From a virus, in IMG/VR virus record IMGVR_UViG_3300035388_000053, positions 1-39,269 of that record: DNA of 39,269 nt; one strand, 5' to 3'. The translations under genes were made by a program, and so were the position numbers. The stretch's first letter is position 1. Each line of letters starts with the position of its first letter. The notes beneath the pieces were generated by a model. That model did not search any database and was not told the origin of the DNA. It worked only from the letters and a program-made list of their open reading frames with translations. This document shows positions 1 to 39,269 of the stretch, one piece after another.

Positions 1-2
1 AA

Positions 3-128
3 TTTAATAAAAGCTCCCTTGAGGTTTTGAGACAACCTCTTGAAGACGGCAGAGTTACAATTTCAAGAGCAAACATGACAGTAGATTATCCTTCAAAGTT
101 CATGCTTGTCTCAAGCATGAACCCTTGA
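3..128 (+). pseudogene. comM: comM/yifB (Mg-chelatase-like AAA+ ATPase), 5' part, truncated by insertion
   Basis: The frame reads [20 protein letters not shown] and continues through [21 protein letters not shown] to a TGA at 126-128. This is the conserved stretch of YifB/ComM proteins just before their CPCG motif. The stop is made by the junction: TG comes from the 4-bp core and the A from the element. ComM is an AAA+ helicase-like factor that promotes branch migration during natural transformation in the species studied. Here the gene is cut inside its ATPase region, so host ComM is probably inactive in the integrated state. The missing continuation is at the right edge of the window. The gene start lies outside the window. 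Confidence 0.93.
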
Positions 129-1779
129 GCGTGCGTGGACAAACAACGTGATTCTCATAACTTAAGTCCACAAACAAATGTACTTTGATGTTATCTTTAT
201 GAATAATGACCTTTTTGACAATACTACGAAGTAGTGTTTTTTTTATGTTCATTGGAAGTTTATTATAAGTCTTAGGATTAAATTGTTTCATTGAGTTCAC
301 GAAAATCTCAGTGTTCAATTTGTAGTTTGTATTATAGTTAATCTCATTGACCACCGAGTTGTATTCAGTTACAACCAGGTTCTTTTCTTTTTCAAGCTCG
401 TCGTATTTTTTCATGATTACAGATTCTGGAAGAATATCTCTGGCCAGAGCAGCTGTAAGGTTGTTAATCTCATTGTCAATTGCATCAAGTCGATTCCTGA
501 GACGTTTCTTTTCTGAAGCAAGATTTTCAATCTGCTCATCTGCTCCGGTGGATCTCTTCAACATGTCATTAAGCTGATCTTCGTTATCAAGGAGATAGCC
601 AAGATATTCAACAACTGCATTTTCAAGCTTATCAGTTCTAATACTTCTATTATCGCATTGTGCTTGCTGTACTTTTTTTATGCAATTGAAATATGAATAA
701 TACCCATCTATTGCTCCATTTCCTCTATTAGTTTTTCTTGAATAGTATACACTCATGCTAGATCCACATTCACCGCATCGTGTAAGTCCTGAAAGGGGAG
801 AGGATTGGCTTTGTCCGGTCCTGGGTGCTACATTAGCATTTTTCTGTATTAACTGCTGAACAGTAGCAAATTCTTTGCCTGGAATTATACCTTTGTGTTC
901 TGCAACCGAAAGGATCCAGTCCTTCATAGGTAGTTGCGTGGATGTTGTTCCGTTTGGTCTTCTTCTATTATAATACATCATTCCATAATTTCCGTCAAAC
1001 ATGCCTTCAGGATTCGAAATTTGGACTTCTGTAGACGTGTTGAAGTAATTGAATGCATAAGTATCACCGACACAGTACAAGGCATTCTTGAGCATCCTTT
1101 GCACCTGATTCGGGTTCCAAGAAGCACCTTTCTTTGTCTTATATCCTAATCTATTGAGTTCTAATGCAGTACCTCGTATAGATCTTAGCTCCATGTACTT
1201 GTTGAAAATAAATTTGACTATAGATGCTTCATTTTCCTCAATAACGAGTCTGGAGGCTTTCTTTATTTTGTTGTTCTCACGAATGGTTTCACTGATAGCC
1301 GTATAACCAAGGGGAACAGGTCCACCGTTCCACTTACCAAGTTTTGCACGGTCTATCATATTGTCCCGAACTCTTTCAACAATAGTTTCTCTCTCCAGCT
1401 GAGCAAAGACACTGGTGATCATCATCATAGCCCTACCCATCGGGGAAGACGTGTCAAAGTTCTCTTTCAAGGAAATGAAATCGACATCTTTTTTATCTAG
1501 ATCATCTATGAGAGTAGAGAAGTCGTTAACCGATCTACTCACTCTATCCAATTTATAGCAGACCAGCGTATGGATCATGCCTTGATCAATGTCATACATA
1601 AGCTTCTTGAAGCTGGGCCTGTCCAGATTCTTTCCAGAAACATCATAGTCCTCATAAATCTGATATGGCCATCCTTTATAATTACATAGATCCTTGCTTC
1701 GCTGGATCTGATTCTCTATTGATTCACCTTTCTCAGTAGCCTTGGACTTTCTTACATATAAAGCTGCAACTTTCTCCAT
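100..1779 (-). CDS. int: Large serine recombinase (integrase), C-terminus altered by integration
   Basis: Site-specific recombinase that should integrate and excise the element at comM; 559 residues from the ATG at 1779, which has GGAGG seven bases upstream (an in-frame start at 1818 lacks one). Resolvase domain about 1-150, with the probable catalytic Ser12 in YVRKS, then [14 protein letters not shown] and YKLDRVSRS. Recombinase domain about 150-300. Zinc ribbon with Cys335, Cys338, Cys366 and Cys375. Coiled coil about 415-475. The last codons run through attL: residues after Lys552 (GSCLRQA and the stop) are read from antisense comM. In the excised circle the frame continues instead into the XRE fragment at 38912-39145, giving 628 residues. 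It starts inside the end of the peptidase gene upstream, so the two are probably cotranscribed from the LexA-box promoter. Confidence 0.96.
124..127. other. attL core (CTTG)
   Basis: Left junction of the element. CTTG is shared with 39143-39146. Joining 1-127 to 39147 onward restores comM without loss or gain of a base, so the crossover lies within these four bases. Short identity and a protein-coding target are typical of large serine recombinases. attL sits inside the recombinase reading frame. Confidence 0.88.
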
Positions 1780-2263
1780 AACAAACCTCCGTGTTTTTTT
1801 CTTTAAAATATCCATCAAACAGCAATGCTGCTGACAGTGTTTTTCTAAAATTTACAAATTCATCTGAAACCCCAAATTCTTCAGACAGCTCATAATCATT
1901 TCGACCATATTTTAGTGCTTCCTCAAATATATGAACAGGCATTAAAAAATAAGCTGCAAATGCATTTGCCTGAGTTTCAGTCTTGATGTTTATTATGTCG
2001 TTTTTAAAAAGATAATTGGAATCGTGAAACATGACATGAGCTGCCTCGTGTGTTAGATCCGACCTATATTCTTTAGTATCTGAATAGTAGGGAAGTGTTA
2101 AAGAGTTGTAAATGGTCAAAGGTTGTTTTAAGTGTTGGCAGAAAAGCAACTTAATACCTTTGTCCGTAAAGATCTGTTCCAATTGGTGAGTCGGAATAGG
2201 GAAGTTGAATATTTGATATTCGGTTAGTAAGTAGATAGATTCTTTAAGCATATTATAATACAT
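1733..2263 (-). CDS. ImmA/IrrE-family metallopeptidase
   Basis: 176 residues with the zinc-protease signature HEAAH in LTHEAAHVMFHD. ImmA-type proteases cleave phage or ICE repressors on DNA damage (ICEBs1 ImmA/ImmR is the model), so a likely substrate is one of the CI-like repressors at 9681-10586. No helix-turn-helix is fused to it. It starts at an ATG behind AAAGGGG and overlaps the recombinase start by 47 bases. That places it first in a peptidase-integrase operon rather than beside the repressor, its usual place. Family call is firm; the substrate is inferred. Confidence 0.87.
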   Translation of the reverse strand: MYYNMLKESIYLLTEYQIFNFPIPTHQLEQIFTDKGIKLLFCQHLKQPLTIYNSLTLPYYSDTKEYRSDLTHEAAHVMFHDSNYLFKNDIINIKTETQANAFAAYFLMPVHIFEEALKYGRNDYELSEEFGVSDEFVNFRKTLSAALLFDGYFKEKNTEVCYGESCSFICKKVQGY

Positions 2264-2299
2264 TTTATTACCCCTTTAAAGTAAAATGTGATAGAATAG

Positions 2300-2328
2300 A
2301 GTATATCAGAACAAACGTTCGCGGTAAA
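2300..2328 (-). promoter_or_regulatory. Leftward promoter with LexA (SOS) box for immA-int
   Basis: On the minus strand a -35-like TTTACC (2323-2328) and an extended -10 TGATATACT (TATACT at 2300-2305) are separated by 17 bases. The spacer contains GAACGTTTGTTC (2309-2320), a perfect match to the Bacillota LexA consensus GAAC-N4-GTTC. LexA bound here would block the promoter. DNA damage would then release peptidase and recombinase together. The box is symmetric and also lies about 80 bases upstream of the rightward restriction-modification operon. Confidence 0.7.
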
Positions 2329-2396
2329 TATAATATATGAAAATATTTTTATTTATGCTAAAATGTATAAAGAAGTTTTTGAAAAGGAGTATTGTT

Positions 2397-4310
2397 ATGT
2401 CCAAAAAAGAAGCTAAGACAGATTTATGGGTTTATAGTTTGCTACAAGAAGCTAATATTGAAGTGGATCCACAAGGAAGTTCTATTAAAGAAATTGACGA
2501 AGCATTAAAAACAGCATCGAAAAGTGGGAAACGAAATGTAGGATATCCAGAATTTGTAGGTGTAGTAAAAGATTTTATTATTGTTATTGAAGATAAAGCG
2601 GATGTTGCAAAGCATATAAAAAAAGAAGATAGTGTGATTAGCACAAAAGTCAAAGATATCAAAAGTTACGCTGTAAATGGAGCTCTATTCTATGGTCAGC
2701 ATTTAGCAAAGAATACATCATATAAAAAAATATTAGCGTTTGGTATTTCAGGAAATGAGAAGAAGCACAAAATTAGTCCTTTATATATTGACGAAACAGA
2801 GTATTACAGAGAGTTACCTGAGGTTGAGTCTTTTATATCTTTTAACGAACAGAATATCGAAGAATATTATGTTCGAGAAATTCTAAATGAATCAACGGAT
2901 GAAGAAAAGGAAACTACTGAAATTCTTAAGGATGCGGCGGAACTTCATGAAGACCTTAGAAATTATGGTAGTTTAAAAGATATTGATAAACCTTTAATTG
3001 TTTCTGGTATTATGCTTGCTTTAAGAGAATCGGAGTTTAAAAACTTTTCCATTGATACCTTAATTGGAGACGAAGAAACTACTGATGGACAAAAGATATA
3101 CAACGCAATTAAAGCTAACTTAAAAAGGGCAAAGGTAAGTCCAGAGGTCAAGAAAGATAAAATACTAAGTCAATTCGCAATTATTAAAGATACGCCATTA
3201 TTGAATGAAATTAATGATACTTTAGGTAAGACACCGCTTAAGCATTATACAGAGTTTTTATATGAAAAGCTTTATAAAAGTATAAGATACGCTCAATCAT
3301 CAGAAGACTACTTAGGTAGATTCTATGGTGAATTTATGTCTTATAGTGGTGGTGATGGTCAAACGTTGGGTATCGTTTTGACTCCAAAACACATTACAGA
3401 ATTATTCTGTGACCTAGTAGATATAAACCCAGATGATGTTGTATTAGACCCATGCTGTGGTACAGCTGGTTTCTTGATTTCAGCAATGCATAACATGTTA
3501 CAACAAGCTACAACAAATACGCAGAGAAAGAATATTAAAAAAGAACAATTGCACGGGTTTGAGTCCCAGCCATACATGTTCACTATTGCTACTACAAATA
3601 TGATTCTAAGAGGTGATGGTAGGAGTAATCTTATTCATGATGATTTTCTTAAGCAAAAACCATTTAAGCTTCAATTAAAAGGTTCTACAGTAGGTATGAT
3701 GAACCCTCCATACTCACAAGGTTCAAAATCAAATCCTCATTTATATGAGTTGTCTTTTTCTGAACACTTATTGGATTCTTTAACAGAGGGTGCTAGATGT
3801 GTTGTTATTATCCCTCAATCATCAATGACAGGAAAAACTAAGGAAGAACAAGGTATTAAGGAAAATATTTTAAAGAGGCATACGCTAGAAGGTGTTATAA
3901 CGCTTAACAAAGATACTTTCTATGGTGTTGGTACAATGCCTTGTATAGCTGTATTTACTGCTGGTGAGAAGCATCCTAAAAATAAGGAGTGTAAATTCAT
4001 TGACTTTAGAGACGATGGTTATAAAGTAAGTGCCCACATTGGTTTGATAGAAACTGAATCGGCTAAAGATAGAAAGCAACACCTATTAGACATTTGGTTT
4101 GATAGAATGGAAACTGAAAGTAAGTTCTGTGTTAAAACAACAATAGAACCAGAAGATGAATGGCTTCATAGCTTCTACTATTTCAACGATGATATTCCAA
4201 CTGATGATGAGTTTGACAAAGTAATAGGTGATTACTTATCATTTGAGTTTTCAATGATAATACAAAACAGAGAATACTTATTTAAACTTTCTGACAAAGA
4301 AGAGAATTAG
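2397..4310 (+). CDS. BcgI-like Type IIB restriction-modification subunit A (nuclease + N6-adenine methylase)
   Basis: 637 residues from the ATG at 2397 (AAAAGGAG upstream), the same size as I recall for BcgI subunit A. An N-terminal PD-(D/E)XK-like nuclease is suggested by GYPEFVGVVKDF followed by IVIEDKAD (Glu65, Lys67). A helical region follows, then a gamma-class N6-adenine methylase: motif I DPCCGTAGFLI (351-361) and motif IV NPPY (436-439). Such enzymes methylate and also cut on both sides of a bipartite site, using one polypeptide for both activities. The specificity gene follows 11 bases downstream, and there is no HsdR-type translocase, which argues against classical Type I. Confidence 0.85.
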   Translation: MSKKEAKTDLWVYSLLQEANIEVDPQGSSIKEIDEALKTASKSGKRNVGYPEFVGVVKDFIIVIEDKADVAKHIKKEDSVISTKVKDIKSYAVNGALFYGQHLAKNTSYKKILAFGISGNEKKHKISPLYIDETEYYRELPEVESFISFNEQNIEEYYVREILNESTDEEKETTEILKDAAELHEDLRNYGSLKDIDKPLIVSGIMLALRESEFKNFSIDTLIGDEETTDGQKIYNAIKANLKRAKVSPEVKKDKILSQFAIIKDTPLLNEINDTLGKTPLKHYTEFLYEKLYKSIRYAQSSEDYLGRFYGEFMSYSGGDGQTLGIVLTPKHITELFCDLVDINPDDVVLDPCCGTAGFLISAMHNMLQQATTNTQRKNIKKEQLHGFESQPYMFTIATTNMILRGDGRSNLIHDDFLKQKPFKLQLKGSTVGMMNPPYSQGSKSNPHLYELSFSEHLLDSLTEGARCVVIIPQSSMTGKTKEEQGIKENILKRHTLEGVITLNKDTFYGVGTMPCIAVFTAGEKHPKNKECKFIDFRDDGYKVSAHIGLIETESAKDRKQHLLDIWFDRMETESKFCVKTTIEPEDEWLHSFYYFNDDIPTDDEFDKVIGDYLSFEFSMIIQNREYLFKLSDKEEN

Positions 4311-4321
4311 GGGGTGTTCAA

Positions 4322-5353
4322 ATGAAACCAAGTGAGAAAGAATGGAAACCCTTTAAAATCAATGAACTATTTGATGTTGATAAAGGTATCTACTTAAATA
4401 AAAAAGACATAATAGAAGGAAATATCCCCTTTATATCAGCTAAAGCTGTTGATAATGGTTTAACAGGATTTATTGGTAATCGAACTCTATTCCCTAAAAA
4501 TTCAGTGACTATTGAAAAAATCAAACTATCAGCATATTATCAGCCATGTGACTTCTACTGTTCTCATGATGTAACAGTTATTCAAAATGAGAACTTGGAC
4601 AAGGAAGTATCGTTATTCATTAGTGCAATGATAAAACGCCAAAGCGTGAAATACTCTTACGGAAGACAAGCACAGATGAACGTTGTTAAAAGGGAGACTG
4701 TTTTATTACCTGTTGATTCAGATGAAAACCCAGATTGGGAGTTCATGAGAAATTATATTGCTGATAAACATCGAGAGAGCGATTCTAAGTACACAACATA
4801 TCTGAAAGATATGGTTAGCAAATTGAAACGCAAAGACATTTCTTCATTAGAAGAAAAGGAATGGAAAGAGTTTACAATTGAAGAACTCTTTGAAATAAAG
4901 TCAGGTGTTCGTTTGACCAAAGAGGATATGGTTGAAGGTGATAGATCATTTATAGGTTCGACTGATTCCAATAATGGTATTACAAATTTTGTTTCTAATG
5001 CTAATAAATCACTTGCTTCAAATGTCTTAGGAGTCAATTATAACGGTAGCGTTTGTGAGGCGTTTTATCATCCATATGAGTGTATATTTTCTGACGATGT
5101 GAAACATTTAGTGCTGAAAAACCATCACGGAAATAAATATATTTACTTGTTTTTCAGTAGCATAATTCGTAAGCAAAAAAACAAATACACGTATGGCTAT
5201 AAATTTAATGGCACCAGAATGAAACGGCAAATTATTATGCTACCTATTGATGAAGCTGGTGAACCGGATTTCGAATATATGGAACAATATATTAAGAATT
5301 TAATGATAAATAAATACAGTAAATATACCAACTATAAATATAAAACGCCATAG
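4322..5353 (+). CDS. BcgI-like specificity subunit B (HsdS-like)
   Basis: 343 residues with two tandem target-recognition repeats. Each begins with a similar motif: EKEWKPFKINELFDVDKGI near residue 5, and EKEWKEFTIEELFEIKSGV near residue 178. Each ends with a YSYGRQ/YTYGYK-type segment. Two half-repeats imply a bipartite DNA target. It probably forms a complex with subunit A, to which it supplies sequence specificity. GGGGG about ten bases upstream of the ATG is the ribosome site. The stop codon lies inside the stem of the following terminator. Confidence 0.85.
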   Translation: MKPSEKEWKPFKINELFDVDKGIYLNKKDIIEGNIPFISAKAVDNGLTGFIGNRTLFPKNSVTIEKIKLSAYYQPCDFYCSHDVTVIQNENLDKEVSLFISAMIKRQSVKYSYGRQAQMNVVKRETVLLPVDSDENPDWEFMRNYIADKHRESDSKYTTYLKDMVSKLKRKDISSLEEKEWKEFTIEELFEIKSGVRLTKEDMVEGDRSFIGSTDSNNGITNFVSNANKSLASNVLGVNYNGSVCEAFYHPYECIFSDDVKHLVLKNHHGNKYIYLFFSSIIRKQKNKYTYGYKFNGTRMKRQIIMLPIDEAGEPDFEYMEQYIKNLMINKYSKYTNYKYKTP

Positions 5354-5371
5354 AATAATCTATGGCGTTTT
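5342..5371. terminator. Bidirectional terminator
   Basis: Perfect 12-bp stem AAAACGCCATAG / CTATGGCGTTTT with a six-base loop, between the convergent restriction operon and the leftward cargo. A-rich and T-rich flanks on both sides fit termination in both directions. Confidence 0.85.
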
Positions 5372-5395
5372 ATATTTGAAATTGTTATCCTCAAT

Positions 5396-5887
5396 CTACA
5401 ACTCCACCTCACCAACATCAATTCCAATCTCCACAAACTTGCAGTCTTCAAAATCTACTCCTGGCACAAAATACCTGGTCTTGTTCCAGGATCCTTTGAT
5501 GATCTCATTGGTGTTATATTTTACATCTTTGACCATCTTCAGGTTTTCATTGTAGAAGAACATGTAAATGGTATAGTGGTCATAGGTGATGTTGAGGGGA
5601 TTGCCGATCTTTAAGTTTATGACAACCTCGTTTTCTTTCCCAGGTTGGAAGTCTTCAACTCTTACCAGTAGGGAAGTGTCAATGTTGGTTTTCATGTAGC
5701 CGTATCCATCGTCTTCTAGGTTAAGCATAGTTGAGTAATCCAGTGCATTGTATATTTTCGATGTTTCTTTAGCCATGAGTTCAAGAATTTCCTTTTCACG
5801 ATCCAGATGATATTGAAAGCTGTAGATACTGAAGGAGACTATGGCTATTTGTAATGCCACTATTAGGTATATTGTGCGTTTTGTCAT
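5396..5887 (-). CDS. Membrane-anchored protein of unknown function
   Basis: 163 residues. An N-terminal segment (about 5-25, TIYLIVALQIAIVSFSIYSF) looks like a signal anchor, followed by a soluble, presumably extracytoplasmic domain rich in beta-type alternation. I do not recognise a family. It is the last gene of the leftward cargo. AAGGAG precedes the ATG. Its position 26 bases after the ATPase gene suggests cotranscription. Confidence 0.75.
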   Translation of the reverse strand: MTKRTIYLIVALQIAIVSFSIYSFQYHLDREKEILELMAKETSKIYNALDYSTMLNLEDDGYGYMKTNIDTSLLVRVEDFQPGKENEVVINLKIGNPLNITYDHYTIYMFFYNENLKMVKDVKYNTNEIIKGSWNKTRYFVPGVDFEDCKFVEIGIDVGEVEL

Positions 5888-5913
5888 TGTGGCTCCTTAA
5901 GAATAATATCTTA

Positions 5914-6897
5914 TTATCTATTATTAGAAGATGCTTTTGAGGCCTGTTTATATTCTGAATTAATCTTTTTAGCTAATTGATTTCCATTGTCAACTATAGT
6001 TTGTAGAATTGATTCATAGTTATTTATCATTGAAGTGTTTATAGTCATTTTTACAGCAGTCCCATTTATCAAAGTGGATTTATGTCTTTTATTTTTCTCT
6101 CTTAACAATACAGCATCGTTTCCACTAGCTATTAAAAATGATCCCTTCATTTCACGACACAACTTACTAGCTACATATAATCCAAAACCTGAATTAGCCC
6201 AATAATCATAATCATAAGAATTTAAGTTTCGAACACATGAAACTCCTGGTAAAAGAGCTAATTTAATAGCATCAATGTCATCTTTAATATTTTCTTTATA
6301 TCTATAGTTTTTCTTTAAACTTTGTTGGATTCCAATTCCCTCGTCCAAAATAGCAAACTCAACTAATTTATGATTAGGCCAATGCTGAGCAGCAATCCAA
6401 ACATATTTACTTTCACTATGTTCTTTCACATTTCTAATTATTTCAGTTATTATGAACTTTATTGAATCTTTCATATTTTGATTATCACGACTGAATACAG
6501 AAGCTAATTTTTCAGCATATTTTTCGATAGAATCTTGAATAACTTCATTTTTATTATGTATATCATCAAAACTAATTTTTCTTATAGGTAAATAGTTTTG
6601 ATTACCTTTTGCGAAAATATATCTGTTATCATCAAATCCACAATTATCAAAAAATCCCATGGTTGAAGCATAAGAGTGATTTTCATAGTTAGTACAAGTT
6701 ATGTTTAAATCTTCAAATTTGTTTTTTAGATTTCTAATAGACACAGATGATACTAGCATAGCGAAAGGATCAAAGTTTGTCATTCTAGAAAAATCAAATG
6801 TTATTTTTTTATCTTCTATATTTTCATCAATGGCATTTATTTCATCAATTAATTGAAAAGCACCTATGAAATCTAAATTCGGAACATATATTGTCAA
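5914..6897 (-). CDS. STAS-like domain fused to GHKL (histidine-kinase-type) ATPase
   Basis: 327 residues from a TTG start with GGAG eight bases upstream. The N-terminal part (about 1-105) resembles STAS folds: ITFDFSRMTNFDPFAML, then alternating beta and helix. The second half has the GHKL ATP-binding boxes: N-box EIIRNVKEHS (Glu152, Asn156), G1 DEGIG (185-189), G2 NSGFGLYVAS (236-245). There is no phospho-acceptor histidine domain, so it is not a typical sensor kinase. Comparable STAS-plus-ATPase proteins recur beside defence genes, with unknown roles. It is the third gene of a leftward set with the zinc ribbon and Abi-like genes. A defence or signalling role is inferred. Confidence 0.8.
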   Translation of the reverse strand: MTIYVPNLDFIGAFQLIDEINAIDENIEDKKITFDFSRMTNFDPFAMLVSSVSIRNLKNKFEDLNITCTNYENHSYASTMGFFDNCGFDDNRYIFAKGNQNYLPIRKISFDDIHNKNEVIQDSIEKYAEKLASVFSRDNQNMKDSIKFIITEIIRNVKEHSESKYVWIAAQHWPNHKLVEFAILDEGIGIQQSLKKNYRYKENIKDDIDAIKLALLPGVSCVRNLNSYDYDYWANSGFGLYVASKLCREMKGSFLIASGNDAVLLREKNKRHKSTLINGTAVKMTINTSMINNYESILQTIVDNGNQLAKKINSEYKQASKASSNNR

Positions 6898-6918
6898 AAT
6901 AGATTCTCCTTTTTGATT

Positions 6919-7143
6919 TTACTTCTGTACTGTTACGTGGTTCTCTTGGTTACAAAAATTGCAATGCAGTATGTAAGTAATGTTGTTCTTTGTTTCATAG
7001 ACATTCGTTCTAATGCAAATGCCAGGCTCTTGTTTTTCAACGACAAAGAGTCCATTAGCATAGACACGCTGCTTGGCCTCTGGCTGCCATTTTATTTCTA
7101 ATTCGCAGCATGTGCATTTTGTTTTATATTTTATAACTAGCAT
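6919..7143 (-). CDS. Small zinc-ribbon protein
   Basis: 74 residues with two cysteine pairs, CTCC near residue 10 and CNFC near residue 62, as in a treble-clef or zinc-ribbon fold. It lies between the Abi-like and STAS-ATPase genes with gaps of 31 and 21 bases. The ribosome site before the ATG is weak (AAAAAGAT), so translation may depend on the upstream gene. Function unknown. Confidence 0.68.
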   Translation of the reverse strand: MLVIKYKTKCTCCELEIKWQPEAKQRVYANGLFVVEKQEPGICIRTNVYETKNNITYILHCNFCNQENHVTVQK

Positions 7144-7174
7144 GTTTTTATCTTTTTTTGATTCAGATAATTAA

Positions 7175-7972
7175 TCAAATATAAAACGTATCAAATCTAC
7201 GTAAAATTTCAGCTGTAGAAATCAATACAAGATTAAGCCTAAATGAGCAGTCATCTTCATCTGATAAACCTGGATGTGATCCTTCTGGATGTAGCCTTTT
7301 CCAGAATCCATTGAAGTAGCCACACTCTCCATTATCGCCCCATTCATTTAAATCTTTATTAAAAATGGCTGGATTGACTTTTGACAATTCGATTCTAGCT
7401 AAATGTGATTTACTGAATGTTTTTCCAGTAATTTCTTCGGCAATTCGTTTTGTTAGTTCTTCTACATAAGTTCTTAATTGACCGTTCGATGCAGCCCAAT
7501 CACCTCTGGTATATGCTGAAATTGCTTGTTGTAAATGACCTTTAGCAATTGAAAAATTATTTTTTTCAAGTAATAAATCAATCAAATTTCGCCCTTCATA
7601 AATATCAACAACTGAATTAACTTCTTTAACTAGCATGCCATCAGATATGGTGTAACCATCAATTTTTAATAGTCTGAATAAAATATCAGAGAATATGAAT
7701 TTGTTATCAATTTCATCAAACCCATCATAATTGATTTGTTCATTAATTATCATTTCTACTAATTCAAACCTCAGTGGATTGCCGAATATTCCTTTCAAAT
7801 CAGGATTTGAAATTACGTAAGTGGCAACATTATTTATAATTTGTTGTTTTGAATATCTATCTAACAATAATTTATTTGGCATGCTATATTTCATAAAGAA
7901 GTTTACTATACGGGTTTTATACTGTGGCTCAATTAAATTCAAAGTTTCTATTAATGTAGCATCTGAAAACAT
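7175..7972 (-). CDS. Abi-like cargo protein, possible abortive-infection effector
   Basis: 265 residues from the ATG at 7972, with GGAGG eight bases upstream. The N-terminal half is helical and rich in Ile and Asn. The C-terminal half contains an all-helical segment (YTRGDWAASNGQLRTYVEEL) and ends with LHPEGSHPGLSDEDD followed by a long hydrophobic helix. That arrangement recalls the C-terminal domain of Abi/HEPN-type proteins, but no exact RX4-6H motif is seen and the resemblance is weak. It heads the three-gene leftward set and directly follows a terminator, so it may have its own promoter or be read-through regulated. Confidence 0.6.
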   Translation of the reverse strand: MFSDATLIETLNLIEPQYKTRIVNFFMKYSMPNKLLLDRYSKQQIINNVATYVISNPDLKGIFGNPLRFELVEMIINEQINYDGFDEIDNKFIFSDILFRLLKIDGYTISDGMLVKEVNSVVDIYEGRNLIDLLLEKNNFSIAKGHLQQAISAYTRGDWAASNGQLRTYVEELTKRIAEEITGKTFSKSHLARIELSKVNPAIFNKDLNEWGDNGECGYFNGFWKRLHPEGSHPGLSDEDDCSFRLNLVLISTAEILRRFDTFYI

Positions 7973-7987
7973 ATTTCTACCTCCATA

Positions 7988-8022
7988 CAAAAACCCCACT
8001 CAAAAAAAGACCTGAATGGGGT
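7988..8022 (-). terminator. Leftward terminator or attenuator before the Abi-like gene
   Basis: Minus-strand hairpin with TGGGGT/ACCCCA arms (8017-8022 and 7993-7998) followed by TTTTTG, ending only a few bases before the ribosome site of the 7972 gene. It would stop transcripts arriving from the upstream membrane gene. The plus strand also has a T-rich tail. Confidence 0.6.
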
Positions 8023-8189
8023 ATGTTTTATTTTATATTAATTTCATTGCTGCAAGCAGCGCCCCGTTTTCCCTTTTATGTGAATATCACACAATTAGAA
8101 TTATATCATGATTCATTAATTGTTACAATAAGCCACATATGTTTTTTGAATCTTTTTTTATTTTTGATGCCTTGGGGTGAGAGTGGAGT

Positions 8190-8420
8190 TTAATTACTCA
8201 ATAAACGATATCGAATGATAATCAGTATGATCAAGACAATTACAATGAAAATTGCCATGATTTTATTTATTAATTTCATGAAAGAAGCTTCTGCAAATTT
8301 ATCTTTGAATATAGCGGTAAGAAATATAGATGATAAAAATAGGAACAGTATTACCAGTACAATTATTGATATAGATGCAACAAAAGTGTCAGCATCTTGA
8401 TTAAATAAAGAAGTAATCAT
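8190..8420 (-). CDS. Small two-helix membrane protein
   Basis: 76 residues with two strongly hydrophobic segments (about 14-36 and 50-71) joined by a short charged loop (KDKFAEASFMK). An AAAAGGAG site precedes the ATG by seven bases. It stands alone between two hairpins. No family recognised. The 167 bases beyond its stop (8023-8189) contain the terminator tail and no other gene I can support. Confidence 0.68.
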   Translation of the reverse strand: MITSLFNQDADTFVASISIIVLVILFLFLSSIFLTAIFKDKFAEASFMKLINKIMAIFIVIVLIILIIIRYRLLSN

Positions 8421-8446
8421 AATAGTCTCCTTTTATTTCAAATAAA

Positions 8447-8464
8447 CCCATTCAATTGAATGGG
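8447..8464 (-). terminator. Perfect palindromic terminator
   Basis: CCCATTCAATTGAATGGG is a perfect 18-bp palindrome followed by TTTATTT on the minus strand and CTCTTTTTT on the plus strand. It separates the DUF6199-like gene from the 8420 membrane gene, so those two leftward neighbours are probably separate or attenuated units. Confidence 0.75.
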
Positions 8465-8478
8465 CTCTTTTTTATTGT

Positions 8479-8709
8479 TTAATTTAAACGACTCATAACA
8501 TATGGTCCAAAAGCAACTATAGAAATTATAATCATGACAACAACACCTTGAATTCTTCTGACTCTGAAATATGTTTCAGTAGGTTCTTTAGTTGCTTTCC
8601 AGCTTTCAAATGTCTTCCACATGAATCTTGGATTGATAGCATTGATCAATCCAGTCAGGAATATGAAAGCGTAGAAAAGCATTATAAATATTTGTATTCC
8701 AAAATGCAT
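8479..8709 (-). CDS. DUF6199-like small membrane protein
   Basis: 76 residues. Hydrophobic helices at about 5-24 and 52-70 flank a motif INPRFMWKTFESWK. This pattern matches small prophage and chromosomal proteins of the DUF6199 type as I recall them. AAGGAG precedes the ATG. Function unknown; it probably lies downstream of the 9660 gene. Confidence 0.7.
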   Translation of the reverse strand: MHFGIQIFIMLFYAFIFLTGLINAINPRFMWKTFESWKATKEPTETYFRVRRIQGVVVMIIISIVAFGPYVMSRLN

Positions 8710-8742
8710 GTCTATTCTCCTTATTTCAGGTATTCATTTGTT

Positions 8743-9660
8743 TTATCTATTTTTATGCTTATTTCGAGACTTTATTTTTAAGAATATTGTTACAGCTAAT
8801 ATACCTATACCTAAGAATTTGTTTCCAACCAAAGTAATAAATATTCCTAGGAAAATATATAAATAAAAAGTTGCCTTCCAAATCTTTTTATTTGCTTTTT
8901 GCTTCTTTTCACTAATAGGTTTTTTCTCTTTAGGAGGATTAACCTTTTTCACTTTTAACTTACTTCTAAGATCTGCTTTTGTGAATTTTTTAGAATTCTT
9001 TTTGAATTCGTTAAAATTAGGTTCAACACCTATAATCTTTTTTGAGTTTGGATAATCATCATCATAAACATATTCCCAACCTCTATCGATATCCGGGTAT
9101 AAAGAACTAGGTAGCTTTTTCAAGTTCTTGAGTGCAATATCTATATTGAGAGCTGGACATTTTTTATAATCATTTAATTGATTGATTAATTCTTTCTGTA
9201 TCGAAGCTTTATCAATATTAAAGAAATCATTTTGGTCAATTTCACCGTAAGTATACCAAGGGGTGTAATTACTTTGATGAATCTTGGATCTATGACATCC
9301 GAAAGGATTTTCCATATATATGTTGTAACCATAACAGTAGTCAGGATTATTACTCCTACATTTCTCACCGTAACACTTGTTGATTTTACCAAATGTTTTC
9401 CTATCAACCAGTTCTCCGTTTATTCTAGCTTGGCTTGACTTCCACCCTTTTATCATATTCCAGAGCTCTAGCATTTTAAGATAGTCCTCAGGCTGCTCTG
9501 TATAAGTAACCTCGAACGTAGTTTGATTGCCTACAGTTTTTTCTACAAAAGTAGTTTCTAATTTAGCAAGCTCAAGAACAGTATCAAAATCTTTAGACGT
9601 TGAATTTTTGAACGAAATGGTACATGACCAATTTTCAATATTTGATATATTTTGATTCAT
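8743..9660 (-). CDS. Hypothetical protein with Cys-rich core and C-terminal membrane helices
   Basis: 305 residues. The N-terminal 85 form a mixed alpha/beta region. The middle holds spaced cysteines (CYGEKCRSNNPDYCYGYN, then FGCHRS) suggestive of a metal site or disulfides. A lysine-rich linker (about 225-255) leads to two hydrophobic helices at about 262-295 and a basic tail. The order suggests a cytoplasmic domain anchored by its C-terminus. It begins 20 bases from the end of the second repressor, in a typical lysogenic-cargo position. I do not recognise the family. Confidence 0.72.
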   Translation of the reverse strand: MNQNISNIENWSCTISFKNSTSKDFDTVLELAKLETTFVEKTVGNQTTFEVTYTEQPEDYLKMLELWNMIKGWKSSQARINGELVDRKTFGKINKCYGEKCRSNNPDYCYGYNIYMENPFGCHRSKIHQSNYTPWYTYGEIDQNDFFNIDKASIQKELINQLNDYKKCPALNIDIALKNLKKLPSSLYPDIDRGWEYVYDDDYPNSKKIIGVEPNFNEFKKNSKKFTKADLRSKLKVKKVNPPKEKKPISEKKQKANKKIWKATFYLYIFLGIFITLVGNKFLGIGILAVTIFLKIKSRNKHKNR

Positions 9661-9680
9661 AACTATACCCCTTTTTTATG

Positions 9681-10070
9681 CTAGCTATTTTCCTGATTAT
9701 TAACTATCTGTTTAATCTTCAGATGATTAATCAATTCTTGCTTATCATTATCACTCCAGGAAGAGAAGTCACTAATTGATATTCTAATGTTTGGGTCATT
9801 AAGTATATTGTTCAACTCTTCATCTAAATTATCACTGATTAAATCTTCATTTAAATTCCGGATTGGTGTTGGATCATTGGTTCTGTTAAGTAGATAATCT
9901 ACTGATACACTATAATATTCAGCAAGTTTCATCAAATGTTCATGAGGTGGCTTTTTCTTCCCACTTTCATAATCAGTGTAGGTAGATTTTGTTACACCAA
10001 TATACTCAATGATATCGTTGAGATTCTTATCATAGTGATCTCTTAAATTTTTAATACGGTTATTAATCAT
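9681..10070 (-). CDS. XRE-family repressor, paralogue of the adjacent CI-like protein
   Basis: 129 residues. N-terminal helix-turn-helix about 5-60 (SKIGVTKSTYTDYESGKKKP-type region in IIEYIGVTKSTYTDYESG), then the linker RTNDPTPIRNLNEDL and a short acidic/helical tail. The linker and tail are nearly the same as in the 10194-10586 repressor, showing a tandem duplication with diverged DNA-binding domains. It lies beyond a terminator, so it must have its own promoter or depend on read-through. It could control the leftward cargo or a second operator set. Confidence 0.88.
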   Translation of the reverse strand: MINNRIKNLRDHYDKNLNDIIEYIGVTKSTYTDYESGKKKPPHEHLMKLAEYYSVSVDYLLNRTNDPTPIRNLNEDLISDNLDEELNNILNDPNIRISISDFSSWSDNDKQELINHLKIKQIVNNQENS

Positions 10071-10120
10071 CTTATCAAATCCTCATATTTATTTTTTGTT
10101 TTAGATAAATGCTTATTGAG

Positions 10121-10159
10121 CAATATAAAAGCCCTAATACATATGCATGAATTAGGGCT
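10121..10159 (-). terminator. Leftward terminator after the main repressor
   Basis: Nine-bp stem AGCCCTAAT / ATTAGGGCT (10151-10159 and 10130-10138) followed by TTTTATATT on the minus strand, between the two repressor genes. Confidence 0.8.
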
Positions 10160-10193
10160 CATCAAATAATCATCCAACAAGTCCTCTTTAATA

Positions 10194-10586
10194 TTATTCC
10201 TTATCGTTACTATCTCTTACCATCTGTTTAGCCTTCAGATAATTAATCAGCTCCTGCTTGTCTCCATTGCTCCAGTTAGGGAAGTTCTTAAATGCAACCC
10301 TCATTTCTGGATCACTTAGCAGCTGGCGCAGCTCTTCGTCTGGATCTTCGCTGTAGAGGTCTTCGTTAAGATTTCGAACTGGTGTAGGGTCGTTGGTACG
10401 GCCGAGTAGGTAATCCGTAGAGACGCTGTAAAATTCAGCTAATTTTTCTAATTTGTCAATAGGAGGAATCCTTTTTCCACTTTCGTATAGTGAGTAATTA
10501 GACCTACTTATCTCAATAAAATCAGCAATTTCTTTTTGAGATATATTATTTGTTTTTCTTAGATATTTCAATATTTTAGATATCAT
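10194..10586 (-). CDS. CI-like XRE repressor (probable main lysogeny repressor)
   Basis: 130 residues from the ATG at 10586 (AAAGGAA upstream); a longer frame from 10646 would run through an operator motif and has no ribosome site. Helix-turn-helix about 5-60 (QKEIADFIEISRSNYSLYES), linker RTNDPTPVRNLNEDL, and an acidic helical tail. There is no LexA-like peptidase domain, so inactivation would need a partner, plausibly the ImmA-type peptidase at 1733-2263. It faces the control region with operator motifs at 10599-10796, one of which overlaps its own leader, consistent with autoregulation. Confidence 0.9.
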   Translation of the reverse strand: MISKILKYLRKTNNISQKEIADFIEISRSNYSLYESGKRIPPIDKLEKLAEFYSVSTDYLLGRTNDPTPVRNLNEDLYSEDPDEELRQLLSDPEMRVAFKNFPNWSNGDKQELINYLKAKQMVRDSNDKE

Positions 10587-10632
10587 AAATTTCCTTTCTT
10601 GTGACTTTGTGAAACTTTTTTGATAAAAAATA

Positions 10633-10661
10633 TTGACTTTCGGCAACGCAAGGTGTAATAT
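10633..10661 (+). promoter_or_regulatory. Rightward early promoter (PR-like)
   Basis: TTGACT (10633-10638), 17-base spacer, TAATAT (10656-10661). It should start transcription near 10668 and feed the whole early operon from 10833. An operator motif lies about ten bases downstream of the start. Confidence 0.75.
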
Positions 10662-10767
10662 ATCTATAGGTTGCAGAAAGTCACAAGTTGCAATAATCGA
10701 GTTACTTAACGCAACGCGTGTTTGAAGTCACAATAACTGATTAATATTACACATAATTACAATAAAA

Positions 10768-10796
10768 ATTATAACACTTATTCGTATTTGTGACAA
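10768..10796 (-). promoter_or_regulatory. Leftward repressor promoter
   Basis: On the minus strand TTGTCA (10791-10796), 17-base spacer, TATAAT (10768-10773). It points at the repressor gene and runs through the rightward promoter, so the two promoters face each other. Its -35 overlaps the TTGTGACAA operator. Confidence 0.72.
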
Positions 10797-10832
10797 TGAG
10801 TTACATGAAAAAATCAAAGGGAGGTGATGATT

Positions 10833-11051
10833 TTGAGAAATAATATGAAAAATAGAAGGTTGCAACTTGGTATGACACAAGAGGAAGTTGCAGAAAAAAT
10901 GCAAATTGAAAGAACATCATACACTATGTACGAAACTGGTAGAAGAAATCCACCTCTCGATAAGGCATTGAAGCTGAAAGAAGTTCTTCAGGCAGACGAC
11001 TCAATCTTCACAAACGAAGAAGATCCGGAAGATATAAAGAAAATAGGGTAG
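10833..11051 (+). CDS. Small XRE-family regulator (Cro-like)
   Basis: 72 residues from the TTG at 10833, eight bases after GGGAGG (GTG and ATG codons just upstream overlap that site). It is almost entirely a helix-turn-helix: MTQEEVAEKMQIERTSYTMY. As first gene of the early operon, opposite the repressor, it sits where Cro-type lytic regulators sit. It may bind the same TTGTGAC motifs. Confidence 0.88.
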   Translation: MRNNMKNRRLQLGMTQEEVAEKMQIERTSYTMYETGRRNPPLDKALKLKEVLQADDSIFTNEEDPEDIKKIG

Positions 11052-11060
11052 GGAGGTGAT

Positions 11061-11306
11061 TTGTTGAAAGACAAAGTAATAACTACTATTAAAAGAACAC
11101 CAACTAAAAGAGATCCAACAGAAGAAATAATTTTTGAATATGCCGAAATCGAATCTGAAGAAGAATTTGAAGAAAGGCTTGATGCCATAGCTGATGCTTT
11201 TAAGCTGGTGGCAATGGAGATTATCAAGATGAAGGAGAGAGGGGACCTTGATGAGCAAGATACCTCGAAAGGAAGTGAGAATTTAATCAACAAAACGGCA
11301 GGATGA
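11061..11306 (+). CDS. Small acidic early protein
   Basis: 81 residues from a TTG after GGGAGGTGAT. Central acidic helix (EIESEEEFEERLDAIADAFK). No recognised domain. Position directly after the Cro-like gene is typical of early regulators, but function is unknown. Confidence 0.72.
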   Translation: MLKDKVITTIKRTPTKRDPTEEIIFEYAEIESEEEFEERLDAIADAFKLVAMEIIKMKERGDLDEQDTSKGSENLINKTAG

Positions 11307-11362
11307 TTAAGGGAAACGAATAAAAATACGGAAGTGAAAGGAGGACAAAGTAGTAGATTCTT

Positions 11363-11461
11363 ATGAATGAATTTGTAATAAAAACTCTTGCGACAGTTAT
11401 AGGAACAGTACTTGGTCTTATGATAGGAACAAGAATAATCAAGAGGTTAGATGAAAATTAG
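11363..11461 (+). CDS. Very small membrane peptide
   Basis: 32 residues (MNEFVIKTLATVIGTVLGLM then a basic tail), a single hydrophobic helix with GxxxG spacing. The nearest GGAGG is about 19 bases away, so the start is uncertain. Confidence 0.5.
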   Translation: MNEFVIKTLATVIGTVLGLMIGTRIIKRLDEN

Positions 11462-11473
11462 GAGGTTAGACAC

Positions 11474-11821
11474 ATGCAGCACATCGCTTTAGAAGTGGTA
11501 AGCACCATAGTCTTTGCCAGCATAATAATGTTCATGCTTATATATGCCAACAGAATGTATATCCGTGATATGACGGATCTACTTGGAGAAAGTGCAAAGA
11601 GTGAAAAGCAAAAAAGGAGATATTCCATAAGCCTGAAGGTCATAATCATAATAGCAATTGTTGCGGTCATATCCTTGATGACAATGAAGATTATTGAACT
11701 GGAATCGGAGATGGCCTATCTGTATCAAATGTTTAACAATATCGACAAGGTCATTACAAGCTTGAAGATAGAAGAAATGAATGAAGCAGTAGAAGCGTAC
11801 AGGTCGGTCATAGCTAAATAA
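11474..11821 (+). CDS. Two-helix membrane protein with cytoplasmic tail
   Basis: 115 residues; helices at about 7-26 and 54-71 separated by a charged loop, then a helical tail (KIEEMNEAVEAYRS). AGGAGG is close upstream. No family recognised. Confidence 0.72.
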   Translation: MQHIALEVVSTIVFASIIMFMLIYANRMYIRDMTDLLGESAKSEKQKRRYSISLKVIIIIAIVAVISLMTMKIIELESEMAYLYQMFNNIDKVITSLKIEEMNEAVEAYRSVIAK

Positions 11822-11858
11822 TAACCGATGTGGAAGAAAACAGTGGGAGGTGATAAGC

Positions 11859-12020
11859 GTGGAAGAAAAAGACGAAAAGAAAACTGATCCTACACAAATC
11901 ATGATTAAACAATTAAACCTTTTGTCTGAAAAGTCAAACAGTCTTGTGGAGACGGAAGTATCAGCTTTAGTAGATGTATCACATGTCATGGTAGAGATTT
12001 ACACAGCATTGATGCATTAG
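11859..12020 (+). CDS. Small hypothetical early protein
   Basis: 53 residues, GTG start with GGGAGG eight bases upstream. Charged N-terminus (MEEKDEKKTDPTQI), then an amphipathic helix. Tightly packed between neighbours. Function unknown. Confidence 0.65.
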   Translation: MEEKDEKKTDPTQIMIKQLNLLSEKSNSLVETEVSALVDVSHVMVEIYTALMH

Positions 12021-12033
12021 GAGGTATTAAAAG

Positions 12034-12345
12034 ATGCAGAGCAATATAAAAAAAGAGCTTTTAGAAACTCATTTAGAAGAAGTCAAGGAATGGATGCAGG
12101 AGGAAAAGATCAATCCGGATTCCAACTTTGGAAAGGAAATTCTTAAACAGTCAAAGCTATTGATTGAACAAGATGAAAAAATCAGAACTCTTGATAAAAA
12201 AATTACTGTATTGGAAGGTCAAATCCCAATTCAGAAAGATAGTGATTTTGGTGACTATTTGTTGAAATGCCTAATAAACTATCAGGCTCAAACGTCAAAG
12301 TCAAGTTTACCTTACAGAAAATCAGATGGAGAGAAGTATGGATGA
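12034..12345 (+). CDS. Coiled-coil early protein
   Basis: 103 residues; heptad-like region about 45-70 (IEQDEKIRTLDKKITVLEGQ). AGGAGG upstream. Its end overlaps the next gene by eight bases, so translation is probably coupled. No known family. Confidence 0.72.
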   Translation: MQSNIKKELLETHLEEVKEWMQEEKINPDSNFGKEILKQSKLLIEQDEKIRTLDKKITVLEGQIPIQKDSDFGDYLLKCLINYQAQTSKSSLPYRKSDGEKYG

Positions 12346-12625
12346 AAAAATCAAGTATGTAAAATTGACATCATTTTCTAGCTTCAATACAGATTTGAAT
12401 GAAAATCTAATGTCTGATTTGAATTTGTACTCTAGTTACAGAATTGAAAATGAAATGTATGAAGATGATTGCAGAATGGATCAGACGGTGTATGTTCCTG
12501 AAGATGAAGATGAATTTTATAAGGCATGGAAGAGCAGGATTGAGGAAGAACTGGTCAAAAGTGATTGTAATAAAATTCTTGTCAGAAGAATTGCTCGGAA
12601 ACATAGGTTATATGTCAAGACATAA
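12338..12625 (+). CDS. Hypothetical early protein
   Basis: 95 residues from the ATG at 12338, behind GGAGAG; an ATG four codons upstream overlaps the ribosome site. Acidic middle (VYVPEDEDEFYKAWK), basic end. Function unknown. Confidence 0.7.
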   Translation: MDEKIKYVKLTSFSSFNTDLNENLMSDLNLYSSYRIENEMYEDDCRMDQTVYVPEDEDEFYKAWKSRIEEELVKSDCNKILVRRIARKHRLYVKT

Positions 12626-12703
12626 ATCAAACAGCATAAGACGGATAGATTATTATGTTGATAATTGAAGGTTGCAAAAACAGGAAAGGGAGGTGCCGAC
12701 GTC

Positions 12704-12832
12704 ATGACACCCCGTGAGAGAGTTAGGTTTGTTTTGATATGTCTTAGAGATGAGATTGTGAAGAGTTTCATTTTTCAGGCAAGATTGAACTCTATACTAT
12801 ATTCTAACTGGAAAGGAAGTGGAAATGAATGA
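12704..12832 (+). CDS. Small basic early protein
   Basis: 42 residues beginning MTPRERVRFVLICLRDEIVK. GGGAGG upstream; the stop overlaps the next start. Short proteins of this kind are common in clostridial phage early regions. Function unknown. Confidence 0.65.
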   Translation: MTPRERVRFVLICLRDEIVKSFIFQARLNSILYSNWKGSGNE

Positions 12833-13278
12833 TTTATGGTGACATGAATATATACAAATCCGGAAGGTTTTCAGCAGGGTACACTCAGGAAAAGGCAGCT
12901 GAACTTATAGGTGTGAGCTGCAGGACACTAATTGCCTATGAAGTTTATGAAAGAATCCCTTCAGACAACACTGTACACAAAATGATTAAGGTCTATAAGA
13001 CAAGACAACTGGCATATCTGCATATCAAGAGGAACAGCGATTTGGGAAGATATTTGCCGGATGTAAGTTTTGAGGATATTTCAAAGAGCGTTCTTGCGCT
13101 ACAGATTGAAATGGAAGATGTAATTTGCAAAGAAAGAAGAATCAGGGAGATTGCCAGGGACGGCTGCATAACTGAGGATGAATCAAAGGATTGGAAAATG
13201 ATAGTAAAGGAGCTGAATGAGATGACTGGTGCTGCACTATCATTGATACTAATGAATAATCTAAGTGAGCTGGTGTAG
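12829..13278 (+). CDS. XRE-like phage regulator
   Basis: 149 residues. The N-terminal helix-turn-helix (YTQEKAAELIGVSCRTLIAY, about 18-37) is followed by a helical C-terminal half with two cysteines. A third regulator type in the element, resembling XRE-like proteins found beside replication genes in Bacillota phages. The start is taken at the first ATG, overlapping the previous stop; an internal ATG at 12847 is possible. Confidence 0.78.
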   Translation: MIYGDMNIYKSGRFSAGYTQEKAAELIGVSCRTLIAYEVYERIPSDNTVHKMIKVYKTRQLAYLHIKRNSDLGRYLPDVSFEDISKSVLALQIEMEDVICKERRIREIARDGCITEDESKDWKMIVKELNEMTGAALSLILMNNLSELV

Positions 13279-13428
13279 ATGCAAGGTAGAAAAAAGAAAA
13301 CAGGAAGTTTTCTGGTAATAGAGTGTTGTGGATGTGGTTTCAGGTTTTGGTCCCTGTACTATGAGGGTGCCTGCAGGAAGTGTGGTGCAAAATTCAGAGT
13401 GAAGGAGGACGAACATGGAAAGGATTAG
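13279..13428 (+). CDS. Small zinc-ribbon protein
   Basis: 49 residues with CCGC and CRKC pairs 15 residues apart, a minimal zinc ribbon, and a basic N-terminus (MQGRKKKTGSF). It starts directly after the preceding stop and overlaps the next gene. Function unknown. Confidence 0.66.
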   Translation: MQGRKKKTGSFLVIECCGCGFRFWSLYYEGACRKCGAKFRVKEDEHGKD

Positions 13429-13732
13429 TATCGAAACAAAACCTGCTTCAAGAGTACTATCTGTGGATATTTATTTGAATTGTGACAGGATTGTTTCAAT
13501 GTTTGATGTGAAGCTTAAATATGAAAAACATTTGGATTGTTATAGGGTAATTAAGCCCAGTTGGGAAAATGATATGCATACTAATGTTATAAGATTCGAA
13601 AAGAAACATATATCAGATATTAAAAAGCATTACAGTGAAAAAAATAATGTTCTGTTTACAAGAATTGAAATACAAATATATGGAAAAATCCAAAAGGAGG
13701 AAGTTGAAAATGGAAAATATAGCATTGATTGA
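13415..13732 (+). CDS. Hypothetical early protein
   Basis: 105 residues, GGAGG seven bases before the ATG. Beta-rich pattern with a basic C-terminal half. It overlaps the genes on both sides. No family recognised. Confidence 0.68.
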   Translation: MERISIETKPASRVLSVDIYLNCDRIVSMFDVKLKYEKHLDCYRVIKPSWENDMHTNVIRFEKKHISDIKKHYSEKNNVLFTRIEIQIYGKIQKEEVENGKYSID

Positions 13733-13829
13733 GGCAGTATTAAGATATGAAATGTCGGGGATAATAACCAAGTGTCCTGGTGACAGGGTGAAGGATGATG
13801 ATGTCCAAAAAAATAAAAGTGCCCAGTAA
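13710..13829 (+). CDS. Small hypothetical protein
   Basis: 39 residues (MENIALIEAVLRYEMSGII then an acidic/basic tail), with AAGGAGG upstream, inside the end of the previous gene in another frame. It is the last gene before the structured terminator at 13903. Confidence 0.58.
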   Translation: MENIALIEAVLRYEMSGIITKCPGDRVKDDDVQKNKSAQ

Positions 13830-13902
13830 CTGTTGCAGCAGTTAAAAGGCAAGTCATTAACAATTAAATGTATTTTAACAGATTTACAGTTTCAATGCAA
13901 GC

Positions 13903-13974
13903 AGCCGGGAGAAATTTTGATTATGGTAGTCCACCCTGAATGCTACTTTCAATAATCTCTCGGCTTATTTTTTT
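13903..13974 (+). terminator. Long structured terminator or small RNA
   Basis: AGCCGGGAGA (13903-13912) pairs with TCTCTCGGCT (13956-13965) with one G-U, and TATTTTTTT follows. The 43-base loop can form an inner helix (TTATGGTAG with CTAC and ATAA). It lies mid-operon in a 165-base gap (13830-13994) that otherwise holds no gene, so it may be an antitermination checkpoint or the end of a small RNA. Confidence 0.65.
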
Positions 13975-13994
13975 AGCCAAATGGAGGATGTTAC

Positions 13995-14210
13995 ATGCAG
14001 ATACTGACAATTGATTTTTATGATGAGGCAACAAAGCAGAGAGCAACACACAAAATAGAAGGGGAAATGATCAGATGCAAGTATAACAGTATTATAAAGA
14101 AACTACACAATGTATCTGATGATCCAGCTGATTCAATAGTTGATGGGACCATAAGAATCAAGCATATCGCCATGGTTAAGGATGATGAAGGGTATTCATG
14201 TGAGCCCTAA
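13995..14210 (+). CDS. Hypothetical early protein
   Basis: 71 residues, GGAGG nine bases upstream. Beta-rich start (MQILTIDFYDEATKQRATHK). First gene after the structured terminator. Function unknown. Confidence 0.7.
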   Translation: MQILTIDFYDEATKQRATHKIEGEMIRCKYNSIIKKLHNVSDDPADSIVDGTIRIKHIAMVKDDEGYSCEP

Positions 14211-14246
14211 TAAGATTTATGACAAAAATATTCTTGAGGTTAAATA

Positions 14247-14495
14247 ATGAATTTAAATGAATTGAAAGAGTCTATTATGGACGTGAACATAAGAATAGAG
14301 CAACTTGAATCAATAGATGTATATGATATTCGAGCTACTGAAAACCGAATAGAGGATCTGCATATATCATTGCTGGGAGATGCAGTGGAAGGACTTCTGT
14401 CAGTATACATGGAAGAAAAATCAAGACTTGAAAATAAATTGAAATTCTTGACCGGAGGATCCTTTATTGACTATTCCGGACTGGCGGGAGGTTGA
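14247..14495 (+). CDS. Small coiled-coil protein
   Basis: 82 residues; helical throughout (LNELKESIMDVNIRIEQLES), glycine-rich end. A weak GAGG precedes the ATG. The following gene begins two bases after its stop. Function unknown. Confidence 0.68.
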   Translation: MNLNELKESIMDVNIRIEQLESIDVYDIRATENRIEDLHISLLGDAVEGLLSVYMEEKSRLENKLKFLTGGSFIDYSGLAGG

Positions 14496-14496
14496 G

Positions 14497-14781
14497 ATGG
14501 AAAAGCAGAAAGTGAAAACCTACTTCAAGGATGGCATTGAATACACGGCCTCAAACAACCGGATGAGATTCAATCCGGAATATCATTTCAACCACGGAAA
14601 AAGATTCACAAACGAAGACTTGAGATACATCTGTTCAATGTGGGGCTCCATGCCGATACAAGATATTGCACTGGCAGTAGGCAAAACATATTCAACTGTG
14701 GCTGCCAAAGTGAATACCTTGAAGAATATAGGACTGTTCGAGCATTACAGGAAGATGGGGAAGACCCAACAGGAGGATTAA
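14497..14781 (+). CDS. Phage helix-turn-helix protein
   Basis: 94 residues from the ATG at 14497 (GGGAGG upstream). The C-terminal half, FTNEDLRYICSMWGSMPIQD followed by IALAVGKTYSTVAAKVNTL, has the three-helix pattern of SANT/Myb-like or sigma-like DNA-binding domains in phage early proteins. Probably binds DNA; target unknown. Confidence 0.7.
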   Translation: MEKQKVKTYFKDGIEYTASNNRMRFNPEYHFNHGKRFTNEDLRYICSMWGSMPIQDIALAVGKTYSTVAAKVNTLKNIGLFEHYRKMGKTQQED

Positions 14782-14784
14782 AAA

Positions 14785-14970
14785 ATGCCAAAGTTCAAAT
14801 ATGTATTAGAGATGAAAGAACATGACTGCAAGTATTGTGAGTTCTGTGAACACAAATCGGAAAACTGGATGGTTGATGAACACTACACATGCAGGATTTC
14901 AGGAGGAATGGTATCAAAGCCTGAAGAACTGATAAAGGATTGCATGCTGGTTGAAGACAAGAGCCAGTGA
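14785..14970 (+). CDS. Small cysteine-rich protein
   Basis: 61 residues with six cysteines (CKYCEFC, then single Cys at about 33 and 50), probably metal-binding. AGGAGG upstream. Related in style to the proteins at 15599 and 19377. Function unknown. Confidence 0.7.
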   Translation: MPKFKYVLEMKEHDCKYCEFCEHKSENWMVDEHYTCRISGGMVSKPEELIKDCMLVEDKSQ

Positions 14971-15019
14971 TGATTGGCAGGAAGTATATAAAAATTAAAG
15001 ATGAACAGGAGATAAGAGG

Positions 15020-15427
15020 ATGTTATTAAGTGAAGTAATCAAGTTGTATCAGGAAAGAATGGAAGAGCATGGTGATGAACATGTTGTATTTGACGAGGAA
15101 CCTGAGTTTTTAGTTCTGGACCTTCAGTATGACAAGGACCTGAAGGTATATAAAACAGTCATTGAAGAACCCTCTACAAGAGATATGGAGGTGTTGGCCA
15201 CATGTTCCCTATGCGGAGAAATGATGCATAGGACAGAGATTCTGAGACTGGAAGACACCAGTGAGGACATATGCCAGACATGCCTAGAGGAAGAGCCTGA
15301 ATACGACATGTATAACCATAATATTTACAAATATGCCAAGGATGATAAAGGCTACTATACGGACTGTGAATATATAAAGCGTGATGGTATAAACTTGTCA
15401 GACTATGAGAAAGGTGCTGTCATATGA
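15020..15427 (+). CDS. Zinc-ribbon protein
   Basis: 135 residues. A central CSLC...CQTC zinc ribbon (about 56-85) lies between an acidic N-terminal part and a tyrosine-rich C-terminal part. AGGAG upstream; its end overlaps the next start. No function known. Confidence 0.72.
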   Translation: MLLSEVIKLYQERMEEHGDEHVVFDEEPEFLVLDLQYDKDLKVYKTVIEEPSTRDMEVLATCSLCGEMMHRTEILRLEDTSEDICQTCLEEEPEYDMYNHNIYKYAKDDKGYYTDCEYIKRDGINLSDYEKGAVI

Positions 15428-15618
15428 AGGTAATCGCCTATGTGATCCCCATTGTTTTTACAGTTGTAGTGATAGCATTATCAGGAGCTCCGAGACATAA
15501 GATTTTGGTGGTTTTGGGAGTTTATGCTTTTGTTGCAATCATCATAAGACTGGCCATAGCAATAGATGAAAAAATCCAAAAGAAGAAATTGAAGGTCAAT
15601 GCTGATGATAGAACTTGA
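15424..15618 (+). CDS. Small two-helix membrane protein
   Basis: 64 residues: helices about 4-20 and 27-46, then a lysine-rich tail. Translationally coupled to the previous gene (ATGA overlap). Function unknown. Confidence 0.68.
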   Translation: MKVIAYVIPIVFTVVVIALSGAPRHKILVVLGVYAFVAIIIRLAIAIDEKIQKKKLKVNADDRT

Positions 15619-15751
15619 AAGGTCTTGCAGCACATGTTGTCATTCACGGGATCACGGTGAAAGTGCCGACTACATTGAGTGCTGCAAAGGAAGAAGAATG
15701 AAGTATGTCAGAAAGGACGAAATATGTACGCATTGGAAGGAATGCGAATAA
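15599..15751 (+). CDS. Small cysteine-rich protein
   Basis: 50 residues with CSTCC, CC and a final C...C spacing like the 14785 protein. It overlaps the end of the previous gene. An in-frame ATG at 15605 is an alternative start. Likely a zinc-binding early protein. Confidence 0.6.
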   Translation: MLMIELERSCSTCCHSRDHGESADYIECCKGRRMKYVRKDEICTHWKECE

Positions 15752-15769
15752 AGGATTTTGAGGTGACTT

Positions 15770-16750
15770 ATGTATTCAAGAATTGAAGACTCGTTTTGGA
15801 GAGATGAAAAACTAAAGAAATGTTCCATAGATGCAAGACATATATTCCTTTATTTGTTGACCAGCCCTCACAGAAATATACTGGGATGCTATTATCTGCC
15901 GAAGATGTATGCCATGTTTGATTTGGGTATGGTTTCGGGAGGGGTTCCCGAAGGGTTTGAAAAGGGTTCCAAAACCCTTTCAGAACGGTTTGATGAAGGG
16001 TTTGATGAACTGTTGAGCAAGGGTTTTATTAAGTATGATGAAAGTACAAGCGTGGTCTTTATCAGGAACTTTTTGAGACATAATAAGATTGAGAACAGCA
16101 ATCAGGTTTCCAGTGCATGTAAAAAAATTGAGGAACTGCCCAGTACGGAGCTTTTGATTGATTTGGTTGACATAATAGAGGAATTGGCAATAGAAAAGTA
16201 TAAACCTATGATAGATACCCTAAAAACAAGGGTTCCACAAGGGTTCGCAAAGGGTTCCGAAAGGGTTTCGAAACCAGTAACAGTAGCAGTAACAGTAACA
16301 GAAGCAGTAACAGTATCAGAAACAGTAGCAGTAACAGAACCGGGCAAGCCCGATGATGCTTGTGAAGTTGAAACTGTTGAAAAACTGTCTGGTGATTCCG
16401 AAGACACAGATGAAACCGAGATTGTGGAAACAGAAGTCGAAATCATTTCAGAGATAGTTGACTATCTGAATGATACCGTAGGGGCTAAATACAAGGCCAC
16501 TTCCAAGAAGACCAAGTCATTGATTAATGCAAGATTCAATGAGGGCTTTGTTCTTGAAGACTTCAAGGCTGTCATTATGAAAAAGTCTACTGAATGGATA
16601 GGCACTGACTTTGAGAAGTTTTTACGTCCTGAAACTCTTTTCGGTACCAAGTTTGAATCATACCTGAACCAACGCAGCAGAAATGAGGGAGACTGCTTCA
16701 AGGATGCCTTAAGTGAATTTATGGCACGAGGGGAGGATGAGCCTGTATGA
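15770..16750 (+). CDS. DnaD-like replisome organiser (phage replication initiator)
   Basis: 326 residues. The N-terminal winged-helix region (YSRIEDSFWRDEKLKKCSID at the start, about 1-110) matches phage replisome organisers. A low-complexity Val/Thr linker (about 165-190) leads to the conserved phage C-terminal domain (YLNDTVGAKYKATSKKTKSL, about 225-310). Such proteins bind iterons at the phage origin and recruit the helicase loader encoded next. The gene itself contains two blocks of 11-bp repeats, so the origin is probably inside it. GAGGTGA precedes the ATG. Confidence 0.88.
   Translation: MYSRIEDSFWRDEKLKKCSIDARHIFLYLLTSPHRNILGCYYLPKMYAMFDLGMVSGGVPEGFEKGSKTLSERFDEGFDELLSKGFIKYDESTSVVFIRNFLRHNKIENSNQVSSACKKIEELPSTELLIDLVDIIEELAIEKYKPMIDTLKTRVPQGFAKGSERVSKPVTVAVTVTEAVTVSETVAVTEPGKPDDACEVETVEKLSGDSEDTDETEIVETEVEIISEIVDYLNDTVGAKYKATSKKTKSLINARFNEGFVLEDFKAVIMKKSTEWIGTDFEKFLRPETLFGTKFESYLNQRSRNEGDCFKDALSEFMARGEDEPV
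15939..15982 (+). repeat. Iteron block 1 (11-bp repeats)
   Basis: Three tandem 11-bp units with core AGGGTT (GAGGGGTTCCC, GAAGGGTTTGA, AAAGGGTTCCA), then an inverted copy AAACCCTTTCA. Further single cores lie at about 15995-16025. The spacing equals one helical turn. Confidence 0.7.
16228..16271 (+). repeat. Iteron block 2 (four 11-bp repeats), probable replication origin
   Basis: AAGGGTTCCAC, AAGGGTTCGCA, AAGGGTTCCGA and AAGGGTTTCGA follow one another without gaps. They share the core of block 1. Location inside the initiator gene matches many phage origins. Confidence 0.75.
16275..16340 (+). repeat. CAGTAA-type hexamer repeat
   Basis: About eleven imperfect copies of CAGTAA/CAGTAG/CAGAAG, encoding the Val/Thr linker of the initiator. 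They directly follow the iterons. An AT-leaning repeat here could serve as unwinding element or simply be a slippage-prone linker. Confidence 0.65.
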
Positions 16751-17316
16751 CAAGGGCGGAGTTCATCAAAATAACAATGATACTTAGGTCCAATTATCAG
16801 AAATACCCAAACTATGTGAAGTCTCTTGAAAATCCTGATGTCATAGATGTCCAGTATGCATTGCTGAAGGATTTGGAGTATAGAGCCTTGAATATTGCTG
16901 TTACCAGTTGGTGTATGAAAGAGAAGTTTCCACCGACAGTAGCTGAGTTAAGATCTGAGATTTACGACAATTCGATACCAGGCATAACTGATGACGAAGC
17001 ATGGGGATTATTTATGAGGGCGGTTAGAGATTACAATTACAGCAATGCCGATACATTGTACAAACGTCTTGGGGAAAAGGATGAGGCCCTGGAACAGGTG
17101 GCCAGGAATATGAATATCCATGAAGTGGCTACGAGTCCAATAAACAACCTGATGGCAGATCGGGCACACTTTCTCAAACTGTATGCAGTAGTCAAGGACC
17201 GGGTGAAATCAAAGGGTGTATTGAGTGATAGAGTTAGAAAAGCAATTGGAGATAATATGATCAGATCAATTGATGGAGAATCGAATGTGAAGCTTCTGAA
17301 GGTTGAAAATCAATAA
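16747..17316 (+). CDS. Phage replicative helicase loader (G39P-like)
   Basis: 189 residues. The N-terminal helical domain (RAEFIKITMILRSNYQKYPN and on to CMKEKFPPTVAELRSEI) has the shape of SPP1 G39P-type loader/inhibitors, which load the replicative helicase onto initiator-bound DNA. No helicase gene is present, so the host DnaB would be used. It overlaps the initiator stop by four bases. Confidence 0.75.
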   Translation: MTRAEFIKITMILRSNYQKYPNYVKSLENPDVIDVQYALLKDLEYRALNIAVTSWCMKEKFPPTVAELRSEIYDNSIPGITDDEAWGLFMRAVRDYNYSNADTLYKRLGEKDEALEQVARNMNIHEVATSPINNLMADRAHFLKLYAVVKDRVKSKGVLSDRVRKAIGDNMIRSIDGESNVKLLKVENQ

Positions 17317-17329
17317 TATGGAGGATGTA

Positions 17330-17491
17330 ATGAAAGAGATATATAAATGCAAATTACACAAGAGGGCTGCAAGTGACGGCATAAGTGCTGCAAGGATAGT
17401 TGAGAACAAATGCAGTGGATACAGTGAACTGGAAGAAGGGACCAACAAGACATGCAAGAGCTGCAGAAACTTTGTTGGAAACAGAAGTTGA
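17330..17491 (+). CDS. Small cysteine-rich protein
   Basis: 53 residues from the ATG at 17330, six bases after GGAGG (earlier ATGs at 17303 and 17318 overlap it). Cys residues spaced C..C..C...CKSC near the end. Probable zinc binder. Confidence 0.65.
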   Translation: MKEIYKCKLHKRAASDGISAARIVENKCSGYSELEEGTNKTCKSCRNFVGNRS

Positions 17492-17504
17492 CGAGGGATG
17501 ATTA

Positions 17505-17879
17505 ATGTTCAAGTTTAGAGTTTGGGACAAGATTGAGAAGCATATGTATCAAAGTGAAGATGTACTGTGCCTGAAGCTGAAGAAAGGTGAATTCGGTGCA
17601 TGCGTCAGGGATAGAAATAACGGAGCATATGAAAAAATCCTGAAGAAAGGCGAACATGAAATTTATCTGTACACACAGATCGATGACAAGAATGGTGAAG
17701 AAATCTATGAGAATGCCATTGTCAAAGGTCCAAAAGGTCTTGCCCATGTGCTTTATAAAAATGGCTCGTTCAGGATCCAATGGAAGGAATATGGATATAG
17801 CGACTTGTATGATTCAGCTGGAAGGATAGAAGTTGTAGGGAGCGTGCAAGAAAATCTAAAGTTGTTGGAGGTGAAGTGA
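17505..17879 (+). CDS. YopX-family protein
   Basis: 124 residues. FRVWDKIEKHMYQ at the start and YTQIDDKNGEEIYENAIVKG in the middle are the hallmarks of the YopX family, common in Bacillota phages. The molecular role is unknown. Its stop overlaps the next start. Confidence 0.88.
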   Translation: MFKFRVWDKIEKHMYQSEDVLCLKLKKGEFGACVRDRNNGAYEKILKKGEHEIYLYTQIDDKNGEEIYENAIVKGPKGLAHVLYKNGSFRIQWKEYGYSDLYDSAGRIEVVGSVQENLKLLEVK

Positions 17880-18115
17880 TGAAACAAGTTGAAATCAGGG
17901 AAAAGAAAAAATACAGCTGTAGGTGTCCAAAATGTGGATGTGAATTCCATGCACAGAAATCATTGTTCCAGGAAATGTTTGATGAAATTGACATGGGGCA
18001 TGGAAGCTGTCCAGACTGCAAGACATTCATTAATTTGACTGTTGATGAAAAAAACAACAGCATGATCATTACTCCATGGGAGGATCATATAAAATCAGTT
18101 CAGTCAAAGAGGTGA
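17879..18115 (+). CDS. Zinc-ribbon protein
   Basis: 78 residues from the ATG at 17879. Cysteine pairs CPKC and CPDC separated by about 35 residues. GGAGGTGA upstream. Function unknown. Confidence 0.7.
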   Translation: MKQVEIREKKKYSCRCPKCGCEFHAQKSLFQEMFDEIDMGHGSCPDCKTFINLTVDEKNNSMIITPWEDHIKSVQSKR

Positions 18116-18119
18116 GACA

Positions 18120-18410
18120 TTGCTTCATGAGAATAAGATATATCCACCACCTGACTATGTGGATTTAGAGAAAGCATGGGGATCATTCTATATAGCATTG
18201 GCTTATGAGAAATATATCACACCGGAGCAGGCATCAGGTCTATGGTTGAATGGACGGATACAGCATCATGAAAAGGATCCTTTCCTTGATGATGAAATTA
18301 TGTCATACAGGGAATCAGGAATGACATGGAGAGCAATAGGAAAACTCCTGGGAATGTCAGGGGATGCCTGCTATAGGAGACATAAAAGAGTGACAGTTAA
18401 AGATAAATGA
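18120..18410 (+). CDS. Small helix-turn-helix protein
   Basis: 96 residues from a TTG behind GAGGTGA. The C-terminal part (IMSYRESGMTWRAIGKLLGM then SGDACYRRHKR) is a recognisable resolvase- or sigma-like helix-turn-helix. Probably a DNA-binding early protein. Confidence 0.7.
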   Translation: MLHENKIYPPPDYVDLEKAWGSFYIALAYEKYITPEQASGLWLNGRIQHHEKDPFLDDEIMSYRESGMTWRAIGKLLGMSGDACYRRHKRVTVKDK

Positions 18411-18430
18411 AGATTATGAGGTGATTGAGA

Positions 18431-18649
18431 ATGAAATTGGAAAGACGTGAAGAAGACAAGATAATAGGTGCATTGGAAAATCATCTATGGGATAACGGAT
18501 TCAACAATGAAATATCAAGAGAATATGAAATAAAGGAAAATGAACAAAGTGTCTGTAAATTTGAGACAGATGAAGATGACATGATTGTTTTCTTTGATTT
18601 CAAAAAGACAGAAGAGGGTTATAAATTCCATAACATCAAGGTGTTGTAA
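18431..18649 (+). CDS. Small hypothetical protein
   Basis: 72 residues from the ATG at 18431. Acidic, with a beta-rich C-terminal half (MIVFFDFKKTEEGYKFHNIK). It ends on the A of the next ATG. Function unknown. Confidence 0.66.
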   Translation: MKLERREEDKIIGALENHLWDNGFNNEISREYEIKENEQSVCKFETDEDDMIVFFDFKKTEEGYKFHNIKVL

Positions 18650-18825
18650 TGGTGTTTACAAAAGCATTGAAGCTCATGAAGAAGTATGGAGTTTGTCCTG
18701 AATGTGGAAATGAAATGATATCTAATGGAAAAGGTGGTCTAGACGTAGAGGATGATTATTTCGAACGCTGGTGCAAATGTGGATGGAGAGTCAAGGTTAA
18801 CGAGAATGATGAGGTGATTGACTGA
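18649..18825 (+). CDS. DUF3797-like zinc-ribbon protein
   Basis: 58 residues: CPECG near residue 16, then WCKCGW near residue 44. This resembles DUF3797 proteins of Bacillota phages. Both ends overlap neighbours, so it is translationally coupled. Confidence 0.72.
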   Translation: MVFTKALKLMKKYGVCPECGNEMISNGKGGLDVEDDYFERWCKCGWRVKVNENDEVID

Positions 18826-19088
18826 TGATAAATCCATTTAAGGTCAGATATCCAGATAGAAGAACCTTTGAAGTCATCAGGGATAGATGGCCAATAACAA
18901 TATGGGCAAACGATAAAACCATGATAAGGATAGATGTAGCAAGAATTAAAAAGTCAACAGAAATATTATTAGTACTCATAGCGGATGTAATACTGAACAT
19001 ATTGTATATACCATTTCTGGCTGTTGATATCATGTTGCATTTTATACCATCGATATGGAGGGTGAAGGATGAAGACATTCAAAGTTAA
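18825..19088 (+). CDS. Small membrane protein
   Basis: 87 residues. Basic N-terminal 45, then one long or two short hydrophobic helices (about 46-77). It overlaps the genes on both sides. Function unknown. Confidence 0.66.
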   Translation: MINPFKVRYPDRRTFEVIRDRWPITIWANDKTMIRIDVARIKKSTEILLVLIADVILNILYIPFLAVDIMLHFIPSIWRVKDEDIQS

Positions 19089-19374
19089 ATTTACCAAAGA
19101 ATTTGAAGCAAAAATCAAGATAAACGATGAAGTATTAAAGCTGGATGCTTTAAATGATCTATATGGTCCTTATGAGAATCATGGTGAATTTGTTGAAATG
19201 ATTTGCAAGGCTTTATCAGAAAATGAATATGATGATGAAATCGAGTTTTTAGGACCAATAAAAAGAGATGGAGAACTGCCTTACAGATACAGTGGCAAGG
19301 ATCCATCAAAGGCACATATGGATTTAGTAGGTTTGAAAGTTTATTTTTCTATGGAATCATGTAAAGAAGTTTAG
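19069..19374 (+). CDS. Hypothetical early protein
   Basis: 101 residues, GGAGGGTGAAGG just before the ATG. Starts with a beta strand and basic residues (MKTFKVKFTKEFEAKIKIND). No family recognised. Confidence 0.68.
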   Translation: MKTFKVKFTKEFEAKIKINDEVLKLDALNDLYGPYENHGEFVEMICKALSENEYDDEIEFLGPIKRDGELPYRYSGKDPSKAHMDLVGLKVYFSMESCKEV

Positions 19375-19376
19375 TT

Positions 19377-19544
19377 ATGTCAAGAATTGGATCATGTAAA
19401 AATTGCATTCACATGGAGAAGAAGACTGCTCATGGAAGAATGAGCATGTTTTGTAAGAATAAGGCGAATCCCTGGAACTGGATAGGGTTTGCAATGGATA
19501 AGGACTTCTGCTTTAATTGCATACATTACAAGGAGGTTATATGA
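19377..19544 (+). CDS. Small cysteine-rich protein
   Basis: 55 residues with CKNC, a central Cys and CFNC, plus His, like the 14785 and 15599 proteins. The stop overlaps the next ATG. Likely zinc-binding. Confidence 0.65.
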   Translation: MSRIGSCKNCIHMEKKTAHGRMSMFCKNKANPWNWIGFAMDKDFCFNCIHYKEVI

Positions 19545-19888
19545 AATCTGAAGTATTGAATCCTAAGGAAAAATGCTGGGAGAAAGTGTTAAAAACATTC
19601 CCTGATGACGGATATATTTATATACAACCATTGAAACATAAGTACCAGAAAGAGCTTAATTTCAGTGGAATTAAGTGCGTTACCACAGAATCCTATGTGG
19701 TTGAAAAAATGACGAATGACAGTAGCTATGAAAGGTTTGATGTACCAACATGTGGCAATTGCATGATGGGACTATGCAGAGCTGAAGACTCAAAAGAATT
19801 TGATATGGAATATTGTGATAACTGTGAAGCTTCACTACACGATAATATATATTACAGAACCATGTTCAGGAAGAAGGCTGAAGGATGA
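19541..19888 (+). CDS. Cysteine-rich hypothetical protein
   Basis: 115 residues from the ATG at 19541 (AAGGAGG upstream; an earlier in-frame start lacks one). C-terminal CGNC, then CDNC, a zinc ribbon. It overlaps the dam start by four bases. Confidence 0.7.
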   Translation: MKSEVLNPKEKCWEKVLKTFPDDGYIYIQPLKHKYQKELNFSGIKCVTTESYVVEKMTNDSSYERFDVPTCGNCMMGLCRAEDSKEFDMEYCDNCEASLHDNIYYRTMFRKKAEG

Positions 19889-20644
19889 ACAAGACACCAC
19901 TTAATATATTCAGGTATGTTGGTTCGAAATGGAGCTTGTCAAAGGAAATCATAAAGATGTTCCCGGAGCACAAGACCTATCTTGAACCATACTTCGGATC
20001 AGGTGCAGTGTTCTTCACAAAGGGGCCCAGTAATATTGAGGTCTTGAATGATATCAATGGAGATATAGTTAATTTCTTCAAGGTCCTCAGAAATGACGGA
20101 GAGAAGCTGAAAGAGACGTTGAAGCTTGTACCGTTCTCCAGGGATCTATATCTTGAATCTTATGATCTTGACCCGGAGGAAGATATAGACAAGGCGGTCA
20201 ACTTCTTTATTAAGTCATGGATGGGATTCAGTGGTACATATCATCACAAGAGAGGATTCAAGTCCAGCATTAATCCGACTGGTCCTGATAATGCAGGTGT
20301 GTTCAAGAGGGTGGTAGATAACCTGGATATATACATAGACCGGATAAGGGATGCCCACATAGAGAACAAGAATGCAATAGATATAATAGAGGCATACGGG
20401 CAATACGAGGATGTATTGATGTATATAGATCCTCCATACCTGGTAGATACGAGGAAGAACTATTTATACAAGCATGAGGTTGACGACAACCACCATGTGG
20501 AGCTTCTGGAAGCACTAAAGGAATGCAAGGCAAGTGTGTTTCTTTCCGGATATGACAATGACTTGTACAATGACAATCTAAAACATTGGAATAAAAGGAC
20601 ATTGTCGGCTAAGTCGGAGGGATTGCTCCCTCTTTCTCGCCTAA

Positions 20645-20678
20645 GAACTGTACGTGTCACTTTCATGACATACAGCTC
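20645..20678 (-). ncRNA. Group II intron domain V
   Basis: Minus strand GAGCTGTATG...GAAA...CGTACAGTTC: a 34-base hairpin with GAAA tetraloop and the mid-stem bulge, the catalytic heart of group II ribozymes. Confidence 0.88.
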
Positions 20679-20694
20679 AAGCATACTTTTTATC

Positions 20695-22212
20695 CTAATT
20701 ATCTTGGCTCTTTCTTTTAGTATTGTACTTATTTTCACGCTTTTTAAAGTATTCTCCCAAAGTTGCATCATAAGGGCTAGCATTATGTTTTATCATTGTG
20801 TGTCTTTTTATTGGTGTCTGCAACATTCTTTTCAATTGACTATTTTCAATTGGATCTGTAAGCGTCCAGTTGTTTTTACTTTTTCCTGTGAAATCTGGTT
20901 TGTAGTATCTCTTATTTATCCATTTTGCTGATTTCTTAGGATGTAATCGTTCTAAAAACCTTCGATTCACTTTATATATATGAAAATCCACTTTCGAGAA
21001 CGTTTCTTTAGATACCATTGGACGCCAATAGTTTGCTTTGCCAATAATAATTGGATTCAGCATATTAATAACCTTCCCTATGTTATGACCGTTCAGTTCA
21101 TGCACCTTATCAGAAATCTGTCTCATACTCTTTTTAACGGCTTCTTTTGATGGTTTAATTAGTAGCTTTTCGCCTGTGGATGTTTGATATATTCTAACAT
21201 TGAAACTTAGGAAATCGAAGCCTTCCGTAATTTCTACCACTCTTGTTTTACTGGGTTCCAATTCAAGTCCTCTGACTTCTAGATAGGGCTTTAGTTTGTC
21301 ATAAATCGCCTCTGCATCTTCTTTGCTCTTACACATAATTACAAAGTCATCCGCATATCTTGTCATAGCATAGCGAGTTCTATTGTATGTATACTGGTGA
21401 CCATTATTCCTAATGTATTTTTTGTATTTTATGTCCAGGTGTTCCTCCATTCCATGTAATGCAATATTTGCTAATAATGGCGAAATGACTGAGCCCTGTC
21501 CACTGCCTTCTTCCGTTCTTTTAAATACATTATTGTCTACATAACCTGCTTTCAGCCATCTTTCTGTTACCGTTTTTCCTGGAAAATCTTTTATCTGTTC
21601 CATAATATAATCATGTTTTAGATTGTCAAAACAGCCTTTGAAGTCACCCTCAAATATCCATCTTTTCTTTCTTTGTGAGCAGGATTTGAAAATCCTTTCT
21701 ATTGCATCATGACATCCTCTTTTGGGTCTGAATCCATATGAAGTCGGTTCAAACCTTACTTCCCATTGTGGTTCGAGTGCCATTTTTGCAATATTCTGAT
21801 ATATACGGTCCTTTATCGTTGGTATGCTTAACGGTCTGAGTTTTCCATTTTTCTTTTTGATATAGGTTCTATGGGATGGTTTTGGACGGTGAAAGTTTAT
21901 TTGATAGTCTTTCATCTTTCGATATAGTCTAATCCTTTCCCTGTCAGTTAAAACTGTAAATCCGTCGACACCTGCTGTTTTTTTCCCTTTATTGATTTGG
22001 GTAATTCTTTTTATTGATAACAGCAATGCTGACTTGCTGCGCATCAACAATCTTTGAAGTTCTCTTACTTTGCGTTTCATTCCACGACTTTCGGCACGGT
22101 ATATTCGTTGTTGCAGTTTTTCTACATGTCTGTAAACATGAACCCAATTAATTTGTTTCCATGTAAGATTGTTAGGTAATGTGGACTTCATTATTAATGA
22201 AGCATTTCTCAT
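20695..22212 (-). CDS. ltrA: Group II intron reverse transcriptase/maturase without HNH endonuclease domain
   Basis: 505 residues with GGGAGG before the ATG. RVT_N-type N-terminus (about 15-90), reverse transcriptase fingers and palm with YADD (286-289) and GSGQGSVISP, then a maturase X domain (about 350-470). Chloroplast-like relatives usually go on to an HNH domain after ASPYDATLGEY. Here the protein stops about 25 residues later, 16 bases before domain V. So En is absent, and mobility, if any, would use pre-existing DNA ends. All key RT residues are intact. Confidence 0.92.
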   Translation of the reverse strand: MRNASLIMKSTLPNNLTWKQINWVHVYRHVEKLQQRIYRAESRGMKRKVRELQRLLMRSKSALLLSIKRITQINKGKKTAGVDGFTVLTDRERIRLYRKMKDYQINFHRPKPSHRTYIKKKNGKLRPLSIPTIKDRIYQNIAKMALEPQWEVRFEPTSYGFRPKRGCHDAIERIFKSCSQRKKRWIFEGDFKGCFDNLKHDYIMEQIKDFPGKTVTERWLKAGYVDNNVFKRTEEGSGQGSVISPLLANIALHGMEEHLDIKYKKYIRNNGHQYTYNRTRYAMTRYADDFVIMCKSKEDAEAIYDKLKPYLEVRGLELEPSKTRVVEITEGFDFLSFNVRIYQTSTGEKLLIKPSKEAVKKSMRQISDKVHELNGHNIGKVINMLNPIIIGKANYWRPMVSKETFSKVDFHIYKVNRRFLERLHPKKSAKWINKRYYKPDFTGKSKNNWTLTDPIENSQLKRMLQTPIKRHTMIKHNASPYDATLGEYFKKRENKYNTKRKSQDN

Positions 22213-22993
22213 CTGTTACCTCCCTTTGGAAATACTGCTTTCCGCTTTATTCCGTGTTGTACACCAGTTAGAAGTCAGCACCCTTTCAGGTATGTTCTTT
22301 GACATTATCTACCCAGTTATTTCTTATTCCTGTTGGTTTGCACCGTGGTAGCATTAGCTTTTTCTAACGTTCCTTTACCCTCTAAAGAATTGTATCTTCC
22401 TTACGGTTAACCTACCATTCATATGGACTCTATAGGGCTTATCAAGTTTGACTTCTATTAGTTACGAATGGGTTAGGTCTAATCAATACGCCGACAGATG
22501 TATGGGTAGTTGCACATGCACGACGAGAATTGCATTTTCCTATCTGTAATGCAATAGTTAAACATATCCTATCTATTGCTGCCCTTAACGACGCTTAATC
22601 ATAAACCATACCATTCTTTCCATTGCCCTTGACCATCTTGGATACTAGATTATCAATTAGGCTTTTCTTCATGCAACCTACCCCAGAATTACTTCTGACG
22701 CAGTTTCGGATAGGAATATCTTTACTACTAAGACAGCAGAATAACTCTGCACTAATATTATTACAAGAAGAAGCCACTTCTTGTCGCACCAAGTCATATT
22801 GCTCTTCTCATTGTGGAGAGAATTATGACAGGAGAAGGACAGAGGTAATATGGACCAATGTAAAAATTGATGACCAGTTGAGGTTTGGATGAAGGTGAGA
22901 AATCAAAGGGTATTACTTGAATTTCAAAACATGAAAAATTGTTGTTTTATATAGATATGTATTATTGAAAATCATAAAGAACTAGGAGGGAAC

Positions 22994-23098
22994 ATGATAA
23001 GAATAAAAATTTCTGTTGATGGCAAAGAGGAGAAAAGAATAATGAAGAGATTAGAGAAGAAGTTAAAGATTGACATGGTGGAGTTGGAGGTTGATTGA
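22994..23098 (+). CDS. Very small basic protein
   Basis: 34 residues (MIRIKISVDGKEEKRIMKRL and on), GGAGGG seven bases upstream. It ends on the A of the next ATG. The 101 bases before it (22893-22993) hold no gene. Function unknown. Confidence 0.6.
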   Translation: MIRIKISVDGKEEKRIMKRLEKKLKIDMVELEVD

Positions 23099-23247
23099 TG
23101 ATTGCGTTTTTTATATTAGCTGCTTTGGTATTTATTATTGGGGAGTATCTAAGAAGTTGCGTAAAAGAGAAACATATATATTTGTTAGGACTTTATGTAG
23201 GAATGCTTGCACAAACGATTATCCATTTAGCCTTGCAGTGGAGATAA
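23098..23247 (+). CDS. Small membrane protein
   Basis: 49 residues, two hydrophobic stretches (about 2-16 and 28-46) around a basic loop. Coupled to the previous gene by TGATG and followed closely by the next. Preferred to a competing frame (23070-23255) that has no ribosome site. Confidence 0.6.
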   Translation: MIAFFILAALVFIIGEYLRSCVKEKHIYLLGLYVGMLAQTIIHLALQWR

Positions 23248-23251
23248 GAGT

Positions 23252-23686
23252 ATGAGTGATGTGAAAAAAGGAATGAAACAGCATATAACAACAGAGCAAT
23301 TGTGGGAGTTGTCTAAATGGAGTGTACTTGAACAAGAAAAGACATGGGATGAAATAGTGACATTCAATACTATGATGGGGTATGAATGGAATTTGACTCC
23401 TGAAGAATCCAAAAAATACACATTTAACAAATGTTGTGAGGATTCAGCCAGTTGGACTACGATAGGGAAGATGATTGAACTTATTGGACAGCATATTGAC
23501 ACTATAGAACCAGATGATGGTGGGTGGAATATTGGAATAATTATCAATTCCAAATTTAATGCTAAACATGGTGGATATGATGTGTCTATTAAAAATATGA
23601 AAGCAATTGAACTGTGTGATGCACTATGGGAATCAGTGAAATATGTATTGAAGGAGATAAATGATGATAAAGCAAAGCCTGAATGA
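23252..23686 (+). CDS. Phage early protein, paralogue of the 28066 protein
   Basis: 144 residues. Start MKQHITTEQLWELS (from residue 8), a middle IGKMIELIGQHI, and an end IELCDALWESVKYVL are matched in the 28066-28476 protein by MKQHVYVEDLEKLS, IGRMLHVIEK and GLCDALFKVIMDMV. The family is common in Bacillota phages but has no known role. Weak ribosome site. Confidence 0.72.
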   Translation: MSDVKKGMKQHITTEQLWELSKWSVLEQEKTWDEIVTFNTMMGYEWNLTPEESKKYTFNKCCEDSASWTTIGKMIELIGQHIDTIEPDDGGWNIGIIINSKFNAKHGGYDVSIKNMKAIELCDALWESVKYVLKEINDDKAKPE

Positions 23687-23996
23687 ATGGAGAAAAAAAG
23701 GAACCAGGAGGTTTGGTGATGATTTTGAAAATTGGAAGTTCATATGTCCTGCATGTGGACATGTAGCTTCAGGAAAAGATTTTAAGGATGCAGGAGCTGA
23801 ACCTAACGAGATGTATCAGACTTGCATAGGCAGACATAATAGAAAAGGGAATGATGGACTGGATTCGAAAGATGATGGAAATGGATGCAATTTGGCAGCT
23901 TTTGGTTTATTAGGAACAATGGGAAAAGGCAGAATAGTGATTGCAGAAGATGGATCTGAAGTTGAAGTGTTTGATTTTGCTGAGGTTGAAAAATGA
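23661..23996 (+). CDS. VVA0879-like phage protein
   Basis: 111 residues, AAGGAG upstream. SLNEWRKKGTRRFGDDFENW followed by CPACGH...DFKDAG...CIGR matches the phage family annotated VVA0879. Two Cys near CPAC and further Cys suggest a metal site. Role unknown. Confidence 0.78.
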   Translation: MMIKQSLNEWRKKGTRRFGDDFENWKFICPACGHVASGKDFKDAGAEPNEMYQTCIGRHNRKGNDGLDSKDDGNGCNLAAFGLLGTMGKGRIVIAEDGSEVEVFDFAEVEK

Positions 23997-24367
23997 AAGT
24001 ATTTAAGATGAATGAATATGATTGGGTTGCTACGCCATGGGATTTGGAAGAAACAATCAAGTGGTATACGGAGCTGACAGGAACAGAAAAGGAAGAGATA
24101 TATGGAGATGAATGCAATCTTGAAAAAGATGGGTGTTTTGTTCCGGTCAATCAAGAACTTGAAAGATTCCTTGATAGGCTTTCTGAAGTTAATGATATCA
24201 AGGAATGTAAGTTGAACATAGAATATGTTTCCGGAATCATTTCAGATAGTAAGTTTGGAGAAATAAGGATCCGTGATGGATGGCAGATTTATTTGCCCTT
24301 AAAAGATGTATTGGAGCATCGTTCTACGGATTATGGACCATATATTATTTGTTCTACAGAGTTCTAA
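23993..24367 (+). CDS. Hypothetical phage protein
   Basis: 124 residues; begins MKVFKMNEYDWVATPWDLEE, a start shared by small phage proteins of unknown role, and has acidic helices and a beta-rich end. Overlaps the previous stop. Immediately precedes the PcfK/AcrIIA9-like gene. Confidence 0.68.
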   Translation: MKVFKMNEYDWVATPWDLEETIKWYTELTGTEKEEIYGDECNLEKDGCFVPVNQELERFLDRLSEVNDIKECKLNIEYVSGIISDSKFGEIRIRDGWQIYLPLKDVLEHRSTDYGPYIICSTEF

Positions 24368-24383
24368 TACAGGAGGATGAAAA

Positions 24384-24722
24384 ATGTTAAATGATGCAAT
24401 TGCAAAACTTGAAAAGGAAATGGAAGACAACAAGGAAAATGGATGTACCCAGTATGTCGGCAAGTACATAGTTGAATATATGAATGAGCATCCGGACCGT
24501 GCAGAAAAGATATTGGCAGAAGGTAAGACTCTTGTAGGTTCAATGAAGCACATGGAAGGTGTTGCCAGGAAGAAGAAAAACAGAGGTGCCGTAGTGCTGT
24601 CAGATGCTGAAGGCTTCAGAGTCGTACTGGAATATTACGGCATTGACGACAAGGAGTTGCCTGATACAGGAAAGGCCAAGGCAAAGAGGAAGGTTGATAT
24701 TTCACTTGATGACTTATTTTAG
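24384..24722 (+). CDS. PcfK-like protein of the AcrIIA9 (Cas9 inhibitor) family
   Basis: 112 residues. MLNDAIAKLEKEMEDNKENG, YVGKYIVEYMNEHPDRAEKI and VLSDAEGFRVVLEYYGIDD follow the PcfK-like family, which includes the anti-CRISPR AcrIIA9, an inhibitor of type II-A Cas9. Most family members are untested, so anti-CRISPR activity here is an inference. It forms a pair with PcfJ 15 bases downstream, the usual arrangement on conjugative plasmids and phages. AGGAGG upstream. Confidence 0.8.
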   Translation: MLNDAIAKLEKEMEDNKENGCTQYVGKYIVEYMNEHPDRAEKILAEGKTLVGSMKHMEGVARKKKNRGAVVLSDAEGFRVVLEYYGIDDKELPDTGKAKAKRKVDISLDDLF

Positions 24723-24737
24723 AAGGAAGGTGATGTT

Positions 24738-26393
24738 GTGGGAACCAAAAGGAACAAGACGCAGGAACGAATCAATGAATTGATGGAGCATATTCCTAAA
24801 CTGCCAAAGGATTTCAATACCTGGGCAATGACCAAGACCATGCCTGACAGCAAGTATATTTTCTACAAGAAGAAAGGTCGAAAGTTCCAGGGAGTGTGCA
24901 GCAGTTGCGGATCACGTGTTGAGGTAGATAAAGCAGCACATAACACGAAAGGGAAATGTCCGAGCTGTAAAAAGAAAATCGTGTTCAAAGCCATAAATAA
25001 AGCAAAGTATTACAAGGATACCGAGATTGTAAGCATCATGCAGAAGATAAAGAAAAACCAGTATGTTATAAGATATTTCAAGGTTATGAAGATATTCAAG
25101 AATGGTGATGATACGAGGAATTTCCCAAATGAAGTGCTGGATACCTTGGTGGATCCTGAATTTTCTATTTGGGAAGGTTCAAGGGAGATTTTTACAATTC
25201 AAAAGAATGGAAAGACAAAGCATGAGGCAGTTGAGGAGCTTTGGGATTGGAAGATTGGTGAATGTGAGTGGAAGAAGGAAAGGAAGAGAGGCATGTATTT
25301 CAATAAGGAGCTTCTGAGAGATTCCCGTCCTTTAATGTATAAGTGTAATTTGAAAAGATTGTTGAAGAATACCAAGTGGAAGTATTCGGGACTAGACCAT
25401 TTTAAAGGAAATTACATGAATATGGGTGATTATATAGCTACATACGAAGCATGCCCGGCAATTGAAATGCTAAGCAAAATCAAAGCGAACACACTACTGA
25501 TTGATATTATAGATAGTTATGTAGTCTGGGGAAGCAGCACTTTTGGTTACATTGATATGAGAGAGAAGTTTCTGGGATGTGACAAAAAGGCATTTCAAAG
25601 AGCTGTGAAACTGAATATTCCTGCACGTAAAGTTGAATTCTTGGTCATACTTGAGGAATTGAATTATAAGCTGACTGATGACCAGGTAATGTGGGCCATT
25701 AAGTACACTCATACAGAGACATTCACCCAGCTGCTGAAATTCACTTCGGCAAACAAGGTTATTTCATATCTTGAAAAACAAGTTAGAGCGAGCTCTTTAA
25801 AAAATGCTGCACCAGTATATTTTGCGACTACTTGGAGGGACTACCTACATCAGTGCGAGGAACTTAATCTTGATTTGAAAAAGAGTTACTTCTTGTTTCC
25901 AAACAATCTTGAGATGAGGCATAAAGAATACACGGAGAGTATAAAGGCAAAGAGGCAAGTGAAAATTGATAAAGGCATTATCAAAACCTATAATGCATGG
26001 AAGGAACTTGATTACAAAGAAGGTCCATACAAGATTGTAGTTGCCAGGAATCAAAGTATGATCATAGCAGAGGGTTCATTCATGGGGCATTGCGTAGGTG
26101 GAACTACATATACTCGTGGAATGGCAAATGGCGACAAAATAATCCTCATGCTCAGGAAGAACAACAAGCCATACAGTACCATTGAGCTAAATCCAAGGAC
26201 GTTTGAGTTAGTACAAATCCACGGTAAAAATTATCAGTTGCCACCTGATGCAGTTAAATTTGCCAATAAGTGGCTGAAAAAGCATGTGGAGAAAATCAAG
26301 AGGAAAAAGCTCAATGAAAAAATAACGAAAACTATAATGCCGGGAATGAGTGTGGCAGCAGGAGGAATGTATCATGAAAGAATTGCAAATTAA
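24738..26393 (+). CDS. PcfJ-like protein
   Basis: 551 residues, GTG start after GGAAGGTGATGTT. N-terminal zinc ribbon CSSCG...CPSCK (about 54-78), a long middle region, and the PcfJ signature in the C-terminal third (GSFMGHCVGGTTYTRGMANG, about 445-465), then a KIILMLRKNNKPYSTIELN strand-rich part. PcfJ proteins pair with PcfK on mobile elements. Their biochemical role is not established. Confidence 0.87.
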   Translation: MGTKRNKTQERINELMEHIPKLPKDFNTWAMTKTMPDSKYIFYKKKGRKFQGVCSSCGSRVEVDKAAHNTKGKCPSCKKKIVFKAINKAKYYKDTEIVSIMQKIKKNQYVIRYFKVMKIFKNGDDTRNFPNEVLDTLVDPEFSIWEGSREIFTIQKNGKTKHEAVEELWDWKIGECEWKKERKRGMYFNKELLRDSRPLMYKCNLKRLLKNTKWKYSGLDHFKGNYMNMGDYIATYEACPAIEMLSKIKANTLLIDIIDSYVVWGSSTFGYIDMREKFLGCDKKAFQRAVKLNIPARKVEFLVILEELNYKLTDDQVMWAIKYTHTETFTQLLKFTSANKVISYLEKQVRASSLKNAAPVYFATTWRDYLHQCEELNLDLKKSYFLFPNNLEMRHKEYTESIKAKRQVKIDKGIIKTYNAWKELDYKEGPYKIVVARNQSMIIAEGSFMGHCVGGTTYTRGMANGDKIILMLRKNNKPYSTIELNPRTFELVQIHGKNYQLPPDAVKFANKWLKKHVEKIKRKKLNEKITKTIMPGMSVAAGGMYHERIAN

Positions 26394-27318
26394 AGAGGCA
26401 AGGGATTCTATAACAATAGCTCATGAGATTAATTTGATCAAGGAGCAAACGAACAAGATTCTCTTTCAAAGCAGCATCGAGATTGGAAAGCGGTTGAATG
26501 AAGCAAAGGGATTGGTCGGGCATGGAAACTGGTTGAATTGGCTTGAAATTGAAGTGAATTATAGTGAAAGGACAGCACAGAATCTTATTAAAATCTATGA
26601 AGAATATGGGCTCAAATCACTTGGGAATTCAAATCCGCAACCGGTTGCGGATTTGGGGTACACGCAAGCTGTGGCAATGCTTAGACTTGATTTCGAAGAG
26701 CGTGAGAATTTCATTTTGGAGAATGATGTAGAGAATATGTCGAAAAGGAAAATTGAAGAGGCGGTCCGTGAAAAAAATGAGATTCTTGAAGAGAAAAAGG
26801 AGCTACAGAAACAACTTAATGAAATAACAGACAAGGAAAGTTCTGCAGCAAAGGAGCTTCAGAAGAGAGTTGATGAAATTGCAGAGTATCAGGAGAGAAT
26901 CACGAACAAGGCTCTTCAGGTGAAGGAATTGAAAGATGAAATAGACAAACTCAAGGAAGCCGTGAAAACGAATGTTGCGACTACAGATGAAGCTGTGGAT
27001 ACGGAAGAGATTGAAAAGCTGCAGGATGAACTTGATGCAAAAGACGAAGAGTTGAAGAAGCTTAAAGCCCAGCTGAAGAAGAAGCCGGAGCAAGTCGAAG
27101 TAATACCACCTGAAGTTGAAGAGAAACTGGAAAAGTTGAAGGCTCAGCTCCAGGCTTCTGATGGAGCAGTCAAGTTCAAGGCCACTCTTGAGATTATAGT
27201 TAGTTTATTCAATGAATTGATTGAGTTGGTAGATGATATGCAGGAGTCGGCTCCTGATGAGTATGAGAAATATAAGGGTGCTGTGAATAAGCTGTTGGAG
27301 AAGTTGAGGATTGAGTGA
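26374..27318 (+). CDS. DUF3102-family protein with long coiled coil
   Basis: 314 residues from the ATG at 26374, eight bases after GGAGG, inside the end of pcfJ. N-terminal 110 residues match DUF3102 (INLIKEQTNKILFQSSIEIG, VGHGNWLNWLE, YSERTAQNLIKIYEEYG). Then about 120-260 is a highly charged coiled coil. The DUF3102 part resembles ParB/KorB-like DNA-binding helices and may bind DNA. Its role in phages is unknown. Confidence 0.85.
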   Translation: MKELQIKEARDSITIAHEINLIKEQTNKILFQSSIEIGKRLNEAKGLVGHGNWLNWLEIEVNYSERTAQNLIKIYEEYGLKSLGNSNPQPVADLGYTQAVAMLRLDFEERENFILENDVENMSKRKIEEAVREKNEILEEKKELQKQLNEITDKESSAAKELQKRVDEIAEYQERITNKALQVKELKDEIDKLKEAVKTNVATTDEAVDTEEIEKLQDELDAKDEELKKLKAQLKKKPEQVEVIPPEVEEKLEKLKAQLQASDGAVKFKATLEIIVSLFNELIELVDDMQESAPDEYEKYKGAVNKLLEKLRIE

Positions 27319-27545
27319 TGAAAATAAAAGACCGCCTCAAAAGAATTAAAGCAACCCATAAGCAAGATTGTTATATTAATGTATACGACAATAGAACAGA
27401 ATACAGTCCTGATGATATTGGATTTTATCTTGAAGATCTAAACGAATATTTTGATCATTCAGTCCTTGAGAAAGAATTGGATAATGAAAAGAAAGTACGG
27501 ACAAAAGGTCAAATAAGAATACTTCTAGGATTTGGGAAGGCTTAA
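27318..27545 (+). CDS. Small hypothetical protein
   Basis: 75 residues, overlapping the previous stop (TGATG). Basic start, acidic middle (YSPDDIGFYLEDLNEYFDHS). Function unknown. Confidence 0.68.
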   Translation: MKIKDRLKRIKATHKQDCYINVYDNRTEYSPDDIGFYLEDLNEYFDHSVLEKELDNEKKVRTKGQIRILLGFGKA

Positions 27546-27547
27546 AA

Positions 27548-27796
27548 ATGCATGAACTAAAAATAATAGAACCATATTTCACGGATGTTTTAAAAGGCAT
27601 TAAAACCTTTGAAGTTAGAAAGAATGATAGGAATTTCAAAGTGGGTGATATTGTGAAATTACGTAAATATGATGCAGATACTCTTTTGTATTCAGGTGAA
27701 GAAATCTTGGTTGAAATAAAATATATTTTAGATGATACCAAATATTGCAAAGATGGTTATGTGATATTTGGTTTCGATAGTATAATACCGAGTTAA
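27548..27796 (+). CDS. DUF3850 (ASCH/PUA-like) protein
   Basis: 82 residues. HELKIIEPYFTDVLKGIKTF, then VRKNDRNFKVGDIVKLRKYD and GYVIFGFD are the DUF3850 pattern, an ASCH/PUA-like fold thought to bind RNA or modified nucleotides. Common in Bacillota phages. Confidence 0.87.
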   Translation: MHELKIIEPYFTDVLKGIKTFEVRKNDRNFKVGDIVKLRKYDADTLLYSGEEILVEIKYILDDTKYCKDGYVIFGFDSIIPS

Positions 27797-27820
27797 TCGA
27801 CAGAAAGAGGAGGAACAGTA

Positions 27821-28069
27821 GTGGATAAAAAAACATGGAAAGAGTTTCAAGAAGCAGGTTTATTATGGTGGGTCAACATGATACTTCATACTTTTGGATG
27901 GGTTATTGTCATAGAGTCAGATAAAGAAACTGGACAATTCATAAATGCTTATCCTGCAAGAACCAAGTGGAGAGGCTTTTCAGATAAGGATAATGAAGAT
28001 GGTTATATAAAAGTATCAAAGTGGATGGAAGCTAATAGTGAAGATCTGCTGAAGGAGGCAAAAGAATGA
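27821..28069 (+). CDS. Phage early protein
   Basis: 82 residues from a GTG behind GAGGAGG. LLWWVNMILHTFGWVIVIES and YPARTKWRGFS are recurrent in a phage family of unknown function. It overlaps the next start. Confidence 0.72.
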   Translation: MDKKTWKEFQEAGLLWWVNMILHTFGWVIVIESDKETGQFINAYPARTKWRGFSDKDNEDGYIKVSKWMEANSEDLLKEAKE

Positions 28070-28476
28070 AACAACATGTATATGTAGAAGATTTGGAGAA
28101 ACTGAGCAATGACCAGCAGATTGAATTGGCAACATTGTTTGGAGAATATGGCAACTGCAGCAGAGTTGGTGGAGAATCAATTAATATAGGTAAGCTGCAT
28201 GAAAGAATAAATATTGGAAGGATGCTGCATGTAATAGAAAAAAGATATGAAAAATTTGAGATACAACCGTCAAACAATCTATGTGTAGGATATTACATTA
28301 AAACGCCATATGATGACGGAGGCAACTATGATCCAAGAGTATTGGCTTCGAAGACAGCATCCATATTGCATGCTGATAAAACGAAGGTTGACGATATTAA
28401 GGAAAACGGACTGTGTGACGCTTTATTTAAGGTCATAATGGATATGGTGATGGAAAGGATGAAAAGATATGAATAA
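28066..28476 (+). CDS. Phage early protein, paralogue of the 23252 protein
   Basis: 136 residues. MKQHVYVEDLEKLSNDQQIE at the start and GLCDALFKVIMDMV at the end mirror the 23252-23686 protein. GGAGG upstream and overlap with ssb. Function unknown. Confidence 0.72.
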   Translation: MKQHVYVEDLEKLSNDQQIELATLFGEYGNCSRVGGESINIGKLHERINIGRMLHVIEKRYEKFEIQPSNNLCVGYYIKTPYDDGGNYDPRVLASKTASILHADKTKVDDIKENGLCDALFKVIMDMVMERMKRYE

Positions 28477-28906
28477 TGTTGTGATAATTGGAAGACTGGT
28501 AAGAGATCCAGAGCTTAAGTTCATACCATCAACGGGAATGGCAGTTGCAAACTTTACTTTGGCAGTAGACAAAGAAATGTCAAAAAATAAGAAAGAAGAG
28601 TTTAAGCAGCAAGGGAAACCGACTGCAGACTTCATTCCAGTTGTCGTATTTGGAAAGATAGCTGAGACATGTGCAAACTTCCTGGCAAAAGGAAGGATGA
28701 CTGCAATAAATGGTAGAATTCAAACAAGGTCCTATACTGCCAATACAGGAGATAAGAGATACATAACTGAAGTACTAGCTGGTAGAGTTGAGTTCATAGA
28801 TTGGGGGAATAAATCCGGAAGAAGTCAGCAAAGCAGCAACGATTACCCTGACTTCAGTGATGAAGATGTTTTCCAACCGACGGACGATGACGATATTCCA
28901 TTTTAA
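28469..28906 (+). CDS. ssb: Single-stranded DNA-binding protein
   Basis: 145 residues: OB fold (NNVVIIGRLVRDPELKFIPS, FIPVVVFGKIAETCANFLAK, RIQTRSYTANTGDKRY) and the acidic tip DDDDIPF that recruits replication and repair partners. Phage-encoded SSB for the replication module. It overlaps the previous gene by eight bases. Confidence 0.96.
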   Translation: MNNVVIIGRLVRDPELKFIPSTGMAVANFTLAVDKEMSKNKKEEFKQQGKPTADFIPVVVFGKIAETCANFLAKGRMTAINGRIQTRSYTANTGDKRYITEVLAGRVEFIDWGNKSGRSQQSSNDYPDFSDEDVFQPTDDDDIPF

Positions 28907-28922
28907 ATAAGAGGTGAGAGCA

Positions 28923-29282
28923 ATGAATATAGGAATACTTGTTGAATCACCAATATCAATACTCAGGGCACGAAGGTTCATGATTGAAGCTGAATGTAAA
29001 ACAGTGATATTGAACAGGCCGACATTTATGCAAGCTCATGATGGAACAAAATATTATTTCATTTGTCCCCAAATGGACTTGAACATATTTAAGGGGCTGC
29101 AACTTGATCAGATATTCCATGAACCTGAAGCCTATCCATCAGAAGAGTTTTTAAGCAGTATTAAAATGGACGTTCCAAGCACATCATACATTCCGATGGA
29201 ATATAGATTGTCAATTATTGATTTTACAGAACAAGGGGATATTTGCAGCATGTATGAACATGGTTGGAATGTATCACCATAA
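28923..29282 (+). CDS. Hypothetical early protein
   Basis: 119 residues from the ATG at 28923, behind GAGGTGAGAG. Alpha/beta pattern, no recognised family. Between ssb and dut. Confidence 0.68.
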   Translation: MNIGILVESPISILRARRFMIEAECKTVILNRPTFMQAHDGTKYYFICPQMDLNIFKGLQLDQIFHEPEAYPSEEFLSSIKMDVPSTSYIPMEYRLSIIDFTEQGDICSMYEHGWNVSP

Positions 29283-29314
29283 TACTTAAATATTAGAGAA
29301 GGAGTGAAATTTAG

Positions 29315-29827
29315 ATGAGTAGTATAGAGAAAAGAGCAAAGGAAATAGCAGAAATAAATTTTGAAAGAGCAAGTGAGACAAGAAGGACATTGCCAATAGT
29401 AAAAATAAAACTGGGAGAGAATGCAACTAAGCCTGAATACAAGACATATGGAGCATCAGGAATGGATTTAAGTGCAAATATTGATGAATCTATCGTATTG
29501 AAGCCATTTGATAGATATCTGGTACCTACCGGTATATTCATGGAGATCCCCATGGGCTATGAAGCCCAGATAAGGGCAAGAAGTGGATTGGCTATAAAAA
29601 ACGGTATAAGCTTGGTGAATGGAATAGGAACCATAGACAGTGATTATCGAGGTGAAATAAAGGTAATACTCATCAATTTAGGAAATGAGGATTTCACTAT
29701 CAATCATGGCGATAGAATTGCTCAGATGGTTTTTGCAAAAGTTGAGATTGTTGAAGTGGAAGATGTTGAAATAGTCAGTGAAACAGATAGAGGTGATGGT
29801 GGCTTCGGACATACTGGGTTGAAGTAA
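29315..29827 (+). CDS. dut: dUTPase (trimeric)
   Basis: 170 residues with all five motifs: GASGMDLSANI, RARSGLAIKNGI, GTIDSDYRGEIKV, GDRIAQMVF, and DRGDGGFGHTG at the end. Hydrolyses dUTP to dUMP, keeping uracil out of phage DNA. About 30 residues precede motif I. Some phage dUTPases also act as derepressors of satellites. Confidence 0.95.
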   Translation: MSSIEKRAKEIAEINFERASETRRTLPIVKIKLGENATKPEYKTYGASGMDLSANIDESIVLKPFDRYLVPTGIFMEIPMGYEAQIRARSGLAIKNGISLVNGIGTIDSDYRGEIKVILINLGNEDFTINHGDRIAQMVFAKVEIVEVEDVEIVSETDRGDGGFGHTGLK

Positions 29828-29840
29828 AGAAGGTTAAAAT

Positions 29841-30041
29841 ATGTCAATAATCAAGAAGTGCCCATTTTGTGGAAGTAATGGAAAGATTGATACTGATAAA
29901 TGGCCTATTGACTTTGAAGATGGGAAATATCAAAGTCAGGTCGTCTGTATTATCTGTAGATCATTTGGTCCAAGTCATATGTCACAGTATAAAGACTTAG
30001 CTGAAAACGAAGCAATAAGGTTATGGAATAAGAGGGTATAG
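29841..30041 (+). CDS. Lar-like restriction-alleviation protein
   Basis: 66 residues: KKCPFCGS at the start, CIIC in the middle and ENEAIRLWNKRV at the end match the Lar family of the Rac prophage, which modulates Type I restriction. Last gene before the operon terminator. Activity in this host is inferred. Confidence 0.8.
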   Translation: MSIIKKCPFCGSNGKIDTDKWPIDFEDGKYQSQVVCIICRSFGPSHMSQYKDLAENEAIRLWNKRV

Positions 30042-30126
30042 TAATTGGTCAGTAAGAATTTTGAAGCTCCTTCAGAAGCCTTGGTAATTTCTTAAATATC
30101 CAAGATCATTAGATTTAGTAATACAA

Positions 30127-30170
30127 AATAATTCTAGAAATGTTACTGTTTCTGGAATTATTTTTATTTC
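30127..30170 (+). terminator. Strong terminator at the end of the early operon
   Basis: 14-bp stem (AATAATTC-T-AGAAA with TTTCT-G-GAATTATT, one T-G pair), eight-base loop, then TTTTTATTT. It is the main feature of the 298-base gap 30042-30339. The rest of that gap is AT-rich, shows no gene, and probably contains the promoter of the late regulator. Confidence 0.87.
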
Positions 30171-30339
30171 CTTCAAAATTCCGTCAAAAAAAGTCATAAA
30201 ACACTAGAGGGTGCAAAAAATTGGATATAAAATAATTAATATGAATTTCAGTTCATGCACTGTTTTTCACATTTAAACGACAGGAAGGCGTTGGTATTGT
30301 GAAAAGTAATGACATAAATAAGGCGGGAGAAAGAAATCG

Positions 30340-30861
30340 ATGAGTGTAAGCGGAAAGGTTATAAGGATAATAAAAGAATATTTCAAGGACTGTAGAAAAT
30401 TAAGGATTCAAAAGGAGAGAGTTGAATTTCTTGAAGTGTCAGTTCAAAAAGCAAAAGATGATATAAAGAATGCCAATGTATTCATGGAAACAGATTTAAG
30501 AGCAATGAGATTTGATTCTGTGATGGTACAAACTGGTATGAAGACATCTCCAATAGATATTGAGTTGTCAAAATCATCTGACAGACTGATGGCAACTTAT
30601 TCTCAGGAGCTTAAGGAGTTATCATCTACTAAAAGGAATGTTTTTAAATATGAGAAGAAAGTAGCTGCAATAGGTCTCATACTTAAGTCATTTGATGAAA
30701 TTGAACAGAGGATGATTTCAATGAGATTCCAAGATTCAAGGAGTTTCAATTATATTGGTGATTTTGTAGGTATGTCTGAATCAAGTGCAAAAAGAAACAT
30801 AGACAGACTCGTAATTGCAGTTGCTGAAGATTTAGGAATGAAGGAAGTGGATGCATCATGA
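30340..30861 (+). CDS. Late-gene transcription regulator (ArpU/sigma-like)
   Basis: 173 residues. Coiled N-terminal half, then a sigma region-4-like C-terminus (FDEIEQRMISMRFQDSRSFN, IGDFVGMSESSAKRNIDRLV). This architecture is found in ArpU/RinA-type late activators of Bacillota phages. GGCGGGAG precedes the ATG. It overlaps the recombinase gene by four bases. Confidence 0.78.
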   Translation: MSVSGKVIRIIKEYFKDCRKLRIQKERVEFLEVSVQKAKDDIKNANVFMETDLRAMRFDSVMVQTGMKTSPIDIELSKSSDRLMATYSQELKELSSTKRNVFKYEKKVAAIGLILKSFDEIEQRMISMRFQDSRSFNYIGDFVGMSESSAKRNIDRLVIAVAEDLGMKEVDAS

Positions 30862-31403
30862 ATACACCGATACCAATAAGAGACAAGAATAAACTTCGAG
30901 AGATTGAACATTTTTTGAGAAATGACAATATGAGGAATTACATCATGTTTGAGATAGGATTGTATACCGGATTAAGGATAAGCGACATATTAAGGCTAAG
31001 GGTATTTGATGTAAAGGGAAAGGATTACATATACATTAGAGCGAAAAAGACAGGAAAGGAAGTAAGTCTGGCAATCAATGCTGAACTGAGTAAGCTCCTG
31101 GATGAATATGTAGCGGATATGTATTATGACGATTATTTAATCCAGAGCAGGCAGAGCTTCAATAAACCGATCACTACTACAAGAGCTTATCAGATTATCA
31201 GGGAAGCTGGAGAAAAGTGTAGGATATATGGATTGTCCACTCACACTATGAGGAAGACTTTTGGCTATCATTATTATCAAACCACCAAGGATGCAAAGAC
31301 TTTGCAGCTCATTCTTGGTCATACATCAGAGCATATTACACTAAGATATATTGGTATTGAGCAGCTAGATATTGACCGTGCAATTAAAGCTTTTCGATAC
31401 TAA
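30858..31403 (+). CDS. Tyrosine recombinase, catalytic domain only
   Basis: 181 residues, lacking the N-terminal core-binding domain of full integrases. Catalytic residues are present: Arg40 (TGLRISD), a Lys near 63-67, His129-x-x-Arg132, His155 (LGHTS) and Tyr164. Such short recombinases sit beside late regulators in many Bacillota phages and are not the integrase of the element, which is the serine enzyme. A role in resolving multimers is possible. Confidence 0.87.
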   Translation: MNTPIPIRDKNKLREIEHFLRNDNMRNYIMFEIGLYTGLRISDILRLRVFDVKGKDYIYIRAKKTGKEVSLAINAELSKLLDEYVADMYYDDYLIQSRQSFNKPITTTRAYQIIREAGEKCRIYGLSTHTMRKTFGYHYYQTTKDAKTLQLILGHTSEHITLRYIGIEQLDIDRAIKAFRY

Positions 31404-31611
31404 ATTCCTGTATTATGAGTATAGTTTATGGAGTCAGCTTTTCATAAAATAGTATACGATAAACTGTTTTTTTGTAATAGCCACAGAACAGCTATAAATC
31501 AATGCATAGAGGGAATATTTTCACTTTAGTACAATACTAAGATAAATATAACTCAAAATCGAACATTTGGGGTGTTTTGTTCGATTTCATAGAAATGGAG
31601 GTTGAGGATAA
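31404..31611. other. Non-coding gap with two hairpins
   Basis: AGTTTAT (31423-31429) can pair with ATAAACT (31459-31465), followed by TTTTTTT: a plausible rightward terminator with a long loop. AAATCGAACA (31556-31560 into 31565) pairs perfectly with TGTTCGATTT (31578-31587), just before the next gene, without a U-run. The second could be a regulatory site. No gene seen. Confidence 0.6.
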
Positions 31612-31869
31612 ATGTTGTTGAATAAATACCATGCTGCACTAGGATATTGCGATATTTTAAAGAGGCAGATAGAGATAGAGAAGGAGAGGAATGAGTTTTT
31701 AAATATTGAGCTTGAATATGAGAAAATCCAGAATGAAAGGCTTAGAATCAATATATCAAAGTACAAGATAAAGGAAAGGAAATTTGATATTGTACTTGCC
31801 TGTTTGACCATTGTTATTCATATAGTGATATCGATAGCTCATTATTTAAGTGTAGTTAAATTGATTTAG
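31612..31869 (+). CDS. Coiled-coil protein with C-terminal membrane helix
   Basis: 85 residues; charged coiled coil about 15-60, hydrophobic helix about 63-82. GGAGGTTGAGGATAA upstream. Function unknown. Confidence 0.66.
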   Translation: MLLNKYHAALGYCDILKRQIEIEKERNEFLNIELEYEKIQNERLRINISKYKIKERKFDIVLACLTIVIHIVISIAHYLSVVKLI

Positions 31870-31945
31870 TACAGGTGAGAAACCTGAAATATCAATGTGT
31901 ATAAGGTTATTTGCACTAATATAAAACGATTAGGAGGAATTTAGT

Positions 31946-32332
31946 ATGGCCAGAAAAGCATGGAGAGAATGCAACAAGGTAGGATGTCACGAGCTAACCA
32001 AGGAAAGATTCTGTGAGAAGTGCCAGAAGGAATACGACGAATCAATCAAGGAAAAGAATAAAGAGTATGACAAACAGAGAGGCAGCAGCACTGCACGAGG
32101 ATACAACTATAGATGGCAGAAAGCAAGGAAGGTTTATCTGAAGAATAATCCGTTGTGTGTTGAGTGCCAGGCGAATGGAATAGTCAAAGAGGCAAAGCAT
32201 GTTGACCACAAGATACCACACAAAGGAGATACTAGGTTGTTTTGGGATGTGAGGAACTGGCAGCCCCTGTGTGTAGAGTGTCATAGCAGGAAGACCGCAA
32301 CAGAAGATGGAGGGTTTGGAAACAATGCATAA
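31946..32332 (+). CDS. HNH endonuclease (packaging-associated type)
   Basis: 128 residues with CxxC pairs and the HNH core (LCVECQANG, HVDHKIPHKGD, WQPLCVECHSRKT). In HK97-type cos phages this nuclease lies directly before the terminase genes and takes part in packaging. Here no terminase follows. AGGAGG upstream. It overlaps the next start. Confidence 0.92.
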   Translation: MARKAWRECNKVGCHELTKERFCEKCQKEYDESIKEKNKEYDKQRGSSTARGYNYRWQKARKVYLKNNPLCVECQANGIVKEAKHVDHKIPHKGDTRLFWDVRNWQPLCVECHSRKTATEDGGFGNNA

Positions 32333-33197
32333 ACTTATCTGTAAAGAGTGTGGAAAAGAATTTGACCATGAAAGGAAGACCAGGCAGTATTGTAGTAAGA
32401 CCTGTTCAAATAGAGCGATTGCAAGGAATAGAGAAGAGGATAGAGCGAAGCTCAAGCGATATATATTCTTAAGCTGTGGAGCTGGTGTTCAGAGTACTGC
32501 TATTGCTGTAATGATTGAGCAGGGAAAGATAGAGAAACCAGACGTTGTATTGATGGCTGATTGTGGTTGGGAGAAGCAATCAACCTGGGATTATGTACAT
32601 AGCGTGATCATACCCAGGTTGAACAATGTTGGTGTTGATTTCAAGATTGTAAAGACAACAGACTATTATAGCAATGAACTATTTGATAATAGAGGATATC
32701 TAGTACTACCAGCATTCAGAGTGACTGAAGGTGAGAAGATAAGATTCAAGACCAGGTGTTCCGGGGTTTGGAAGAATAAGACGATAATGAGATGGCTAAG
32801 AGAGCAAGGTGTTAAGAGTTGTGAGTGTTGGCTAGGAATATCTACAGATGAATATAGTAGAACAAAAGAATCAGGGTTGAAGTGGTACCGGCACAGGTAT
32901 CCATTGATAGAGGCTAATATGTCAAGAGCTCATTGTCTTGAGATGATTAGACACTTTGGTTGGCCAGAGCCGAACAGAACGTCTTGCGTCATCTGTCCAA
33001 TGCAGGACAATGGTGCATGGAAGCAGCTTAAGCTTAACTATCCAGATGACTTTGCTAAGGCAGTGAAAGCCGAAGAAAGAATTCGTTCAATAGATCCTGA
33101 TATCTACCTGCATCCTTCAGGTATTCCTTTATCAAAAGTTATATTCAATACCAAGTCACATGATAATGGAAAAAATCCTCGTTGGTGGGAAGAATAG
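32325..33197 (+). CDS. PP-loop (PAPS reductase-like) protein with N-terminal zinc finger
   Basis: 290 residues from the ATG at 32325. N-terminal zinc finger CKECGKEF...CSKTC (about 4-26) is fused to an N-type ATP pyrophosphatase domain with loop LSCGAGVQSTAIAVM, a CSG motif and a late CVICPM. Similar phage proteins are annotated as phosphoadenosine phosphosulfate reductases but more likely act on nucleic acid or nucleotides. The true substrate is unknown. Confidence 0.82.
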   Translation: MHKLICKECGKEFDHERKTRQYCSKTCSNRAIARNREEDRAKLKRYIFLSCGAGVQSTAIAVMIEQGKIEKPDVVLMADCGWEKQSTWDYVHSVIIPRLNNVGVDFKIVKTTDYYSNELFDNRGYLVLPAFRVTEGEKIRFKTRCSGVWKNKTIMRWLREQGVKSCECWLGISTDEYSRTKESGLKWYRHRYPLIEANMSRAHCLEMIRHFGWPEPNRTSCVICPMQDNGAWKQLKLNYPDDFAKAVKAEERIRSIDPDIYLHPSGIPLSKVIFNTKSHDNGKNPRWWEE

Positions 33198-33521
33198 CAA
33201 TGGGGGAGGGGGGTGGAAAATCCTTCATGTCTTTGGTATATAGACCGTTAACCCAAGACACGCACACGCGTTCGCAGGTTTTGAAAAAATTGCAAATTTT
33301 TTAAAAAAAGAAACTTGCAAGATTTTGACTTTTGCTTTTGAAGTTTTGAAAATGCATGAGAGAAAACAAAAACAAGAAAAACGGTGTTTTAATTCGAGGT
33401 TGATTTTTTCGTGGAAGAATATTGTGATGCAGGAGCAGACCTGTAGTGTCTTTTGATATAGATCAAGAAGAAAGAGAAGCAGATACTGGCGGATGATTCG
33501 AAACCTATTGATGTTTCCTAA
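33198..33521. other. Non-coding cos-like stretch and deletion junction
   Basis: After the PP-loop gene comes a G-run (33202-33216, five and six Gs), then a GC-rich patch around ACGCACACGCGTTCGC (33258-33275), then AT-rich sequence. Bacillota cos phages often carry such G-rich DNA between HNH and terminase. No terminase frame is found. Short broken frames at about 33400-33520 end with a TAA in phase with the truncated endolysin. Confidence 0.55.
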
Positions 33522-34133
33522 AAGGGTGAGATAACCCAGCTGGTGGACATTAGGGAAGCTGCTTGGATCAATGGTACCCGAACGGATCCTGAAGAGAAGA
33601 ATTATTATGGGAATTCTTCCTTGAAGCTTGTGAGGGATAGAAGGACCAATGCCAACTATTATTCAATAGGGATAGAGCATGAAGGGTATTATCACAAGGC
33701 TCATGGCAAGCTTACGGATGAGCAGCTTAAGGCTACTATATGGCTACATAATTATATTGTCAAAGAGGTCAAGAGGATAGATGGAACTGACATCATTCTG
33801 GACAGGGAGCATATTGTTGGGCATTACCAGGTGGATCCTTTGCGTAAACCTAATTGTCCGGGTGAGGCTTTCCAGTTTGATGAGATTCTGGAGAAATTGA
33901 AAGGAGCAGTTGCTATGGGAAAAGTATTCAAGGATGTAGAGGATGACAGATGGTCTGCTAAGCACATTGAAGCTGCAGAGGAGCTTGGACTCCTGAAGGG
34001 CATCAAGGAAGACATTGATTTTGACGGTGTCGTTGATTCGGTGTTCAAGCCTACTAACATGTTGACCAGGGAGCAAGGGGCTGTCCTGGTTGTGAGATTG
34101 TATGAAAAAATAACGGGAGAAAAGGTGGTTTAA
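33522..34133 (+). pseudogene. N-terminally truncated endolysin: amidase_2 fragment with SLH domain
   Basis: The frame opens right after a TAA and reads KGEITQLVDIREAAWINGTR, which is the middle of a peptidoglycan-recognition type N-acetylmuramoyl-L-alanine amidase. It continues with IGIEHEG and IVGHYQVDPLRKPNCPG, the conserved GH...P...K..PG part. The first strand and the first zinc-ligand His region are missing. An SLH domain (FKDVEDDRWSAKHIEAAEEL, about the last 70 residues) follows. The only start is a GTG at 33543, without a proper site. Probably inactive. Confidence 0.8.
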
Positions 34134-34493
34134 ATGAGTGATTTTACTTTTGAGGTTTTGAAGATAGTGATAATGTTGGTTGGTGTGGTTTTGACCTACA
34201 AGGTGGTACCGTGGATCCAGGGGAATGTTGATGTGAAGAATCTGGCATTGATGCAGACTTTGATTCAGGCTTTTGTTGCTGCAGCTGAGCAGTTGTTTCC
34301 AAAGGCTGGTTCAGGGGCGATTAAGAAAGCTTATGTTCTTGAGAAATTGAAAGATAAAGGTGTCACTATTACGGATCAGGAGCTTGATGCTTTGATTGAG
34401 GCAGCTGTGTATGAATTGAATAAGGTGAAGAATCTGTTGGTGAAAGATTTGGATTTGCAGCCTGTTGTTGGAGAGGTGGAATTTAGTGAGTAA
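34134..34493 (+). CDS. Phage holin, LLH family
   Basis: 119 residues. One hydrophobic helix (about 8-26), then a helical domain with ALMQTLIQAFVAAAEQLFPK and DKGVTITDQELDALIEAAVY, as in phage_holin_6/LLH proteins. It forms the lysis cassette with the endolysin remnant. Starts two bases after its stop. Confidence 0.9.
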   Translation: MSDFTFEVLKIVIMLVGVVLTYKVVPWIQGNVDVKNLALMQTLIQAFVAAAEQLFPKAGSGAIKKAYVLEKLKDKGVTITDQELDALIEAAVYELNKVKNLLVKDLDLQPVVGEVEFSE

Positions 34494-34761
34494 GTGTAAA
34501 TTGGATAATGGGTATGTCATTTTCCATTGTCCTGGATGTGGCTTTTTTCATGCATGTAACATAGACAAGAACAGGAAGATACCATGTTGGGACTTTAATG
34601 GGGATCCAGAGAAACCAACATTGAAACCCTCTGTACTAGTTACGAGACCAAATACTGACAATAGATGTCATTTGTTTATGACTGATGGGAAGATACAGTA
34701 TTTGAATGATTGTTCGCATGAGTTGAAGAGGCAGACTATAGAGATGGAAGATAGAGAGTAG
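34486..34761 (+). CDS. DUF6527-like protein
   Basis: 91 residues from the GTG at 34486. VIFHCPGCGFFHACNIDKNR, then WDFNGDPEKPTLKPSVLVT and CHLFMTDGKIQYLNDCSHEL match DUF6527 proteins near phage lysis or packaging genes. Zinc-binding is likely; role unknown. Last gene before the late terminator. Confidence 0.8.
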   Translation: MSKCKLDNGYVIFHCPGCGFFHACNIDKNRKIPCWDFNGDPEKPTLKPSVLVTRPNTDNRCHLFMTDGKIQYLNDCSHELKRQTIEMEDRE

Positions 34762-34766
34762 GAAGA

Positions 34767-34793
34767 CCAGGCTGAGATGCCTGGCTTTTTTTA
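34767..34793 (+). terminator. Terminator after the lysis cassette
   Basis: CCAGGC-TGAGAT-GCCTGG followed by CTTTTTTTA. It separates phage-type genes from the right-hand cargo. The AT-rich 175 bases up to 34968 hold no gene. Confidence 0.88.
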
Positions 34794-34968
34794 TTGCAAG
34801 AATTATTATAGTGATGTATAATGAAAAAAGGTTTTATTTTATTAAACACATATAATTTATTATTAATATATTAGAAAATGATAAAGAAGTATAGGTATCA
34901 AAAAAATGAGTCCTTGTGCTAATATCCAGCAAAGTGCAAGTAGATTCAATTAGCGAAGGAGTATTTAT

Positions 34969-35877
34969 ATGAAAGAATATATATCGGGCAAAGATAAGGG
35001 ATTAATAGAAGATATAAAACCTTTAAATATAAGTGAACCAATAGAAGATATGTATTTTTCAAATCAAAGAGAAGAAAAAGGTTATAAAATTTTAAACAGC
35101 AAAGTTAACCAAAGCACCTTTATGAGTATTGGTTTGGAGAAAGCGTATATAAGTAATGTTGATTTTTCACATTGTGTGTTTATTGACTGTTATTTCAAAA
35201 AGGCTCAATTTACGAATGTGAGCTTTACAAACTGTAAATTTATAAAATGTAATTTTAAAGATGTTAATCTAGTTTCAATAGATTTTAGGTACGCTAAATT
35301 TAATGATTGTTTTATAGATTATGATAAAATAAAAGTAAGTTTACCAAAAGAGAAAAACCTGAGATGGGAGTTATGTACTAATTTAGCACTAGAAAGTTTA
35401 CGATTAGGAAATGACGATGAGTTTAGGAAGTTTTATTTTGCAGAAAAAGAGGCAAGTGAGCAACACAATTTAGCAAAGTTTACAAAAAAAGAAGATTATT
35501 ACAAAACTCATTACAGCTCTTGGCAATCTATAGAAGGATTCTTAAAATATATATTTAGCAAGATGAGTAAGCACTTGTGGGGTTATGGTGAGAAAATTTC
35601 TTATTTGATTGTAAATATGTTTATTGTAATATTTGGTTTTGCAGCCGTATATTTCTTTCAAGGTGAAAAATTTAAAATTAATGGTAGTTCAGAACTCGTA
35701 GATATTGATGTTGTAGATAGCGTTTATGTTAGTATATGCAACTTTATCACCATATCATCAGATATTACTACATCTAATCACTTTATTAGAAATCTAACTG
35801 CAATTGAAGGCTTTGCAGGGGTCGTATTAATGGGATTCTTTGTTGCGGCACTTTTTAGATTTATTAATAGAAGGTAG
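34969..35877 (+). CDS. Pentapeptide-repeat protein with C-terminal ion-channel-like domain
   Basis: 302 residues, GAAGGAG upstream. About 45-125 is pentapeptide-like: VDFSHCVFIDCYFKKAQFTN and CKFIKCNFKDVNL. A soluble linker follows, then two membrane helices (about 207-228 and 280-298) around a pore-loop-like segment (SVYVSICNFITISSDITTSN). In pentapeptide-repeat two-helix channels this loop usually reads TxGYGD; here the filter is TISSD, so potassium selectivity is doubtful. First of three tightly packed cargo genes. A membrane effector role is inferred. Confidence 0.8.
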   Translation: MKEYISGKDKGLIEDIKPLNISEPIEDMYFSNQREEKGYKILNSKVNQSTFMSIGLEKAYISNVDFSHCVFIDCYFKKAQFTNVSFTNCKFIKCNFKDVNLVSIDFRYAKFNDCFIDYDKIKVSLPKEKNLRWELCTNLALESLRLGNDDEFRKFYFAEKEASEQHNLAKFTKKEDYYKTHYSSWQSIEGFLKYIFSKMSKHLWGYGEKISYLIVNMFIVIFGFAAVYFFQGEKFKINGSSELVDIDVVDSVYVSICNFITISSDITTSNHFIRNLTAIEGFAGVVLMGFFVAALFRFINRR

Positions 35878-35882
35878 ATACT

Positions 35883-36617
35883 ATGATACAATTTACATTG
35901 GAAAATAGAGAAATTCAAATAGAAAACAATAATATTGAAGCAATATGTATTTTTGGTTCTTTGGCTAGAGGGGAAAATGATGAATTAAGTGACATTGATA
36001 TTTTGATTCTAATAGATGGAATTAATGATCAAGATACAATGGACATAAAACTATCATTATCCAATCAAATGGGTATTCCAATTGATTGGTTGTCGGTTTA
36101 TAGAATAACTACTTTTGAACATATGGCTGACAAAGGATCCTATTTTTTGTGGCATTTGAAACTTGAAGGAAAAGTTATCTATTCAAGAACAGATCAATTG
36201 TATAAAATTCTAGATTCTTTAAAAGAATACACAAATATAAAAAATGATTTAGATGAGTATGCTATTATTTGTAAGGATATATTGGACTCTGTAAAGTCTG
36301 GAAATCTGACAATAGATTATGAACTATCTCTTTTGGCATCTTTAGTTAGAAATACGTGTATAGCAATAGCATATATGAGTAAGAAGTACTTATTTGGACG
36401 AATTTCACCTGTTGAATATTGTTTGAAGGAATTAGGACAACCTAATATTTTTGAACTTGATGAATATATGAATTTGTATAATTATAGAATTAAATATATT
36501 AGACCCAATAGTATTAAAAAAGAAAGTAGTGGTGATTTAGAATTAGTTCGATTTTGGATAGAAAAAGTTCAAATTCTCCTAAACTATGCTATAATTAAAT
36601 CGGAAGGACGTGAATAA
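35883..36617 (+). CDS. MNT-type nucleotidyltransferase with HEPN-like C-terminal helices
   Basis: 244 residues. N-terminal minimal nucleotidyltransferase: GSLARGENDELSDIDILILI (Gly25-Ser26, Asp37, Asp39). The C-terminal 130 residues are all-helical (LSLLASLVRNTCIAIAYMSK), like the substrate-binding or HEPN-like part of MntA/KNTase proteins. It could adenylylate or nucleotidylate a partner. Five bases separate it from the channel gene, so the neighbouring products are obvious candidate partners. Confidence 0.82.
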   Translation: MIQFTLENREIQIENNNIEAICIFGSLARGENDELSDIDILILIDGINDQDTMDIKLSLSNQMGIPIDWLSVYRITTFEHMADKGSYFLWHLKLEGKVIYSRTDQLYKILDSLKEYTNIKNDLDEYAIICKDILDSVKSGNLTIDYELSLLASLVRNTCIAIAYMSKKYLFGRISPVEYCLKELGQPNIFELDEYMNLYNYRIKYIRPNSIKKESSGDLELVRFWIEKVQILLNYAIIKSEGRE

Positions 36618-36618
36618 T

Positions 36619-36903
36619 ATGTTAAATAAATTTAATCTTAAGGTGGCTTTAGAAATTGAAAAATTGCTTGAATTGAGTAAAGCTAGCCCTTATGTTTTTA
36701 GAACAAGATTGGAGCGAGTGCTTTATAAGATAAATCATAATTCTGCTTACTCCCAAGATTCCGATGTTGTAAGTAAGTGTAACTCAATCGGGATAAAATT
36801 AAAATGTTTGTCCGATCAGAGTAATCAAACACCTGATGGGACTTTGAATAGTTTTTTATTTTTGGAAAAAGACCTTGTAGAACTATTGTCAGTAATTCAA
36901 TAA
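36619..36903 (+). CDS. Small helical protein, third gene of the channel-MNT operon
   Basis: 94 residues from the ATG at 36619, behind GGAAGGA, one base after the MNT stop. All-helical, no membrane segment, no HEPN motif. Possible regulator of the operon. No family recognised. Confidence 0.72.
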   Translation: MLNKFNLKVALEIEKLLELSKASPYVFRTRLERVLYKINHNSAYSQDSDVVSKCNSIGIKLKCLSDQSNQTPDGTLNSFLFLEKDLVELLSVIQ

Positions 36904-36950
36904 ATCAACTATTCTGTAATAAGTAGAGAAGTTTTTCTAAATTAGCATTA

Positions 36951-36979
36951 AGATCGGTAGTTTTCCGGTCTTTTTTATT
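36951..36979 (+). terminator. Terminator after the channel-MNT operon
   Basis: AGATCGG-TAGTTTT-CCGGTCT (one T-G pair) followed by TTTTTATTT. Confidence 0.8.
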
Positions 36980-37006
36980 TGCAATAACCCAAAATGAGAG
37001 TATAAT
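36979..37006 (+). promoter_or_regulatory. Promoter of the 37045 gene
   Basis: TTGCAA (36979-36984), 16-base spacer, TATAAT (37001-37006), immediately after the terminator, 38 bases before the gene. It marks the gene as an independent unit. Confidence 0.68.
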
Positions 37007-37044
37007 GAAATGGAGTTAATTAAATCTTGGGAGGGTAAGAGGGT

Positions 37045-37530
37045 ATGACTATAAAGAATCAACTGGATATGTATATGGGATTGAGATCTAGGATTAATCA
37101 TTGTATTGATAACTATGAGGATTACATTGAAAAATTGAAGGAAATTGCTTTATTGACTAATGAAGAAGAAAATATCACAATTATTAATGATAAATTGAAG
37201 TTATTCAATGAAGTGTATAGAAAAGTAGAATCGAATAAACTTGCAATCAAGGAACATTATAAATACAATATTATATGGAAGCATGAACGTATTCCATATA
37301 ATACTCTTGAAAACAGCTTAGCGAGTTTAAAGACTTATACAACAACGGAAATAAGTGGGGAAGGATTTCTTAGGTCAATTGCTCATGTTTTAAAAGTAGA
37401 GTATAGTAAAGATAATATTAAAATTATATTAGACGCAATAGAAAAAGAAAAATTAGTAGCAGATGGGTTAAGGGAATATTCAAATTCACTTGATGAATTT
37501 ATTATAGATTATGAAAATGATAATTTATAA
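37045..37530 (+). CDS. Orphan helical cargo protein
   Basis: 161 residues, with GGGAGG and its own promoter and terminator. Entirely helical, likely coiled coil (IEKLKEIALLTNEEENITII). No recognised domain. Its autonomous unit among defence-type cargo makes it a candidate single-gene defence or regulatory factor. Confidence 0.72.
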   Translation: MTIKNQLDMYMGLRSRINHCIDNYEDYIEKLKEIALLTNEEENITIINDKLKLFNEVYRKVESNKLAIKEHYKYNIIWKHERIPYNTLENSLASLKTYTTTEISGEGFLRSIAHVLKVEYSKDNIKIILDAIEKEKLVADGLREYSNSLDEFIIDYENDNL

Positions 37531-37548
37531 AAGTTAGTATTACAAAAA

Positions 37549-37573
37549 AGAACAGGGGATAACTCCTGGTTCT
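37549..37573 (+). terminator. Weak terminator hairpin
   Basis: AGAACAGG and CCTGGTTCT arms with a bulge, shortly after the 37045 gene. It has only a short T-run. Confidence 0.5.
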
Positions 37574-37627
37574 ATTGTTAGCCATTTAACCATTATTTAA
37601 CCACTGGGTTTTCTATAGTCGATTTTC

Positions 37628-37691
37628 AGGAATTTGCCGTTTCTTCTGTGAGTATTGAAAAATAGAAGAAATGGAAAAACGACAAATTCCT
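37628..37691. repeat. Long inverted repeat
   Basis: AGGAATTTGCCGTTT (37628-37642) and AAACGACAAATTCCT (37677-37691) pair at 14 of 15 positions. Inner arms CTTCT/AGAAG extend the stem and outer AGTCGA (37617-37622)/TCGACT (37705-37710) flank it. It dominates the 259-base gap 37531-37789, which has no gene. Confidence 0.7.
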
Positions 37692-37789
37692 AAAGTATGC
37701 ATATTCGACTCCCACCGTCGAACCAACGAATAAACTTGTTAGTAGTATCTTAAGTAATTATTGTTCATTCAATAATGATTGGAGATTAT

Positions 37790-38746
37790 ATGGAAAATTT
37801 CAAAAACGATAATGAAATAATACAATATTTTGAGGATAAGATAACTGGATTTAAAGAGTTTGAGAAGCACCTTCTTTATAGAGAAGAACAGATTTTAGCA
37901 GATAAAAACATTTTTAGAATTAGAAATTCTAATGAATGGATATTTAGAATAAATAATATAATTATTCAATTAAAATATTCACTGAAAAATAGTATGAAAT
38001 TTGCTAAATTAGTATGTAATCCTATCGAGGAGAGTAAAGAGAAGCAAATGTATTCTTATTATTTGGAAGATTCGGTATATAGAACAATATTGTTATGGGA
38101 TATTTACAAACAGCTTGTTAATGAATTCTATTCCCTTGGTTTTAATAGACATGCACAGTATTCGATATTCAAAATGCTTAAAAGAATAAAATCAAAGAAA
38201 AGGTGGGATAAAGAAAGGTATTGTTCACTTGAAAAATATTTGAATTCAAAAAAACATAAAAATGTAAGGCAGTATCTTAGAAATAAGTATACTCATAGTG
38301 TTGATCCTACATCAATGATTGTATTCCATGATGAGAATGAAAATGGTATAATAACTCCTGATATCGATAATATAATTCCAAAACACCCATATGAGAATAT
38401 TATTGATGTTATAGACGATTTATCTATATTAATAGATAGAATAGAATACATAAATGAAGAAATCAAAGGTGAATTAATAAATAAATTAATGTTGGTAAGG
38501 GCAACCGCAGTCTTACCATGTGGGATAAATGAGACGTTACCGTTATCTAATATGGGTGAATTATTTGAATTATATAATGATATTGGTGTTTATGCAAAAT
38601 ATAGAAATTGCATTGGATGTAATAATGTAAGAATTTATGAAGGGGAAAATACATGCAAACCGATTAGAATTGATTATAATCGAATTCATGAAGAAGATGA
38701 AATTAAAACGCTTGAATGTACTAGTAGAGTTGAAGAAGAAAATTAA
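37790..38746 (+). CDS. HEPN-domain protein (Cthe_2314-like)
   Basis: 318 residues from the ATG at 37790, with TGGAG seven bases upstream; an earlier in-frame ATG at 37775 lacks a site. The RX4-6H nuclease-type motif is RNKYTH (Arg164-His169) in a helical domain. HEPN domains of this kind are RNases in toxin and defence systems. A Cys pair (NCIGCNN) near the end may bind metal. It has no obvious antitoxin neighbour. Nuclease activity is inferred. Confidence 0.72.
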   Translation: MENFKNDNEIIQYFEDKITGFKEFEKHLLYREEQILADKNIFRIRNSNEWIFRINNIIIQLKYSLKNSMKFAKLVCNPIEESKEKQMYSYYLEDSVYRTILLWDIYKQLVNEFYSLGFNRHAQYSIFKMLKRIKSKKRWDKERYCSLEKYLNSKKHKNVRQYLRNKYTHSVDPTSMIVFHDENENGIITPDIDNIIPKHPYENIIDVIDDLSILIDRIEYINEEIKGELINKLMLVRATAVLPCGINETLPLSNMGELFELYNDIGVYAKYRNCIGCNNVRIYEGENTCKPIRIDYNRIHEEDEIKTLECTSRVEEEN

Positions 38747-38843
38747 GTCAGAAGTAACATCAGACTCAAAAATACAACTTGTTGCAATTTAATTTGATTA
38801 AAAAGAAATATACGTACAATACACAATACACAATAAAAAAGAG

Positions 38844-38868
38844 ATGCGTTGAAATTACTCCAACGCAT
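38844..38868 (-). terminator. Leftward terminator near the right end
   Basis: ATGCGTTG/CAACGCAT stem with CTCTTTTTTATT after it on the minus strand. It ends leftward transcription. In the circle it would be the terminator of the full-length recombinase gene. Confidence 0.75.
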
Positions 38869-38890
38869 ATTATCAAAGAGATAAATCTGA

Positions 38891-38909
38891 GCCAGGAATA
38901 ATTCCTGGC
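38891..38909. terminator. Near-palindromic hairpin after the XRE tail
   Basis: GCCAGGAA-TAA-TTCCTGGC, two bases from the stop of the XRE fragment. It probably acts as a terminator together with the hairpin at 38844. Confidence 0.65.
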
Positions 38910-38911
38910 TT

Positions 38912-39145
38912 CTATATTGAACTCATAAATTTAGCAATTTTTGGAGATCCTTTTGTTCTACCATGTTCAATATTGTATATAGTTTCTTTATGTACGCCAA
39001 TTTTATCAGCAAGCTGCCTCTGAGTGATATCATTCAAGAGGCGGTATTTTTTTACTCTTTCTGCAAGTGTAGTTTCTGGAAGGTTAGAATAATCTGGGGC
39101 GGTATAAGGGATTGTGAAAATCACGTTGTTTGCTTCTGCATGCTT
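38912..39145 (-). pseudogene. Detached XRE helix-turn-helix C-terminus of the recombinase
   Basis: 77 codons from the core lysine to the stop, no start codon with a ribosome site. NLPETTLAERVKKYRLLNDI followed by TQRQLADKIGVHKETIYNIE is a clear XRE-type helix-turn-helix. The core codon CTT (Lys on the minus strand) at 39143-39145 is in the same phase as the CTT at 124-126 in the recombinase. In the excised circle this fragment is therefore residues 552-628 of the recombinase. In the integrated state a long frame runs in from antisense comM but is probably not translated. Confidence 0.88.
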
Positions 39146-39146
39146 G
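39143..39146. other. attR core (CTTG)
   Basis: Right junction of the element; identical to attL at 124-127. Element DNA ends here and comM resumes. Element length from core to core is about 39,019 bases. Confidence 0.88.
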
Positions 39147-39269
39147 TCCCTGTGGTTATTATGGTGATCCAAAGCATGAATGCAAGTGTTCAACATCTCA
39201 AATAGAGAGATATTTAAGTAAAATATCAGGACCTCTATTAGACAGGATAGATATTCAGATAGAGGCAAC
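39145..39269 (+). pseudogene. comM: comM/yifB, 3' part (partial at window edge)
   Basis: Frame [20 protein letters not shown], then [20 protein letters not shown], is the conserved continuation of ComM/YifB after SSMNP. It follows the left fragment in phase when the element is removed. Without a start it is not expressed as ComM here. Confidence 0.93.

Follow-up and report, generated by a model that had tools for sequence, protein, structure and literature searches.

A probable deletion-type cryptic prophage in comM, with remnants of lysis genes where the packaging and structural module is missing

Did the element described here lose its packaging and structural genes, or did it never have them? 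The window, by which we mean the whole stretch of viral DNA analysed (39,269 nucleotides), carries an HNH endonuclease gene and then a gene for a PP-loop protein, and 0.35 kb further on, as the first-pass annotation had observed, an amidase gene that lacks its beginning. That annotation left two explanations standing: a single large deletion, or an architecture like that of a phage satellite. We favour a third, with a probability of about 0.9: the window is a defective prophage in comM, with both of its ends present, that lost its particle genes by deletion, in an event separate from the truncation of the amidase. Deletion-type cryptic prophages of this sort are a well-known kind. The features on which the argument turns are collected in Table 1.

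Table 1. Features of the window, numbered from its first base
Feature	Position	Strand	Basis or remark
Whole record	1-39,269		39,269 bases; IMG/VR virus record, IMGVR_UViG_3300035388_000053
Host comM, 5' part, ending in attL core CTTG (124-127)	1-127	+	Open reading after joining
Serine integrase; last codons are comM sequence	100-1818	-	Resolvase, Recombinase and Zn-ribbon domains; phrog_95, E 1e-120
HNH endonuclease	31946-32332	+	PF01844, phrog_144; 95% DNA identity to G001
PAPS-reductase-like PP-loop protein	32307-33197	+	phrog_424, E 5e-28; 98% aa identity to L002
Last G001-homologous DNA before the large-deletion junction, intergenic	33198-33328	+	blastn; base-level alignment ends ...CTTGCAAGATTTTGA
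55 bp containing the large-deletion junction	33329-33383	+	Neither flank of any relative aligns credibly
C-terminal remnant of Phage_holin_4_1-type holin, three in-frame stops (pseudogene)	33384-33494	+	Holin profile; tblastn
Second deletion junction (small), joining the holin end to about residue 56-60 of the endolysin	33495-33509	+	Holin match stops at 33494; endolysin profile starts at 33510, position about 64
Truncated amidase endolysin with C-terminal SLH-like piece	33510-34133	+	Profile match, 245 bits; PF01510, 67-131/131; alignment with relatives
Second holin (Holin_LLH), intact	34134-34493	+	PF09682, E 2.8e-13
DUF6527 protein	34465-34761	+	PF20137, E 6.7e-17
XRE helix-turn-helix domain	38912-39142	-	HTH_3; fused ORF across attP; aligned with L017 and Harrison integrases
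attR core CTTG (39143-39146) and rest of comM	39143-39269	+	Open reading after joining

The window is a whole integrated prophage, intact at both ends. One half of comM makes up roughly the first 125 bases and the other roughly the last 125; when these flanks are joined at their common CTTG, they give an open comM stretch of 82 aa (FNKSS...DIQIEA) with no stop. The distance from att to att is about 39.0 kb. Since both comM halves are present and joinable, the missing genes are absent from the element itself, rather than lost at the end of a contig. As in cryptic prophages generally, the att sites lie in a host gene and are accompanied by a phage integrase, here of the serine type.

Profile scans of about 60 ORFs (Pfam-type domains and PHROGs) identified the integrase, repressors, a DnaD-like loader, SSB, dUTPase, an ArpU-like regulator, and the HNH, PAPS-reductase-like, amidase and holin proteins. 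Among the same ORFs, PHROGs found no member of the terminase, portal, capsid or tail families, and the structural proteins of the relative described below had no tblastn match in the window; the earlier statement that 39 kb hold no such gene is thus borne out. A line reading 'terminase small subunit' in the PHROGs scan is a weak secondary match of the HNH protein only.

What ought to follow the PP-loop gene can be read from a single relative, L002/G001 (IMG/VR 3300035388_000034), which is 94.9% identical in DNA over positions 31943-33328 of the window (blastn). This was the only close PP-loop relative found: none turned up when species genomes were scanned for the PP-loop protein, and blastn found no match among named phages. 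In G001 the terminase small subunit lies within 240 bp after the PP-loop gene, and is followed by the terminase large subunit, portal, protease, major capsid and head-tail genes, then by the tape measure and tail genes. From the start of the terminase small subunit to the holin is about 19.2 kb. The gene order that the first-pass annotation took as normal, HNH and then terminase to tail, is thus seen in G001, with the PP-loop gene between. Identity ends at 33328, about 105 bp 5' of the G001 terminase start and, because G001 carries the full module right after the same HNH and PP-loop pair, we conclude that about 19 kb are missing here. The two elements are alike in this pair, 95% identical in DNA, and in their related regulators and replication genes; they differ in that G001 has the full structural module and another lysis cassette. 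As the exact parent is absent from the collections searched, the break on the left could instead mark a mosaic boundary slightly outside the true end of the deletion.

On the right, the stretch that precedes the amidase is not simply spacer. In the amidase frame, 33384-33494 reads VF*FEVDFFVEEYCDAGADL*CLLI*IKKKEKQILAD, and a profile built from the upstream holins of 20 related loci (duplicates removed) matches it at 18.7 bits (i-Evalue 1.4e-5, positions 132-168 of 187). As a control, the window was shuffled 20 times (first-order), and the highest score was 6.7 bits. The same remnant is the best match in the window for two holins by tblastn. This holin C-terminus places the end of the large deletion inside the holin gene, within 33329-33383, an interval for which nothing credible aligned on either the tail/holin side or the terminase side. 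The repeats that had been suggested as a check at the junction amount to short matches of 9-14 bases (e.g. GTTTTGAAAA at 33278 and 33343), a weak test without the parent sequence; both copies are still present, and so a repeat-mediated join is not supported.

Beyond the holin remnant lies a second lesion. Of the 131 positions in the Amidase_2 profile, the amidase covers only 67-131, whereas the match of its full-length relatives begins at position 4 or 5. A TAA occurs at its edge (33519-33521), and the longest ORF runs from a GTG at 33543 to 34133 (196 aa). No close relative of the endolysin turned up when viral and genome collections were scanned for it. More distant ones, L013 and L009 (250 and 248 aa; 63% and 55% identical), lie between a Holin_4_1-type holin and a Holin_LLH, an order that recurs in further related loci. 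The window has the same three genes in the same order; the L013 and L009 cassettes differ in that all their genes are intact. The first conserved His (SHIT, NHIT or NHIS) is present in all six full-length relatives and missing from the window endolysin, which retains the GHYQ...C part. We take the zinc ligands of Amidase_2 (T7-lysozyme type) to be His, His and Cys, the first conserved His being one of them; the window protein is thus without its full set, the first His belonging to the lost part. As the holin remains sit between the large-deletion junction and the endolysin, the truncation is a separate event, a small deletion at 33495-33509 of about 0.2 kb by comparison with L013.

The first-pass annotation had placed the scar in the endolysin and, in one of its two readings, attributed everything to one deletion, running from 5' of the terminase straight into that gene. 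The endolysin has indeed lost its N-terminus, and the gene order of the 95%-identical relative upholds a large deletion for the packaging and structural module. The 111 bp in between carry the C-terminal end of the holin whose gene stands ahead of the endolysin gene in relatives, and therefore one clean join cannot account for the sequence. There are two junctions, the first of them in the upstream holin gene, and we consider a single deletion distinctly unlikely.

Still less probable is that the element is a phage satellite, which never needed structural genes because a helper phage packages it. An integrase, att sites, regulators and replication genes without structural genes are what such an element would show. 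Phage satellites (PICI-like) are small, about 10-18 kb, and the roughly 39.0 kb between these att sites are far above that size. PHROGs profiles found no terminase small subunit and none of the known hijacking, helper-redirecting or capsid-morphogenesis genes, a search that novel types could escape. The near relative G001 has the full module, and the join carries a decayed holin and a beheaded endolysin. A satellite ought to show up repeatedly with this join and to retain packaging functions, and neither was the case in these searches. Nor is the architecture one that independent members share: an exact search for the short-amidase junction found no match among viral contigs, and no relative with that junction, nor any other record with this endolysin, turned up in the viral, phage and species-representative genome collections. 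Related elements with the same junction and a short endolysin, which the first-pass annotation held would make this the normal form, were thus not found in the collections searched, and its satellite-like alternative is not supported, the lysis genes at the join being pseudogenes.

Equally little credence goes to the view that the deleted element is still mobile, able to excise and be carried by a helper phage as a large 'stripped' element becoming a satellite, a reading prompted by the retention of att sites, integrase, regulators and replication genes. An assembly artefact, in which metagenomic contigs of two phages were joined over a gap, is just as improbable: the IMG/VR record is metagenomic and known from assembly alone, and its left side matches one phage and its right side others, but the comM halves fit together, and the stops in the holin remnant and the second small lesion point to age and are not what joining two intact genomes by mistake would produce.

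We therefore return to a prophage decayed by deletion. A decayed lysis gene at the join argues that the module was lost, rather than absent from the outset, and the particle genes lost or broken here (the holin and endolysin among them) are present in relatives, G001 having the module. The ancestor would have been a temperate phage, siphovirus-like and about 58 kb long, in which the integrase was followed by regulators, replication, HNH, PP-loop, terminase to tail, holin, amidase endolysin and second holin. One deletion, of roughly 19 kb, would have begun just 5' of the terminase small subunit and ended inside the first holin gene. Another, of about 0.2 kb, would have taken the holin end and the first 55-60 endolysin codons, including the start and the first zinc-binding His; later point mutations would have introduced stop codons into the holin remnant and at the edge of the endolysin. 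The sequence comparisons themselves show that the module is missing, where the left break lies relative to G001, that a holin remnant survives and that the endolysin is truncated; the order of events and the exact deletion size we infer. The 196-codon amidase remnant is still open, which counts against decay. With no structural genes and with lesions in lysis, the prophage should not form particles, nor lyse its host via this amidase.

The genes that remain open are the integrase, regulatory and replication genes and the cargo (a BcgI-like restriction-modification pair, a nucleotidyltransferase and a HEPN protein), and the element may persist as a carrier of genes useful to the host. The pair, at 2337-5353 (+), comprises a Type IIG restriction-methyltransferase (657 aa) and a specificity subunit (343 aa), and is retained defence cargo. 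At 35883-38746 (+), between the lysis genes and attR, a Polbeta nucleotidyltransferase and a Cthe_2314-like HEPN protein are possibly defence or toxin-antitoxin cargo. A HATPase_c protein at 5914-6897 (-), in phrog_3364 of unknown function, is possibly a regulator. Within 19885-22900, a group II intron in the opposite orientation (RT 20695-22212, domain V 20604-20680) truncates a D12-class adenine methyltransferase gene close to its end; past the intron, no remainder of this gene was recognised.

The integrase has a peculiarity of its own, in that attP sits within its reading frame (100-1818 and 38912-39142, both on the minus strand). In the excised circle the ORF reads across attP without a stop into an XRE HTH (39142-38912), to give 628 aa. 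The same C-terminal HTH is part of one ORF in the serine integrases of L017 and Paenibacillus phage Harrison (695 aa). As the frame runs through attP into the HTH, integration would cut this C-terminal domain off the integrase. The nearest published parallel that we found is the repressor of mycobacteriophage BPs, which is cut by attP (PMC4557955). In the literature searched we found no report of a serine integrase that loses an HTH by integration, although one may exist. Such an integrase could be a direction switch; it merits separate study, and is perhaps more interesting than the decay of the prophage itself.

Prophage decay through deletion of late genes is common, and a single case matters little; what this one offers is a clear instance of two deletion steps that can be separated, thanks to a relative and the remnant of a gene. 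According to a survey of incomplete prophages, the genes lost preferentially are those for packaging, structure and lysis, and integrases are kept (PMC7744054). The present element resembles these prophages in having lost terminase, portal, capsid and lysis genes and retained its integrase and host-useful genes; it differs in that tail genes are enriched in the incomplete prophages surveyed, whereas here none of the structural block is left, not even the tail genes. In the degraded prophages of Streptococcus pyogenes emm4, deletions truncate the genes at their ends (PMC8115907). These share with our prophage large internal deletions that truncate junction genes, and the keeping of cargo, but there it is mainly regulation, replication and integrase that were lost, whereas our prophage keeps those and has lost its structural module.
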